Assembly: GCA_905478555.1 (NCBI GenBank)
Contig: CAJQIZ010000019.1
Location: forward strand, 1-57,133
DNA from: an uncultured Flavobacteriales bacterium
GTDB lineage: Bacteria; Bacteroidota; Bacteroidia; Flavobacteriales; BACL11
Direction of reading: 5' to 3'
DNA length: 57,133 nt
The translations under genes and the position numbers were made by a program. Below, one piece after another: positions 1-57,133 of this stretch (the stretch's first letter is position 1; every line of letters begins with the position of its first letter). Under the pieces are notes generated by a model. The model was given only the letters and a program-made list of their open reading frames with translations, was not told where the DNA came from and made no database searches.

Positions 1-1
1 A

Positions 2-553
2 AATATTGGTTATGTTTCAATTGCATTAAGTAAATTAGTTGGAGATTACGGTAGGGTTTTTTCTTTTGAAGCTGTCCCTAATACTTCTTTAAACTTTTTA
101 GAAAACATAAAACTTAATAATTGTTCTAATATTAGTTTAACTCAAAAGGCTTTGTCAGATGAGAACAAGTTAGTAACCTTTAGAATTCCAGATTCAGGAA
201 TAAATCATTCTACGGCTTCAATGGTTTGGCACAAAAAGGAGCAAAACACTATTAATATCGAAGTAGAGTCCATTGTTCTCGATGAGGACATAGACCTTAG
301 ATGTTTGTCCCCATCTTTTATAAAAATTGATGTAGAGGGTTCTGAGGGATTGGTAGTTTCTGGGATGAAAGAACTTATTAGTAGAGAAAAACCTATTATC
401 TATATTGAATGTTCAAATATAGGAAGGGAAACAGTTTGGAATATTTTAAAGGAGTTAAATTACACTTGTTATTTCACTTCAAAGCAAGAGGAGGAAGTAG
501 TAGATTTTAATCAATATAGGCACAACGATTTTCTTTGGAGGATTAATTCATAA
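2..553 (+). CDS. FkbM family methyltransferase, 5'-truncated by window edge
   Basis: The frame is open from base 2 with no start codon, so the gene begins outside the window. The first residues visible (NIGYVSIALSKL) are the SAM-binding motif I of FkbM-type methyltransferases, followed by VFSFEAVPNTS, where the acidic residue after beta-2 contacts the ribose. Further on come FIKIDVEGSEGLVVSG and PIIYIEC, the conserved middle and end of the FkbM domain. These enzymes O-methylate sugars or small molecules and are frequent in surface polysaccharide loci, so a glycan role is an inference. An internal ATG at 152 would remove motif I and is not the start. Downstream lies a remnant of comM rather than a functional partner, so this gene probably sits at a rearrangement junction. 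Confidence 0.85.
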   Translation, partial: NIGYVSIALSKLVGDYGRVFSFEAVPNTSLNFLENIKLNNCSNISLTQKALSDENKLVTFRIPDSGINHSTASMVWHKKEQNTINIEVESIVLDEDIDLRCLSPSFIKIDVEGSEGLVVSGMKELISREKPIIYIECSNIGRETVWNILKELNYTCYFTSKQEEEVVDFNQYRHNDFLWRINS

Positions 554-600
554 CATTTTAGTATATTTTCTATTCTATAAAAAAAAGAATAGGCTAGTAA

Positions 601-750
601 AAACTTAATCTTTCTGCTCGTGCTTAAGACAGGATTTTAAAAGTATCCCGAACTATTTCTGATTTATCAAATTCTGAAAATATAGAAAGTCAGTATATTG
701 CTAAACCAATTCAATATAGGTCTTTAGACCGTGAAGGTTGGGCAGGATAA
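601..750 (+). pseudogene. comM: Remnant of comM/yifB (Mg-chelatase-like AAA ATPase), C-terminal tail only
   Basis: In one frame this stretch reads KLNLSARA, a stop (TAA at 625-627), then [13 protein letters not shown] and finally [12 protein letters not shown] before TAA at 748-750. That is the C-terminal end of ComM/YifB ATPases, where LSARAYDRILKVARTIADL and a final IQYRSLDR are highly conserved; the stop replaces the expected Tyr. Only about 49 codons survive. Nothing upstream of 601 in this frame resembles the AAA+ core, and stops lie at 595 and 598. ComM is a branch-migration helicase that promotes integration of DNA taken up by natural transformation. An intact copy elsewhere in the genome cannot be excluded. 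Confidence 0.8.
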
Positions 751-786
751 AAGTAGTATATTCGCACCTTAAAAATTTAATAAATT

Positions 787-1875
787 ATGGCAAAAAAGAA
801 AATTATCACAAAAAAATCTGAAGTATTTTTAGAGAAATACTTGAACAATCCTTCTCCTACAGGATTTGAAAGTGGAGGGCAGAAAATGTGGTTAGACTAT
901 ATCTCTCCTTATATTGACGAACATTTTGTAGATACTTATGGAACGGTTGTTGGGGTAATAAATCCTGAAGCAAAATACAAAGTTGTTATTGAAGCACATG
1001 CAGATGAGATTTCTTGGTTTGTACATTACATAACAAAAGATGGATATATTTATTTAAGAAGAAATGGTGGTTCTGATCATCAGATAGCACCCTCTAAAAG
1101 AGTAAATATTCATACTGAAAAAGGGATGGTGAAGGCGGTATTTGGATGGCCAGCAATTCATACTAGAACTGCAGGAACGGAGAAATCTCCTAAATTAGAT
1201 AATATATTTTTAGATTGTGGTTGTGCTAATAAAGAGGAAGTAGAAGAATTAGGAATTCATGTTGGTTGTGTGGTTACTTATGAAGATGAATTTATGATTT
1301 TAAATGATAAATATTATGTTGGTAGAGCTTTAGATAATAGAATTGGTGGTTTTATGATTGCTGAGGTAGCTCGTTTATTGAAAGAAAATAAAGTAAAATT
1401 ACCTTTTGGACTATATATTACTAATTCTGTACAGGAAGAAGTAGGACTGAGAGGTGCACAGATGATTGTAGAAAGAATAAGGCCTGATGTTGCTATTGTT
1501 ACAGATGTTTGTCATGATACTGGAACGCCTATGATTAATAAAATAAAACAAGGAGATACAAAATGTGGAGATGGTCCTGTTTTAACATATGGCCCTGCTG
1601 TACAGAACAACCTTTTAGAGTTAATAATTACTGCTGCCGAAAAGAATAAAATACCTTTTCAGAGAGCTGCTGCCTCTCGTGCTACTGGAACAGATACAGA
1701 CGCATTTGCTTACGCTACAGGAGGAGTTGCGTCTTCATTAATTTCTCTAGCACTTAGATATATGCATACTACGGTAGAAACCGTTAGTAGAGAAGATGTG
1801 GAAAATGTAATTCGATTAATTTATGAATCGTTACAAAAGATAAAAAATAATCACGATTTTAGATATTTAAAATAA
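787..1875 (+). CDS. M42 family metallopeptidase (glutamyl aminopeptidase/FrvX-like)
   Basis: A 362-residue cytoplasmic aminopeptidase of the M42 (FrvX/PepA-like) family, which forms large di-metal tetrahedral assemblies that trim short peptides. Visible landmarks are the metal-ligand segment VVIEAHADEISW (His and the following Asp), the bridging Asp in GRALDNRIGGF, the catalytic Glu-Glu in SVQEEVGLRGAQ, the Asp in IVTDVCHDTGTP, and the late metal His in LRYMHTTVETV. Length is normal for the family. The start is ATG at 787. A weak promoter-like TATATTCG at 757-764 lies just after the comM remnant. The following paraslipin gene has its own -7 box, so this gene may be monocistronic. Confidence 0.93.
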   Translation: MAKKKIITKKSEVFLEKYLNNPSPTGFESGGQKMWLDYISPYIDEHFVDTYGTVVGVINPEAKYKVVIEAHADEISWFVHYITKDGYIYLRRNGGSDHQIAPSKRVNIHTEKGMVKAVFGWPAIHTRTAGTEKSPKLDNIFLDCGCANKEEVEELGIHVGCVVTYEDEFMILNDKYYVGRALDNRIGGFMIAEVARLLKENKVKLPFGLYITNSVQEEVGLRGAQMIVERIRPDVAIVTDVCHDTGTPMINKIKQGDTKCGDGPVLTYGPAVQNNLLELIITAAEKNKIPFQRAAASRATGTDTDAFAYATGGVASSLISLALRYMHTTVETVSREDVENVIRLIYESLQKIKNNHDFRYLK

Positions 1876-1911
1876 AGGAACTGTACGTTCCCTTTCCTTG
1901 ATTTAATTAGT

Positions 1912-1919
1912 TATATTTG
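1912..1919 (+). promoter_or_regulatory. Bacteroidota -7 promoter box for the paraslipin gene
   Basis: TATATTTG fits the TAnnTTTG -7 element and lies 30 bases upstream of the paraslipin ATG. No good -33 TTTG is seen at the expected spacing. An imperfect stem of GGAAC and GTTCC at 1877-1892 sits just upstream and could be a weak terminator for the M42 gene. Confidence 0.45.
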
Positions 1920-1949
1920 AAAAAAATATTAATTTAAAAATCACAAATT

Positions 1950-2879
1950 ATGGATCCTGATTTCCCAATACAAAATATTATTTATTTAGTTATTACCTTG
2001 TTTCTATTAAGAGGAGTATTTTTCATGGTCAAACAGAAAAACGCCTATATTGTTGAACGATTAGGGAAATTTCATAAAGTGTCAAAAGCAGGACTAAACT
2101 TAAAAATTCCTTTAATTGACACTATATCTGGAACAGTAAATTTAAAAGTTAGAGAACTACCTGTTGAAGTGGAAACTAAAACCAAAGATGATGTATTTGT
2201 GAAAATAACAGTTACAGTTCAATTTTTTGTTATCGACACTATCGAAGGTATTAAAGACTCTTTTTATGAATTAAATAATCCAGAACAACAAATTCAATCT
2301 TATGTTTTTGATTCTATTCGTTCTGAAGTTCCAAGGATGGAGTTAGATGATGTTTTTGCTGAGAAAGAGAAAATTGCTTTTGCTGTGAAAACTGAACTTT
2401 CAGGAACAATGAGACAATTTGGTTTTGACTTTATAAAAGCATTGGTTACGGATATTGATCCAGACGCAAAGGTAAAACATTCTATGAATGAGATAAATGC
2501 TGCAAAAAGAATGAAAGAAGCTGCTAAGGAAGAGGCTGCAGGTGCTAAGATTAGGGTAGTTGCCGCTGCAGAAGCGGATATGGAAAGTAAACGATTAGCA
2601 GGGGAAGGAATAGCTCAACAAAGAATTGCAATTGCAAATGGTTTAAAAGAATCAGTTTCTGAAGTTAAATCTGCTATGGAAGATCATGTTACCAGTCAAG
2701 ATGTTATGAACATGTTATTTATGACGCAGCATTATGAGACAATAGCTAAACTCGGAGAAAATAATACAAGTACTATTTTTATGCCGTATTCACCAGATAA
2801 TGTAGGAGATTTACAAATGCAAATTCAAAGTAGTTTGTTAGCTGTTGATGGTATGAAAAAGAATAATAAGAAATCTTAA
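1950..2879 (+). CDS. SPFH/Band 7 protein, paraslipin (stomatin-like)
   Basis: A 309-residue membrane-anchored SPFH-domain protein. An N-terminal hydrophobic helix (about residues 9-28, IIYLVITLFLLRGVFFMV) is followed by the SPFH signature (QKNAYIVERLGKFHKV, then KIPLIDTI), a band-7 core that ends near SVLTDIDPD-like text (LVTDIDPDAKVKHSMNEI), and an Ala/Glu-rich coiled coil around residues 185-235 (AAKEEAAGAKIRVVAAAEAD). This arrangement matches paraslipins, which oligomerise into membrane microdomain scaffolds. No NfeD partner is next to it, which is usual for paraslipins in this phylum. The stop overlaps the end of the dead tag gene on the other strand by two bases. Confidence 0.93.
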   Translation: MDPDFPIQNIIYLVITLFLLRGVFFMVKQKNAYIVERLGKFHKVSKAGLNLKIPLIDTISGTVNLKVRELPVEVETKTKDDVFVKITVTVQFFVIDTIEGIKDSFYELNNPEQQIQSYVFDSIRSEVPRMELDDVFAEKEKIAFAVKTELSGTMRQFGFDFIKALVTDIDPDAKVKHSMNEINAAKRMKEAAKEEAAGAKIRVVAAAEADMESKRLAGEGIAQQRIAIANGLKESVSEVKSAMEDHVTSQDVMNMLFMTQHYETIAKLGENNTSTIFMPYSPDNVGDLQMQIQSSLLAVDGMKKNNKKS

Positions 2880-3438
2880 CTTCTTTGTGACTAAAACAAT
2901 CAACAGTATGGTCGTTTACTATTCCCATGGATTGTAGGTATGCGTAAACAATTGTTGATCCTACAAACTTAAATCCTCAACTTTTTAAGTCCTTATTTAT
3001 TTTATCCGATAAAGTATTATCAGGGATCTCACTCATATTGGTAAAGTTGTTTTGTATCGGTTTTCCATCTATAAAACCCCAATGGTATTTACTAAATGTT
3101 TCAAACTCTTTTTGCACTGCTATAAAATCAATGGTATTTGCTTTGGCTGCTTTTATTTTTATTAGGTTTCTTATAATTCCAGTATCTAGCTTTAATACAG
3201 CTAATTTTTCATCCTTTTAATTAGCAATTTTTTGAAAATCAAAATTATCAAAAGCCACTCGAAAGTTTTCTCTTTTTCTGAGAATAGTAATCCAACTTAA
3301 TCCGGCTTGAAAAGTTTCTAGAATTAAAAATTCAAATATCTTGGCATCCTCATAAACAGGAACTTCCCATTCTTTGTCGTGGTAATCTATATAGTGTTTG
3401 TCATCTATAGTCCAATTGCAACTTTTAGTGGTATCCAT
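2878..3438 (-). pseudogene. tag: tag, DNA-3-methyladenine glycosylase I, broken by two in-frame stops
   Basis: On the minus strand one continuous frame of exactly 187 codons, the length of E. coli Tag, aligns end to end with the family but carries TAA at 3217-3219 (after FDFQKIAN) and TGA at 2977-2979 (in KDLKS*GFKFVGSTI). The N-terminal part shows YIDYHDKEWEVPV and LETFQAGLSWITILRKR. The C-terminal part shows FVGSTIVYAYLQSMG and NDHTVDCF. The zinc-snap residues (N-terminal Cys, the His of YHDKEW, and H-x3-C near the end) are all still present. There are no frameshifts, so decay is recent. Tag removes 3-methyladenine from alkylated DNA. The first 74 codons could still be translated but lack most of the fold. 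Confidence 0.9.
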
Positions 3439-4465
3439 TTTCTTTTAATCGGTATCTTAGGTTATATCTAATGTTAATCCAAAATAGATTATAATCTGCA
3501 ATATGATAGTTTTTCATTCTGTAAAAACGAGCAAAAGGAATTTTTATGGGCTTTATCCAAACTACTCCCTTACTATTGTAAACCGACACTGAATTTGGAT
3601 AACGTATTTTATGATTCTGAAATAGAATTCCGAGATGATTTTCATTTTTTGATAGGATTGTATCTGTTTTCCAACTAATAGGATTTATACATGAAATACT
3701 GTCAGAAACTTCCCAGTCTTTGGGGAAATATCCTTCTGCTAATGTTCGCCAAGAAAGAAAGCAATTCAATTGATTAGGCGAGATGCAAGGAGTTAAGTCT
3801 GTACGGAACTGTTTGATTGGCATTCCTGGTAGATAACTCAAAATCAATAATTTTTTCATATTATCATTTTTTAAAATTACTTCTTTTAGTAGTCTCTCTG
3901 AATGATTTGTTCCTTGACTATGCCCTGCAAGAATGAACTTTTTTCCTTTGTTATTATTTTCCCAATAATACATAAATGCATTTTTCACATCCGAAAAGGC
4001 AAGGTCAAATGCTTGTAATCCGTTTTCCATATCATAATACGATTGGATGTGCATTTGTCTGTAATGTGGAGCGTAAATATTAGCAATACCTAAAAAAACA
4101 GAGGCCTGATTTTTAATAGTAGAATTACCAATTTCTTTATTCAGATTTTTATCATGAATATCTGCATTCCATCTATTACCTTTAAAATAAAGTGTAGGAT
4201 GAATAAAAAATACATCCATTTCAGGATTAGAATTGTATAGTGTATCTGTGTAATTTTCCGGAAGACTAGCGTAGTGATTTTCTTTTTCAGGATGTTCTAC
4301 CCAATATTTTATTTTGGAGTAAGATGGTATTTCTCCTGATAAGTTGATGTCGAAATTATGTTTTGGTATGTTCTCTTTTTCTGGTACTAAGTTGTAAGTT
4401 TTGCAAGCATAAATATTTGTAAGTAAGATGAAATAAAATAGATAGTGTATTATTTTTTTTACCAT
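3425..4465 (-). CDS. DUF3089-type alpha/beta hydrolase lipoprotein
   Basis: A 346-residue predicted lipoprotein. From the ATG at 4465 the protein starts MVKKIIHYLF and reaches a lipobox NIYAC at residue 21, which sets the start; longer in-frame starts (4486, 4606) run back into secA and would spoil the signal. The body shows VFFIHPTLYF and an esterase elbow ILAGHSQGT (G-x-S-x-G nucleophile Ser), and LSYLPGMPI, as in DUF3089 proteins, which are alpha/beta hydrolases of unknown substrate. It begins 10 bases after the secA stop, so it is probably co-transcribed with secA. Its 3' end overlaps the start of the tag pseudogene by 14 bases. The enzymatic role is inferred from fold and motif only. Confidence 0.8.
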   Translation of the reverse strand: MVKKIIHYLFYFILLTNIYACKTYNLVPEKENIPKHNFDINLSGEIPSYSKIKYWVEHPEKENHYASLPENYTDTLYNSNPEMDVFFIHPTLYFKGNRWNADIHDKNLNKEIGNSTIKNQASVFLGIANIYAPHYRQMHIQSYYDMENGLQAFDLAFSDVKNAFMYYWENNNKGKKFILAGHSQGTNHSERLLKEVILKNDNMKKLLILSYLPGMPIKQFRTDLTPCISPNQLNCFLSWRTLAEGYFPKDWEVSDSISCINPISWKTDTILSKNENHLGILFQNHKIRYPNSVSVYNSKGVVWIKPIKIPFARFYRMKNYHIADYNLFWINIRYNLRYRLKENGYH

Positions 4466-4475
4466 ATTCATCTGG

Positions 4476-7400
4476 TTACTTACCATGACATTTTTTGTAT
4501 TTTTTCCCGCTTCCACAGGGACAAGGAGCATTTCTTTCAATCTTCTGTTCCGTTCTGATAGGTTGTGTTTTCTGTTTTCGAGGAGCTGTATTCGGATTCT
4601 GAGCATTTGGTTCCGCTAAGTCAGCAGCTCTACTAGTTTTAATGTTAGTATCTTCAACAATTGTTTTTTCCTCTTGTATTTTATTATTACCTGAATCAAT
4701 TCCAGCTTTTAATAAGAAGGAAACGATATCTTTATTTACTTTACTCATCAGAATTTTAAATAAATCAATAGCTTCAAACTTATAAATTAAAAGAGGATCT
4801 TTCTGTTCGTAAACCGCATTTTGTACAGACTGTTTTAATTCGTCCATTTCTCTTAAATGTTCTTTCCAGAAATCATCAATAATAGCTAAAGTAACTCCTT
4901 TTTCAATAGAGGAAGAAATATTAGCTCCCTCTGTGTCAACTGATTCCTCTAAATCGGCTGTTACCTGTAGGGTTTTAATTCCATCTGTAAATGGTATTAC
5001 AATATTTTTGTAAGTTCCTGATTGATTTTTAAAAACATCTGTAATCTGAGGCAGAACACTTTTTGCTATATTAGAAGATTTATTTTTATAATTCTCTAAA
5101 CATCTTTCATAAGTAATCTTAAAAATCTCCTCTTCATTTTTTTCTGAAAATTCTTCCTCTGTTACCGGACTACTAATAGTTAAAATCCTCATTACATCTT
5201 GAGAGTAAGATTCAAAATCTTTAAAATCATGATATTGATTTACAATATTGTAACAAGTGTCATATATCATGTTAGATACATCTAAAGATAATCTTTCTCC
5301 AAATAAAGCGTGTTTTCTTTTCTTGTAGATGATCTCTCTTTGTTTGTTCATTACATCATCATACTCTAATAATCTTTTACGAGTACCAAAATTATTCTCC
5401 TCTACTTTCTTCTGAGCTCTCTCAATAGATTTATTTACCATGGAATGTGAGATTACTTCTCCTTCCTCTAATCCCATTCTATCCATTAGTTTTGCAATTC
5501 TCTCTGAACCAAACAGACGCATTAATTTATCCTCTAATGAAACAAAGAATTGTGATGAACCAGGATCTCCCTGTCTACCGGAACGACCTCTTAACTGTCT
5601 ATCTACCCTTCTAGAATCATGTCTTTCTGTACCAATAATTGCTAATCCTCCTGATTGCTTTACTTCTTCAGAAAGTTTAATGTCAGTACCCCTTCCCGCC
5701 ATGTTAGTGGCAATAGTTACTACGGATGCATTACCTGCTTCCGCTACGATATCTGCTTCTCTTTGGTGTAGTTTTGCATTCAGGATATTATGTTTTATCC
5801 CTTTATTTTTTAAAATTCTGCCTAGTAGTTCAGAAATTTCTACAGATGTAGTACCTACTAAAATAGGTCGTCCTGCTTCTGTTAAAGTTACAATTTCCTC
5901 AATTACAGCATTGTATTTTTCTCTGTTTGTTTTATATACTAAATCATCTCTATCATCCCTGATAATTGGTCTGTTTGTTGGTATAGCTACTACATCTAAT
6001 TTATATATTTCCCAAAACTCACCTGCTTCCGTTTCTGCAGTACCAGTCATACCAGCAAGTTTATTATACATTCGAAAATAATTCTGTAAGGTAATAGTAG
6101 CAAATGTTTGAGTAGAAGCTTCAATTTTTACATTTTCCTTTGCCTCAATTGCTTGATGAAGTCCATCAGAATATCTTCTTCCATCCATAATACGACCTGT
6201 TTGCTCATCAACAATTTTTACTTTGTTGTCCATTACTACATATTCTACATCTTTCTCAAATAGTGTATACGCCTTTAGTAATTGATTTACAGTATGTATT
6301 CTTTCACTTTTTATGGAAAAATCCCTCATCAGAATTTCTCTTTTTGCATCTTTTTCTTCTTCGGGAATAGTAGAGTTATCTAAATTAGATATTTCTCCTC
6401 CAACATCTGGCATTATGAAGAAATCTTTGTCTTCAGAGTTGCCAGTCATTACATCAATTCCTTTGTCAGTAAGTTCAATAGAGTTATTTTTCTCATCAAT
6501 TACAAAGAATAGATCCTCATCAACTATATGCATGTTCTTGCTCTTCTCTTGCATATAAAAGTTTTCTGTTTTTTGAAGTTGAGCTCTTATTCCATCTTCA
6601 CTTAAATATTTAATAAGTACTTTGTTCTTTGGTAAACCTCTAAAAGCCCGCAATAAATTAAATCCACTATCTTCTGTATTTCCTTCTGTACGTAGTTTTT
6701 TGGAATCTGATAAAACAGTAGTAACATACTTCTTCTGTGCAGATACTAGTGTTTCTATTTTATGTTTTAATTCATTAAATTCATGAACATCTCCCCTAGG
6801 GGTTGGTCCAGAAATAATTAATGGAGTTCTAGCGTCATCTATTAGTACAGAATCTACCTCATCAACAATTGCGAAATTTGGTTTTCTTTGTACTAGAACT
6901 TCTGGTTTTTTAGCCATATTGTCTCTCAAATAATCAAAACCAAATTCATTATTTGTACCATATGTAATATCTGCTAAATAGGCTTCTTTTCTACTATCTG
7001 AGTTAGGAGAGTGATTATCTATACAATCAATAGAAAGTCCATGAAATTGGAAAATAGGACCCATCCATTCTGCATCTCTTCTTGCTAAATAATTATTTAC
7101 GGTAATTAAATGAACACCTAATCCTGAAAGAGCATTCAGAAAAACAGGAAGGGTAGCGGATAATGTTTTCCCTTCTCCTGTCTGCATTTCAGCAATCTTA
7201 CCTTGGTGTATAACAATACCTCCAATCAACTGCACATCATAATGAATCATTTCCCATTCGTTATCATTTCCTGCAGCTTTCCAACTATTTTGGTAAATAG
7301 CTTGATCTCCATCAATACTTACAAAATCTTTTGTAGCCGATAAGTCTTTGTCGAAATCACTTGCAGTTACCGATAAATTAGTGTTCTCTGTAAATCTCCT

Positions 7401-7757
7401 TGCTGTTTCTTTTACAATAGCAAAAGCGGTAGGTAAAAGGGTATTTAATACTTCCTCTATTTTTGTTATAATCCCCTCTTCAATAGAGTCTATTTTGTCA
7501 TAAAGAAGTTCTTTTTCATCCACTGAAAGATCTTTTTCAGCTTCTATCTTTAATTTTTCTACTTCTTTTCTTTGTTCAGAAGTAAAATCAGAAATTTGTT
7601 TTTTTAGTTCTTGTGTTTTTTCTCTTAAACTGTCGTTAGAGAGTGTAGATAATTCAGAAAACTCCTTATTAATTTGATCTACTATTGGCATGATATCTTT
7701 TACATCTTTATCATATTTGTTCCCAAAAATTTTGCCAATTATGTCTAGTAAAGCCAT
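4476..7757 (-). CDS. secA: SecA, preprotein translocase ATPase
   Basis: 1093 residues, cytoplasmic/peripheral motor that drives unfolded precursors through SecYEG. Visible are the Walker A (MQTGEGKT), the DEAD-type Walker B (FAIVDEVDSVLIDDARTPLIISG), the preprotein cross-linking region, AGMTGTAETEAGEF, VGTTSVEISE, the arginine-finger region (GRGTDIKLS and RQLRGRSGRQGDPG), and a C-terminal SEC-C zinc motif (APCPCGSGKKYKKCHG). The length exceeds the E. coli protein because of inserts typical of the phylum, one of them after DARTPLIISGPTPRG. A DUF2795 gene lies 21 bases upstream and shares its promoter at 8037-8065. The protein exports the signal-peptide proteins found throughout this window. 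Confidence 0.98.
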   Translation of the reverse strand: MALLDIIGKIFGNKYDKDVKDIMPIVDQINKEFSELSTLSNDSLREKTQELKKQISDFTSEQRKEVEKLKIEAEKDLSVDEKELLYDKIDSIEEGIITKIEEVLNTLLPTAFAIVKETARRFTENTNLSVTASDFDKDLSATKDFVSIDGDQAIYQNSWKAAGNDNEWEMIHYDVQLIGGIVIHQGKIAEMQTGEGKTLSATLPVFLNALSGLGVHLITVNNYLARRDAEWMGPIFQFHGLSIDCIDNHSPNSDSRKEAYLADITYGTNNEFGFDYLRDNMAKKPEVLVQRKPNFAIVDEVDSVLIDDARTPLIISGPTPRGDVHEFNELKHKIETLVSAQKKYVTTVLSDSKKLRTEGNTEDSGFNLLRAFRGLPKNKVLIKYLSEDGIRAQLQKTENFYMQEKSKNMHIVDEDLFFVIDEKNNSIELTDKGIDVMTGNSEDKDFFIMPDVGGEISNLDNSTIPEEEKDAKREILMRDFSIKSERIHTVNQLLKAYTLFEKDVEYVVMDNKVKIVDEQTGRIMDGRRYSDGLHQAIEAKENVKIEASTQTFATITLQNYFRMYNKLAGMTGTAETEAGEFWEIYKLDVVAIPTNRPIIRDDRDDLVYKTNREKYNAVIEEIVTLTEAGRPILVGTTSVEISELLGRILKNKGIKHNILNAKLHQREADIVAEAGNASVVTIATNMAGRGTDIKLSEEVKQSGGLAIIGTERHDSRRVDRQLRGRSGRQGDPGSSQFFVSLEDKLMRLFGSERIAKLMDRMGLEEGEVISHSMVNKSIERAQKKVEENNFGTRKRLLEYDDVMNKQREIIYKKRKHALFGERLSLDVSNMIYDTCYNIVNQYHDFKDFESYSQDVMRILTISSPVTEEEFSEKNEEEIFKITYERCLENYKNKSSNIAKSVLPQITDVFKNQSGTYKNIVIPFTDGIKTLQVTADLEESVDTEGANISSSIEKGVTLAIIDDFWKEHLREMDELKQSVQNAVYEQKDPLLIYKFEAIDLFKILMSKVNKDIVSFLLKAGIDSGNNKIQEEKTIVEDTNIKTSRAADLAEPNAQNPNTAPRKQKTQPIRTEQKIERNAPCPCGSGKKYKKCHGK

Positions 7758-7778
7758 GTAGAGTTTTTTTATCTTTTA

Positions 7779-8006
7779 TTAATATTCATCTTCATTAAAA
7801 AAGAAATCTTCTTTTGTTGGGTAGTCTGGCCAAATTTCCTCAATCTTTTCCCATACCTGTCCTTCTTCTTCCTCAGTTAATTCTTGTAGGTTTTCAGCAA
7901 CCTCCATAGGAGCTCCTGATCTAATGGCGAAATCAATTAATTCTTCTTTTGTAGCAGGCCATGGTGCATCTTCTAATTTTGATGCTAATTCTAAAGTCCA
8001 ATACAT
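7779..8006 (-). CDS. DUF2795 small acidic protein
   Basis: A 75-residue acidic cytoplasmic protein beginning MYWTLELASKLEDAPWPATK, with IRSGAPMEVAENLQEL and the C-terminal WPDYPTKEDFFFNEDEY. This is the compact DUF2795 domain that is highly conserved in Bacteroidota. Its molecular function is unknown. It lies directly upstream of secA with a 21-base gap and downstream of a strong-looking promoter, so it is probably the first cistron of the secA transcript. Confidence 0.88.
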   Translation of the reverse strand: MYWTLELASKLEDAPWPATKEELIDFAIRSGAPMEVAENLQELTEEEEGQVWEKIEEIWPDYPTKEDFFFNEDEY

Positions 8007-8036
8007 ATTATTGTTATCTATTATTTATATTCTATG

Positions 8037-8065
8037 CAAAAATAAATTTTTTACTGAATTGGCAA
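8037..8065 (-). promoter_or_regulatory. Promoter of DUF2795-secA
   Basis: On the minus strand TTG (8063-8065) is followed by 18 bases and TATTTTTG (8037-8044), an excellent match to the Bacteroidota TTG/TAnnTTTG promoter. The leader to the ATG at 8006 is about 25-30 nt. Confidence 0.65.
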
Positions 8066-8078
8066 TAAAATAAGACTA

Positions 8079-8618
8079 CTATTTCCAGTATATTTCTTTT
8101 ATTTTCCTTTCGTGTAGAATTTTTCGAGCTAAAACAAATAAATAATCAGATAGTCTATTTAAAAATTGAATAGCAATTTCATGGTTATCTCCCTTTGAAG
8201 CAAGGAATACAACGCCTCTTTCTGCTCTTCTGCATACGGTACGGGTAATTTGACATAAAGAAGATATAGGATGACCACAAGGAAGGATGAAAGCAGTTAA
8301 TTTTGGTAATTCTTCTTCTAATCTATCAATCTCACTTTCTATTTTTAGTATGTCTGTATTCAAAACTTGTGGCAATTTCATTTTTATTTTTTCTCCATCA
8401 AATGAAATAATACTCCCTAAGTTTAAAAGTTGAATTTGAACAAATATTAAAAAATCTTTATGTGAGGTGTCAATTTCTTGGTCGTGAATATTTCCAATAA
8501 AGGAGTTTAATTCATCTATATTTCCGTAGGCTTCAATTTTAGAATCAAATTTATCTACCATTGTTCCTCCTAGTAATTGTGTTTTACCTTTATCTCCTTT
8601 CTTAGTGTATATTTTCAT
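8079..8618 (-). CDS. Cob(I)yrinic acid a,c-diamide adenosyltransferase, PduO-type
   Basis: A 179-residue ATP:cob(I)alamin adenosyltransferase, which makes adenosylcobalamin. The N-terminal ATP loop (MKIYTKKGDKGKTQLLGG) and the helical motifs (IEAYGNIDELNSFIG; CRRAERGVV; LNRLSDYLFVLAR) are characteristic of the PduO family and normal in length. It follows the MerR-like gene with no gap (the MerR stop ends at 8619, this ATG starts at 8618), so translation is probably coupled. No cobalamin biosynthesis genes are nearby, suggesting salvage of imported corrinoid, and there is no cobalamin riboswitch that I can see. Confidence 0.93.
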   Translation of the reverse strand: MKIYTKKGDKGKTQLLGGTMVDKFDSKIEAYGNIDELNSFIGNIHDQEIDTSHKDFLIFVQIQLLNLGSIISFDGEKIKMKLPQVLNTDILKIESEIDRLEEELPKLTAFILPCGHPISSLCQITRTVCRRAERGVVFLASKGDNHEIAIQFLNRLSDYLFVLARKILHERKIKEIYWK

Positions 8619-8954
8619 TTAAAGTTCTTCTCTCATTTCTACTAAAAAACCTCTTATCTCTTTTAATTTCGTTATAATTGATAAGTTGTCTATTGTGTCT
8701 TGTTTATTTTCTTTTAATTTCTTTTTAGCCCCCTCTAAAGTAAATCCTCTTTCTTTTACCAAATGAAAAATAATATCTATATTTTCCATGTCTTTTTTGG
8801 TAAACATTCTATTTCCTTTTTTATTTTTTTTAGGTTTTAAAATATCAAATTCTTTTTCCCAAAATCGGATAAGGGATACATTTACTCCGTATTTTTTTGC
8901 TATCTCCCCAATAGGGTAGAATAATCTCTCTATGTTTGTGTTTAATCTAGGCAT
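8619..8954 (-). CDS. MerR family transcriptional regulator
   Basis: A 111-residue protein with an N-terminal winged-helix MerR DNA-binding domain (residues about 10-80): YPIGEIAKKYGVNVSLIRFWEKEF, then the wing (KNKKGNRMFTKKDMENI) and the helix FHLVKERGFTLEGAKKKL. Only about 30 residues follow, so the effector domain is minimal. It is sandwiched between an M23 peptidase gene (1-base TAATG overlap) and the adenosyltransferase. This order is common in Flavobacteriia. Its target and ligand are unknown. Confidence 0.88.
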   Translation of the reverse strand: MPRLNTNIERLFYPIGEIAKKYGVNVSLIRFWEKEFDILKPKKNKKGNRMFTKKDMENIDIIFHLVKERGFTLEGAKKKLKENKQDTIDNLSIITKLKEIRGFLVEMREEL

Positions 8955-9928
8955 TAGTCAAAAGATTGGTTTTCCTTTGAAGACATCTCAATCAGTTTAT
9001 TATATTCACTTAACGTCAGGTCATTATGATAGAAGTAAGAAGGGTTTAACTTATGACCATCCTTGTGGACTTCATAATGTAAGTGAGGACCAACAGAAAG
9101 TCCGGTGTTTCCAACATATCCTATTATTTCCCCCCTTTTAACTATTTGATTTTTTTTAACATTAATTCGATTCATATGAGCATATAATGTTTCATATCCA
9201 AATTCACCATGTTTAATAATTACATGCTTACCATATCCTCCTCTAGCATATGTTGATTTTATAATTGTTCCATTTGCGGTTGCGTATATAGGGGTTCCGA
9301 TAGATGCTGTGAAATCCATTCCCTCATGCATTTTCCTTGTTTTGTAAACAGGATGTATTCTCATTCCATACCCACTCACCATTCTTTTCAGATCTTTATT
9401 TGCAACCGGCTGAATTGATGGAAGACAGGCAAGCATTTCTGTTTTGTTCTTTGCTAACTCTATTACTTCATCATATGATTTTGATTGTATATAAATCTGT
9501 TTAGAGATAATATCCATTTTTTTTGTAGTTTCAATAATAATATCAGAATTACTTGTCTTTTCAAGATGTCTGTACCTGTTTACTCCACCAAATCCTGCTG
9601 TTCTGATAGAGGATGGAATAGGGTCTGCTTCAAAAATAACTCTGTAGATATTATCATCTCTATCTTGCATGTTTCTTAGAACAATATTTATATCGTTTAG
9701 TTGATTATCTATTAAATTATATTGAGTTATTAAGTCAGAGATTTCTCTTTTTAATCTCTTTTCTTTTGGACTATCAAAAAATTGAAAGAAAATAACTATC
9801 ATTATTACAGCAGTAAAGATTGTTGCCCCTAGGTAAATAAGTAAGTTTTTTAACTTTTCCCAAGTTGTTTTTTCAATTCTCTGATAATTGAGTGTTTTAG
9901 TGTCGTAATAATATTTTACTTTTGCCAT
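8954..9928 (-). CDS. M23 family metallopeptidase, membrane-anchored
   Basis: A 324-residue bitopic envelope protein. A short cytoplasmic N-terminus is followed by one membrane helix (about residues 28-50, LLIYLGATIFTAVIMIVIFF), then a coiled-coil segment (residues 55-90, RLKREISDLITQYN), then a LytM/M23 domain with the zinc ligands intact: HPVYKTRKMHEGMDF and HLHYEVH. Such proteins cleave or bind peptidoglycan cross-links and often act with division machinery. The alanyl-tRNA synthetase gene is divergent from it, a conserved flavobacterial arrangement. A TACCTTTG box lies at 9946-9953. Confidence 0.92.
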   Translation of the reverse strand: MAKVKYYYDTKTLNYQRIEKTTWEKLKNLLIYLGATIFTAVIMIVIFFQFFDSPKEKRLKREISDLITQYNLIDNQLNDINIVLRNMQDRDDNIYRVIFEADPIPSSIRTAGFGGVNRYRHLEKTSNSDIIIETTKKMDIISKQIYIQSKSYDEVIELAKNKTEMLACLPSIQPVANKDLKRMVSGYGMRIHPVYKTRKMHEGMDFTASIGTPIYATANGTIIKSTYARGGYGKHVIIKHGEFGYETLYAHMNRINVKKNQIVKRGEIIGYVGNTGLSVGPHLHYEVHKDGHKLNPSYFYHNDLTLSEYNKLIEMSSKENQSFD

Positions 9929-9945
9929 ATAAATATAAAGTTGTG

Positions 9946-9953
9946 CAAAGGTA
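9946..9953 (-). promoter_or_regulatory. -7 promoter box for the M23-MerR-adenosyltransferase operon
   Basis: TACCTTTG on the minus strand matches TAnnTTTG, 18 bases upstream of the ATG at 9928. No clear -33 element is seen. Confidence 0.4.
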
Positions 9954-10025
9954 TTAAATTAAAAGATATTTTTACTTTTAGTAAATCTGATTCCTAACAA
10001 CCTAATGTGAAAAATTGAATTGAAT

Positions 10026-12620
10026 ATGAAATCTTCAGAGATAAGAAATAGTTTTATTAAATTTTTTGAGAAAAAAAATCATAAAATTTTATCCTCTTCT
10101 CCTATGGTGATTAAAGATGATCCTACCTTAATGTTTACTAATGCAGGTATGAATCAGTTTAAAGATCTATTTTTAGGGAATGTCGCTATTAAAGATAGTA
10201 AGGTAGTTAATTCTCAGAAATGTTTAAGAGTTTCTGGGAAACACAATGACTTAGAAGAAGTAGGACATGATACTTATCATCATACTATGTTTGAAATGTT
10301 AGGAAATTGGTCGTTTGGAGATTATTTTAAAGAAGAAGCAATTGATTACGCTTGGGAGTTTATGGTAGATGTATGTAAGTTAGATGCAGATAGGATTTAT
10401 GTGACTGTATTTGAGGGAGACAAAGGAGATAACTTAGATAAAGATATGGATTCTTATAATTTTTGGAAGAAGTATTTGCCAGAAGATAGAATATTAGATG
10501 GAAATAAGAAAGATAATTTCTGGGAAATGGGAGAGATTGGTCCTTGTGGACCTTGTTCTGAAATTCATTTTGATAATAGGTTGGAGGAAGATCGATCTGC
10601 TATTGATGGAAGAGTTTTAGTAAATGACGACCATCCTCAGGTAATTGAAATATGGAATCTGGTATTTATGCAATATAATAGAAAATCAGATAAATCTCTA
10701 GATATTTTACCTAATAAACATGTAGATACCGGAATGGGATTTGAGCGTTTGTGTATGATTATGCAAAATGTAAAATCTAATTATGATACGGACGTTTTTA
10801 CCCCAATCATTTCAGAAATTGAGAAATTAAGTAATCTAAAATATGGAGAAGTAGAAAAAGTAGATATTGCAATGAGAGTGATTTCTGATCATATACGAGC
10901 AATATCATTTTCTATTGCAGATGGTCAGTTGCTATCCAATGTAAAGGCGGGTTATGTTATTAGAAGAATTTTGAGAAGGGCGGTAAGGTATTCTTATACT
11001 TTCTTAAATGTTAAAGAACCATTTATGTATCAGTTGGTAGAAGTGCTCTGTAATCAGATGGGGGATGCTTTTCCAGAATTAAAATCACAACAAAAATTGA
11101 TTACAGAAGTAGTTCAGCAAGAAGAGAACTCTTTTCTAAGAACATTGTCTGAAGGATTAAAAAAATTAGATATAATTATAAATAACACCAAATCTGTTGT
11201 TTCGGCTGTTTTAGTTTTTGAACTCTATGACACCTATGGTTTCCCATTAGATTTGACTTCCTTAATCTTGTCAGAAAATAATTTGAAGTTAGATGTAGAT
11301 GCGTTCCATTCTGAAATGGAGAAACAAAAAAATAGAAGTAGAAGGGCTACAAAGTTAGAAACTTCTGATTGGGTAGAATTAATAAAGGACGATACAGAGG
11401 AATTTATTGGCTACGATTGCTTAGAGACAGATGTAAGGATTACAAAATATAGAGAAGTAAAAACTAAAGATAGTATTCAGTTTCAGTTAGTGTTTAATTT
11501 AACTCCTTTTTATCCTGAAGGTGGTGGGCAATTAGGGGATGTAGGGACTATTGTAAGTAAGAGTGAGACTATTGAGATAGTAGATACAAAGAAAGAAAAT
11601 AATTTAATTATTCATATTTCGAAAGTTCTGCCTACTAATGTTAATGATGTTTTCTCCGCAAGGGTAAATAAAGTTATTAGAAAATCTTCTGAAAGAAATC
11701 ATACTGCAACCCATTTATTACATGAATCATTAAGAGAGGTGTTAGGGTCTCATGTGGAGCAAAAAGGTTCGTTAGTTTGTTCGGATTATTTACGATTTGA
11801 TTTTACTCATTTTTCTAAATTATCAGAAGAAGAGTTAAATACGATTGAGTTAAAAGTAAATAATAAAATAAAAGAAAATATTATTTTAGAAGAGCATAAT
11901 AATATTCCTATAACAGAGGCTAAAAATAGGGGAGCTATGATGTTGTTTGGTGAAAAATATGGAGATACAGTTAGAGCGATTCAGTATGACACTTCTATAG
12001 AGTTATGTGGAGGAACTCATGTAAAATCAACTGCTGAGATATTATCTTTTAAAATTAAAAGTGAAAGTTCCACTGCTGCTGGTATCCGAAGGATAGAGGC
12101 AGTTACTGCGAATGCTTTGTCCGATTATTATAATAATTTAGAAAAAACCATTGAAAAGTTAAGCAGTATTATAAAGAATAAAGACCTTATTATAGGGGTA
12201 GAGGATGTTGTGAAAGAGAACAAGATATTATCTAAAAAGTTGGAAAGTTATAAAGCTTTAGAAGTCAATATGTTGGAAAAAGATTTAGTAACAAAATCTG
12301 TGGAGGTTAATTCAGTAAGAGTAATTGCTGAAATAGTGGATATTGATGCAGATGCTATGAAGAATTTATCTTTCAAATTAAGAGGTAAGGAAGAGAATCT
12401 GATAATGATGTTAATTGCTGAGAAAAGTGATAAAGTGTTCTTAACAATAATGATTACGGATGATTTAGTAGATAAAGGATTAAACGCCTCTAACATGATC
12501 AGAGAGGTGTCAAAAGAAGTAAAGGGTGGTGGTGGTGGTCAATCGTTTTTCGCTACTGCAGGTGGTCCTCATTCATCTGGTATTTCTTCTGCAATAGAAA
12601 AATTAAAACAACTTATTTAA
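10026..12620 (+). CDS. alaS: Alanyl-tRNA synthetase
   Basis: 864 residues charging tRNA-Ala. Class II motifs appear at the N-terminus (SSSPMVIKDDPTLMFTNAGM and the motif 2 region LRVSGKHNDLEEVGHDTYHH). The editing domain keeps HTATHLLHESL and CGGTHV, the zinc/editing site. The C-Ala region ends KEVKGGGGGQSFFATAGG. The start is ATG at 10026; a TTG six bases upstream (10020) is in frame but poorer. The gene is divergent from the M23 peptidase and ends at a strong hairpin at 12649-12685. Confidence 0.97.
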   Translation: MKSSEIRNSFIKFFEKKNHKILSSSPMVIKDDPTLMFTNAGMNQFKDLFLGNVAIKDSKVVNSQKCLRVSGKHNDLEEVGHDTYHHTMFEMLGNWSFGDYFKEEAIDYAWEFMVDVCKLDADRIYVTVFEGDKGDNLDKDMDSYNFWKKYLPEDRILDGNKKDNFWEMGEIGPCGPCSEIHFDNRLEEDRSAIDGRVLVNDDHPQVIEIWNLVFMQYNRKSDKSLDILPNKHVDTGMGFERLCMIMQNVKSNYDTDVFTPIISEIEKLSNLKYGEVEKVDIAMRVISDHIRAISFSIADGQLLSNVKAGYVIRRILRRAVRYSYTFLNVKEPFMYQLVEVLCNQMGDAFPELKSQQKLITEVVQQEENSFLRTLSEGLKKLDIIINNTKSVVSAVLVFELYDTYGFPLDLTSLILSENNLKLDVDAFHSEMEKQKNRSRRATKLETSDWVELIKDDTEEFIGYDCLETDVRITKYREVKTKDSIQFQLVFNLTPFYPEGGGQLGDVGTIVSKSETIEIVDTKKENNLIIHISKVLPTNVNDVFSARVNKVIRKSSERNHTATHLLHESLREVLGSHVEQKGSLVCSDYLRFDFTHFSKLSEEELNTIELKVNNKIKENIILEEHNNIPITEAKNRGAMMLFGEKYGDTVRAIQYDTSIELCGGTHVKSTAEILSFKIKSESSTAAGIRRIEAVTANALSDYYNNLEKTIEKLSSIIKNKDLIIGVEDVVKENKILSKKLESYKALEVNMLEKDLVTKSVEVNSVRVIAEIVDIDADAMKNLSFKLRGKEENLIMMLIAEKSDKVFLTIMITDDLVDKGLNASNMIREVSKEVKGGGGGQSFFATAGGPHSSGISSAIEKLKQLI

Positions 12621-12648
12621 ATATTGGTTTTTAGAAAATTATAGTTAC

Positions 12649-12685
12649 AAAAAAACCCCATCTCATATGAGATGGGGTTTTTTTT
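12649..12685. terminator. Bidirectional terminator between alaS and the convergent barrel gene
   Basis: A perfect palindrome CCCCATCTCATATGAGATGGGG (12656-12677, 22 bases, split here only by its centre at ATAT) is flanked by seven A's and eight T's, giving a GC-rich hairpin with a U-tract in both directions. Confidence 0.92.
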
Positions 12686-12699
12686 AATTTTCTTTTTAC

Positions 12700-13179
12700 T
12701 TAGAATCTGTATCCCATCCCAATATTAAAAGTTCCCTCTCTATCTCCAGCCTCATCCTCACTTACTGGCATAGTGTAGTTTGGCTCTAAGTATAGAGCAT
12801 TCCATACATTGAATGAAAACCCAACACCAATTTTCATGTTGTCGGACATGTCTTCAGTTGGAGCTTGTAAAGTAGCATAAGCGCCTTCCATGTAATTCCC
12901 TAAGTCATATCTTAGGAATAACTCATAACTGTCATCTACTGCATCAACTGCATCAATAGATGGAGTAGCTGTTGAGTCTCCATCAACTGCATCTGAACCT
13001 AAAGATCTTACAATACCAACAGTAATTCCTTCCATTACTTGGTAACCAAAACCTAAGTTTGCAGTTAACATGTCAATAGTTTCTTCTTGATCGCCGTCAT
13101 AAGTAGTAACTACCATAAATTGTGCAGAAGCTACTAATGTAGACATAGCTAAAACTGCGGTTAAAAATAAATTTTTCAT
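12700..13179 (-). CDS. Small secreted outer-membrane beta-barrel-like protein
   Basis: 159 residues with a signal peptide (MKNLFLTAVLAMSTLVASAQ, cleavage near residue 19). Alternating amphipathic strands (LGFGYQVMEGITVGIV, YELFLRYDLGNYMEGAYATL, MKIGVGFSFNVWNALYLEP) end in GMGYRF, with a terminal Phe as expected for BAM-dependent barrels. An acidic, low-complexity loop (DAVDGDST and IDAVDAVDDS) resembles a surface loop. It has its own strong promoter (13211-13240). The size suits an 8-stranded barrel. Family and function are not recognised. Confidence 0.75.
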   Translation of the reverse strand: MKNLFLTAVLAMSTLVASAQFMVVTTYDGDQEETIDMLTANLGFGYQVMEGITVGIVRSLGSDAVDGDSTATPSIDAVDAVDDSYELFLRYDLGNYMEGAYATLQAPTEDMSDNMKIGVGFSFNVWNALYLEPNYTMPVSEDEAGDREGTFNIGMGYRF

Positions 13180-13210
13180 TTTGTTTAATTTTTAATGATT
13201 AATAATGTTG

Positions 13211-13240
13211 CAAATATAAAACGATAATTTAATTTACAAA
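13211..13240 (-). promoter_or_regulatory. Promoter of the small barrel gene
   Basis: TTTG (13237-13240), an 18-base spacer and TATATTTG (13211-13218) on the minus strand: a near-ideal Bacteroidota promoter. The leader is about 25-30 nt. Confidence 0.75.
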
Positions 13241-13293
13241 ACAATTCTTCATACTTTTACTAACAATATTATGTTGATTGCTAGAAAAGGGCG

Positions 13294-13323
13294 AAAAAAA
13301 AGAGGGACTAAAAGTCCCTCTTT
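13294..13323 (-). terminator. Terminator of the porin-like gene
   Basis: The stem AGAGGGACT (13301-13309) pairs with AGTCCCTCT (13313-13321) around an AAA loop. On the minus strand it is followed by a run of U's (13294-13300), 19 bases beyond the porin stop codon. Confidence 0.88.
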
Positions 13324-13341
13324 AAGAATTTATTTTTGTAA

Positions 13342-14301
13342 TTACGGTCTTATTGAAAGAGTAATCCAAGTATTTTCAGTATCTGTACCTCCTAACTTAG
13401 CATAACCAATAGTAGCGTTGTCTGTTAATGCGTAGTTAAGTGTCATTGAAGAAGATTCAGCTTCAGTACCATCTTCAGCAGTTACAGTATGCATAGTGTA
13501 TCCTAACATGATTCCACCTAAGTCATAGCTAATTCCAATAGAAGCAACTTCAGATCCAGCAGCTTGGTATCCTAATACACCATTAGTCCAACCACCATTC
13601 ATTGCAGTGTTATCCATTTGAAAAGCACCTTCGTAAGATGTCATTGTATAAGATGCAGACATGTTTTCAAATACATTGTAAGAAACACCATAAGAAGTCA
13701 TTTCATTATCATCAAAGTCTGAGTTCATACTAACAGCTAGAGAGAAGTCTCCCATAGCGTAAGATAAATCATAACCATGAGCAGATTGATCATTAGCATT
13801 GTTTAACATTAATACGTTTACATCTGCACCTGCAAAACTACCAGAAGCATTGATGTATTGGTTGTCCATATCAAGACCACCCATAGTACCAACATTTAAA
13901 TCAAATCCACCTAGATTAGCAGTTAAAGAAAGACCATCATTAGTGTATCTGTCCATTCCCCAAGAGTTAGAAGAGATTAAAGCTCCTGAACCAAAACTTA
14001 AGTCTTGACGACCAGCAGTTAAAGTTGCAAAACCCATAAGATCTGTAGAAACATAAGCTTCATATACAGAATTAGTTGTAACAGCAGTACCTAAATCATA
14101 ATTTAAGTCTGAAGAAGCATTAACACTCCAATCAGATCCACTCCATGATGCACCTACTGTTAATCTCTGTGTTGCTGTTCTAGCCTCAGAATCAGTGTTG
14201 TCAATTCTAGTTCTAGAATCAACATTTACGTCTTGAGCTGAAACAATCGTTGTAGTTAATCCTAATGCTAGAATTAATACTTTTTGTAAATTTTTTTTCA
14301 T
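13342..14301 (-). CDS. Porin-like outer-membrane beta-barrel
   Basis: 319 residues with a signal peptide (MKKNLQKVLILALGLTTTIVSAQ) and dense alternation of amphipathic beta strands and short Gly/Asp/Asn turns to the end of the protein (TWITLSIRP). Strands such as FATLTAGRQDLSFGSG, GFDLNVGTMGGLDM and ASIGISYDLGGIMLGYTM suit a general diffusion porin of about 16 strands. The terminal residues RP, rather than an aromatic, are slightly unusual for a BAM substrate. The gene has its own promoter (14331-14361) and terminator (13294-13323), so it is monocistronic and probably abundant. Substrate specificity cannot be read from the sequence. Confidence 0.82.
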   Translation of the reverse strand: MKKNLQKVLILALGLTTTIVSAQDVNVDSRTRIDNTDSEARTATQRLTVGASWSGSDWSVNASSDLNYDLGTAVTTNSVYEAYVSTDLMGFATLTAGRQDLSFGSGALISSNSWGMDRYTNDGLSLTANLGGFDLNVGTMGGLDMDNQYINASGSFAGADVNVLMLNNANDQSAHGYDLSYAMGDFSLAVSMNSDFDDNEMTSYGVSYNVFENMSASYTMTSYEGAFQMDNTAMNGGWTNGVLGYQAAGSEVASIGISYDLGGIMLGYTMHTVTAEDGTEAESSSMTLNYALTDNATIGYAKLGGTDTENTWITLSIRP

Positions 14302-14330
14302 ATTATATTTTTGTTTTAGTTAATACTTTG

Positions 14331-14361
14331 CAAATGTAAGTATATTAAATCTTATGGCAAA
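14331..14361 (-). promoter_or_regulatory. Promoter of the porin-like gene
   Basis: TTTG (14358-14361), a 19-base spacer and TACATTTG (14331-14338) on the minus strand, an ideal Bacteroidota promoter about 30 bases from the ATG. The stretch 14362-14480 upstream is A+T-rich with no other feature I can see. Confidence 0.75.
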
Positions 14362-14480
14362 GTTAAATGTTCGCGCTTTTTAACAAATTAATGTTCAAAT
14401 ATACGTTAAATATTTGATAATCAATAAAATAAGTAGTTAATTATTTTAATTATTTTATTATTTAAAAAGTTTAAATTCAT

Positions 14481-14517
14481 AAAAAAAAAGGTGATTTTTA
14501 AGAAAATCACCTTTTTT
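14481..14517 (-). terminator. Terminator of grpE-dnaJ
   Basis: GGTGATTTT (14490-14498) pairs with AAAATCACC (14503-14511), flanked by A and T runs. It lies just beyond the dnaJ stop on the minus strand with a long U-tract. Confidence 0.88.
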
Positions 14518-14535
14518 AGAAATCTAAATATATTT

Positions 14536-15654
14536 TTATCCGAACATTTCCTTCACTTTATCAAAAAAGGATTTATCTTTATTTGTTGGTTTTGGTATAA
14601 AGTTATCTGAAGAATTACAGTTTTCAAAGAATTCTTTTTCTTTTTTATTTAGTTGTTGTGGTGTCCATACATTTATATGTACTAATAGATCTCCTGTTCT
14701 GTACCCTTCTAATGAAGGCACTCCTTTTCCTTTTAATCTTAAGGTTTTTCCAGATTGAGTTCCTGAATCTAATTTTGTTTTTACTTTACCATTTACTGTT
14801 GGTATTTCAACAGTTGTACCTAATGCTGCTTCTGAAAAGCTAATGTATTTATCAAAATGAAGATTGTTAGAAGAATCTCTTACTAGTTCTATATGTTCTT
14901 CTACAGAAATAACTACTAATATATCTCCATTTACTCCACCTACAGGAGCTGCGTTTCCTTTGCCACTTACCTTAAGTTGCATTCCATCTTCTACTCCTGC
15001 AGGTATAGATATCTCTACAGTTTCTTCTTTTTGAATCATACCATTATGGTCTGATCCAGAAGGTTTTTTATCAATACTTTTACCATTTCCGCTACATTTA
15101 GGGCATGTAGATGAGGTTTGCATTTGACCTAAAATAGTATTACTAATACGAGTAACTTGACCAGAACCATGGCAAGTGCCACAAGTAGAATAAGTTACTC
15201 CTTCTGCTATAACTAGTTTTCTGACTTTTATTTTTTTATCTACTCCCTCTACAACATCTTTCAAATTAAGAGTTATTCTGATTCTTAAGTTACTTCCTTT
15301 TACTACTCTTCTTCTTTGTCCACCACCTCCAAATCCACCGCCTCCACCACCGAAAATATCTCCGAATTGGGAAAAGATGTCATCCATATTCATTCCGCCA
15401 CCACCGAAACCGCCTCTACTTCCTGCTCCTCCCATTGCTGAGTGGCCGTATTGGTCGTATTTTTGTTTCTTATCTGGATTAGATAAGATATCGTAAGCCT
15501 CAGCGGCTTCTTTAAATTTCTCCTCTGCTTGCTTATTGTCTGGGTTTTTATCTGGATGGAATTTTACAGCAAGTTTTCTATAAGCCTTTTTAATTTCTTT
15601 CGAGTCTGCATTTTTGCTTACTCCTAGTGTTTCGTAATAATCTCTTTTCGACAT
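14536..15654 (-). CDS. dnaJ: Chaperone DnaJ with a reduced zinc-finger region
   Basis: 372 residues, Hsp40 co-chaperone that stimulates DnaK ATPase. The J domain (residues 1-70) has the HPD loop (AVKFHPDKNPDNKQ), followed by a Gly/Phe-rich linker (GGFGGGGMNMDDIFSQFGDIFGGGGG). The zinc region has only two CxxCxGxG motifs, CGTCHGSG and CPKCSGNG, instead of the four of E. coli DnaJ, a form I recall as usual in Flavobacteriia. The C-terminal substrate-binding domains (ISIPAGVEDGMQLKVSGKG and LRLKGKGVPS) are intact. It starts 4 bases after the grpE stop. DnaK is not in the window. Confidence 0.96.
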   Translation of the reverse strand: MSKRDYYETLGVSKNADSKEIKKAYRKLAVKFHPDKNPDNKQAEEKFKEAAEAYDILSNPDKKQKYDQYGHSAMGGAGSRGGFGGGGMNMDDIFSQFGDIFGGGGGGFGGGGQRRRVVKGSNLRIRITLNLKDVVEGVDKKIKVRKLVIAEGVTYSTCGTCHGSGQVTRISNTILGQMQTSSTCPKCSGNGKSIDKKPSGSDHNGMIQKEETVEISIPAGVEDGMQLKVSGKGNAAPVGGVNGDILVVISVEEHIELVRDSSNNLHFDKYISFSEAALGTTVEIPTVNGKVKTKLDSGTQSGKTLRLKGKGVPSLEGYRTGDLLVHINVWTPQQLNKKEKEFFENCNSSDNFIPKPTNKDKSFFDKVKEMFG

Positions 15655-15658
15655 AATT

Positions 15659-16174
15659 TTATTTTCCTACAACAACTTTAGCGTATCTGATTACTTTATC
15701 TCCTAATAAATATCCTTTTTCTACCGTGTCAATTACTTTTCCTTTCATGTCTTCAGAAGGAGCGGGAATATTTGTTATCGCTTCATGAAATTCTGTATCT
15801 AGTTCTTTTCCTTTAGGGATCTCCATTTCTTTTAGTCCCTTTTTTTCTAATTCTGTTTTTAACTGATTGTAAATTAATACTGTTCCGTCTTCTTCAGAAT
15901 AGTTATTAGCTGTAATAGATCTTTCAAAATTGTCAAGAACTGGAATTAAAGCTGTCATTATGTCTTTATTTGCTGTAGAAAAAAGTTCTATTCTTTCTCT
16001 AGCATTTCTTTTCCTAAAGTTTTCGAATTCAGCAAATAGTCTTAAATTCTTATCTTTTTCTGATGAAAGTAACTCTTCAGTTGTTGGAGGGTTTTTCACT
16101 TCTTCTACCTCAATTTCTACTTTTTCGATAGTTTCTTCTACTTCTTTTTTATTTTGTTTTTTGTTTTTTGCCAT
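15659..16174 (-). CDS. grpE: GrpE nucleotide exchange factor
   Basis: 171 residues, nucleotide exchange factor for DnaK. A charged, Glu/Lys-rich N-terminus and long coiled coil (residues about 15-65) lead into FAEFENFRKRNARER, the hallmark GrpE helix, then LIPVLDNFERSI and the beta-wing domain (KGKVIDTVEKGYLLGDKVIRYAKVVVGK). First gene of grpE-dnaJ. An 11-base inverted repeat at 16245-16255 upstream is a candidate stress operator. Confidence 0.95.
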   Translation of the reverse strand: MAKNKKQNKKEVEETIEKVEIEVEEVKNPPTTEELLSSEKDKNLRLFAEFENFRKRNARERIELFSTANKDIMTALIPVLDNFERSITANNYSEEDGTVLIYNQLKTELEKKGLKEMEIPKGKELDTEFHEAITNIPAPSEDMKGKVIDTVEKGYLLGDKVIRYAKVVVGK

Positions 16175-16244
16175 TATAAATTTTTATAAAAAATTGTTTT
16201 TTCAATAATATATACTGAAAATACTTTGCCAATAGGAGATTAAG

Positions 16245-16255
16245 GACAATTTGTC
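16245..16255. promoter_or_regulatory. Inverted repeat upstream of grpE, candidate heat-shock operator
   Basis: GACAA-T-TTGTC is a perfect inverted repeat in the 87-base gap between the TlpA-like stop and the grpE ATG. Chaperone operons often carry such repeats for stress control. No regulator is assigned and the match could be chance at this length. Confidence 0.3.
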
Positions 16256-16261
16256 AGATAG

Positions 16262-16771
16262 TTATTTAATCAGATTTTCTTTTAGAAATCTTTGTAAAGT
16301 GGCACCTTTTAAATTTTTAGCAATAATTATTCCGTTTTTATCTATTACTACATTAGAAGGTATTGATCGAATTTGATAAATACCAGCTCCTTTAGAATTC
16401 CATCCTCCTAAATCAGAAACATGATATTCCCAGAACAGTTTGTCGGTATTTATAGCCTTTATCCAATTGTTTTGTTTAGTATCTAAAGAAACACTGTATA
16501 TTTCAAATCCGTTTCCGTGTGTAAATTTTTTATCGTGATAATTTACAAAAGCACTTACAATATTCGGATTTTCAATTCTGCAAGGTCTACACCAAGATGC
16601 CCAGAAATCGATAAGAACCATTTTTCCTTTTAGGCTGGAAAGGTTTAGTGTTTCTCCTTTTGGATTTTCATAAGATAATTCAGGAGCTTTATCTCCTATA
16701 TTTATGCCTATTTCTTGAGAAAAAGAAATGATAGTTAGTAAACTGAAGGTGATGATTAGTATTTTTTTCAT
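16262..16771 (-). CDS. TlpA-like thioredoxin-fold lipid/periplasmic protein
   Basis: 169 residues. A signal peptide (MKKILIITFSLLTIISFSQE, cleavage near residue 19; no lipobox Cys) leads into a TlpA/ResA-type thioredoxin domain: INIGDKAPELSYENPKGE, then LIDFWASWCRPCRIENP with the redox-active CxxC, and the cis-Pro region (IRSIPSNVVIDKNG). Acts in the periplasm, probably reducing disulfides or assisting cytochrome/extracytoplasmic protein maturation. The ATG immediately follows the murA stop codon (no gap), so it is in an operon with DUF4290 and murA. Confidence 0.9.
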   Translation of the reverse strand: MKKILIITFSLLTIISFSQEIGINIGDKAPELSYENPKGETLNLSSLKGKMVLIDFWASWCRPCRIENPNIVSAFVNYHDKKFTHGNGFEIYSVSLDTKQNNWIKAINTDKLFWEYHVSDLGGWNSKGAGIYQIRSIPSNVVIDKNGIIIAKNLKGATLQRFLKENLIK

Positions 16772-18079
16772 TTAATTTATTCTAGTAATTTTTGCTCCAA
16801 TAGCATTTAGTCTTTTATCAATATTCTGATATCCTCTATCAATTTGTTCTATGTTATGAATAGTGCTTTCTCCATCAGCTGCAAGTGCTGCTAAAAGTAA
16901 AGAAACTCCTGCTCTAATATCAGGAGAGGTCATGGTAGTTGCTTTAAATTTAAATTGGTGATCTCCTCCAATAACAGTAGCTCTGTGCGGATCGCAAAGT
17001 ATAATTTGAGCTCCCATATCTATTAATTTATCTACAAAGAAAAGTCTGCTTTCAAACATTTTTTGGTGGATAAGAACGGATCCTTTTGCTTGAGAAGCGA
17101 CTACTAAAACAATACTTAATAAGTCAGGAGTAAAACCTGGCCAAGGTGCATCCGAAATAGTTAGGATAGAACCATCAATAAAATTCTGAATTTCGTATCT
17201 TTCTTGTGGAGGAATGTAGATGTCATCTCCTCTACGTTCCATTTTTACACCTAGTTTAGAAAAAATAGAAGGGATAACTCCTAATTTTTCGTAATTAACA
17301 TTTTTAATTGTAATTTCGGATTGAGTAATAGCAGCAAGTCCGATGAAAGAACCAATCTCAATCATGTCTGGTAGTATTCTATGGGTACATCCTCCTAAAT
17401 TTTTCACTCCCTCAATATGTAGAAGGTTGGATCCTACTCCAGTGATTTTTGCTCCCATGGAGTTTAGCATTTGGCAAAGTTGTTGTAAGTAAGGCTCACA
17501 AGCGGCATTGTAAATAGTTGTTTTACCTTCTGCCATTACAGCAGTCATAACAATGTTTGCAGTTCCAGTTACAGATGCTTCATCTAATAGCATGTAAGTT
17601 CCTGTTAACTTATCTGCAGTAACTCGGTAAAATTCTTCTTTACTATCGTATATAAATTTTGCTCCTAATTTTTCGAAACCAATAAAGTGGGTATCTACTC
17701 TTCTTCTTCCTATTTTATCTCCCCCTGGTCTTGGTATGTATCCTTTTCCGTAGCGGGCCAAAAGTGGCCCTACAATCATAATAGACCCTCTAATACGGCT
17801 ACTTTTTATTTTGTAATCTTCAGAAGAAAGATAATCTACATCTATCTCATCCGCCTTAAAACTATAAGTCTCTTCATCTATCTGATTTACCTTTACATTT
17901 AAATCTCTTAAAAGGTCAATTAAAATATTTACATCACGGATATTAGGAACATTTTCCATGATAACTTCCTCAGGAGTCAAAAGAACAGCACATAATACTT
18001 GTAGTGCTTCATTTTTTGCTCCTTGTGGATGCAGTTCTCCCTTTAGTTTTATTCCTCCTTGTACTTTAAAAGTTGCCAT
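16772..18079 (-). CDS. murA: MurA, UDP-GlcNAc 1-carboxyvinyltransferase, Asp-type active site
   Basis: 435 residues, first committed step of peptidoglycan precursor synthesis: transfer of enolpyruvate from PEP to UDP-GlcNAc. The N-terminal motif GELHPQGAKNEAL carries the Lys-Asn pair (K22, N23), the loop is PRPGGDKIGRRRVDTHF, and late elements include TSPDIRAGVSLLLAAL. The catalytic loop Cys of E. coli MurA (C115 in PGGCTIG) is Asp here (D121). Asp at this position keeps activity and blocks covalent inactivation by fosfomycin in other bacteria, and it is the common form in this phylum. The ATG overlaps the DUF4290 stop by one base. Confidence 0.97.
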   Translation of the reverse strand: MATFKVQGGIKLKGELHPQGAKNEALQVLCAVLLTPEEVIMENVPNIRDVNILIDLLRDLNVKVNQIDEETYSFKADEIDVDYLSSEDYKIKSSRIRGSIMIVGPLLARYGKGYIPRPGGDKIGRRRVDTHFIGFEKLGAKFIYDSKEEFYRVTADKLTGTYMLLDEASVTGTANIVMTAVMAEGKTTIYNAACEPYLQQLCQMLNSMGAKITGVGSNLLHIEGVKNLGGCTHRILPDMIEIGSFIGLAAITQSEITIKNVNYEKLGVIPSIFSKLGVKMERRGDDIYIPPQERYEIQNFIDGSILTISDAPWPGFTPDLLSIVLVVASQAKGSVLIHQKMFESRLFFVDKLIDMGAQIILCDPHRATVIGGDHQFKFKATTMTSPDIRAGVSLLLAALAADGESTIHNIEQIDRGYQNIDKRLNAIGAKITRIN

Positions 18080-18711
18080 TAATATCTTTTTTTCTTATAT
18101 TTATTATTGTTGCTCTTGTTTTTCAGATAATTATTTTTCGTGTATTTTTCAACATTCTTTTTTGTAGCTTTTTCATCATCAATAATAACAAAATCTGGGT
18201 GTAATTTCAGTTCTCCTTTCGATAGTTTTTCAAGGTGTTTTAATATTGTTTTGTTATCTACTGAACTTTTAGACCAAGCAATATAACTTTTCTTCATGTG
18301 ATTTGCAATCATTCCTGTAAGAGTAGATTTTTCTTTTTCATCTTTCATTTGAATTGCTATTCGAATCATAGTTTCAATATGTTTTCCATAGTAGGAGAAA
18401 GTGAAATTAGAGTTAGGATAAGGCATTGGTTCTGGTTTTTCGGCTAGTTTCTCTGGAGATGGTTTCTCGTAAGGAGAATTTACATCTAATTCGAATTTAG
18501 ACATAATAAATAAATGATCCCAAAGTTTGTGTTTATAATCATGTACGTCTCGCAAATGAGGATTTAACTGCCCCATATAGCTGATAATTGCATTTATGCA
18601 ATCTTCTTTTTCTTTTTTATCAGTAAGTGATGTAGCGTGTGCTACCATCTTTTGAACATGTCTTCCGTATTCTGGAATAATAAGATGTTCTCTGTCTGTA
18701 TTGTAATCCAT
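18079..18711 (-). CDS. DUF4290 family protein
   Basis: A 210-residue soluble, mainly helical protein that starts MDYNTDREHLIIPEYGRHVQ and continues DLNPHLRDVHDYKHKLWDHL-like text (GQLNPHLRDVHDYKHKLWDH), the DUF4290 signature. Its function is unknown and it is a standard neighbour of murA in Bacteroidota. The tail is Lys/Asn-rich (about residues 175-210). The start is ATG at 18711; a TTG at 18732 is in frame but forms part of the TATATTTG promoter box at 18730-18737, so it cannot be the natural start. Confidence 0.87.
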   Translation of the reverse strand: MDYNTDREHLIIPEYGRHVQKMVAHATSLTDKKEKEDCINAIISYMGQLNPHLRDVHDYKHKLWDHLFIMSKFELDVNSPYEKPSPEKLAEKPEPMPYPNSNFTFSYYGKHIETMIRIAIQMKDEKEKSTLTGMIANHMKKSYIAWSKSSVDNKTILKHLEKLSKGELKLHPDFVIIDDEKATKKNVEKYTKNNYLKNKSNNNKYKKKRY

Positions 18712-18729
18712 TAAAGTGTAGTTAAGTGG

Positions 18730-18737
18730 CAAATATA
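18730..18737 (-). promoter_or_regulatory. -7 promoter box of DUF4290-murA-tlpA operon
   Basis: TATATTTG on the minus strand, 18 bases upstream of the ATG at 18711. No convincing -33 TTTG. The stretch 18738-18930 beyond it shows no other feature; it separates this operon from the TonB receptor. Confidence 0.5.
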
Positions 18738-18930
18738 GGTAAATTGTTGTTAGATGATAGTTTCCTGTTAAATAAGTTTAATGTTCGGTGATAATTTTAT
18801 GCTGCTAGTCATTTTTAGTATTCTGTTTCGTATTTTCATTTATTTTTTTAATCTGAAATAACAAGTGTACTTCTTTATTGCTAAGTTTTAAAAATTAGGT
18901 GGGATTTTTAGTTATAGAATAGATATTTAT

Positions 18931-21168
18931 TTAGAATCCTAATGTAAGGCCTAATAAGTAATTTCTACCTGCTTGAGGGAAATTTCCAGTCATGTTGTAA
19001 CCATCCGAATCTGCTTGTGTGTAAGGATTTGACTCTCCACTAGGGTCCGATCCTTCAGAAACAAATCGGTAAATCCAAGCTCTGTTAGTATATTGATGAT
19101 CTAATACATTATTAACTAACAAAGTAATTCGAGCTTCTTTCACTTTTTTCAGATTAAGTTTGTAAGAGAAAACTAAGTTATTTATGGTATAGGCATCTAA
19201 CATTCTTTCAGAAGATTGTGTGTTGTCTATATACTGAGAACCTACATGTTTTGTAATTATTGAAGCATTTAATTTATCAGAAACTACATAGTTAAATTGA
19301 GAAGCAGCAATTTGGTTAGGGGAGAAGGAAATGTCGGTATTTTGATAAGATGTTTCATCTTTATCGCCAGTATCCCAGTTGTCAATAAATTCAGTATGTT
19401 CTACAATTTTATTTTTAGAGAAGGTAAGGTTTCCGTTCCAACTTAATTTGCTAGTTATCTTAACAGATGCTTCTAATTCAATTCCTTTTCTATAAGAATC
19501 TTTTATGTTTGAATGAACAGAAGATCCAACATCATTTATTTCACCAGTCTTAACTAACTGGTTTTTGTAATCCATGTTGTATAGATTTATACCAAAAGCC
19601 ATATTATTTGAATTGTACTTATATCCAATTTCAGTATCATATAAAGATTCAGGCTTGGGTCTAGAATTTGGAGAGCTTTCTACATAATCGTTTCTGTTTG
19701 GTTCTCTTTTTCCTTCAGAGAAAGACACGAAGAATGAAGAATTATCAGATAATGAATAAAACAGACCATATTTAGGATTGAAGAATTTTAAATTAACAGC
19801 TTGGTCAGAAACTTCTCCATTTGAATTAAATCCTTCAAAAGTATAATCAACAAATCTAGCTTGCAAATCAAGGTACACATTTAATTTATTGCTAAGATCA
19901 TAATTTGCTTTTACATAAAGGTTCAGGTCCTTTTTTAATGCTTCATTTCTATAGTACTCATGGTCCAAATCTCCTTGAATTTCAGTAAAAATTACTTTTC
20001 CGTAATGTCTTCCAATATAATTGTTTGCAGCTCCACCTAAAATTAAATTTAGTTTGCTAGTAGAATGATTTAAAGAAAATGTAGTTCCATAAAAATTGTT
20101 ATCTAACCATTTTCTTCTTACTAAATTGGATATACTTGTAGTATCTCCATCTATAATCACATCTTCTAATCCATAATAAGAAAGAGTATTTTGACCGAAA
20201 ATATAATCATCATTATAAAGAATAGAGTTATGTTCGGTACCAATATATTGCTGGTAATATCCGCCACCTTTAGTATAATGAGAAGCTAAATTAAGATATG
20301 TTTTTGTGCTAAATTGCTTTTTGTAATGTAGTTGAAAATGGGTTTGTTTATAGTCATCTACTTCATCTTCATAATTGTAAGGATTAAAAGTAGGTAGACT
20401 GTCGGAGTATTTACTAGGTACACCATACCAAGCTTGATAAGTTCTTTCCTTTCCTGTAAAAATAATAGCTTTTAAAGTAGAAGACTCTCCATTATATCCT
20501 GCAGAAAAATAGGCAGATTTTAAATCAGAAGATGCTCTATCAATAAATCCATCAGAAGTAATTTGAGATAATCTACCATCTAAAGTAAATTTACCCTTTA
20601 AAAGTCCAGTCCCAAATTCTACATTGTTTTTTACAGAGTTAAAAGAACCCACAGAATTAGATGTTGTAAAATATTTCTCTTTTTTTAATCCATCTGTTTG
20701 TAGGTTTACGGTTGCACCAAAAGCAGACCCTCCATTTGTAGAAGTACCCACTCCTCTTTGTATTTGTATGTTACTTACAGAAGAAGTAAAATCGGGCATA
20801 TTAACCCACCAAACACCTTGGCTTTCCGAGTCATTTAAAGGAATACCATTAATAGTTACATTAATTCTGCTGGCATCCGTTCCTCTTATTGTCATGTAAG
20901 TATAACCAATACCTGCTCCTGCATCTGAGGAAGAAACTACAGATGGGGTAAGTGAAATAAGGTAAGGTAAATCCTGACCTAAATTTGTTTTTTCAATTTC
21001 CTTTTCGGAAATGTTTGTAAAGGTCATTGGGGTTTTTTCTCCCGCTATGATGCTTTTTACATTTACCTCTTCCAGTATCTGATTCATTGGAATGGTATCT
21101 TGTTGCTGTGCAAGTCCAATAATAGGAATAGCCATTAGTAAAGTAATACTCAATTTTTTGTTAAACAT
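18931..21168 (-). CDS. TonB-dependent receptor, TPP-riboswitch controlled (probable thiamine receptor)
   Basis: 745 residues. A signal peptide (MFNKKLSITLLMAIPIIGLAQ) is followed by a plug domain (residues about 45-160; LPYLISLTPSVV, TYMTIRGTDASRINVTINGIPLND, SNIQIQRGVGTSTNGGSAFG) and a 22-strand barrel ending RNYLLGLTLGF with an aromatic C-terminus. It imports a substrate across the outer membrane with energy from TonB/ExbBD. The leader contains a THI-box RNA (21226-21300), so the substrate is most likely thiamine or a precursor. A kinase, PnuC-type transporter and thiamine-binding-like protein encoded just upstream support this. There is no N-terminal carboxypeptidase-like domain. Confidence 0.93.
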   Translation of the reverse strand: MFNKKLSITLLMAIPIIGLAQQQDTIPMNQILEEVNVKSIIAGEKTPMTFTNISEKEIEKTNLGQDLPYLISLTPSVVSSSDAGAGIGYTYMTIRGTDASRINVTINGIPLNDSESQGVWWVNMPDFTSSVSNIQIQRGVGTSTNGGSAFGATVNLQTDGLKKEKYFTTSNSVGSFNSVKNNVEFGTGLLKGKFTLDGRLSQITSDGFIDRASSDLKSAYFSAGYNGESSTLKAIIFTGKERTYQAWYGVPSKYSDSLPTFNPYNYEDEVDDYKQTHFQLHYKKQFSTKTYLNLASHYTKGGGYYQQYIGTEHNSILYNDDYIFGQNTLSYYGLEDVIIDGDTTSISNLVRRKWLDNNFYGTTFSLNHSTSKLNLILGGAANNYIGRHYGKVIFTEIQGDLDHEYYRNEALKKDLNLYVKANYDLSNKLNVYLDLQARFVDYTFEGFNSNGEVSDQAVNLKFFNPKYGLFYSLSDNSSFFVSFSEGKREPNRNDYVESSPNSRPKPESLYDTEIGYKYNSNNMAFGINLYNMDYKNQLVKTGEINDVGSSVHSNIKDSYRKGIELEASVKITSKLSWNGNLTFSKNKIVEHTEFIDNWDTGDKDETSYQNTDISFSPNQIAASQFNYVVSDKLNASIITKHVGSQYIDNTQSSERMLDAYTINNLVFSYKLNLKKVKEARITLLVNNVLDHQYTNRAWIYRFVSEGSDPSGESNPYTQADSDGYNMTGNFPQAGRNYLLGLTLGF

Positions 21169-21225
21169 TTTTTTTTAGTTAACATTACATACATAATAGG
21201 GTTAATGCATGTTTAATTAATGAAA

Positions 21226-21300
21226 ACTCATTTCCCTATGATGAATTACCACCTCAGGTTCAATGGGTGTGATCTCAGCCTTTCGGCACCCCTTTTAAGA
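21226..21300 (-). promoter_or_regulatory. TPP (THI-box) riboswitch
   Basis: Reading the minus strand, the leader contains AGGGGTGCC, a short GAAA-type connection, GGCTGAGA, ACCC, TTGAACCTGA, GGTAAT and finally TAGGGAAATGAG, the conserved elements of the thiamine pyrophosphate riboswitch in the correct order. Terminal P1 pairing could be CTTA with TGAG. Downstream, CCCTAT (near 21195-21202) can pair with the ATAGGG of the aptamer 3' side, a plausible switch with the P1 stem. It precedes only the TonB receptor directly. High TPP should lower receptor expression; the mode (transcription or translation) is not clear because no strong terminator is visible. Confidence 0.92.
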
Positions 21301-21305
21301 TTTAA

Positions 21306-21313
21306 CAAAAATA
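21306..21313 (-). promoter_or_regulatory. -7 promoter box upstream of the TPP riboswitch
   Basis: TATTTTTG on the minus strand, just 5' of the aptamer, would start the RNA a few bases before the THI box. No clear -33 element. Confidence 0.45.
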
Positions 21314-21435
21314 TAAAAATTTGGTAGTTTTTAACCATTATCTTGCAGAAAGTTAATAGAAAATAATCATTATGATTTATTTTTCTATTTCTATATTGGC
21401 TTTTGGTGTATATCTTCTATAAGGAATAGAAATTA

Positions 21436-21945
21436 TCACGAAATTAACTCTGTGATTTTCTTTATAGAGTTTTCTAATCTTTTTTGTCCTTCTAATATAG
21501 AATAGTTGTGACCTAATTGTTCTAGTTCTACTTTATAAATTTCAAAAAGTTCCTCTCTGTTGTGTGGGTTTTCTCTTTGCGGGTCTTCTTCCCATGGGAT
21601 GTCGGGACTACATAAAAAGTAAAAACGTTCTTCTTGTTTTTGTTGTTCAATTTGATAAGTAATCCACTCGTTACAATTTCCATATTTATATTCACTCCAT
21701 ATTTTTAAGGTGATAAGATCGGTGTCGTGTAGAGATAGTTGTTTGTTGTTAGTTGTTAGTTGTTCATTTTTCAACTGTTCTTTTGCAATTATTACTAAAT
21801 CTTCTTGTAAATATTTTCTATCTAAATTATCAATGTATTTTCTAGAAAATTCTTCTTTAAATGGGATTTTAAACTGCTCTGATAATTGTTTGCATAAATT
21901 AGTTTTTCCGCTACTTTCAGGGCCTGTTACAATTACTTTAGTCAT
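21436..21945 (-). CDS. NadR-like P-loop kinase
   Basis: 169 residues resembling the kinase domain of NadR (ribosylnicotinamide kinase): Walker A VTGPESSGKTNL, FSRKYID, and the Asp-Thr-Asp stretch LHDTDLITLKIWSEYKYG. It lacks the NadR adenylyltransferase domain. Its ATG overlaps the PnuC-type gene by 8 bases, so both are translationally coupled; PnuC transporters trap their substrate by phosphorylation. The neighbouring TPP riboswitch suggests thiamine rather than nicotinamide riboside as substrate (inference). A low-complexity insertion LTTNNKQLSL, encoded by GTTGTTAGTT-type repeats near 21725-21775, replaces the usual hydrophobic strand before HDTD. Confidence 0.82.
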   Translation of the reverse strand: MTKVIVTGPESSGKTNLCKQLSEQFKIPFKEEFSRKYIDNLDRKYLQEDLVIIAKEQLKNEQLTTNNKQLSLHDTDLITLKIWSEYKYGNCNEWITYQIEQQKQEERFYFLCSPDIPWEEDPQRENPHNREELFEIYKVELEQLGHNYSILEGQKRLENSIKKITELIS

Positions 21946-22534
21946 TTGTTTTCATTTTCTTCATCCAAGAAAAATAACCAAAAATAGCGATTATGGTGTA
22001 GGCTATAAATAGGAGAGATGTTAAATGTAAATCTCTATTAAAGTAGAGATAAACCGATACAGCATCTATTACAATCCAATACAACCAATTTCCTAAAACT
22101 TTTTTAATAACCATGTAAGTAGCTATAATGCTAAATACAGTAGTGAAAGAATCGATAATTGGCATTTGTGAGTTTGTATAGGTAGAGAAATAAAACCCCA
22201 TAAAAAAGGAGAGTATAGCTCCGAAAAGAATAATAAGTAAATGTTTTATTTCCGACCATTCTTTTATCTCTTCTTTGTTATCTTTATTCCACATATAATA
22301 ACCAATTATTGCCATTATAAAGTAAAAAACCTGTAATCCTGTTTCTGGATAAAGTTGTGCAGAAAAGCAAATATAGATATACAAGCTAACGCTAATTAAA
22401 GCAGCTCCCCAACACCAGATACTCTCCTTTACTGCAAGTATTACATAGAGGATGCTAAAAAGTACGGCAATACTTTCTATAATGATACTCCGATAGAAGT
22501 ACAGATTTGTAAATATTTGTGTAATCTCTTCCAT
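21938..22534 (-). CDS. pnuC: PnuC-family vitamin transporter (probable PnuT-type thiamine transporter)
   Basis: 198 residues, inner-membrane protein with about seven hydrophobic helices (SIIIESIAVLFSILYVILAV; ALISVSLYIYICF; VFYFIMAIIGYYMWN; LLIILFGAILSFFMGFYF) and the aromatic signature YYMWNK and WLYWIVIDAVSVYLYF typical of PnuC proteins. These facilitate entry of vitamins such as nicotinamide riboside or thiamine, which are then trapped by phosphorylation. The kinase gene follows with an 8-base overlap. The TPP riboswitch receptor next door supports the thiamine (PnuT) subtype; sequence alone does not settle this. Confidence 0.88.
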   Translation of the reverse strand: MEEITQIFTNLYFYRSIIIESIAVLFSILYVILAVKESIWCWGAALISVSLYIYICFSAQLYPETGLQVFYFIMAIIGYYMWNKDNKEEIKEWSEIKHLLIILFGAILSFFMGFYFSTYTNSQMPIIDSFTTVFSIIATYMVIKKVLGNWLYWIVIDAVSVYLYFNRDLHLTSLLFIAYTIIAIFGYFSWMKKMKTND

Positions 22535-22545
22535 TAATTAAAAGT

Positions 22546-22806
22546 TTAGAAAGTAGGTTTTTCTTCTAAATAAGAATTGATAACTTTGAGCGTAAATACA
22601 ACTGAATTTTGGTTTAGGAAAGTATTTTCCATCTCCGTATTGATGGCGTTCATTACTAATTTGTAATCGCCAAAAACTTGGCTACTCATTCCATTTGTTT
22701 CTACTTTAATAATAGGATAGTCTCTCAAGTTTTTTATAAATTGAATAATAGAAGGTTTAAAATCCTCTTTTAAAGGGTACATTGATATTTCTACAGAACA
22801 ATCCAT
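22546..22806 (-). CDS. YkoF/thiamine-binding-protein-like small protein
   Basis: 86 residues beginning MDCSVEISMYPLKEDFKPSI, which resembles the ferredoxin-like fold of thiamine-binding proteins (MTH1187/YkoF type) that begin with a V-E-I-S-x-Y-P-L strand. The second strand-helix block contains VETNGMSSQVFGDYKLVMNA and a last strand VVFTLKVINSY. In B. subtilis YkoF binds thiamine or HMP. The start overlaps the GGGP synthase stop by one base (TAATG) and the PnuC-type gene starts 11 bases after it. Soluble, with no signal. The family call is by pattern and context, so moderate. Confidence 0.6.
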   Translation of the reverse strand: MDCSVEISMYPLKEDFKPSIIQFIKNLRDYPIIKVETNGMSSQVFGDYKLVMNAINTEMENTFLNQNSVVFTLKVINSYLEEKPTF

Positions 22807-23546
22807 TATAATTTTTGTATTTCTTGTGATATCTCAGAGATGAGTGTTTCATTTTTTTCAATAGCATTTCCTACAACAATTATGTCGGCCCCCGCTCTTA
22901 AGTTTTCTATTGCTTTTTGTGCGGAATTTATTCCACCCCCTATTATTAATGGCACTCCTGTTTGCTCAGATACGCTAGTAATCATCTCTTTAGATATGGG
23001 GTGAATAGCTCCGCTTCCTCCATCCATAAAAATAAGTTTAAATCCTAACATTTCCCCTGCCACAGCGGTACATACCGCTATGTCATTTTTATCATAAGGA
23101 ATGGGTGTGGTGTTGCTCATGTAAGAAGCTGTAGTTGCTTTTCCGCTATCTACTAGCATGTATCCAGTTGAAATTATTTCTAGTACGGATTGTTTTAAAA
23201 TAGGAGCTGTTATTACTTGTCTTCCAATTAACATTTCAGCATTTCTTCCAGAGATTAACGATAGGAAAAGAATTCCATCTGCTTTATTGTTTATTTGCAT
23301 TGAGTTTCCTGGGAATAAAATAACTGGAATTTCAGAATTAGTTTTTATGGTAGAGATACACAAATCTAAATTATCGTTAGTCAAAAGACTTCCTCCAACA
23401 AAAAAGAAATCTACTTTATTGTTATTTGCCTTTTGGATAATACTTTTTAGTGTTTTCTCGTTTTGTTTGTCTGGGTCAATAAGAATAGAGAAAAGTTTAT
23501 TTCCTTCTTCCTTGGACTGTATTATATGTTTATAAATTTCTTCCAT
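22806..23546 (-). CDS. Geranylgeranylglyceryl/heptaprenylglyceryl phosphate synthase (PcrB/GGGPS family)
   Basis: 246 residues, TIM-barrel prenyltransferase: FSILIDPDKQNEKTL (phosphate-binding Asp-Pro-Asp-Lys), FFFVGGSLLTNDNLD, PVILFPGN, the late GGSGA and PLIIGGGINS phosphate site. GGGPS-family enzymes attach a long prenyl chain to glycerol-1-phosphate; bacterial versions in Bacteroidota are known but their final lipid is less clear. The ATG at 23546 is chosen because the TTG upstream (23558) is part of a TATATTTG box inside the end of the neighbouring gene. It overlaps the thiamine-binding-like gene by one base and starts 3 bases after the phosphopantetheinyl transferase stop. Confidence 0.93.
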   Translation of the reverse strand: MEEIYKHIIQSKEEGNKLFSILIDPDKQNEKTLKSIIQKANNNKVDFFFVGGSLLTNDNLDLCISTIKTNSEIPVILFPGNSMQINNKADGILFLSLISGRNAEMLIGRQVITAPILKQSVLEIISTGYMLVDSGKATTASYMSNTTPIPYDKNDIAVCTAVAGEMLGFKLIFMDGGSGAIHPISKEMITSVSEQTGVPLIIGGGINSAQKAIENLRAGADIIVVGNAIEKNETLISEISQEIQKL

Positions 23547-23548
23547 GA

Positions 23549-24127
23549 TTATTTGCAAATATACACTAAAAACTGATTTTCTATTTTAAAATAATTTGCT
23601 TTTAAAAGTTCATTCTTAAATATAACCTCTAATTCTCCTTCTATTGTTTCTGTAAATTTTGGAATATAGATATCTTTCTTAAAATCTACTCCTCCTATTT
23701 TATGATATTTAAAAACAGATTCTTTAATACACCAAATTAAAGTAGTTTTTTCTTTGTTTAAATTGCTATGATGATCGTTTACAAATTTAGATTGAAGTTT
23801 CAGGGTCTTTTCAGATATCTCTTCTAAATCTATTCCTATACTTTCTTTAGCTATAGCAATACATACTAAGTTGGAGCAGTGAGAAATAGAAATAAATTGA
23901 TTGTTATTTAATACAGGATTTCCAAATTTAGAATAAGAAATTTTTAATTTTTTGGAATATAAATTTAATAATACTCTACAACAAATAAACTCCTTTTTTC
24001 TTTTTTCAGTTTTAAGAATATAACTTTCTATATTAGGGTACAAAACAGTCAATTCATCTAAAGATTCAGTGATTTTCCATACAGAAATAAAGATGTTATT
24101 TTCCTCTTTTTTTAAGATTAGTGGCAT
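23549..24127 (-). CDS. 4'-phosphopantetheinyl transferase superfamily protein
   Basis: 192 residues. The Sfp/AcpT-type motifs are seen in order: ISISHCSNLVCIAIA (substrate loop His), SIGIDLEEISEK (Mg-binding Asp-x-Glu), and LIWCIKESVFKYHKIGG (the W-x-x-KES-x-x-K motif). It transfers phosphopantetheine from CoA to acyl or peptidyl carrier proteins. It is divergent from ahcY. The -7-like TATATTTG of the following GGGPS gene overlaps its last codons. No NRPS/PKS gene is in the window, so the target is likely a fatty-acid or unrelated carrier protein. Confidence 0.9.
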   Translation of the reverse strand: MPLILKKEENNIFISVWKITESLDELTVLYPNIESYILKTEKRKKEFICCRVLLNLYSKKLKISYSKFGNPVLNNNQFISISHCSNLVCIAIAKESIGIDLEEISEKTLKLQSKFVNDHHSNLNKEKTTLIWCIKESVFKYHKIGGVDFKKDIYIPKFTETIEGELEVIFKNELLKANYFKIENQFLVYICK

Positions 24128-24164
24128 ATCATAATTTGTTGAGTGCTAAAGTAATAATAATGCT

Positions 24165-24172
24165 TATATTTG
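24165..24172 (+). promoter_or_regulatory. -7 promoter box of ahcY
   Basis: TATATTTG, 33 bases before the ATG at 24206. A TTTG at 24135-24138 is too far upstream to be an ideal -33. The final TTG of the box would otherwise be taken as a start codon. Confidence 0.5.
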
Positions 24173-24205
24173 CAGTCCTTTAAAAAAATATTGAACAATA
24201 AAACT

Positions 24206-25498
24206 ATGAATTATAAAGTAAAAGACATTTCCTTAGCAGAATGGGGAAGAAAAGAAATAACATTAGCAGAGTCAGAAATGCCAGGATTAATGGCTATTCG
24301 TAAAGAATATGGACAGAGTAAACCTCTTACAGGTGCAAGAATTGCAGGTTGTTTACATATGACAATACAAACTGCAGTATTGATTGAAACATTAACACAT
24401 TTAGGTGCTGAGGTTACATGGTCTTCTTGTAATATTTTTTCTACTCAAGACCAAGCGGCGGCGGCAATTGCAGCAACAGGCGTTCCTGTTTTTGCTTGGA
24501 AAGGATTGAGTGAAGAAGAGTTTGATTGGTGTATTTTGCAAACGCTAACTGCTTTTGAGGGTGGTAAATCTTTAAACATGATATTGGATGATGGTGGTGA
24601 TTTAACAAATATGGTATTTGATAGATTCCCAGAAATGGTTGCCGATATTAAAGGTCTTTCTGAAGAAACTACTACTGGAGTGCATAGGTTGTACGAAAGA
24701 ATGGAGAAAGGTACACTTTTAACTCCAGCTATTAATATTAACGATTCAGTTACTAAATCAAAATTTGATAATAAATACGGTTGTAAAGAATCTTTAGTAG
24801 ATGCGATCAGAAGAGCTACTGATGTAATGATGGCCGGAAAAGTGGCAGTTGTTGCTGGTTATGGTGATGTTGGTAAAGGTTCAGCAGCTTCTTTAAGAGG
24901 TGCTGGAGCTAGAGTTATTGTTACAGAAATTGATCCTATTTGTGCTTTACAAGCTGCAATGGATGGTTTTGCTGTGAAAAGAATGGATGATGCTTGTAAA
25001 AATGTAGATATCATTGTAACAACTACTGGTAATAAAGACATTATTCAATCTCGTCATTTTGAGACTATGAAGGACAAAACAATTGTTTGTAATATTGGTC
25101 ATTTTGATAATGAAATTGATGTTACTTGGTTAAATGATAATTGGGGACATACTAAAGATACTGTAAAGCCACAAGTAGATATGTACACTATTGATGGAAA
25201 AGATATTATATTATTGGCGGAAGGTAGATTGGTGAATTTAGGTTGTGCTACTGGACATCCTTCTTTTGTTATGTCTAATTCGTTTACTAACCAAGTATTA
25301 GCTCAATTAGAACTTTGGAACAATACGGATCAATATAAAAATGAAGTATATATGTTACCTAAACATTTGGATGAAAAAGTAGCGAGATTACACCTTGATA
25401 AAATTGGTGTGGAGTTAGAAGTTTTACGATCAGACCAAGCGGAATATATTGGTGTCACGGTAGAAGGTCCTTACAAGCCAGAATACTACAGGTACTAA
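24206..25498 (+). CDS. ahcY: Adenosylhomocysteinase (S-adenosylhomocysteine hydrolase)
   Basis: 430 residues; hydrolyses S-adenosylhomocysteine to adenosine and homocysteine in the methyl cycle, using tightly bound NAD+. Landmarks are [33 protein letters not shown], the Rossmann loop [27 protein letters not shown], and the C-terminal YKPEYYRY whose Lys and Tyr reach the NAD of the neighbouring subunit. The start is ATG at 24206, not the in-frame TTG at 24170, which belongs to the TATATTTG promoter box. It is monocistronic and ends at a terminator at 25529-25555 shared with the convergent lipoprotein gene. Confidence 0.97.
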
Positions 25499-25528
25499 TA
25501 ATAGAAACTTGTATTTAGATAATAAAAT

Positions 25529-25555
25529 AAAATCCCGAGAAATCGGGATTTTTTA
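25529..25555. terminator. Bidirectional terminator between ahcY and the Rieske-like gene
   Basis: AAATCCCGA (25530-25538) pairs with TCGGGATTT (25543-25551) around a GAAA tetraloop, followed by T's on the plus strand and A-rich flanks on the other side. Confidence 0.88.
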
Positions 25556-25966
25556 ATTTTTAATTTTCAGAATTCCTCCAGAGAAAGAGGTGTAGTATTC
25601 TTTTAGAGGTAATAATGCTGGTCCGTTTGCGGTAATTCCGTTTTGGTCAATCAGAAATTTAGAAGTACAACAGTAACAGGTTGCTACTGTAGAGTTAATA
25701 CTATCAATGTAGGAGCATTCTTCAGAAGGTTCAAAACTACAGTTTCTGTCGTATGCGCGATAATCATTTACATTGGAGTGGTAGATGATAATTCCTTTAA
25801 CTCCTCCAGTTACAAAAATAGAATTTCCAATAGCTTCTAAGTCCGAAAATTCAGGTTGATTTATTGGTATTTCAATATTCACATATACTTCACGGATGTA
25901 ATCGTTCTTATCGACACAAGAAGATAAGATAAGAATAGATAGTCCTACAAATATTAGTTTTTTCAT
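25553..25966 (-). CDS. Rieske-like lipoprotein with altered ligand residues
   Basis: 137 residues, predicted lipoprotein: MKKLIFVGLSILILSSC with the lipobox Cys at residue 17. The remainder follows the Rieske fold pattern: a first cluster-binding loop AYDRNCSF, a second loop CYCCTSKFLIDQNG, then GPALLPLKEY, which normally is GPAxxPL. In classical Rieske proteins the loops are C-x-H and C-x2-H; here the His positions are Phe (CSF) and Cys (CYCC). Whether a metal cluster is bound is unknown. I recall similar forms in Bacteroidota lipoproteins. Monocistronic, convergent with ahcY. Confidence 0.65.
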   Translation of the reverse strand: MKKLIFVGLSILILSSCVDKNDYIREVYVNIEIPINQPEFSDLEAIGNSIFVTGGVKGIIIYHSNVNDYRAYDRNCSFEPSEECSYIDSINSTVATCYCCTSKFLIDQNGITANGPALLPLKEYYTSFSGGILKIKN

Positions 25967-26015
25967 CTTGCAATTTTACAACTAAAAACGTTAGCATTTT
26001 TTGGCAACCCTTTTT

Positions 26016-26046
26016 TTTGTATGTTAAGTAAAAATCATTACCTTTA
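26016..26046 (+). promoter_or_regulatory. Promoter of the TonB/T9SS/PorV operon
   Basis: TTTG (26016-26019), a 19-base spacer and TACCTTTA (26039-26046), which differs from TAnnTTTG at the last base only. It lies 39 bases before the ATG of the TonB receptor. Confidence 0.55.
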
Positions 26047-26085
26047 CCGCCTTATAAAATTAAACGAATATAACATTATATACCT

Positions 26086-29000
26086 ATGTTTAGAAAAATA
26101 TTTTTAACGGCAATTTTAGGATTATTCTCTATACTTGCATTCTCACAAACAGGAACCCTTAAGGGTGTAATTACCAACAGAATTACCGGAGCACCGGTTG
26201 ATTATGCCAATGTAGTTATCATGAAAAATGGAGTGCAGAAAGGTGGTACTTCTACTGGTTCTGATGGTAGTTTTACAATTAAACCGGTAGAACCAGGTAC
26301 ATATACTGTAAAAGCATCTTTTGCTGGATATACTACTTTTTCTCTAGAAGGAGTAATAGTTTCATCTAACAAAATAACCTACCTTACAGGAAGTAACGCG
26401 ATAAAGATGACGGAAGGAGTTTTGGTAGACGAAATTGAAGTAAAGGGTTTTACAAAACCACTTATTGATCAGGGAAATCTTTCTGGGGAAACAAAAACAT
26501 CTAAGGAAATTGTAGCTCTGCCAACTAAAAGTATTACTTCTATTGCTTCGACAACTGCTGGTGTTTATCAAAAAGATGAAGGGGATGCTATTAATGTGAG
26601 GGGTTCTCGTTCGGATGCAACTTCTTACATTATTGATGGTATAAAAGTGAGGGGTACAATGGGAGTTCCTACTTCTGCTATTGAGCAAATTACCGTGGTA
26701 ACTGGAGGTCTTCCTGCAAAGTACGGAGATGTTACTGGTGGTGTAATTGAGGTTACTACAAAAGGACCCTCTAATAAGTTTTTCGGTTCATTAGAATACG
26801 AATCCTCTAGCTTGTTTGATGATTATAATTATGACTTATTAGGATTTGCTCTTTCTGGTCCGTTACTTAAAAAAACAAATTCGGATGGTAGTCAAGGAAA
26901 TTCTGTTGTAGGTTTCTTTATTTCAGGAGAATTAAGAACTGTGGATGATAACGATCCTTCTGCAATTGGTATGTGGAAAGTGAAAGATGATGTGCTGAAA
27001 AATTTAAAAGAAACTCCTTTTGTGATTGCACCTAATGCAGCAGCAGGGTTTTTAAGTAGTTCTGATTTTTTAACTTCTGATGATTTCGAGAATGTTGATG
27101 CTCGTCAAAACACTAATAAAACAAGATTTAACTTTGCAGCAAAGTTAGACATAAAACCAGCTAAAAACACTTTCCTTTCTTTGGGAGGTACTTATTATAA
27201 TAGTTACAATAGAAACTTCAGCTACTGGAGGTCTATGTTTAGTTCGGATAATAATTCTATTTCTACTCAAGAAACTATGAGAGTATTCGGTAGATTAACT
27301 CAGAAATTTGGAAATGAAGAATCTAATTCTGAAAAATCAGCTAGTCTTATAAAGAATGCATTTATTACTCTTCAAGCAGATTACACTTTAAATGACTATA
27401 AAACTTTTGATGCAAATCATGAATTTAACTTATTTAATTACGGACATGTAGGTACTTTTACTACTCATAAAGCTCCTGTTTACCAAAATGGTGTTGCTAT
27501 AGATTCTGTAACGGGAATACCTTATACTGGTCAAATATTAGTAGCTTGGCAAGATACATTGTATGAGTTTAATGATGAGAATTCTCATAACTTAGATGCT
27601 GCTACATATACAAATGCGTATTATGATGTATACGAACAATACGGAATGGCTTCTCAGTATATTAATGGTTATGGTGCAGATGGTGTAATCCGTACTCAGT
27701 TCGATTTACAAGGTCAAGGACTTAGAAATGGGGAACAACCTTCTGATGTCTACTCCTTATTTGGTGGCTGGGGAACACAATATACTGGAGCAAGGAAAGA
27801 AAAAAATATTCAATCTACTTTTAAGTTTTCGGCATCTGCTGATGTTGGAGATCATGAAATTTCTTTTGGTTTTGAAAGAGAAGAAAGAAAAGATATGTAT
27901 TGGGGAGTTTCTGCGAATGGTTTATGGGGTTTAGGGAGATTATTAGTTAATAAACATATTGCAGAAAGAAACTTAGATAACCCTAAGCCTCTATTTGATA
28001 TAAACGGAATTTTTCAAGATACCGTGAATTATGATAGGTTATATGTAGAGGAAGAACAATCTACTTTCGATTATAATTTAAGGTCTTCTATTTATGGGGC
28101 GGAGAATACAAGTAATCTGGAATGGATTGATTTAGATAATTTAAGTCCAGATCAATTAGAATTAAATTTTTTTAGTGCTAACGAATTATTGAATGGTGGT
28201 AACAACTATGTGTACTATTATGGTTTTGATGCTTTTGGTAATCCAGTGAGTGGAACCCCTACCTTACAAGATTACTTTGGAACAAGAGATCTTAATGGAT
28301 CTTTAATAAATAAAGCAGGAGAGGTAATTTCTGAAAATGATTTAAGTAGAAATGTTGCTGCATTTAATCCTATATATACTGCAGGTTATATTCAAGATAA
28401 ATTTGCTATAAATGATTTATTATTCAATATCGGTTTACGTATTGATAACTATGATGCTAACCAAATGGTGCTAAAGGATAAGTATTTATTGTATAACCCA
28501 GAATTAGCTAGTTCTGATGACGCATTACAGTTAGCTGGTGGGAGTCATCCTGATGCAATTGGTGATGACTTTGTTGTTTATGTAGATGATATTGCTGAAG
28601 CGTCTAGAATTGTAGGATACCGAAATGGAGATGATTGGTACAATCAGGATGGAGTGAAGATTACAGATCCTACATTATTATCAGAAGCTGCTGGTGGAAA
28701 AATATCTCCTTTGTTAGTAAATCCACAAGATGCAATAAAAGGATTTAAAAATGTAGATGCTTTTGAAGATTATCAACCTGAAACGGTATTTATGCCAAGA
28801 GTTGCATTCTCTTTCCCTATATCTGATGAAGCACAATTCTTTGCACATTATGATGTATTAACACAACGACCTCCATCATCCAACAGAATTGAACCTTTAG
28901 ACTATTTATATATGGAAGATAATGTTGGTGCTTTATTACAAAATCCTGACCTTAAACCAGAAAAAACTATTGATTACGAATTAGGTTTTGCAAAGAAACT

Positions 29001-29838
29001 GACCTTATCTTCTGCACTTAAAATTCTTTTATTCTACAAAGAATTAAGAGATATGATACAAGTAACTAATGTTATTGGTGCTTATCCTGCAACGTATATG
29101 ATGTATGAGAATATGGACTTTAGTACTGTAAAAGGATTTTCTGCTAGTTATGATTTAAGAAGAACTGGTAGGGTCCAAATGACAACTAACTATACTTTAC
29201 AATTTGCAGATGGTACTGGTTCTTCTTATAATTCAGGAGTTGATTTAGTAAATACAGGGCAACCAAACTTAAGAACTACTATTCCTATGGCTTACGATCA
29301 AAGACATGCTATTTCAGCATCTGTTGATTATAGATACAGAAATGGAGATAAATATACTGGTCCGGTATTAGGGAAGTTAAAAATATTAGAAAATGCTGGT
29401 ATCAATATTATGATGTCGGCAGGTTCAGGTACTCCTTATTCTCGTCAGTCTAACATTACACAAGAAGCAGCTGAAGGTATCAGTGATCGTTCTGTACTTA
29501 TGGGTAGTTTAAACGGATCAAGATTACCTTGGCAATTCAGGATAAATGCTAAATTTAATAAAAACATTGAAATTAAGTGGACTAAGAAAAAATCTTCTTT
29601 CATGAACGCTTATTTACAGGTTCAAAACTTATTAGATGCTCGGAATATTATTAGTGTATACAGAGCAACGGGTAACCCTGAAGATGATGGTTATTTAACG
29701 GCTGCTGAATCTCAAAATGATATTTTAAGTAGAAATAATCCAGATGCATTTATGTATCTTTATTCATTAGCAGTAAACAATCCTTCTCATTATAGTTTAC
29801 CAAGAACTTTCAGAATGGGATTATCACTTACTTTTTAA
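26086..29838 (+). CDS. TonB-dependent receptor with N-terminal carboxypeptidase-like domain
   Basis: 1250 residues. A signal peptide (MFRKIFLTAILGLFSILAFSQ), a carboxypeptidase-regulatory-like domain (residues 22-105, GTLKGVITNRITGAPVDYANV), a plug (LPTKSITSIASTTAGVYQ, INVRGSRSDATSYIIDGIKV, GGLPAKYGDVTGGVIEVTT) and a barrel of more than 900 residues, with large extracellular loops, ending in SLPRTFRMGLSLTF. First of three closely spaced genes (12-base gaps) with a T9SS-tailed protein and a PorV/PorQ-like barrel. No SusD partner, so a glycan-uptake function is not indicated. The substrate is unknown. Confidence 0.93.
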   Translation: MFRKIFLTAILGLFSILAFSQTGTLKGVITNRITGAPVDYANVVIMKNGVQKGGTSTGSDGSFTIKPVEPGTYTVKASFAGYTTFSLEGVIVSSNKITYLTGSNAIKMTEGVLVDEIEVKGFTKPLIDQGNLSGETKTSKEIVALPTKSITSIASTTAGVYQKDEGDAINVRGSRSDATSYIIDGIKVRGTMGVPTSAIEQITVVTGGLPAKYGDVTGGVIEVTTKGPSNKFFGSLEYESSSLFDDYNYDLLGFALSGPLLKKTNSDGSQGNSVVGFFISGELRTVDDNDPSAIGMWKVKDDVLKNLKETPFVIAPNAAAGFLSSSDFLTSDDFENVDARQNTNKTRFNFAAKLDIKPAKNTFLSLGGTYYNSYNRNFSYWRSMFSSDNNSISTQETMRVFGRLTQKFGNEESNSEKSASLIKNAFITLQADYTLNDYKTFDANHEFNLFNYGHVGTFTTHKAPVYQNGVAIDSVTGIPYTGQILVAWQDTLYEFNDENSHNLDAATYTNAYYDVYEQYGMASQYINGYGADGVIRTQFDLQGQGLRNGEQPSDVYSLFGGWGTQYTGARKEKNIQSTFKFSASADVGDHEISFGFEREERKDMYWGVSANGLWGLGRLLVNKHIAERNLDNPKPLFDINGIFQDTVNYDRLYVEEEQSTFDYNLRSSIYGAENTSNLEWIDLDNLSPDQLELNFFSANELLNGGNNYVYYYGFDAFGNPVSGTPTLQDYFGTRDLNGSLINKAGEVISENDLSRNVAAFNPIYTAGYIQDKFAINDLLFNIGLRIDNYDANQMVLKDKYLLYNPELASSDDALQLAGGSHPDAIGDDFVVYVDDIAEASRIVGYRNGDDWYNQDGVKITDPTLLSEAAGGKISPLLVNPQDAIKGFKNVDAFEDYQPETVFMPRVAFSFPISDEAQFFAHYDVLTQRPPSSNRIEPLDYLYMEDNVGALLQNPDLKPEKTIDYELGFAKKLTLSSALKILLFYKELRDMIQVTNVIGAYPATYMMYENMDFSTVKGFSASYDLRRTGRVQMTTNYTLQFADGTGSSYNSGVDLVNTGQPNLRTTIPMAYDQRHAISASVDYRYRNGDKYTGPVLGKLKILENAGINIMMSAGSGTPYSRQSNITQEAAEGISDRSVLMGSLNGSRLPWQFRINAKFNKNIEIKWTKKKSSFMNAYLQVQNLLDARNIISVYRATGNPEDDGYLTAAESQNDILSRNNPDAFMYLYSLAVNNPSHYSLPRTFRMGLSLTF

Positions 29839-29850
29839 GAAAACTTAATT

Positions 29851-32800
29851 ATGATATTACAAAAAAAATCATTTATAAATATGAAAATGAAACAAATACT
29901 AACCCTTTCCATCGCCTTAATTACTGTTAGTGCTTTTGCTAAGGAAAATGTTCCTAATCCAAATATGAATAATACTACTTATTCTAAAGTTGCAGCAGGA
30001 TGTTCTCCCGCTACTTCTCAAACGGATTTGGATGTAAATAATATTAGAGCTACTATTTTAGGTGGTGGTGATATGTGGTGGAATTTAGCAGATGCTCAGT
30101 ATGAGGTGCCAAAAGGAAGTGGTTTAAATTCTTTATTTGCAGGTTCTTTATGGATTGGTGGTGTAGATGCTGGGGGACAATTAAAGGTAGCTGCTATGAC
30201 TTATCGTCAGTCAGGTTCTGATTTCTGGCCAGGACCTTTAGATATTGCTACTGGTTCTATTACTTCAGATGAATGTACTAATTGGGACAAACACTTTAAA
30301 ATTAATAGATTAGATGTAGAAGAGCATGTTACTAGATTTATTCCTGCTGGTGGAAATGACCCTACTTATACCGTAGATATGATTCCAGAATCTATTGTAA
30401 ATTGGCCTGCTCAAGGTAATGCTGCTCAAACTCAGTCTTTAGCTCCTTTCTTTGATGCAAACGGAAATGGATTTTACGAACCTTATGATGGAGATTATCC
30501 AGATTATAATATTACTGGTAATAATACTGAAGCGGCTCTTTTTGGAGATCAAACATTGTGGTGGGTATTTAACGATAAGGGGAATATTCATACGGAAACA
30601 GAAGCAGATCCTATTGGTTTAGAAATTCATGCTCAGGCATTTGGTTTTACGGCTGATAATGAGATTAATGACATGACTTTTTATAATTATAAAATTATTA
30701 ATCGTTCTACTTTACCCCTAACGGATGTATATTTCGGACAATGGGTAGACCCTGATTTAGGAAATTACCTCGATGATTATGTTGGTTGTGATGTAAACTT
30801 AGGTTTAGGTATTTGTTATAATGGAGATGCGGAAGACGAAGGAGCAACAGGTTATGGTTTTAATCCTCCAGCAATTGGAGTAGATTTCTTTCAAGGTCCT
30901 TTAGCAGATGCAAATGATGGATTGGATAACGATAGAGATGGTGTGTTTGATGAAGTAGGTGAGCAAATTATTATGTCAAAATTCGTATATTATAATAATG
31001 ATTTTACCGTAAGAGGAAACCCAGAAAACGGTACTCATATTTACAACTACTTAAGAGGTATTTGGAAAGATAATGTACCAATGACTTTTGGTGGTAATGG
31101 TAAAGGCTCTGGTCCTGGTGCTACAACTGACCTTTGTAACTTTATGTTCCCAGGAGTTTCTGACCCTATGTTCCCAGGACAAGAGTGGACGGAAGTAACT
31201 GCAGGAAACTTACCTGCTGATAGAAGATTTTTACAATCTGCTGGTCCTTTTACTTTAGAGCCAGGTGCTGTAAATACTATTACTACTGGTGTTATTTGGG
31301 CAAGAGCAAAAGCAGGTGGTAATGAAGCTTCTGTTCAACTTGTTAAAATTTACGATAGAGAAGCGCAAGCTTTATTCGACAATAATTTTAATATATTAAA
31401 TGGTCCTGATGCGCCAGACTTAACTATCAGAGAATTAGATAAAGAATTAATTATTTCTTTAACAAATACAGAAGCTTCTAATAATTATAATGAAAGCTAT
31501 ATAGAAAAAGATCCTTATATTACTTTAGCCGCTAATGTTGATAATAAAAATTATGAATTTCAAGGTTATTTAGTTTATCAGTTAAAAGATGCCACAGTTT
31601 CGGTTACTGATTTAGATGACCCAGATAAAGCGAGATTAATATTCCGTTCTGATATAAAAGATGATGTTGCTGGAATTATTAATCAGTATTTAGATCCTAT
31701 TATGAATGTATATGTTCCAGTACAGGAGATTCCTTCAGTAATGGAGTCAGGATCTTCAGGTTCGGTAGATAATGGAATTGAATATTCGTTTAATGTAACA
31801 GAGGATAAATTTGCTTCAGGAAATCCGACATTAGTAAATCATAAAACATATCATTATATGTCGATTTCTTACGGATATAACAAAGCAGAAATTAACCAGA
31901 ACCCTTATGATGTAAATAATCCTTTGTATGATGGTAGAAACCAACCACATATTTCAGGAAGAAGAAATATAAAAGTTTATTCTGCTATACCTCATCAGGT
32001 GGATCCTGAAAATGGAGGTACAGTTTTAGGTTCTAGTTATGGTGATGGAGTTAAAATTACTAGAATTGAAGGGGTAGGTAATTCTGGAAATTATTTAGAA
32101 TTAGATTCTGCGACAACTGCAGAAATTTTATTAGATGGAAGATCTTTATTTCCAACTTATAAGAATGGTAAAGGACCAATTACTGTTACTGTCGTAGATC
32201 CCTTAAGAATTAAAGGAGAAGAAGAGGGCAATAACTATTCTATTATTTTGGGAGAGCCTATTATTGATGGTCAGATTGGAATTACTTCTTACGACAGATG
32301 GACTATATTAAACGGTATAGATACTTTAATTAGTTCTGATAAGTCTATTGAGGTTGGAGTAGAACAATTGTTGCCAGAACATGGTTTTTCAGTTAAAATT
32401 AACCAGGTAGATGTACCAACATCCGATCCTAATGTAAATGAACTTAACGGATTGATTTCGGGTACTATTGAGTTCTCTGATCCTAATGATAAATGGTTGT
32501 CAGGTTTACCTGATTATGATCAGTCTTTTGCATATGGTTTTAATTGGATTAGATCAGGATCTTTTACAGATGAGGATGATCCTAACTTGGATGATTACTA
32601 TATTGATGAGGATCCATCTGGTGTTTATGAAGGTGTGGTACCTCAAAGCTTAACAGTGTTTGGTGGTTTAGAAATTACTGGTGGTACTTGGGCTCCTTAC
32701 CGTTTTGCATCTCACTTTAACAGTGGTCCTGCACAATCTTACTATACTTCATTCCCTTACACTTCTGCAGTGTCATTAACTTCTGTCGATATTGTATTTA

Positions 32801-34077
32801 CTTCTGACCAATCAAAATGGACTAGATGTGCTGTTGTGGAAGCTTCTGATAACAGATCTTTAGCCGAAGGAGGTCAGATTAAAATGGGATTAAGATCTCA
32901 TCCTTCAGTTGATAAAAATGGAGATAATGATAATACTGGTACTTATGGTATGGGTTGGTTCCCAGGATATGCTATTGATTTAGAATCTGGTGAAAGGTTA
33001 AATTTAATCTTTTCGGAAGACAGTTGGTTAACAGGAGAAAATGGTAGAGATATGGAGTGGAATCCTACTTCTAATATTGTAACAGATGAGTTCCCATCCT
33101 ACTCTTCTACAACAGGAGAGTTTAGCGGAGGGAGTTACCTTTTAGGAGGTAAACATTTTGTGTATGTTATTGGAGGAGATGCTTCCGTATTAGCAGAAGG
33201 TGATTATATAGATGGTGACCTTTCTCCTTCTTATGATGAAGGTGCTTGGATATATAACTTATTAAACGATACTAATGTTTCGGCATACGACTCGAAAATA
33301 GCTAATGTATTTCAACATTGCACATGGGTTGGTGCTCCTTTATTATCTAGTGGAAATGCGGCTAAGATTTTTGGTGCAGATGGTAATAATACTGCTACAG
33401 TTAAATTAAGAGTTCATTCTACTTATAACCCATATGTAAACGTAGAAGCTTCTCAAATTTTAAATGAGAATGATAATTTAGTTATTGGTAATACTTATTA
33501 TGTTGCTGATAATAATATTCAAGCACATAACGAAAAATGTATGCTTTCTAAACCAAAAATATTGGGTGGTAAAAAAGTAACTCATGCCGGTAACGATTAT
33601 GATCCGGGTGAATCTTTTGTTGCAACTTCTACCTCTTTTTCTGGTAATGTGAAAGCAAGAGTTATTGCAGATATGCCAAAAAATAACTTTAATCCTATAT
33701 ATGAGTTTAATACCTCTGATCTAGTTTCTGATATAGAGAATAATGAACAAGCTAAATCAGCATTAGATTTAATAAATGTGGTACCAAATCCGTATTATGG
33801 ATATTCTGAATACGAAACGGATCAGTTAGATAATAGAATTAAAATTACAAACCTTCCTACCGTATCTCTAATCAGAATATTTACAGTAAATGGAACTTTA
33901 ATCAGAACTATTAAGAAATCGGACAATCTAACTTCTGTCGATTGGGATTTAAAAAATGACAGTGGTATTCCTGTTGCAAGTGGTTTGTATATTATCCATA
34001 TTAATGCAGATGGAGTAGGAGAAAAGATTTTAAAATGGTTTGGAGTACTAAGACCAATTGATTTAGATACATTCTAA
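29851..34077 (+). CDS. Giant secreted protein with T9SS type A-like sorting domain
   Basis: 1408 residues. The signal peptide is MKMKQILTLSIALITVSAFA, so the biological start may be the ATG at 29881; the ATG at 29851 only extends the N-region and gives a 12-base gap to the previous gene. The mature protein opens with CSPATSQTDLDVNNI and SLWIGGVDAGGQLKVAAMTY, a start I recall from large T9SS-exported Bacteroidota proteins. Asp/Asn/Gly-rich Ca-binding-like turns (FFDANGNGFYEPYDGDYPDYN) follow. The last 85 residues (VVPNPYYGYSEYE, KITNLP, GTLIRTI, SGLYIIHI) are a type A-like sorting domain. Probably a surface or secreted protein; function not recognised. Confidence 0.85.
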   Translation: MILQKKSFINMKMKQILTLSIALITVSAFAKENVPNPNMNNTTYSKVAAGCSPATSQTDLDVNNIRATILGGGDMWWNLADAQYEVPKGSGLNSLFAGSLWIGGVDAGGQLKVAAMTYRQSGSDFWPGPLDIATGSITSDECTNWDKHFKINRLDVEEHVTRFIPAGGNDPTYTVDMIPESIVNWPAQGNAAQTQSLAPFFDANGNGFYEPYDGDYPDYNITGNNTEAALFGDQTLWWVFNDKGNIHTETEADPIGLEIHAQAFGFTADNEINDMTFYNYKIINRSTLPLTDVYFGQWVDPDLGNYLDDYVGCDVNLGLGICYNGDAEDEGATGYGFNPPAIGVDFFQGPLADANDGLDNDRDGVFDEVGEQIIMSKFVYYNNDFTVRGNPENGTHIYNYLRGIWKDNVPMTFGGNGKGSGPGATTDLCNFMFPGVSDPMFPGQEWTEVTAGNLPADRRFLQSAGPFTLEPGAVNTITTGVIWARAKAGGNEASVQLVKIYDREAQALFDNNFNILNGPDAPDLTIRELDKELIISLTNTEASNNYNESYIEKDPYITLAANVDNKNYEFQGYLVYQLKDATVSVTDLDDPDKARLIFRSDIKDDVAGIINQYLDPIMNVYVPVQEIPSVMESGSSGSVDNGIEYSFNVTEDKFASGNPTLVNHKTYHYMSISYGYNKAEINQNPYDVNNPLYDGRNQPHISGRRNIKVYSAIPHQVDPENGGTVLGSSYGDGVKITRIEGVGNSGNYLELDSATTAEILLDGRSLFPTYKNGKGPITVTVVDPLRIKGEEEGNNYSIILGEPIIDGQIGITSYDRWTILNGIDTLISSDKSIEVGVEQLLPEHGFSVKINQVDVPTSDPNVNELNGLISGTIEFSDPNDKWLSGLPDYDQSFAYGFNWIRSGSFTDEDDPNLDDYYIDEDPSGVYEGVVPQSLTVFGGLEITGGTWAPYRFASHFNSGPAQSYYTSFPYTSAVSLTSVDIVFTSDQSKWTRCAVVEASDNRSLAEGGQIKMGLRSHPSVDKNGDNDNTGTYGMGWFPGYAIDLESGERLNLIFSEDSWLTGENGRDMEWNPTSNIVTDEFPSYSSTTGEFSGGSYLLGGKHFVYVIGGDASVLAEGDYIDGDLSPSYDEGAWIYNLLNDTNVSAYDSKIANVFQHCTWVGAPLLSSGNAAKIFGADGNNTATVKLRVHSTYNPYVNVEASQILNENDNLVIGNTYYVADNNIQAHNEKCMLSKPKILGGKKVTHAGNDYDPGESFVATSTSFSGNVKARVIADMPKNNFNPIYEFNTSDLVSDIENNEQAKSALDLINVVPNPYYGYSEYETDQLDNRIKITNLPTVSLIRIFTVNGTLIRTIKKSDNLTSVDWDLKNDSGIPVASGLYIIHINADGVGEKILKWFGVLRPIDLDTF

Positions 34078-34089
34078 TAAAAAGAAAAA

Positions 34090-35187
34090 ATGAAAATTTT
34101 AAATATGAAAAACATAACTCATTGTTTAAAGGTTGCTTTAGTAACTGCAGTGTTATTAATTCCAGTAAAAGAAGGTATGGCTCAAGAAGAGTCTATTCGT
34201 TCTGGTTCAGCAGGAGCTTCTGAATTGTTAATTAATCCATGGGCTAGATCTTCTGGTTGGGGAGCATCAAATGTTGCAGGAGTTGCTGGTTTAGAAGGAC
34301 AATATGTTAATATTGCCGGTCTAGCCTCCACTGAGAAAACAGAATTAATTTTTGCTCAAACTTCTTGGTTACAATATGGAAATGAATTATTTAATGCAGA
34401 TGAATCAGTAAGTAGTATTAGTTCTTTTGGTTTTTCTCAAAGAATAGGAGAATCAGGAGTTATGGGACTTGGTGTTATGTCTATGAATTTTGGAGATATA
34501 GAAATTACTACTGTAGATATGCCAGATGGTGGTATTGGGACATTTTCTCCTAGGTTTATGAATATTGGAGCTTCTTATGCTCATATCTTCTCTAATAGTA
34601 TTCAGGGGGGAGCTACAGTAAGAATGATTTCAGAACAAATTTCGGATGTTAGTGCTAATGGTGTTGCTTTTGATGCAGGTATTCAATACAGAACTGGAGA
34701 GAAGGATGAGTTAAAATTTGGGATTGCTTTAAGAAACTGGGGTCCTAGAATGTCCTTTACTGGAGATGGACTTTCGTTTAGAGGAATTGTTGGTAGTGCA
34801 GATGATTATAAGATGACGGTGGAACAAAGATCTTCTTATTTTGACTTACCAGCATTATTCAACATGGGTATGTCTTATGATTTACTATCTTTCAACCATA
34901 GAGTTACATTAGCTTCTACATTTACTTCTAACTCTTTTCAAAAAGATCAATACAGAATAGGTACAGAATATTCTTATAAAGATTATTTTATGGTTAGATT
35001 TGGATATGTATATGAAGAAGGAATTGGAAATATAGAAACAACAACTACTGCCTTAACAGGACCAACAGCAGGTTTTACTGTTGAATTACCAATGGGTAAT
35101 GGCTCTACTTTCGGCTTAGATTATTCTTATACAGATACAGATCCGTTTAAAGGATCTCACGCTATAGGTTGTCGTATAGATTTATAG
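34090..35187 (+). CDS. PorV/PorQ-like outer-membrane beta-barrel
   Basis: 365 residues with a signal peptide (about MKNITHCLKVALVTAVLLIPVKEGMA) and a FadL-type barrel as in PorV/PorQ: NPWARSSGWGASNVAGV, FAQTSWLQYGNELF, GFSQRIGESGVMGLGVM, and strands to the last residues (YSYTDTDPFKGSHAIGCRIDL). PorV is the outer-membrane shuttle of T9SS substrates and PorQ-like proteins occur in the same systems. It is the last gene of the TonB/cargo trio, 12 bases after the T9SS-tailed gene, and is followed by a terminator. It may help attach or move the neighbouring cargo (inference). Confidence 0.82.
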   Translation: MKILNMKNITHCLKVALVTAVLLIPVKEGMAQEESIRSGSAGASELLINPWARSSGWGASNVAGVAGLEGQYVNIAGLASTEKTELIFAQTSWLQYGNELFNADESVSSISSFGFSQRIGESGVMGLGVMSMNFGDIEITTVDMPDGGIGTFSPRFMNIGASYAHIFSNSIQGGATVRMISEQISDVSANGVAFDAGIQYRTGEKDELKFGIALRNWGPRMSFTGDGLSFRGIVGSADDYKMTVEQRSSYFDLPALFNMGMSYDLLSFNHRVTLASTFTSNSFQKDQYRIGTEYSYKDYFMVRFGYVYEEGIGNIETTTTALTGPTAGFTVELPMGNGSTFGLDYSYTDTDPFKGSHAIGCRIDL

Positions 35188-35211
35188 AAAATTAACTTAC
35201 ATTTTTAACAC

Positions 35212-35237
35212 AAAGGAAGCTAATACTTCCTTTTTGT
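35212..35237 (+). terminator. Terminator of the TonB/T9SS/PorV operon
   Basis: AAAGGAAG (35212-35219) pairs with CTTCCTTT (35226-35233) around CTAATA, followed by TTTTTGTTG. It lies 25 bases after the PorV-like stop. Confidence 0.82.
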
Positions 35238-35267
35238 TGTTTAATATTATCAGATAAAAAAAATATT

Positions 35268-35744
35268 ATGAGTGATATTCAGTACTTCACAGAAGAGGGA
35301 TTAAAAAAAATTAAAGATGAATTAGATCATCTGAAAAGTATAGAAAGACCTAAAGTAATTCAGCAGATTGCAGAAGCAAGAGATAAGGGAGACCTTTCTG
35401 AAAATGCAGAATATGATGCTGCAAAAGAAGCGCAAGGCCATCTTGAAGATAGAATTAATAAATTAGAAGTTTTGTTCGGTAATGCTAGAGTTGTAGATAC
35501 TTCTATGTTAGATACTTCTTCAGTAAGGTTACTTACAAAAGTTACTATAAAAAATACTGCAAATGGTGTGGAAATGACTTATTCTATAGTTCCTCAAGCA
35601 GAAGCTAATTTACAAGAAAAGAAAATTTCTATTTCCTCTCCTATTGGCGCAGGATTACAAGGAAAAGTGGTGGGAGAAATTGCGGAAATAACTATACCAA
35701 ATGGTATTATTAAGTTCGAAATAATTAAAATTGAAGTGGCTTAA
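35268..35744 (+). CDS. greA: Transcription elongation factor GreA
   Basis: 158 residues, normal length. The N-terminal coiled coil contains KIKDELDHLKSIERPKVIQQIAEARDKGDLSENAEYDAAK-type text (acidic tip DKGDLSENAEYDAAKE) that enters the RNA polymerase secondary channel and triggers RNA cleavage in backtracked complexes. The C-terminal FKBP-like domain shows ISSPIGAGLQGKVVGE. The HIT gene starts directly after the stop, so the two are co-transcribed. Confidence 0.96.
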   Translation: MSDIQYFTEEGLKKIKDELDHLKSIERPKVIQQIAEARDKGDLSENAEYDAAKEAQGHLEDRINKLEVLFGNARVVDTSMLDTSSVRLLTKVTIKNTANGVEMTYSIVPQAEANLQEKKISISSPIGAGLQGKVVGEIAEITIPNGIIKFEIIKIEVA

Positions 35745-36140
35745 ATGTCTTCTATATTTACAAAAATAGTAAATAATGAAATTCCATCTTTTAAGGTGTA
35801 TGAAGACGATAGTTTTCTGGCTTTTCTAGATGCGTTTCCTCTTGCATTTGGGCATGTTTTAGTGATTCCGAAAAATGACACAGATTATATTTTTGACTTA
35901 GAGTCAGAAGAATATCTTTCTCTTTGGAGTTTGTCAAAGAAAATAGCTAAAGCAATGGATAAGGTAATTATTTGCCAAAGAATTGGTGTTGCAGTTATAG
36001 GACTGGAAGTTCCTCATGCTCATATTCATTTAGTTCCTATTAATGGGGTGTCAGATATTAATTTTGAGAAACCAAAAATAGAATTTTCTAACGATAAGAT
36101 GCAAGAAATTGCAAATAAGATAAAATTAGCTTTAAGCTAA
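35745..36140 (+). CDS. HIT family (histidine triad) nucleotide hydrolase
   Basis: 131 residues. The HIT fold opens with [20 protein letters not shown], then [20 protein letters not shown], and the catalytic histidine triad is HAHIHLVP (H-x-H-x-H). These enzymes hydrolyse phosphoramidates such as AMP-lysine. The ATG begins at the base after the greA stop codon (TAAATG). The C-terminus overlaps the end of the convergent ruvC by 9 bases. Confidence 0.95.
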
Positions 36141-36689
36141 TTTATCAGGGTTGTCTTTTAAAAAAGTTGACCAAGAAGAATAGCTCTTCCCACCTCCAGA
36201 TGTATCTCTCTGAAAATAATGACAAACTGCTGCTGCTAATCCATCTGTAGCGTCTAAATGTTTTGGCATTTCTTTTATTGAAAATAAGGATTTCAACATA
36301 CTTGCAACTTGAACTTTTGAAGAGTTTCCACTTCCTGTTATCGATTTTTTTATCTTCTTTGGGGTATATTCAAAAACTGGTATATTTCTATAAAGTGCAG
36401 CGGCCATTGCTACTCCCTGTGCTCTCCCAAGTTTTAACATAGATTGTACATTTTTACCAAAGAAAGGAGCTTCTAATGAAACTTCATCTGGGTTATATTC
36501 TTCTACAAGTTGAAGAGTCCTTTCAAAAATCCGTTTTAATTTCATTGCGTGTCCATCCAGTTTTTCTAAATGTATAACTCCCATCTGAATCATCTCCATT
36601 TTTTTGCCCACAATGCGAATAATACCATACCCCATAATGTTGGTTCCAGGGTCAATACCTAATACTATTCGTTCTTTTTTCAATTTCAT
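36132..36689 (-). CDS. ruvC: RuvC Holliday-junction resolvase
   Basis: 185 residues, dimeric endonuclease that cuts Holliday junctions after RuvAB migration. Active-site acidic residues are in [32 protein letters not shown] and [16 protein letters not shown]. The ATG at 36689 is chosen because it gives the usual RuvC length and N-terminus ([13 protein letters not shown]); a 16-codon extension to 36737 has no matching family sequence and crosses a -7 box at 36701-36708. RuvA and RuvB are not in the window. Confidence 0.95.
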
Positions 36690-36700
36690 TATATTTTCTT

Positions 36701-36708
36701 CAAAAATA
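36701..36708 (-). promoter_or_regulatory. -7 promoter box of ruvC
   Basis: TATTTTTG on the minus strand, 12 bases before the ATG at 36689. A very short leader, like others in this window. No clear -33. Confidence 0.4.
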
Positions 36709-36750
36709 AGAAATGATTTTAAGTTTTGATGTTTCATTTTTAAATTTGAT

Positions 36751-36758
36751 TATATTTG
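36751..36758 (+). promoter_or_regulatory. -7 promoter box of the glycosyltransferase-permease pair
   Basis: TATATTTG 22 bases before the ATG at 36781. A TTTG at 36725-36728 is 22 bases upstream, slightly longer than the usual 18-20. Confidence 0.5.
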
Positions 36759-36780
36759 TATCAACAACTTGCCATTTTAT

Positions 36781-37929
36781 ATGATTTTTCTTATTATTTG
36801 TTTCTTCTATTTTCGTTTGATGTTTGTTTATAGGAAATCTTGGAATTCAATTTCATCCCCTAAAGTTGTAAATACAAAAGATATAGTTTCTGTTGTAGTG
36901 GCTTGCAGAAACGAAGAGTCTAATATTGTTAATCTAATACGAGATATTAAGTCTCAAAATTTTGATACAGAAAGGTTCGAATTGATAATTGTTAATGATC
37001 ATTCTACTGATGACACTTTGTTAGTGATAGAACAAGAATCAAAAAACTGGAGTCATTTAAAAATAGTTAATTTAGAGGTTTTAGTTATTGGCAAAAAGAA
37101 TGCAATTCGAAAAGGAGTGGAGATTGCTAAAGGAGAAATTATTGTTTGTACAGATGCAGATTGCCGAATAGGAGAAGAGTGGATACAAACTATTTCAAAT
37201 TATTTTACAAATAAAAATATAAAGTTTGTTTCGGGTCCAGTTATTTTTAAATCTTCTGTTTCTTGGTTTTCAAAATTTCAGACTTTAGAAATTTTCAGTT
37301 TGGTTGCTGCTTCAGCTTCTGCTATAAATAGAAATAAATCTACTATCTGTAATGGTGCTAATTTATCATTCAGAAAAAAAGAGTATTTAGAAATTAAGGA
37401 AGATATATTCAATAATTTTAAAACAGATGATGTTGATTTATTGCAATATTTTAAGAAAGAATACAAGAATGCTATTAAATTTGTAAAAGATAGAAATGCA
37501 ATTATTTTTACTGAAGGTAACCCTAATTTAATTTCTAATTTAAAACAAAAGATACGTTGGATTTCATCTACTAAATCTATTCGTGATTGGGATTCTTTTT
37601 TTGTTGCTATTTTAGTTTTCCTTATGAATCTTATTTTATTAATAAGTTTCTTTTTATTCATCTATTTCTTTTTTTACAAGAACGAGTTAGATGATTATGG
37701 ATTATTGTTGATTTCATTTAGGTTTTTCTTTACTCTTTTGTTCTTATTTATTTATCTGATAAAGTATGTTTCAGATTATCTTTTATTGAAAGATGTGTTT
37801 AAGTTTTTTGGAAGAAGAGAGTTGTTAGTATATCTTTTTCCTTTCGAAATAATAAATGCAATTTATACAGTTGTTATTGTACCTTTGTCTTTCCTAATTC
37901 CTGTAAATTGGAAAGGTAGAAAACTATGA
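36781..37929 (+). CDS. GT2 family glycosyltransferase, membrane-bound
   Basis: 382 residues. A short N-terminal hydrophobic helix (MIFLIICFFYFRLMFVY), a GT-A domain with SVVVACRNEESNI, IIVNDHSTDDT, CTDADCRIGEEW (metal-binding Asp-x-Asp), GANLSFRKKEY, TDDVDLL and KQKIRW, then three or four C-terminal membrane helices and the NWKGRKL end seen in related Bacteroidota enzymes. Acts at the inner membrane on a nucleotide-sugar donor; acceptor unknown. The start is ATG 36781, not the in-frame TTG at 36769. Its stop overlaps the permease start (ATGA). Confidence 0.9.
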   Translation: MIFLIICFFYFRLMFVYRKSWNSISSPKVVNTKDIVSVVVACRNEESNIVNLIRDIKSQNFDTERFELIIVNDHSTDDTLLVIEQESKNWSHLKIVNLEVLVIGKKNAIRKGVEIAKGEIIVCTDADCRIGEEWIQTISNYFTNKNIKFVSGPVIFKSSVSWFSKFQTLEIFSLVAASASAINRNKSTICNGANLSFRKKEYLEIKEDIFNNFKTDDVDLLQYFKKEYKNAIKFVKDRNAIIFTEGNPNLISNLKQKIRWISSTKSIRDWDSFFVAILVFLMNLILLISFFLFIYFFFYKNELDDYGLLLISFRFFFTLLFLFIYLIKYVSDYLLLKDVFKFFGRRELLVYLFPFEIINAIYTVVIVPLSFLIPVNWKGRKL

Positions 37930-38921
37930 ATTCAGTATCGTTAAATAAAATTGCTTGGAGGAAATTTAAGAAGGATAGACTAGCTCTTCTGTCTCTAATA
38001 TTTATTATTCTACTTTCTGTTTTATCTGTGTTTTCCTATACCTTTATGACGGATAAGTCCGACTATGCTTCTGAAATGAATCTAGAACTTTCTACTTTAT
38101 CTCCTTTTACTACCGTACATACTTTAAATATAAATGATAAAAAAATATTAGCTACTGATGTTTCTCAAGAAAGTTGGGGGGTGTCGTATTATACTTTTTC
38201 TACATCTGAATATTTTGAACATGAAGGAGAATATACACACACTAAACAACTATATTATTTCGGAACAGATAAGTATGGTAGAGATTTATATAGTAGAATT
38301 ATCTATGGAACGCGTATTTCTCTTTCAGTAGGGTTTGTTGCGGTTCTTATTTCTTTAATTATTGGTATTTTATTAGGTTCTTTTGCTGGTTATTTTGGTG
38401 GCAGAACAGATGATATAATAATGTTGCTTGTTAATGTGGTATGGTCTATTCCTACCTTACTTATGGTTATAGCGATTACCTTAGCTTTAGGTAAAGGTTT
38501 TTGGCAAGTGTTTATTGCTGTAGGTTTAACAATGTGGGTGGAAGTAGCTAGGGTAGTTCGTGGAGAGTTTATTTCTCAACGAAACAGAGAGTATGTGGAG
38601 GCGGTTAAAATATTAGCTTTTTCTGATTTTCGAATTATATTTAAACATATTTTACCTAATGTTATAGGTCCCATTATTATTATCTCGGCTGCTAATTTTG
38701 CTGCTGCAATTTTAATTGAGGCAGGATTGAGTTTTTTGGGATTAGGTGCTCAACCTCCTATTCCTTCTTGGGGAGGGATGATAAAAGATCACTATAATTA
38801 TATTGTAATGGATAAAGCTTATTTAGCAATTATTCCTGGGTTAGCTATTATGCTTTCGGTGTTAGCTTTTATGCTTTTAGGAAATGGATTAAGGTCTGCA
38901 CTAGATGTGAAAGAAGGATAA
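37926..38921 (+). CDS. Oligopeptide/dipeptide-type ABC transporter permease (OppC/DppC-like)
   Basis: 331 residues. An N-terminal membrane helix is followed by a large periplasmic insert (residues about 50-115) and FGTDKYGRDLYSRIIYGTRISLSVG, the DppC signature. Then come about five helices with the EAA motif region (EYVEAVKILAFSDFRIIFKHILPNVIGPII), and the end ALDVKEG. It pairs with an OppB-like permease, two ATPases and a binding protein in a full importer, none of which is nearby. It overlaps the glycosyltransferase gene by 4 bases. A single OppC without its partners is not rare in Bacteroidota, where the subunits are scattered. Confidence 0.9.
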   Translation: MNSVSLNKIAWRKFKKDRLALLSLIFIILLSVLSVFSYTFMTDKSDYASEMNLELSTLSPFTTVHTLNINDKKILATDVSQESWGVSYYTFSTSEYFEHEGEYTHTKQLYYFGTDKYGRDLYSRIIYGTRISLSVGFVAVLISLIIGILLGSFAGYFGGRTDDIIMLLVNVVWSIPTLLMVIAITLALGKGFWQVFIAVGLTMWVEVARVVRGEFISQRNREYVEAVKILAFSDFRIIFKHILPNVIGPIIIISAANFAAAILIEAGLSFLGLGAQPPIPSWGGMIKDHYNYIVMDKAYLAIIPGLAIMLSVLAFMLLGNGLRSALDVKEG

Positions 38922-38994
38922 CTAATTTTTAAGTTGTTAACATTTTCAATTTAAACACATCTAGTAAATTACTCCTTAAATTCTGTTTTTTTAT

Positions 38995-39002
38995 TAAATT
39001 TG
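38995..39002 (+). promoter_or_regulatory. -7 promoter box of the S46 peptidase gene
   Basis: TAAATTTG, 29 bases before the ATG at 39032. No good -33 element in the 20 bases upstream. Confidence 0.45.
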
Positions 39003-39031
39003 CACAAATTAAAAATTAAATAAATATAGAA

Positions 39032-41431
39032 ATGATAAAAAAAATATTTTCGATAGTATTACTATCCGTACTTAGTTTCTCTTCTGTAAAAGCAGATGAA
39101 GGTATGTGGCTTCCTCAATTATTGCAATCTATGAACGAAAGTGACATGAAGGCTTCTGGATTACAACTTACAGCACAAGATTTATATGATGTAAATAATT
39201 CCTCTTTAAAAGATGCAATTGTATCTTTAGGTGGATTTTGTACTGCAGAAATGATATCTTCAGAAGGACTTATGTTAACAAATCATCATTGTGGATTTGG
39301 TCAGATTCAAGAACATTCTACAGTTGCAAACGATTATTTAAAAGATGGATTCTGGGCTATGAGTAGAGATGAGGAACTTCCAAATGAAGGTCTTTTTGCT
39401 TCTTTCTTAGTAAGTATTGAAAGCGTTACAGATAGAGTTTTAGAAGAGTTAGGAGATGTGTCAGAATCAGAGAGAAATGCAAAATTAAGATCTATTTTTA
39501 ATTCTATTGCTTCAGAATCTACTGAGGGAACAGAGTATAACGCTAGGGTAAAACCTTTTTTTGGTGGCAATGAATTTTACTTAATGACCTATATTACTTA
39601 CAATGATGTAAGACTAGTAGGAGCTCCACCTTCATCAATTGGTAAGTTTGGTGGTGATACAGATAACTGGATGTGGCCAAGACATACAGGGGATTTTGCA
39701 CTATTCAGGATATATTGCGCTCCTGATGGTTCTGCTGCTGAGTACTCAGAAGATAATGTTCCTTTTAAACCAAAACATCATTTACCAATACAGTTAGATG
39801 GTGTAGATAATGGTGATTATACAATGATTTTTGGTTTTCCAGGTAGTACAGATAGATTTTTAACTTCTTATGGAATTCAAGAAGCAATTGATAAAACTAA
39901 TCCAACAACTGTTCAGATTAGAGAAGAGAAACTTGCAATTATGAAAACAGGTATGGACGCTAATAAGAAAACTAAAATTCAGTATGCTGCTAAATATGCT
40001 CAAACTTCTAACTATTGGAAATACTTTATAGGACAAACAAGAGGATTGAAAAGAATGAAAGTTTACGATAAGAAGTTAGAAATAGAAAACAACTTTACGG
40101 ATTGGGTAAATTCTGGTGATGAAGTTAGATATGAAAAATATGGTAATGCTTTAAATCTTATTGAACAAGCTTACGAACAAAATAGTAAAATATGTATTGC
40201 GCGTACTTACTTAAATGAAGCTGTTTTTCGAGGTGCAGAAATAATGTATTTCTCTTTCCTTATGAATAGAAAATTAGCAAATATTCCTGAAGATGAACAA
40301 GAGAAACGGAAATTCATGAAGGAAATTAAAAAAGAAGCAAAAGAATTTTATAAAAATTACAATGCTAAAGTAGATGAAGAATTATTTGCTTCTATGTTAG
40401 AAATGTATTATTATAATGTTCCTAAAAATCAGCATCCAGCTGTATTCAAAAAGATTGAAAATCAACTTTTTGGATTTAAAGCATTGGATTTTGATTACTA
40501 TGCCAAAAATGTTTTTAAAAGGTCTATATTTTCTAGTAAGGAGAAATTCTTCACTTTCTTAGAGAAGCCTTCTACATTAAGATTAGAAAAAGATGTTGCT
40601 TATACTACAATGATGTCTATTTACGATTATTACATTGAAAATATGTATCCAAAAAGAAAATCTATTTCTGCAAAATTAGAAGAAGGAAATAGGTTATTTA
40701 TTGCAGGACTTAGAGAAATGAATCCAAAAGAAAAGTATTATCCTAATGCAAACTCTACTATGAGAGTAACTTATGGTAGTGTAGGTGATTATAATCCAGG
40801 AAATGCAATGCATTATGACTTCTATACTACTATTGACGGAATAATGGAAAAAGAAGACGCTACCAGTAGTGAGTTTATAGTTCCTGAGAAATTGAAGGAG
40901 TTATATGCTATTGGAGATTATGGTCGGTATGCAGATGAAGATGGAAATTTAAGAATTAACTTTATTTCTAATAACGATATCACAGGTGGTAATTCTGGTT
41001 CTCCAGTAATTAACGCATGGGGAGAAATTGTTGGTACTGCATTTGATGGTAACTGGGAAGCTATGAGTGGTGATATTGCTTTTGAAAATGAAATACAAAG
41101 AACCATTTCTGTAGATATTAGATATACTATGTTTATTATTGACAAGTTTGCTGGTGCTACTCATCTTATTGATGAGATGACAATAGCTCCAAGTCATCCT
41201 GAAAAAATGACAGAAGAAGAATTAGCGATTGTTGAGATGGCAACTGCTGTTGAGAATTCGAATACTATTGTGAAGGAATTAGAAATGAAAGATTACTTAG
41301 GAAATTCTATTCCGGTATTCGATATGCATTCTTTTGGTTCTGCTTTTGATATGGCTGTAGAACAATATGGTTCAAGTAAAACTCAACTTTTCTGGTGGAA
41401 AGGAAATGTATTTACCACTGAAGTGAGATAG
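39032..41431 (+). CDS. S46 family dipeptidyl peptidase (DPP7/DPP11-like)
   Basis: 799 residues with a signal peptide (MIKKIFSIVLLSVLSFSSVKA). Chymotrypsin-fold periplasmic exopeptidase that releases dipeptides for uptake. The S46 triad is intact: His in LTNHHCGFGQI (about residue 88), Asp in GGDTDNWMWPRHTGDFALF, and Ser in TGGNSGSPVINA (about residue 654). The long helical domain covers roughly residues 290-560. DPP7 prefers hydrophobic and DPP11 acidic P1 residues; I cannot assign the subtype from the sequence. It supports growth on peptides and is typical of the phylum. Monocistronic, with its own promoter box and a strong terminator (41454-41482). Confidence 0.95.
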   Translation: MIKKIFSIVLLSVLSFSSVKADEGMWLPQLLQSMNESDMKASGLQLTAQDLYDVNNSSLKDAIVSLGGFCTAEMISSEGLMLTNHHCGFGQIQEHSTVANDYLKDGFWAMSRDEELPNEGLFASFLVSIESVTDRVLEELGDVSESERNAKLRSIFNSIASESTEGTEYNARVKPFFGGNEFYLMTYITYNDVRLVGAPPSSIGKFGGDTDNWMWPRHTGDFALFRIYCAPDGSAAEYSEDNVPFKPKHHLPIQLDGVDNGDYTMIFGFPGSTDRFLTSYGIQEAIDKTNPTTVQIREEKLAIMKTGMDANKKTKIQYAAKYAQTSNYWKYFIGQTRGLKRMKVYDKKLEIENNFTDWVNSGDEVRYEKYGNALNLIEQAYEQNSKICIARTYLNEAVFRGAEIMYFSFLMNRKLANIPEDEQEKRKFMKEIKKEAKEFYKNYNAKVDEELFASMLEMYYYNVPKNQHPAVFKKIENQLFGFKALDFDYYAKNVFKRSIFSSKEKFFTFLEKPSTLRLEKDVAYTTMMSIYDYYIENMYPKRKSISAKLEEGNRLFIAGLREMNPKEKYYPNANSTMRVTYGSVGDYNPGNAMHYDFYTTIDGIMEKEDATSSEFIVPEKLKELYAIGDYGRYADEDGNLRINFISNNDITGGNSGSPVINAWGEIVGTAFDGNWEAMSGDIAFENEIQRTISVDIRYTMFIIDKFAGATHLIDEMTIAPSHPEKMTEEELAIVEMATAVENSNTIVKELEMKDYLGNSIPVFDMHSFGSAFDMAVEQYGSSKTQLFWWKGNVFTTEVR

Positions 41432-41453
41432 TTTTATAAAAATATAATATTTT

Positions 41454-41482
41454 AAACCCGCCGAATTCGGTGGGTTTTTTTT
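41454..41482 (+). terminator. Terminator of the S46 peptidase gene
   Basis: AAACCCGCCGAATTCGGTGGGTTT forms a stem of AACCC-G-CCGAA with its partner, including one G-T pair, and is followed by a run of eight T's. It lies 23 bases after the stop. Confidence 0.9.
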
Positions 41483-41508
41483 ATTTTTGAAGTAGATTTA
41501 AATCTATT

Positions 41509-42423
41509 ATGATTCAAAAGATAATTCTAAAAATTAGAAGTAGCTATTCTTTCCTTAAGCAAGAGAGGGAGATTAGGAGATCAATTGATATTGATATTTC
41601 TGATATTAAAACAATTTGCTTAGTATTTGGACCGTATAGAAACCTTACTTCTTTGTCAGCTGCTATGGCAGTATTACACCCTAATTGTCAGGTTTTAAAT
41701 CACGCTCAAAGAAGAATACTTCCTCATAAAAAAGTAAACTTTTTTATGAGGTACTCTGAAACTAGATTTAATAGCTTTATTAAATATGCTATTCATCTTT
41801 CTCTTTCAGGTAAAAGAGGATTAGTAGGCGGGAGTGTTTTACATTCTCACGCTTTCGATAAGTTAGATGTAAAAGAGAAATATAAAAACCGTTTTGGAGA
41901 TAAGTTACTAAAAGATAAGATTAATTGTTTATTCTGGAAGGAAGGATTGCATTTGCAAAATCATTTTTTAGAAAATAATATTAATACTATAGATTTAATA
42001 AATAAAAATAAGAAGATAGTTTTTATTTTACCAATTCGTAACCCTTTAGATTGCGCTATGTCGAATCAGAATACAGGAATGTCAAATATTTTTCATCAAA
42101 TAAATCCTAATTCTACATATCAGGAAATTCTAAAATCCATATTAGATGATTTTTTATTTTTCTTCAATAATCAGAAACAATTGTCCTCTAATTTCTTTCA
42201 TTACTACCAACATTCATTTAGCGAATCTACATTAAAAGAATTTTGCAATTATTTAGATCTCCCCTTTGATGAAAGGTGGAAGAATGATGTTTTAGATATT
42301 TATAATATAAAGGATTCTTATCCACATAAAAAAGAGGATATAGATTTTTATGAAGAATATGTCTCTACTAAATTTAAGGATTTTCCTGATGAAATGGAGA
42401 AATTATTACAATTTATAAAGTAA
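41509..42423 (+). CDS. Sulfotransferase-like protein
   Basis: 304 residues, soluble. A first beta-strand/loop ICLVFGPYRNLTSLSAAM sits where sulfotransferases have the PAPS 5'-phosphate loop, and IVFILPIRNPLDCAMSNQN matches the 3'-phosphate site (R-N-P-x-D-x-A-x-S). Length agrees with bacterial sulfotransferase-like families. The loop (GPYRNLTS) is not the standard P-K-S-G-T-T, so catalytic activity is uncertain. Starts 26 bases after a strong terminator, so it must have its own promoter. No glycan genes follow. Confidence 0.5.
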   Translation: MIQKIILKIRSSYSFLKQEREIRRSIDIDISDIKTICLVFGPYRNLTSLSAAMAVLHPNCQVLNHAQRRILPHKKVNFFMRYSETRFNSFIKYAIHLSLSGKRGLVGGSVLHSHAFDKLDVKEKYKNRFGDKLLKDKINCLFWKEGLHLQNHFLENNINTIDLINKNKKIVFILPIRNPLDCAMSNQNTGMSNIFHQINPNSTYQEILKSILDDFLFFFNNQKQLSSNFFHYYQHSFSESTLKEFCNYLDLPFDERWKNDVLDIYNIKDSYPHKKEDIDFYEEYVSTKFKDFPDEMEKLLQFIK

Positions 42424-42456
42424 ATTTATTTTATTATTCTTGGTACTATACTTGGC

Positions 42457-42606
42457 ATGTCAGCAATGATGATTAGTTTAATATTTACTTATACAGGTTG
42501 GGAAAATTTAAATTTTATACCACATCCAGATTGGTTTATTGTTGATTTATTATTTTATGTTCCGGCCGCATATTTAGGATTTTATTTAATTTTCAAAAAG
42601 AGTTAA
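42457..42606 (+). CDS. Small two-helix membrane protein, possible remnant
   Basis: 49 codons in the same frame as the preceding gene, which ends at 42423. The reading MSAMMISLIFTYTGWENL then FYVPAAYLGFYLIFKK shows two hydrophobic helices joined by a loop NFIPHPDWF, and coding-like composition. A further 11 open codons upstream lack an ATG. It could be a real small membrane protein or the 3' end of a decayed one. No family recognised. Confidence 0.4.
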   Translation: MSAMMISLIFTYTGWENLNFIPHPDWFIVDLLFYVPAAYLGFYLIFKKS

Positions 42607-43018
42607 ACTTTTTTAAATTATCCCATTTAAAACATAATAACTGGAAGAACTAACTGACAAAAAGCTTTTCGAAATGTTTCAAAATACAGATAATCCTATA
42701 TTTATGAAGACGGAAGAGTAGAGAGAATAATAATTATAGAATAATTCTTAGTGATTATTTTCAAAATTTAAACTTTACAATCAACTTATTTTCTGGAAAG
42801 ATGAAAATTTATTCAGGCAAAAAAATACTGATCTAATAACTTTATATTACTCTCTATCAATATTATATATTCCTGTTAAGATAGTTCATTACCCTTTCAT
42901 ATTATTACATCTCTGTATCAGAAATGTATATTTTGCTTTACTATGCTCTATCTTGCCCTCACAATGTTGTAAATTATTTAATGTCATAACATTTTCTGGA
43001 AAGAAAGTTGTATTTTTT
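42607..43018. other. Non-coding or decayed stretch
   Basis: 412 A+T-rich bases between the small membrane ORF and purF. No complete ORF, RNA gene or terminator is evident. A 14-base motif ATTTTCTGGAAAGA occurs twice (near 42790 and 42990), and one short reading, IYEDGRVERIIII, near 42700 could be a leftover of a protein. I see nothing firmer. Confidence 0.35.
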
Positions 43019-44914
43019 TTAGTATGATCTTTGATTATTCCCTTCTATATAGTTCATAAAAGCTTTGTTTACTACCTTTACTCCTCCTGGTGTTGGGTAA
43101 TTTCCTGTAAAGTACCAATCTCCTTTATGGTCAGGACAAGAAGCATGTAAATCAGAAATAGATTGATATATTATTTCTACTTCAGCATTAGTTCCTTTTG
43201 GAGTTAGAAGTTCACTTATTTTAACTGAAATTTCTTCTGCAGAAAACGGTTTGTAAATATCTTGAACATAATTTACCATTTCTTCTTTTGGTAAATGAAC
43301 TTGTGACTTACATTTATTATACGTTTCAGTAAGAATGTGTTCTTGTTTTGTATCTTTTAATAACTCTACAGCTGCATTAAAGGCAATAAAATCACCCATT
43401 TTTGCCATATCAATTCCATAACAATCAGGATATCTGATTTGTGGAGCGGAAGAGACTACTACAATTTTTTTAGGGCTTAATCTATCTAGTATTCTTATAA
43501 TAGATTGTTTCAAGGTAGTTCCTCTTACAATACTGTCGTCAATCATAACTAGGTTGTCAGTAGGTTTTACGGTACCGTAAGTAACATCATAAACATGAGC
43601 AACTAGGTCGTCTCTACTGTCATCAGAAGTAATAAAGGTTCTTAGTTTAGCGTCCTTTATTGCAATCTTCTCTGCCCTTGGAGATATCTCCATTATTTTT
43701 GCTATTTCATCATGACAAGGTTTTGATCCTAGTTCCTGAATCTTTTTAGTTTTTATTTTATTTAAATAAGAATGACATCCTTTTAACAATCCAAAATAAG
43801 AAACTTCAGCTGTGTTTGGGATGTATGAGAATACTGTATTTCTCACATCATTATCAATAGATTCTAATACCTTTGCGAAAATTCGTTTACCAAGCTCTAA
43901 CCTTTCATTATAGATGTCTTTATCATTTCCTCTAGAGAAATAGATACGCTCAAACGAACAAGCTTTTCTTTCTAAAGGTTCTCTCACTTGTTTTTCCTTA
44001 ACAGTACCATCTTTCTTTATGATAAGTGCATGACCTCTTTTTATCTCTTTTACATCATCAATATCTACATTAAATGCAGTTTGTATTACAGGTCGTTCAG
44101 AGGCAACAACTACTATCTCATCATCTTTGTAATAATAGGCTGGTCTAATTGCGTTTGGGTCTCTCAGTGCAAAAGCATCTCCATGTCCCATTAATCCACA
44201 CATCACATATCCTCCATCCCAATATTTAGCGGATTGAGTTAATATATCTTGTAGGTCTAACTCCTTTTCAATTACTTTTGTAATCTCTTTTTTACTAAAA
44301 TTATCTTTATTTTTGTAGTAAATTTCATCATTTGCCTCATCTAAAAAATGACCAATTTTTTCTAAAATAGTTACGGTGTCAGCCATTTGTTTTGGGTGCT
44401 GACCTAAATCTACTAACTGATTGAAAAGTTCATCCACATTTGTCATATTGAAGTTTCCTGCCAATACCACATTTCTTGTTTTCCAGTTACTTTGTCTTAA
44501 AAAGGGATGACATTGTTCAATTGTATTTTCTCCAAATGTTCCGTACCTTAAATGTCCTAAAAATAACTCTCCTGTAAATGGTAGGTTTTCCTTCATCCAT
44601 TTTGGGTCCTTTAATTTTTCAGGATCACTTTCTTCTAGTTCTACAAACCTTCTGTTGACTTGTTTAAAAACATCTTGTATAGGGTTTGTTGCTACTGATC
44701 TCTTTCTACTAATATATCTTTTTCCTGCTTTTACATCTAACTTTACATTTGCTAAACCAACACCATCTTGTCCTCTATTGTGTTGTTTTTCCATTAATAA
44801 ATACATTTTATTTAATCCGTAAAGGGATGTTCCGTATTTTTTTTGGTAAAACTCTAAAGGTTTTAGCAATCGTAACATTGCTACTCCACATTCGTGCTTA
44901 ATTGAATCGCTCAT
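43019..44914 (-). CDS. purF: Amidophosphoribosyltransferase-type protein (PurF family, 631 residues)
   Basis: Class II glutamine amidotransferase fused to a phosphoribosyltransferase. The catalytic Cys is C9 in KHECGVAML, with GHLRYGTFGENT and LAGNFNMTNVDELF in the glutaminase domain; PRPP binds at LVMIDDSIVRGTTLKQSI; IRYPDCYGIDM follows. Family function: first step of purine synthesis, PRPP + glutamine to phosphoribosylamine. At 631 residues it is the long Bacteroidota form, with extra sequence between the domains and at the end. It lies 34 bases after the glutaredoxin gene and has a TACTTTTG box (near 44930), so it may be separately transcribed. A shorter canonical PurF elsewhere in the genome is possible. 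Confidence 0.9.
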   Translation of the reverse strand: MSDSIKHECGVAMLRLLKPLEFYQKKYGTSLYGLNKMYLLMEKQHNRGQDGVGLANVKLDVKAGKRYISRKRSVATNPIQDVFKQVNRRFVELEESDPEKLKDPKWMKENLPFTGELFLGHLRYGTFGENTIEQCHPFLRQSNWKTRNVVLAGNFNMTNVDELFNQLVDLGQHPKQMADTVTILEKIGHFLDEANDEIYYKNKDNFSKKEITKVIEKELDLQDILTQSAKYWDGGYVMCGLMGHGDAFALRDPNAIRPAYYYKDDEIVVVASERPVIQTAFNVDIDDVKEIKRGHALIIKKDGTVKEKQVREPLERKACSFERIYFSRGNDKDIYNERLELGKRIFAKVLESIDNDVRNTVFSYIPNTAEVSYFGLLKGCHSYLNKIKTKKIQELGSKPCHDEIAKIMEISPRAEKIAIKDAKLRTFITSDDSRDDLVAHVYDVTYGTVKPTDNLVMIDDSIVRGTTLKQSIIRILDRLSPKKIVVVSSAPQIRYPDCYGIDMAKMGDFIAFNAAVELLKDTKQEHILTETYNKCKSQVHLPKEEMVNYVQDIYKPFSAEEISVKISELLTPKGTNAEVEIIYQSISDLHASCPDHKGDWYFTGNYPTPGGVKVVNKAFMNYIEGNNQRSY

Positions 44915-44948
44915 TGATTTGATTTTGGATGTACAAAAGTAGGTTTAA

Positions 44949-45179
44949 TTATTTGATAATTTTCATCAATCCACTGATTCCTGGATTGGTATAAATTACT
45001 CCTTCTATATCTAAAGTTGGTATAATTCTTTTCCCATTATTTACCTTTTCTAGAAAGTCAATTGCTTCCTGATTATCAGTAATTATAATATATTCAAATT
45101 CAAATCCTTTTTCTTCTAAAAATCTTTTTGTTGTCACGCAATCCGAACACCAATCTGCACCATATACTTTAATATTCAT
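44949..45179 (-). CDS. Glutaredoxin/mycoredoxin-like protein
   Basis: 76 residues with a thioredoxin fold: MNIKVYGADWCSDCVTTKRFLEEKG, CxxC motif at residues 11-14, a conserved GKRIIPTLDIEG with the cis-Pro, and YTNPGISGLMKII. Catalyses thiol-disulfide exchange in the cytoplasm. It overlaps the end of the 92-residue gene by 11 bases, so it belongs to the same transcript as the decarboxylase cluster. Confidence 0.88.
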   Translation of the reverse strand: MNIKVYGADWCSDCVTTKRFLEEKGFEFEYIIITDNQEAIDFLEKVNNGKRIIPTLDIEGVIYTNPGISGLMKIIK

Positions 45180-45447
45180 AGTTTGTAGTTTTAAAAGTTA
45201 TTATTGTTCCGTTTTGTATTATATTACATTCCTTACAATGTGAAATATATGTAAATTCGTAATCTTTATTTATATCAAAATTTGTATCTGTTGTAAATAT
45301 CCTGTCACATTCTAGTTTACCTTTTTCTGAGTATCTTTTTATTCTGAATGCTCTTTCTTCTTCTTCTTCTTCAGTGATTTCAAACCATGAACTAGAAAGT
45401 CCTTTTAATAATTGAGCTTTTTCAGATATGTTTTTAGGTTTACACAT
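45169..45447 (-). CDS. 92-residue protein of unknown function
   Basis: Starts MCKPKNISEKAQLLKGLSSSW, then a very acidic run FEITEEEEEERAF, a basic strand RIKRYSEKGKLECDRIF, and a C-terminal half with HCKECN (a possible metal-binding pair). The start is ATG at 45447; the in-frame TTG at 45459 is not needed. It overlaps the second papain-like paralog by 8 bases and the glutaredoxin by 11. Cytoplasmic. No family recognised; I can only describe it. Confidence 0.6.
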   Translation of the reverse strand: MCKPKNISEKAQLLKGLSSSWFEITEEEEEERAFRIKRYSEKGKLECDRIFTTDTNFDINKDYEFTYISHCKECNIIQNGTIITFKTTNYEY

Positions 45448-46138
45448 TTTCTTTTTCAATGTCGATAAAATAGGCTTTTATCTTATTTCTTGTTATTTTA
45501 ATACAGCTATTATATTCTACTTTATAAAAATTCGAGTTAGAGATGGAAATATTTCTCTTTGGGGACGGTGTGATGTTTGCTTGTATCTTTAATCTGCATC
45601 TTTTATAAATAGAAACCCCAGATTTACGAATAATTTTAGATACAAAACGAGAACAATTAGATCCTTTTCTAACAAAAGGTCCATAGGAAATTGCTCCTTT
45701 TTCTTGCATTTGTTTTGCAAAACTAAATGATTGGTTAAAATTTATCCCACTTAATACTGATGCGTAAAGTACACCCTCACCATGCGTTGCTTCATTATTA
45801 GCAATTTCTATCAATATATCATTTATGTTAGTTATGTTATCATGTTTAATTTTTGCTAGTATAGATATTCCAATTTCTGGGTCTGTTTCCGCATCTCTGA
45901 CTCTTCCAAAATCAACTGGAGTTTGATATCTTCCAAAATCCATATAATGTAATTTATTAGTTTCCGAGTTTACAAGGATTAGTGCAGAATGGCCTACTCT
46001 ATATTGTCCATTTTTTGAAAGTTTTCTGCGAGGGGTATAACGTAGGATTCTCAAAAGTAAAGAATCATACCACGCATTAGCTGATTCCACCATCCCTTCT
46101 GGCCATGCTAAAGTTATTATGAAATCTGAATTTTTCAT
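45440..46138 (-). CDS. Permuted papain-like (NlpC/P60-like) protein, paralog 2
   Basis: 232 residues without a signal peptide, homologous to the upstream gene. The shared opening is SDFIITLAWPEG, then RVGHSALILVNSETNKLHYMDFGRY (candidate catalytic His), GRVRDAETDPEI, THGEGVLYASVLSGI, and SNCSRFVSKIIRKSG with the candidate nucleophile Cys. His before Cys fits circularly permuted papain folds such as YiiX/LRAT-like proteins (inference). A basic extension after residue 185 (LKIQANITPSPKRNIS) is missing from its paralog. Also longer after Trp-Tyr-Asp (TPRRKLSKNGQ). It lies 13 bases after paralog 1, and overlaps the 92-residue gene. Confidence 0.65.
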   Translation of the reverse strand: MKNSDFIITLAWPEGMVESANAWYDSLLLRILRYTPRRKLSKNGQYRVGHSALILVNSETNKLHYMDFGRYQTPVDFGRVRDAETDPEIGISILAKIKHDNITNINDILIEIANNEATHGEGVLYASVLSGINFNQSFSFAKQMQEKGAISYGPFVRKGSNCSRFVSKIIRKSGVSIYKRCRLKIQANITPSPKRNISISNSNFYKVEYNSCIKITRNKIKAYFIDIEKENV

Positions 46139-46151
46139 TGGTGCAATAATA

Positions 46152-46748
46152 CTATTTAATTTTTATATTTTCAAAATAGAATAATATTGATATTTTTTTT
46201 ATTAATGGTATTCTAAGTAATAAATCATTAACTATTACTTTTATTTTCTCTGTACTACTTCCTGTTGATTTTTTTATAATTTCATACACGAATCTTCCGC
46301 AATTTAAAGATTTATTAGAAAAAGGACCAAAAGAAATAAATTTACTATCTTGTTGTTTTTTTGCATATTCTATTCCTTCACTAGCATTAATGTTGTTTAA
46401 TACTTTGTAATATAGTGTTCCTTCTCCATATGTTGCTTTGTTTTCCGCAATTTCTAATATAATATTAGAAAGGTTTATAATTTTATTATTTTGAATTATA
46501 GCTAAGTGTTTTATATTTAATTTAGGGTCTGTTTTATAGTTACGAACCCTACCTGTTCCGTTAGGTGTGTCATATCTACCAAAGTCATAATAGTATACTT
46601 TTTTGGTAAGGGAATTTATAAGTATTACAGCTGTGTGTCCAATTTTGTATTTTCGGTTTAATCCTAAGATTTTATCGTACCAAGATCCAACGGATGCTAT
46701 TTTACCTTCCGGCCATGCTAGTGTAATTATAAAATCAGAGTTTAGCAT
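46152..46748 (-). CDS. Permuted papain-like (NlpC/P60-like) protein, paralog 1
   Basis: 198 residues, no signal peptide. It shares with the next gene SDFIITLAWPEG, KIGHTAVILINSLTKKVYYYDFGRYDTP, GRVRNYKTDP, TYGEGTLYYKVLNNI and NCGRFVYEIIKKS, so the candidate His-Cys pair is conserved. The two are a tandem duplication with roughly 40-50% identity by eye. It starts 7 bases after the decarboxylase stop, so it is clearly co-transcribed. Function unknown; a cysteine hydrolase or transferase acting on an amide is possible. Confidence is high for the gene, low for the function. Confidence 0.65.
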   Translation of the reverse strand: MLNSDFIITLAWPEGKIASVGSWYDKILGLNRKYKIGHTAVILINSLTKKVYYYDFGRYDTPNGTGRVRNYKTDPKLNIKHLAIIQNNKIINLSNIILEIAENKATYGEGTLYYKVLNNINASEGIEYAKKQQDSKFISFGPFSNKSLNCGRFVYEIIKKSTGSSTEKIKVIVNDLLLRIPLIKKISILFYFENIKIK

Positions 46749-46755
46749 TTAATAA

Positions 46756-48126
46756 TTACTCAACATTATTTTCTGTAAATGATTCTAATATTTTAAAGAA
46801 ATTTAAAATATTCTCTGATGTATTTTCTCTATTTATGGTTACAAGTCTAATAAACGTTTCTCCTTTATGTTCTCCGTAACCAACCATTAGTTTATTTTTA
46901 AGATATAAATCTGTGCACAATTTTTTAGGATCTAGATCTTTGTAATTAAAACAAATAGAGAGGCTATTGTCAAAACTATAAATTGTATAATCACTATTAT
47001 TTTTAATATATTTTCTAGCAGTATCTGCTAAAGAGTAACTGTGATCTACCATTTCAGATATTCCTTTTGTTCCTAATGATTTCCAGAGTGTCCAGAATTT
47101 TAACGCGTTATTTCTTCTACCGCATTCAAATGATGTTTGACCTAAATTATACTCATCATTATCTGTTTGATAGAGGTAGTTTGCTTTATTACTAAATGAA
47201 TTAAGTAGATTCCCACCTTCCTTTACTAATAATATAGATGTTGATATGGGGGTACCTAATGTCTTATGAGGGTTGAAACAGAAAGAATCAGAAAGTTCTA
47301 TTCCTTCTACTAAATGTTTGTATTTCTCTGAAAATATAAGACTACCTCCATAAGCCCCATCTAAATGTAGCCAAATATTATATTTTTTACAGATTTCGGC
47401 AATCTCTATAATTGGATCGATTGCTCCCATGACAGTTGTTCCTATTGTAGCATTTATAAAAAATGGGGTTAGTCCGTTTTTAATATCCTCTTCTATTTGA
47501 ACGGTTATTTCAGAAGAGATCATTTCTCCTTTCTTATTAGTATCTATGTATCTTACATTATCTCTACCAATTCCTGAAAAAGATGCGTTCTTATCCATGG
47601 AGTAATGAGAGCTTCTAGAACTGTAACATATTAGTTTATTGCTGTCTCCACTATATTTTGATTCCGGATTTTTTTTATCTCTAGCCATGACCAATGCCAT
47701 AAAATTACTCATACTTCCACCGGTGGGTATAGTACCTGCTGATGTTTCTGGATAGGATATCATTGCGGCAATTTTTCGTATAATTTCTTTTTCTATTTCT
47801 ACCATTGGTCCTGAAATTTTATAGGTAGCCATACTATTATTTAAAATAACGGCTAATAGATCACCTAATACAGCTTTACTATTAAGTCCTCCGAATAGTT
47901 GATTAAAGAATAAATTCCCACTTGTTTTGGGAGTATTAAGAATTAAATGATTTAATGATTCTTTTAATTCTTCATCCGAAATAGGATTTTCTTTTAAAGA
48001 AATATTAAATATTTTTAGTAGCTCGTTAGGATCAATTTGATTTACAACTCCTCTTTCTTCATCCTTTATAAGAGATTGTGCCAGAGAATTGAAAATATTT
48101 AGATCATTAGATAGTTTTTCTGACAT
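46756..48126 (-). CDS. Pyridoxal-phosphate-dependent decarboxylase (group II)
   Basis: 456 residues of the aspartate/glutamate/diaminobutyrate decarboxylase family. Seen are SAGTIPTGGSMSNFMAL (PLP phosphate), SSHYSMDKNASFSGI, IGTTVMGAIDPI, WLHLDGAYGGSLIF (Asp contacting the PLP nitrogen), and the PLP Lys in FCFNPHKTLGTPIS, where HKTLG replaces the usual HKW. Tail residues include a PLP-domain helix RNNALKFWTLWKSLG. It catalyses removal of the alpha-carboxyl of an amino acid; the substrate cannot be assigned. First gene of the minus-strand cluster, divergent from the CotH gene; a palindrome lies in the shared upstream region. Confidence 0.9.
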   Translation of the reverse strand: MSEKLSNDLNIFNSLAQSLIKDEERGVVNQIDPNELLKIFNISLKENPISDEELKESLNHLILNTPKTSGNLFFNQLFGGLNSKAVLGDLLAVILNNSMATYKISGPMVEIEKEIIRKIAAMISYPETSAGTIPTGGSMSNFMALVMARDKKNPESKYSGDSNKLICYSSRSSHYSMDKNASFSGIGRDNVRYIDTNKKGEMISSEITVQIEEDIKNGLTPFFINATIGTTVMGAIDPIIEIAEICKKYNIWLHLDGAYGGSLIFSEKYKHLVEGIELSDSFCFNPHKTLGTPISTSILLVKEGGNLLNSFSNKANYLYQTDNDEYNLGQTSFECGRRNNALKFWTLWKSLGTKGISEMVDHSYSLADTARKYIKNNSDYTIYSFDNSLSICFNYKDLDPKKLCTDLYLKNKLMVGYGEHKGETFIRLVTINRENTSENILNFFKILESFTENNVE

Positions 48127-48150
48127 TTTTTATTTGATTTATTTTTTTTG

Positions 48151-48158
48151 CAAAACTA
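48151..48158 (-). promoter_or_regulatory. -7 promoter box of the decarboxylase cluster
   Basis: TAGTTTTG on the minus strand, 25 bases before the ATG at 48126. It overlaps the left end of the palindrome at 48156-48188. No clear -33. Confidence 0.45.
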
Positions 48159-48188
48159 TAAAATAAGATTAATAATCTCTATTTATAG
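48156..48188. promoter_or_regulatory. 33-base imperfect palindrome in the divergent promoter region, candidate operator
   Basis: CTATAAAATAAGATTA (48156-48171), one central A, then TAATCTCTATTTATAG (48173-48188). The inner 13 bases AGATTA-A-TAATCT are a perfect inverted repeat and 13 of 16 arm positions pair. It touches the decarboxylase -7 box and lies 50 bases upstream of the CotH promoter. A half-site-like AAGATTATAAT recurs near 48220. Confidence 0.45.
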
Positions 48189-48238
48189 TTCTTACTTTCT
48201 TGACTGCTTATAAACACATAAGATTATAATATTCTTAC

Positions 48239-48268
48239 TTTGAGAAATTTACTTTTTTTGTATATTTG
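48239..48268 (+). promoter_or_regulatory. Promoter of the CotH-domain gene
   Basis: TTTG (48239-48242), an 18-base spacer and TATATTTG (48261-48268), an almost ideal Bacteroidota promoter ending 5 bases before the ATG at 48274, so the mRNA must be nearly leaderless. Confidence 0.7.
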
Positions 48269-48273
48269 CAGTT

Positions 48274-51200
48274 ATGAGAAAAATATTTTTATCACTTATT
48301 ACACTTTTATCCCTTTCTGTTTCATCACAATTGGTTGTTAATGAGTATTCTGCAGCGAATTATGATAGTTATCAGGATAACTATAATGAATATGAAGATT
48401 GGTTAGAACTGTATAACCCTACTGCAATAGCTATTGATATAAGTGGTTATTACCTTTCGGATAAGGTAAGTAACCCAACAAAATGGCAAGTTCCTTCTTC
48501 TTTTATTGTTCCTGCAAATGGAGTTGCTGTTGTTTTTTGTTCAGGAAGAAATGAAGTAAGTGGTGGTTTTGCTCATACTAACTTTAAGATTACGCAAACC
48601 AAAGGTAGTGAGGTTTTCTTACTTTCTGATGCAGCAGCTGTGCTTTTAGATTCAGTTTCTGTTAGGTCTAATTTAAAAACTCATTCTAGAGGAAGAGAAG
48701 TGAACGGAAGTGCCATTTGGTCAGTATTTACAAACCCTACACCAAATACTGCAAATGCTGCTGCTTTACAAGAGTATGCATCTACCCCAATTTTCTCTAT
48801 CCCTTCAGGCTATTATACAACATCTGCACAAGTCATTATTACTACTCCAGATCCGAATATTACTATTTATTATACTACTGACGGTAGTAAACCAGATAAT
48901 ACATCTGCACAATACACGGTTCCAATTACCTTTACTCAAACTACGGTTTTAAAGGCGGTTGCTTATAGTTCTACTGCAAATATTCCTCCTTCATTTATAG
49001 AGTACAATACTTATTTTGTAGATGATACACATACTATACCTATTCTTTCTATTTCTGGAAATAGGGTAGGAGATTTACTGAATGGAAATGCAAGTTTAGA
49101 ACCAGAAGGTACAATTGAATGGTTCAATAAAAATGGAGTTCTTTTAGATAAAGGAATGGGGGAATATGATAAGCATGGTAACGATTCTTGGGCGTATAAT
49201 CAGAGAGGTTTTGATTATGTAATGAGAGATCAATTTGGTTATAATTACGCTTTACAAGACAAGGTATTTACAACTAAAAGTAGAGATAAATTTCAGAGAT
49301 TAATTGTTAAAGCGGCTGCAAATGATAATTATCCTTCCTCTGATGGTGCTCATATCAGAGATGCTTATGTAAATCATTTGTCTCAATTATCTGATCTACG
49401 TTTAGATGAAAGGAGTACATCTTCTTGTATTTTATACATGAATGGAAACTATTGGGGGGTGTATGAGATGAGAGAAAAGGTAGATGATCATGATTTTACA
49501 GATTATTATTATGATCAAGATAAGAACAACTTACAATATCTTAAAACTTGGGGAGGAACTTGGACGGAATATGGAGCTCCGAACGCACAACCAGATTGGG
49601 ATGCCTTTGTTGCTTTTGTTGCAGCAAACCCTATGAATATTCAAGCTAATTATAATACCGCAAAATCAGAGTTTAATACAGGAAGTTTAATTGATTACTT
49701 TTTATTAAATTCATATGTTGTATGTGCTGATTGGTTAAATTGGAATACTTCATGGTGGAGGGGAATGGATCCAACGGGTGATAAGAAAAAATGGAGATAT
49801 ACTTTATGGGATATGGACAATACATTTGGTCATGGAGCAAATTATACAGGAATACCAAGTACTGGAGTAAACGCAGACCCTTGTGATCCTAGTAGTTTGG
49901 GTAATACAGGAGGCCAAGGACATGTTCCTATTTGGAATGAAATGCTTACAAATAATGATTTTTTTGATGAATATGTAAACAGGTGGCAAGATTTAGCAAC
50001 TACCGATTTATCTTGTGCTAATATGATAGATGTACTAGATAGTATGATAGCGGTTATTGAGCCTGAGATGCCACGACAAATTGCCACATGGGGAGGGAAT
50101 TATGCTACATGGCAATCCAATGTTCAGGATATGAGGGATTTTATTTTAGCTAGATGTAGTACTATGAATAATGGTTTCTTACCTTGTTATCCTGATCTTT
50201 CTGGTCCATTTAATGTAACTGTAGAAATTATTGGAATTGGAGAGGTTGAAATGAGTGATAATCTAATTATTAATGAAATAAATACTCCTCAAAATTATAG
50301 CAGATTTGGGGGTGTAGATCTACCTTTTGAAGTAAAAAGTGGTACATTTCAGTATTGGGAAATTGTACCTGCAGGAACTTATGTTTTCGATCCTCTTGCA
50401 GATACTTTATCTATAGAATTATTAGGAGATGTTACTGTTCGAGCAGTATTTATCCCTCCAACACCAACAAGAGATATTGTATATAAAGTAGAGCCTGCAG
50501 GAACTACTACTTCTATTGATGTGAATGGAGTAAATATGAATATATTTCCTAGTTCCATAAATTACACTATTGGAGATACAGTGATTGTTGTTCCTCAAAT
50601 AGATCCTCTTTTTGGATTTAGTTATTGGGAAACAGATTCCGTAATTATGATGCCATTAAACACAAATGTTACAGATTCGTTTTATGTAAATTATCATGAT
50701 ACAGTAGTTTTACATATTTATGAATTACCTACTATTGAAGCTTTTATGAGTGGTAATGATAGTATTTGTGACAATGATGTGAATACTGCTGAGGTAAAGG
50801 TTAGTTTTAGTGGAGTATCTCCTTATACCTTTGTGTATAAGCACAATGGAACTATTCAGGATGCAATTGTCACAACATTAAATCCGTATATTATAGAAAC
50901 AGATAATGCAGGAATATATGACTTAGTTAGCTTTTCGGATGCAAATGAGGTAGGAGGTATTGTTGGGCAAGCATTAGTTACTGTATTTTCTTCTCCAATT
51001 GCAAACTTCCACCTTACAGATACTGATACTTTAAATATATTAGATGCTACAACTGAATTTATAGATGATTCAGAAGGATTTATTGTATCATGGCAGTGGG
51101 ATTTTGGAGATAATTCTGTATATGATTATACAGAAAGACCTACTCATACTTATTCTTCAATAGCAAATTCACATACTGTCTCTCTAATTATTACAGATGA

Positions 51201-51549
51201 TAATAACTGTAAGGACACTACTTTCAGAAATATTATAATAAAAGATGAATATTGGATTTACATTCCCAACTCCTTTACTCCTGATAACGATCAAATAAAT
51301 GATAATTTCTGTATCTCGTATAACGGTATTAGAGGGGAAACTTTTAGTTTTATTATTTACGATAGATTTTCTAATGTAGTATATTCTACAAGCAACATTC
51401 ACGATTTGGATTGTAACAATGGTTGGGACGGAAATTACCAAGAAACAGGAACTCCCTTGCTAATGGGTACTTATGTTTATGAAATAATCTATAAAGATTT
51501 TGACGGATGGAAACACCAAGATTTTGGAAATATTTTTATCATACGATAA
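48274..51549 (+). CDS. CotH kinase-family, multidomain, T9SS type B secreted protein
   Basis: 1091 residues. A signal peptide (MRKIFLSLITLLSLSVSSQ), a lamin-tail-like domain (residues 20-155: LVVNEYSAANY, WLELYNPTAIAIDISGYYLSD), a chitobiase-type C-terminal repeat (about 172-245, TPDPNITIYYTTDGSKPD), a CotH kinase domain (255-640; NYPSSDGAHIRDAYVNHLSQ, GNYWGVYEMREKVDDHDF, and the DMDNTFG metal site), beta-sandwich regions, a PKD domain (about 935-1000, WDFGDNSVYDYTERPTHTYSS) and a type B sorting domain (FIPNSFTPDNDQINDNFC-like: IYIPNSFTPDNDQIN). Known CotH proteins phosphorylate secreted proteins. Exported by T9SS and surface-bound. The MFS gene follows after a 52-base gap. Confidence 0.9.
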   Translation: MRKIFLSLITLLSLSVSSQLVVNEYSAANYDSYQDNYNEYEDWLELYNPTAIAIDISGYYLSDKVSNPTKWQVPSSFIVPANGVAVVFCSGRNEVSGGFAHTNFKITQTKGSEVFLLSDAAAVLLDSVSVRSNLKTHSRGREVNGSAIWSVFTNPTPNTANAAALQEYASTPIFSIPSGYYTTSAQVIITTPDPNITIYYTTDGSKPDNTSAQYTVPITFTQTTVLKAVAYSSTANIPPSFIEYNTYFVDDTHTIPILSISGNRVGDLLNGNASLEPEGTIEWFNKNGVLLDKGMGEYDKHGNDSWAYNQRGFDYVMRDQFGYNYALQDKVFTTKSRDKFQRLIVKAAANDNYPSSDGAHIRDAYVNHLSQLSDLRLDERSTSSCILYMNGNYWGVYEMREKVDDHDFTDYYYDQDKNNLQYLKTWGGTWTEYGAPNAQPDWDAFVAFVAANPMNIQANYNTAKSEFNTGSLIDYFLLNSYVVCADWLNWNTSWWRGMDPTGDKKKWRYTLWDMDNTFGHGANYTGIPSTGVNADPCDPSSLGNTGGQGHVPIWNEMLTNNDFFDEYVNRWQDLATTDLSCANMIDVLDSMIAVIEPEMPRQIATWGGNYATWQSNVQDMRDFILARCSTMNNGFLPCYPDLSGPFNVTVEIIGIGEVEMSDNLIINEINTPQNYSRFGGVDLPFEVKSGTFQYWEIVPAGTYVFDPLADTLSIELLGDVTVRAVFIPPTPTRDIVYKVEPAGTTTSIDVNGVNMNIFPSSINYTIGDTVIVVPQIDPLFGFSYWETDSVIMMPLNTNVTDSFYVNYHDTVVLHIYELPTIEAFMSGNDSICDNDVNTAEVKVSFSGVSPYTFVYKHNGTIQDAIVTTLNPYIIETDNAGIYDLVSFSDANEVGGIVGQALVTVFSSPIANFHLTDTDTLNILDATTEFIDDSEGFIVSWQWDFGDNSVYDYTERPTHTYSSIANSHTVSLIITDDNNCKDTTFRNIIIKDEYWIYIPNSFTPDNDQINDNFCISYNGIRGETFSFIIYDRFSNVVYSTSNIHDLDCNNGWDGNYQETGTPLLMGTYVYEIIYKDFDGWKHQDFGNIFIIR

Positions 51550-51601
51550 ACTGAAAAAAATTATTAAATCGTATTTAAGTCTAGAAAAACATATCCTTTT
51601 G

Positions 51602-52783
51602 ATGATAAAGGCAGAGTTTTTTGTACAATTGATTGGAGCATCTTTCTTTTTGATTTTAAATATCTATTTATCAAAGCAGGGATTTTCTGATCCTGAAATA
51701 GCTAATTTTATTTCCTACCGTTTTCTTGCAGTTATGTTGTTAGCTTTCCCCTTAGGATTTTATATTAAAGGGAAACCACTAAAACCTTTCTTTATCTTAG
51801 GAAGTTTAGGTGTACCTTTAGTAGCTATATCCTTAATATTAGCAGTTCAAAATTCTTTTTTTCATTATTTACCTTTTTTATTTATTTTATGGGGTGTGGT
51901 TTTTACTTTATTCCAAGTTAGTTCATTGCCTTATATAATGAGAAATACTACTATTGAAAATCAGTCTCATGCTATATCATTAAATTATGCTACTCATAGT
52001 TTTGGCACTATTTTAAGCGGAATCATTATTTTCTTATTTGCACAATTCATGAAAGAGATGGATGAAGGAATAATTTTATTATTTATTTCTTTTCTAGGTT
52101 TTTTTGGTATCTATTATTTGTTGAAAATAAAAGTAGATTTAGTTATACCTATCAAAAAAGGATTGCAATGGAAATCATATGATTGGTATTTATTATTGAA
52201 GGCTATTATACCGACAATCATAATTGCTATAGGGGCAGGTTTAACAATTCCCTTTATTAATTTATTCTTTTTTCATAACTTTCAAATTGAATCTTCAGGT
52301 TTTGCTATTATTGGTGGATTTTCTAGTGTGCTTGTAGCAGTTTTAGCTTTGATGGTTCCAAATATTAAAAATAAGTTAGGATTTAAAAAAGGAATAACTT
52401 ATACACAAACCATAGCTGTATTAGCCTTGGTTGCTTTAGCCACAACAGAATTTCTTGTAAATTATTGGTGGGCATTTCCTTTAGCGGTTTTGTGTTTTTG
52501 GATTCGAACTCCTTTAATGAATATGGCAGCACCTATGACTTCTGAACTTACTATGAATTATGTTGGAAAGAAAAATCAAGAAATGCTAAGTGCTATTATG
52601 GCTGCAATTTGGAGTGGAAGTTGGTTTTTTAGTTCACAAATATTCAGATTCTTAAAATCTGAAGGATTGCCTTATGCTTATATATTTTACATTACTGCTG
52701 TATTGTATGGTTTTGGTGTATTTATGTATTATTTATTGATTTTAGATTATGAGAAAAGAAAACTAAAAATGATTAAAATATGA
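51602..52783 (+). CDS. MFS transporter
   Basis: 393 residues and about 12 hydrophobic helices, with the loop PLGFYIKGKPLKPFFILG between helices 2 and 3 in place of a clear A-motif, and a repeat of the layout in the second half (KGITYTQTIAVLALVALATT). The ATG at 51602 is chosen; an upstream in-frame TTG (51500) is inside the CotH gene and would add a soluble extension. Facilitator-superfamily exporter or importer, substrate unknown. Its last 4 bases overlap the uvsE start, so the two are an operon. Confidence 0.85.
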   Translation: MIKAEFFVQLIGASFFLILNIYLSKQGFSDPEIANFISYRFLAVMLLAFPLGFYIKGKPLKPFFILGSLGVPLVAISLILAVQNSFFHYLPFLFILWGVVFTLFQVSSLPYIMRNTTIENQSHAISLNYATHSFGTILSGIIIFLFAQFMKEMDEGIILLFISFLGFFGIYYLLKIKVDLVIPIKKGLQWKSYDWYLLLKAIIPTIIIAIGAGLTIPFINLFFFHNFQIESSGFAIIGGFSSVLVAVLALMVPNIKNKLGFKKGITYTQTIAVLALVALATTEFLVNYWWAFPLAVLCFWIRTPLMNMAAPMTSELTMNYVGKKNQEMLSAIMAAIWSGSWFFSSQIFRFLKSEGLPYAYIFYITAVLYGFGVFMYYLLILDYEKRKLKMIKI

Positions 52784-53679
52784 ATTTAGGTTACGCTTGT
52801 ATCAATTCTACATTAGGTTCACAGAAACCAAAGATAACAACAAATCGTGGTATGATTAAACGAACCTTTGAAGAAAGGGGAGTTGAATATGCTGGAGAAC
52901 TTAGTTTGTTAAATGCTAGAGATTTATTTAAAATACTTAAATGGAATAGTGAACATAATATAAAATGTTTTAGAATATCTTCAGATATATTTCCATGGGC
53001 ATCTGAATATGGGGTTATAAATTCACCATACTATAAACGCATCGAATCTTTATTACAATCATGTGGTAGATTTGTAAATAAAAATAATATTCGTATTACA
53101 TCTCATCCTGGACCATTTAATGTGTTAGTTTCTCCTAGAGAACATGTTGTTGATAATACAATTATAGATTTAGAGTTACATGCTAAAGTTTTTGATATGA
53201 TGGGATTGAGTAGAAGTCCGTATAATAAAATAAATATTCATTGTAATGGTGTTTATGGAGATAAAATATCTGCTATGGATAGATTCTGTAAGAACTTCTA
53301 TAGATTATCTAAATCTGTGCAATCACGATTAACGGTAGAGAACGATGATAAAGCATCAATGTATTCTGTAAAAGATTTAATGTACATACATGAACGTATT
53401 GGAATTCCTATTGTATTTGATTATCACCACCACAAATTTAATACAGGTGGATTATCCGAAAAAGAAGCATTAGAATTAGCAATTTCAACATGGCCTAAAG
53501 ATATTACTCCAATGGTTCATTATTCCGAATCAAAAAGATTACATGAAGGGAATGATAAAATAAAAGAGCAGGCTCATTCAGATTATATTAACAACTTACC
53601 TAACTTATATGGTAACAATGTTGATGTAATGGTAGAGGCAAAAGCTAAAGAATTATCGATATTAAATTTTTTAAAATGA
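52780..53679 (+). CDS. uvsE: UV damage endonuclease UvsE (UVDE)
   Basis: 299 residues, TIM-barrel endonuclease that nicks 5' of UV photoproducts and other lesions. Characteristic blocks are MNLGYACINSTLG, FRISSDIFPWAS, ITSHPGPFNVL, INIHCNGVYGDK, LTVENDDKASMYSVKDL, IVFDYHHHKFN and MVHYSESKR, holding the metal-binding His, Glu and Asp residues. Complete in length. It starts ATG at 52780 within the MFS stop (ATGA). With tag dead, this is one of the repair enzymes that remain. Confidence 0.96.
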   Translation: MNLGYACINSTLGSQKPKITTNRGMIKRTFEERGVEYAGELSLLNARDLFKILKWNSEHNIKCFRISSDIFPWASEYGVINSPYYKRIESLLQSCGRFVNKNNIRITSHPGPFNVLVSPREHVVDNTIIDLELHAKVFDMMGLSRSPYNKINIHCNGVYGDKISAMDRFCKNFYRLSKSVQSRLTVENDDKASMYSVKDLMYIHERIGIPIVFDYHHHKFNTGGLSEKEALELAISTWPKDITPMVHYSESKRLHEGNDKIKEQAHSDYINNLPNLYGNNVDVMVEAKAKELSILNFLK

Positions 53680-53865
53680 TAGAAATCAAAATTTTAAACC
53701 AACAAGTCTGTTTCTAAAGGAGTTTATAACATTGAAGAGTTATTGGATTCTTTAGAACCTAAAGAGAGATTAGAGTTGGTAATTAAATTAATACCTTTTA
53801 TTTTACCAAAAGTGGGTAAAATTGGATACACTTTTAATGAATCTTTTGAAGTAGATTATTTTTAA
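53676..53865 (+). pseudogene. Frameshifted small gene after uvsE
   Basis: An ATG at 53676 overlaps the uvsE stop (ATGA) and encodes MIEIKILN before reaching a stop after 13 codons. In the next frame, from about 53700, reading continues NKSVSKGVYNIEELLDS, then ELVIKLIPFILPKVGK, to TAA at 53863-53865. Removing one base near 53700 joins these into a single 62-residue protein. Translational coupling to uvsE and a clean reading after the shift argue for a real gene that recently broke. A small protein of this type is familiar in Bacteroidota, but I cannot name it. Confidence 0.5.
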
Positions 53866-53976
53866 TTATATTTCAATAATCATTTTCTTCTCTCTATTGT
53901 TTCATCATTATTGATGTGAAAAAGTAAAACATTGGAATTAGGAATTATTTCCTCCAAGTATTTCAAATAATTTGAT

Positions 53977-54591
53977 TTAATATTCTAAAAATCTCATAAA
54001 AATTTGTGACCATTCTTTATATTTTTTCTTCTCACAATTTATCTTTGTAAATATGTAGGATTTTTTTTTTCCAGAATGATAAATGTTTCTAAGATAATTT
54101 ATGTCTCCATGAGCATTTCTAGCATGAATTTTCTCAAATAGAGTTAAAATTTTCCATTGAACTTCAACAGATGTAAAGTGTTCAATATTTTCAATAATTA
54201 TATTTTTGTTTCCATTATATATAATTAACATTAAAGAATCAACAATTAGATTTTGATCTGAATCATTTATACAATTCATCATAAAATTAGGTGTCATTTG
54301 AAATGGTCCAATAGAAGTATGAAAACAAGAATATAAATTTAAATCAGATGTAAAAAGTATATATTTCTCTTCTATGTATTTAACAACATCATCATACATT
54401 ACATATTCTGGTAATATTACTGATAATAATTCTGATTTACTGAAAAACTGTGACGACTCTAAATTAGATACTGTTTTGTTCAAAGATAAAATTTTTTGTT
54501 TTGAATTTAGTATTAATTTGTTACAAGGATTATTTTCAATACCTTTAGAGATAAAAGGGAATAGTAATAAGATAAAAATATATTTATTCAT
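53977..54591 (-). CDS. Lysozyme-like (transglycosylase-type) secreted protein
   Basis: 204 residues with a signal peptide (MNKYIFILLLFPFISKGIEN). The central part reads ILPEYVMYDDVVKYIEEKY, then SIGPFQMTPNFM, the pattern of lysozyme-like folds in which the Glu of PE is catalytic and SIGxFQM lies in the substrate cleft. Length suits a small family of Bacteroidota SLT-like proteins. Start is ATG at 54591 (not 54615) by signal peptide. It overlaps the Cys-rich gene by 8 bases and follows it, so both are one operon. Peptidoglycan as substrate is an inference. Confidence 0.6.
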   Translation of the reverse strand: MNKYIFILLLFPFISKGIENNPCNKLILNSKQKILSLNKTVSNLESSQFFSKSELLSVILPEYVMYDDVVKYIEEKYILFTSDLNLYSCFHTSIGPFQMTPNFMMNCINDSDQNLIVDSLMLIIYNGNKNIIIENIEHFTSVEVQWKILTLFEKIHARNAHGDINYLRNIYHSGKKKSYIFTKINCEKKKYKEWSQIFMRFLEY

Positions 54592-57094
54592 TAATTCTAT
54601 TACCATATCTGTCACATTTATATCTCTCTATTCTTCTGCCATTTTCATCAAATACTTTAATAACTCCATGTCTACTATACATGTTAATTTTATGAGATAC
54701 AACACCATTATCATGATACTTATAATGAGTTTTAACTTTAATTTTACCTGAGGAATAATCTATTTCGCTCTTTAATTGACCATTCGAATGATAATATCTG
54801 ATTGTTCCTGATAAATTTCCGTTTCTATCAAAATATTTTTCATATCTGTTAGTTTTTTTAAATGAAATTTGAGATTTAATAAAAACATTATCATATCTTG
54901 TCTCTTGAAATAAGATATCACCATTTATATTCTCATGAATTATCGATTTTATTTTATTATTTCTGTATTTAATAGTACATGGTTTTAAGTCTGTTCTCCC
55001 TCCCACACATCTATCACATTCATCTAGGCTTGCAGACCCTCCATAAGTGCCAAAGCAATCTTCCACACAAGCTTCTTGATTAGTATTACCACCAACACAT
55101 ATTCCACAATTATCAATGTATGCGTAACCATTAATTACTCCAGTACAATCTTTACATGAACTATTATCTCCAAAACACACTCCGCATGAGTCTAAATCCT
55201 TATTAGCTAAAATATCTGTATTTCCCCCAACACATATATTACATGTGTCTAAATATGCACTCCCTCCATAATTTCCTTCACAATCCTTAACACAGGGATG
55301 ATTACCAGTAGCGCCACCTACACATTCTCCACATTTGTCAAGATAACCATATTTACATGCATGATCTGTGGTGAATACTAGAGAAACTAGTGAATTAGAA
55401 TTTTTGTATACAAATAAATCTTTGTAACATAAAGAAAAATTAATATTTGTATAATCATAAAATTTATCATTAATAATTACTAACTGGTTGTCACAATAAT
55501 AAGATTCGCATTTAAAAACATTATTATTAGAAAGTTTTAAGAAATTATGAGAACACTTAGGACATCTAATATCATAATTTTTATTGGAGTTTATGTCAAA
55601 TAGCAGTTGATATTCAAGAGGATTTTGAAAATTATGAAACATATTATAATAGTCAGCTGGTAAAGTGTAATTTACATAAATCTTTTTAGTGTTTAAATTA
55701 TATAAATAATCATCTTTTAGTGTATTTATTAATAATAAACTATTATCAAAACCAATTTTAAAATTATCAAATGAAAATCCAATATCAAAAGTTTTAATTT
55801 CGTTAGAATTATTTAATTTGAAATTAAATAATATTCCGGTTATATTCACATATACACTATTGTTATCCATAAAAGAAAAAGTAATATTCTTAAAAGGAAG
55901 AGTACTCGTGTATTCATAAATAGGTCCTAACAGATTATTTGTTGAAACTATTTCACTGAACTGATTTTTATAAATGTCGTAACAAATTAGTTTATGGCTT
56001 TCAAACTTTTGTGTCATAGATGATTCAAATTCATATTGCAATGATGAGTTAGAAATTGAAATAATCAATAAAGAATCATTAGGTGAAAATTCAATATCTT
56101 CAATAACAAATTCAGATTTTTTGTTTTTTTCTTTAAATGATTGTTCGATATTCCAATCATCAGTATTAGTATTATAATATGTGTAATTAAATATTCTATC
56201 ACCATAATTATTTTTTATTGTCTTTTCTACTGACACACTATCACACAATATTATATCAATAAACTTATTTGAATCCAAAGAATATAGAGTAAGTTTTCTT
56301 TTGGAAGCAATTGCTAAAAAATTATTTTGATTACTTAACTCTAATAACTCAATATCTTCAACTAAACTACTAGTGCTAACTATACTATCCCTTGATACTC
56401 TCCTCTTGCCCATGTAGTAAGGAGGAGACCAAGGTTTAATATTTAACGCATCAAAATCATTAAATTTATGGTCAATAACTGTATTTGACGCGTCACTTGA
56501 ATAAATTACAACAGATACTAGTTTGATTTGTCCATACTTTTTTGAAAAAATACCGGAAAAAATTAAGTGATCTTTATTTTTAAATAAATATTTTGCATCA
56601 GATTTGTTAACTTTTAATTCAAAATCACTAATTTTAAAAGTATCCTTTATATTTTGAAAATCAAGTAAATTGTAGTGACCATTAACGGTCCATACACTTG
56701 TGTTAGCGTTATAATTTGTATCAATTAAGTTTAATTTGATATTTTCACTAGTAAAAACAAAATTTTCATAATAGGTTCTTTTTGTTAATAATGAGTTTAT
56801 TTGATCATTATAATGATAGATACTATTACTGCCAGATAAATCAGAATATATTCCTTTGTATATTATATCAATATAGTCTTCATCAGTTTCAAAATAAGTT
56901 TGATCATTAAGTGAATTTGATTTAGAGATAATTGATTCTTTCATTTTTTGTTTTATATCATCTATTTTAAATTCAATTGAGTCTATTTTAAATTGAACTG
57001 AATTATAATCACCTATTCTTAAATCATGTATAAATTCAGTTTGAGAATATGTAAATATAGGAATAAAGAAAATTAATAAAAAAAACTTTTTCAT
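54584..57094 (-). CDS. Secreted protein with Cys-rich repeats and MORN-like C-terminus
   Basis: 836 residues. A signal peptide (MKKFFLLIFFIPIFTYSQT) is followed by a large beta-rich N-terminal half without recognised family (residues 20-570; possibly propeller-like, with LAIASKRKLTLYSLDSNK and ISNSSLQYEF). A short zinc-ribbon-like IRCPKCSHNFLKL and FKCESYYCDN is near 490. Then five repeats of the form [LI]D-x-C-x2-C-x-G-G (about 580-705, e.g. LDKCGECVGG, LDTCNICVGG, LDSCGVCFGD). The last 125 residues are MORN-like (YFDRNGNLSGTIRYYHSNGQ, DNGVVSHKI). Upstream gene of the lysozyme-like pair. Surface or extracellular role likely; exact function unknown. Confidence 0.75.
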   Translation of the reverse strand: MKKFFLLIFFIPIFTYSQTEFIHDLRIGDYNSVQFKIDSIEFKIDDIKQKMKESIISKSNSLNDQTYFETDEDYIDIIYKGIYSDLSGSNSIYHYNDQINSLLTKRTYYENFVFTSENIKLNLIDTNYNANTSVWTVNGHYNLLDFQNIKDTFKISDFELKVNKSDAKYLFKNKDHLIFSGIFSKKYGQIKLVSVVIYSSDASNTVIDHKFNDFDALNIKPWSPPYYMGKRRVSRDSIVSTSSLVEDIELLELSNQNNFLAIASKRKLTLYSLDSNKFIDIILCDSVSVEKTIKNNYGDRIFNYTYYNTNTDDWNIEQSFKEKNKKSEFVIEDIEFSPNDSLLIISISNSSLQYEFESSMTQKFESHKLICYDIYKNQFSEIVSTNNLLGPIYEYTSTLPFKNITFSFMDNNSVYVNITGILFNFKLNNSNEIKTFDIGFSFDNFKIGFDNSLLLINTLKDDYLYNLNTKKIYVNYTLPADYYNMFHNFQNPLEYQLLFDINSNKNYDIRCPKCSHNFLKLSNNNVFKCESYYCDNQLVIINDKFYDYTNINFSLCYKDLFVYKNSNSLVSLVFTTDHACKYGYLDKCGECVGGATGNHPCVKDCEGNYGGSAYLDTCNICVGGNTDILANKDLDSCGVCFGDNSSCKDCTGVINGYAYIDNCGICVGGNTNQEACVEDCFGTYGGSASLDECDRCVGGRTDLKPCTIKYRNNKIKSIIHENINGDILFQETRYDNVFIKSQISFKKTNRYEKYFDRNGNLSGTIRYYHSNGQLKSEIDYSSGKIKVKTHYKYHDNGVVSHKINMYSRHGVIKVFDENGRRIERYKCDRYGNRINE

Positions 57095-57098
57095 AAAG

Positions 57099-57106
57099 CA
57101 AACTTA
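57099..57106 (-). promoter_or_regulatory. -7 promoter box of the Cys-rich/lysozyme-like operon
   Basis: TAAGTTTG on the minus strand, 5 bases before the ATG at 57094, implying an almost leaderless mRNA. The usual -33 TTTG is not present in the bases that remain in the window. Confidence 0.5.
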
Positions 57107-57133
57107 CATAAAATATTTATTAATAAAATTTAG

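What the first reader, a model, noticed from the sequence alone, without database searches (positions are those of the whole stretch)
43019..48188. Conserved-looking cluster: PLP decarboxylase, two tandem papain-like paralogs, a 92-residue acidic protein, glutaredoxin and PurF-type protein
Seen: six minus-strand genes with gaps or overlaps of only a few bases from the decarboxylase to the glutaredoxin, a tandem duplication with conserved candidate His and Cys, no signal peptides (so cytoplasmic), and a palindrome at the promoter. Known: group II PLP decarboxylases yield amines or beta-alanine, permuted papain folds act on amides or thioesters, and glutaredoxins are redox partners. Inference: an enzyme set that makes or modifies an amine-linked compound, with the duplicated papain-like proteins as hydrolase or transferase. 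PurF may only be a neighbour, because it has its own promoter-like box. I know no description of this set as a system.
Basis: partly seen in the sequence, partly recalled or inferred. Interest (0 to 1): 0.62.

Follow-up and report, generated by a model that had tools for sequence, protein, structure and literature searches.

The report
Vitamin-B5 decarboxylase beside DUF6695 enzyme
In a family of small marine Flavobacteriales, a decarboxylase that seems to have been converted from taurine synthesis to making beta-alanine for vitamin B5 shares an operon with a split DUF6695 (TseH-like) cysteine enzyme that, in other Bacteroidota, sits beside TANGO2, the homologue of a human disease protein that binds acyl-CoA.

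Summary
The genes are real and correctly placed. The two papain-like proteins belong to PF25218 (TseH/DUF6695), and the 92-residue protein is the detached C-terminal half of the same protein (PF20405). So this is one split enzyme plus an extra N-terminal copy, which exists in few genomes and is broken in both relatives that carry it. Decarboxylase-DUF6695N-DUF6695C-(glutaredoxin)-PurF is conserved across the family. Decarboxylase-DUF6695 pairs also occur in 10 of 38 sampled loci elsewhere in Bacteroidota, with a separate decarboxylase clade. Outside the family, the closest decarboxylases lie next to cysteine dioxygenase (14 of 16 loci), so they look like taurine-pathway enzymes. In the window's family, cysteine dioxygenase (0/20) and pyruvoyl PanD (0/51) are missing, PanC is kept (42/51), and the decarboxylase carries three family-specific substitutions. 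Best reading: it now makes beta-alanine for pantothenate/CoA. DUF6695 is a TseH-fold cysteine enzyme, probably an acyl hydrolase or transferase; its usual partner elsewhere is TANGO2, which is absent where the decarboxylase is the partner (29 of 30 genomes tested). No T6SS sheath gene was found. Not established: the substrate of DUF6695, and whether it acts on the decarboxylase's product.

The parts
46756..48126 (-). Group II PLP decarboxylase (PF00282), 456 aa; Schiff-base Lys288 in NPHK, pocket Phe78 after FNQL, family-specific Ala100, Glu334, Asn340; proposed aspartate 1-decarboxylase
   Evidence: only PF00282 protein above cut-off in the genome
46152..46748 (-). Extra copy of DUF6695 N-terminal (TseH-like, PF25218) domain, 198 aa; dyad His38/Cys150 intact, C-terminal ~30 residues lost, fast evolving (end branch 1.34 against 0.28)
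45440..46138 (-). DUF6695 N-terminal (TseH-like, PF25218) domain, the conserved copy, 232 aa; His50, Asn161-Cys162, Arg164
45169..45447 (-). DUF6695 C-terminal domain (PF20405), 92 aa, start overlaps the end of the preceding gene by 8 bp
44949..45179 (-). Dithiol glutaredoxin/mycoredoxin-like protein, CSDC motif at 11-14; missing in some genera of the family
43019..44914 (-). PurF-type class II glutamine amidotransferase/phosphoribosyltransferase, conserved neighbour with its own promoter box
48127..48188 (-). Promoter region of the decarboxylase operon; TAnnTTTG (TAGTTTTG) 32 bp upstream of the ATG; imperfect palindrome here is not conserved

Best explanation
A family-wide operon encodes (1) a PLP enzyme that decarboxylates L-aspartate to beta-alanine, replacing the lost pyruvoyl PanD, so that PanC can make pantothenate and then CoA, and (2) a split DUF6695 protein: a TseH-fold permuted NlpC/P60 cysteine enzyme (Cys162 nucleophile, His50 base) plus its all-beta C-terminal domain, which most likely transfers or hydrolyses acyl (ester, thioester or amide) groups in the cytoplasm. 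(3) The glutaredoxin probably serves thiol reduction. Shown by computation: family membership, fold, operon conservation, loss of PanD and cysteine dioxygenase with PanC kept, adjacency of cysteine dioxygenase to the sister decarboxylases, family-specific substitutions, repeated pairing of DUF6695 with decarboxylases or TANGO2. Inferred: the substrate aspartate (about 0.7), acyl chemistry for DUF6695 (about 0.5), a shared CoA or acyl-CoA context for the two (about 0.25).
For: Closest solved structures are GADL1, CSAD and GAD. The pocket residue after FNQL is Phe/Tyr (31/5 of 37; Trp in 1), as in CSAD/GADL1 and unlike Ser in GAD (PMC7367687). PanD 0/51 in the family against 179/245 elsewhere in the order; PanC 42/51; PanC without PanD in 42/42 PanC-bearing family genomes against 4/182 outside; decarboxylase in 41/51. 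Cysteine dioxygenase 0/20 in the family but next to the orthologous decarboxylase in 14 of 16 loci outside it. Y100A, Q334E and D340N separate the family from the dioxygenase-linked enzymes. Precedent: a PF00282 protein complements E. coli panD (PMC10102598). DUF6695 model pLDDT 91; TseH Z 18.6, 2.7 A over 171 residues, next best Z 6.3. TseH shows phospholipase activity in one of two assays (PMC12994826). Decarboxylase directly upstream of DUF6695 in 10 non-family loci; TANGO2 upstream in 16 others, never both; TANGO2 absent from 20/20 family and 9/10 other decarboxylase-DUF6695 genomes.
Against: The PanD and dioxygenase losses are probably one evolutionary event, so the counts are not independent. 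Phe78 suits cysteine sulfinate as well as aspartate. Ten family genomes, mostly incomplete, show no decarboxylase, five of them with PanC. Other beta-alanine routes were not excluded. Six of ten non-family decarboxylase-DUF6695 genomes still have PanD, so that pairing is not simply PanD replacement. No substrate evidence for DUF6695, and TseH was inactive in the other phospholipase assay.
Confidence: 0.6

Rival explanations
1. The decarboxylase is still a cysteine sulfinate decarboxylase making hypotaurine as an antioxidant or osmolyte, with the glutaredoxin as redox partner.
For: Sister enzymes lie beside cysteine dioxygenase; Phe78 is CSAD-like; DUF6695 loci elsewhere often include peroxiredoxin, YceI and an ECF sigma factor.
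Against: No cysteine dioxygenase in 20 family genomes; beta-alanine would then have no known source although PanC is kept; family-specific substitutions at otherwise conserved sites.
Confidence: 0.15
2. A dedicated amine-modifying system: the decarboxylase makes an amine (such as beta-alanine) and DUF6695 acylates it or hydrolyses an amide of it.
For: DUF6695 sits next to two separate clades of group II decarboxylase and, in another family, next to an unrelated Orn/DAP/Arg-type decarboxylase; permuted NlpC/P60 relatives include acyltransferases (PMC12994826).
Against: Most DUF6695 loci have no decarboxylase neighbour (11 of 58 have the group II one); one genus of the family (g4) and the BACL11-like genomes keep both genes but kilobases apart; no product known.
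Confidence: 0.2
3. DUF6695 here is a toxin-type effector (TseH-like, T6SS) and its operon neighbours are incidental.
For: Pfam names the family after TseH, and the TseH clade has conflict contexts (PMC12994826).
Against: No TssC/VipB in 42 genomes with the gene; near-universal retention at one syntenic site in the family; no toxin or immunity partner seen beside it.
Confidence: 0.05

Closest known systems
PLP aspartate 1-decarboxylases replacing PanD (PanP of Vibrio, MfnA of Thermococcus, DVU0867 of Desulfovibrio)
   Same: PF00282 enzyme in genomes lacking pyruvoyl PanD but keeping pantothenate synthesis; DVU0867 complements E. coli panD (PMC10102598)
   Different: PanP profile TIGR03799 far below cut-off (129 against 606 bits); this enzyme groups with CSAD/GADL1 and its nearest relatives sit in taurine-pathway loci
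Cysteine sulfinate decarboxylase / GADL1
   Same: closest solved structures, Phe/Tyr specificity residue
   Different: no cysteine dioxygenase in the genomes; Tyr-to-Ala at position 100, Q334E, D340N
TseH / DUF6695 (permuted NlpC/P60)
   Same: profile, fold, His/Cys dyad
   Different: no T6SS; split C-terminal domain; operon with a decarboxylase
DinB-TANGO2-DUF6695 operons of Bacteroidota (seen here)
   Same: same DUF6695 protein, partner gene directly upstream on the same strand
   Different: upstream partner is TANGO2, not the decarboxylase

Membership tests
PF25218 TseH / DUF6695 | profile score over curated cut-off | tested here: met
   138.5 and 157.5 bits against 27
PF25218 TseH / DUF6695 | conserved catalytic His and Cys | tested here: met
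   G49-H50 and N161-C162 invariant across 25 to 33 sequences
PF25218 TseH / DUF6695 | TseH fold | tested here: met
   Z 18.6 to 6v98, 171 residues, 2.7 A
T6SS effector | T6SS in the genome | tested here: not met
   TssC/VipB PF05943 in 0 of 42 genomes; a divergent T6SS was not tested
DUF6695 C-terminal domain PF20405 | profile score over curated cut-off | tested here: met
   88.8 against 25 bits
Group II PLP decarboxylase PF00282 | profile and PLP lysine | tested here: met
   267 bits; Lys288 in NPHK
Glutamate decarboxylase (animal type) | Ser in the side-chain pocket after FNQL | tested here: not met
   Phe78
PanP equivalog TIGR03799 | curated cut-off | tested here: not met
   129 against 606 bits
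Cysteine sulfinate decarboxylase pathway | cysteine dioxygenase in the genome | tested here: not met
   0 of 20 family genomes
Functional PanD replacement | PanC kept, PanD absent | tested here: met
Functional PanD replacement | aspartate decarboxylase activity / panD rescue | not testable with these tools
   needs enzyme assay

The most novel reading that the evidence does not exclude
DUF6695 is a cytoplasmic acyl-CoA or pantetheine-linked cysteine enzyme of Bacteroidota whose operon partner alternates between TANGO2 (an acyl-CoA binder) and a beta-alanine-forming decarboxylase, so that both partners belong to one CoA/acyl-CoA pathway and TANGO2's bacterial function could be read from it.
Probability: 0.18. 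Interest if true: 0.78.

Novelty: new variant of a known kind. Interest (0 to 1): 0.5.

Why it matters
It suggests how a widespread group of marine Flavobacteriales makes vitamin B5 without PanD: a taurine-pathway decarboxylase appears to have changed substrate when cysteine dioxygenase and PanD were lost, with three candidate residues to test. It also gives DUF6695, known mainly as a toxin relative, a non-toxin setting, and shows that in Bacteroidota its upstream neighbour is often either TANGO2 or a decarboxylase. That is a concrete lead on TANGO2, whose molecular role is disputed and whose loss causes human disease.

Tried and rejected
Two-paralog system: rejected, second copy limited to the genus and broken in both relatives that carry it. 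Operator palindrome: not conserved. Independent 92-aa protein: rejected, it is the C-terminal half of DUF6695. Glutamate decarboxylase: pocket Ser absent. T6SS effector: no TssC. Phylum-wide sampling of DUF6695 found only 11 of 395 genomes, too few for context counts. First collection search with a broad alignment failed for lack of a conserved stretch. The 470-aa enzyme beside DUF6695 in f8 has no Pfam, NCBIfam or PDB sequence match. The C-terminal beta domain gave only weak structural matches, best Z 3.7. Agnello 2013 on the selectivity motif was not held.

Full report
Observation. The six minus-strand genes are present at the stated coordinates, with gaps or overlaps of +7, +13, -8, -11 and +34 bases. 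Pfam and NCBIfam place them as PF00282 decarboxylase, two PF25218 (TseH-like) proteins, PF20405 (DUF6695 C-terminal domain), a dithiol glutaredoxin with CSDC, and a PurF-type protein below the purF cut-off.

One enzyme, not three components. In Flavobacteriaceae and other families PF25218 and PF20405 form one protein of roughly 316-390 aa; in the window's family (f1) they are separate overlapping genes, and split and fused forms occur across Bacteroidota. The 92-aa protein is therefore the detached C-terminal half. Outside the window genome a second PF25218 copy was found only in G151 and G189, both the same genus and both broken. The window's first copy keeps His38 and Cys150 but has an end branch of 1.34 against 0.28 for the conserved copy. 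It looks like a decaying duplicate.

Conservation. Decarboxylase-DUF6695N-DUF6695C-(glutaredoxin)-PurF, flanked by the same large surface-protein gene and (usually) the same S46 peptidase gene, recurs across f1, which consists of marine Flavobacteriales MAGs and single cells including 'Cryomorphaceae BACL11'. Glutaredoxin is missing in some genera, and in genus g4 and the BACL11-like genomes the decarboxylase lies kilobases away. Across the order 72 of 296 genomes have DUF6695 and 58 have the decarboxylase. Outside f1 only 5 genomes have both (28 and 17 carriers among 245; Fisher p=0.03, not corrected for relatedness). A wider collection search, however, showed the decarboxylase directly upstream of DUF6695 in 10 of 38 further loci: mostly Bacteroidales or unplaced Bacteroidetes MAGs, plus one labelled Draconibacterium, one Flavobacteriales and one labelled Chlorobi. 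That sample was chosen by similarity to the f1 protein, so the fraction may be inflated. Those decarboxylases form a clade separate from that of f1 (100% SH-aLRT), and on the DUF6695 tree the pairing needs six changes, so it arose or was lost more than once.

Decarboxylase substrate. The nearest solved structures are GADL1, CSAD and GAD. The residue after FNQL, Ser in GAD, Tyr in GADL1 and Phe in CSAD (PMC7367687; the mapping onto FNQL is mine, from the alignments), is Phe78 here. In f1 it is Phe in 31, Tyr in 5 and Trp in 1 of 37, so a short acidic substrate is expected. Outside f1 the sister enzymes lie next to cysteine dioxygenase in 14 of 16 loci, often with a sodium:solute-symporter-like gene (the dioxygenase is identified by the PF05995 coordinates against those, the rest by clustering; the transporter assignment is by eye), which marks them as cysteine sulfinate decarboxylases. 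In f1 no dioxygenase was found in 20 genomes and no pyruvoyl PanD in 51, but PanC is in 42 and the decarboxylase in 41. Outside f1 only 4 of 182 PanC genomes lack PanD. The window genome has no other PF00282 protein above cut-off. Three positions differ between f1 and both other groups: Y100A, Q334E, D340N; position 100 is aromatic in GADL1, CSAD and GAD as well. The simplest account is that the f1 ancestor lost the dioxygenase and PanD, and that the decarboxylase took over beta-alanine synthesis. A PF00282 enzyme doing this job has been shown by E. coli panD complementation in Desulfovibrio (PMC10102598). These losses are probably one event, so the counts show consistency, not replication.

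DUF6695. The predicted structure (pLDDT 91) matches TseH at Z 18.6 over 171 residues, far above the next matches, viral 2A, PPPDE/DeSI and human CLN5 at Z 5.7-6.3. The fused homologue model (pLDDT 92) adds an all-beta C-terminal domain with no clear match. PMC12994826 places TseH/DUF6695 in the permuted NlpC/P60 group with LRAT, YiiX and DUF4105, and reports phospholipase activity of TseH in one of two assays. No T6SS TssC was found in 42 genomes.

Partners elsewhere. Among 58 loci outside f1: TANGO2 sits directly upstream in 16, mostly with a DinB-family gene before it; the group II decarboxylase is a neighbour in 11 (directly upstream in 10); no locus has both. Six loci in family f8 have an unassigned 470-aa protein and an Orn/DAP/Arg-type decarboxylase downstream. 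YceI, a tRNA_anti-like protein, a peroxiredoxin, an ECF sigma factor and a zf-HC2 protein recur nearby, suggesting a stress-responsive operon. Genome-wide, TANGO2 is absent from 20/20 f1 genomes and 9/10 other decarboxylase-DUF6695 genomes. Human TANGO2 binds acyl-CoA (PMC11867700). Beta-alanine feeds pantothenate and CoA (established pathway knowledge). A shared CoA or acyl-CoA role is therefore attractive but untested; I give it about one in five.

Promoters. The palindrome at the decarboxylase promoter was not found in relatives; a TAnnTTTG box at about -24 to -35 is common, and PurF has its own box in the window and about half of the relatives. PurF is best regarded as a syntenic neighbour.

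Limits. Nearly all family genomes are MAGs or single-cell assemblies; absences rest on profile searches; trees used the quick method; substrate assignments are inference.

Noticed in passing
L036:2480-3282 (G151) and L038:8725-9345 (G189): Broken remnants of the extra DUF6695N copy in two relatives of the same genus: one without the active-site Cys region, one with several stops.
   Followed up: yes
L155, L161, L169, L170, L172, L174, L176, L180, L182, L184, L186, L187, L188: Conserved DinB-TANGO2-DUF6695 gene order in diverse Bacteroidota, often with YceI, tRNA_anti-like protein, peroxiredoxin, ECF sigma factor and zf-HC2 protein.
   Followed up: partly
L060, L061, L062, L064, L066, L069: DUF6695 followed by a 470-aa protein without Pfam, NCBIfam or PDB sequence match and an Orn/DAP/Arg-type decarboxylase in family f8.
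   Followed up: partly
L193-L200, L203-L208: Cysteine dioxygenase beside an acidic-amino-acid decarboxylase, often with a symporter-like gene: a likely bacterial taurine-synthesis locus in Flavobacteriales.
   Followed up: partly
L132:9181-11078: The PurF-like gene is split into two open frames in a BACL11 genome (frame shift or assembly error).
   Followed up: no
window 41509-42423 (+): 304-aa protein between the PurF-like gene and the S46 peptidase has no Pfam match.
   Followed up: no
L178 (record titled Saccharospirillaceae): Split DUF6695 of Bacteroidota type on a contig labelled gammaproteobacterial: horizontal transfer or misbinned contig.
   Followed up: no
G000:C42:555-1238: Second PurF-like stretch in the genome, also below the purF cut-off.
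   Followed up: no
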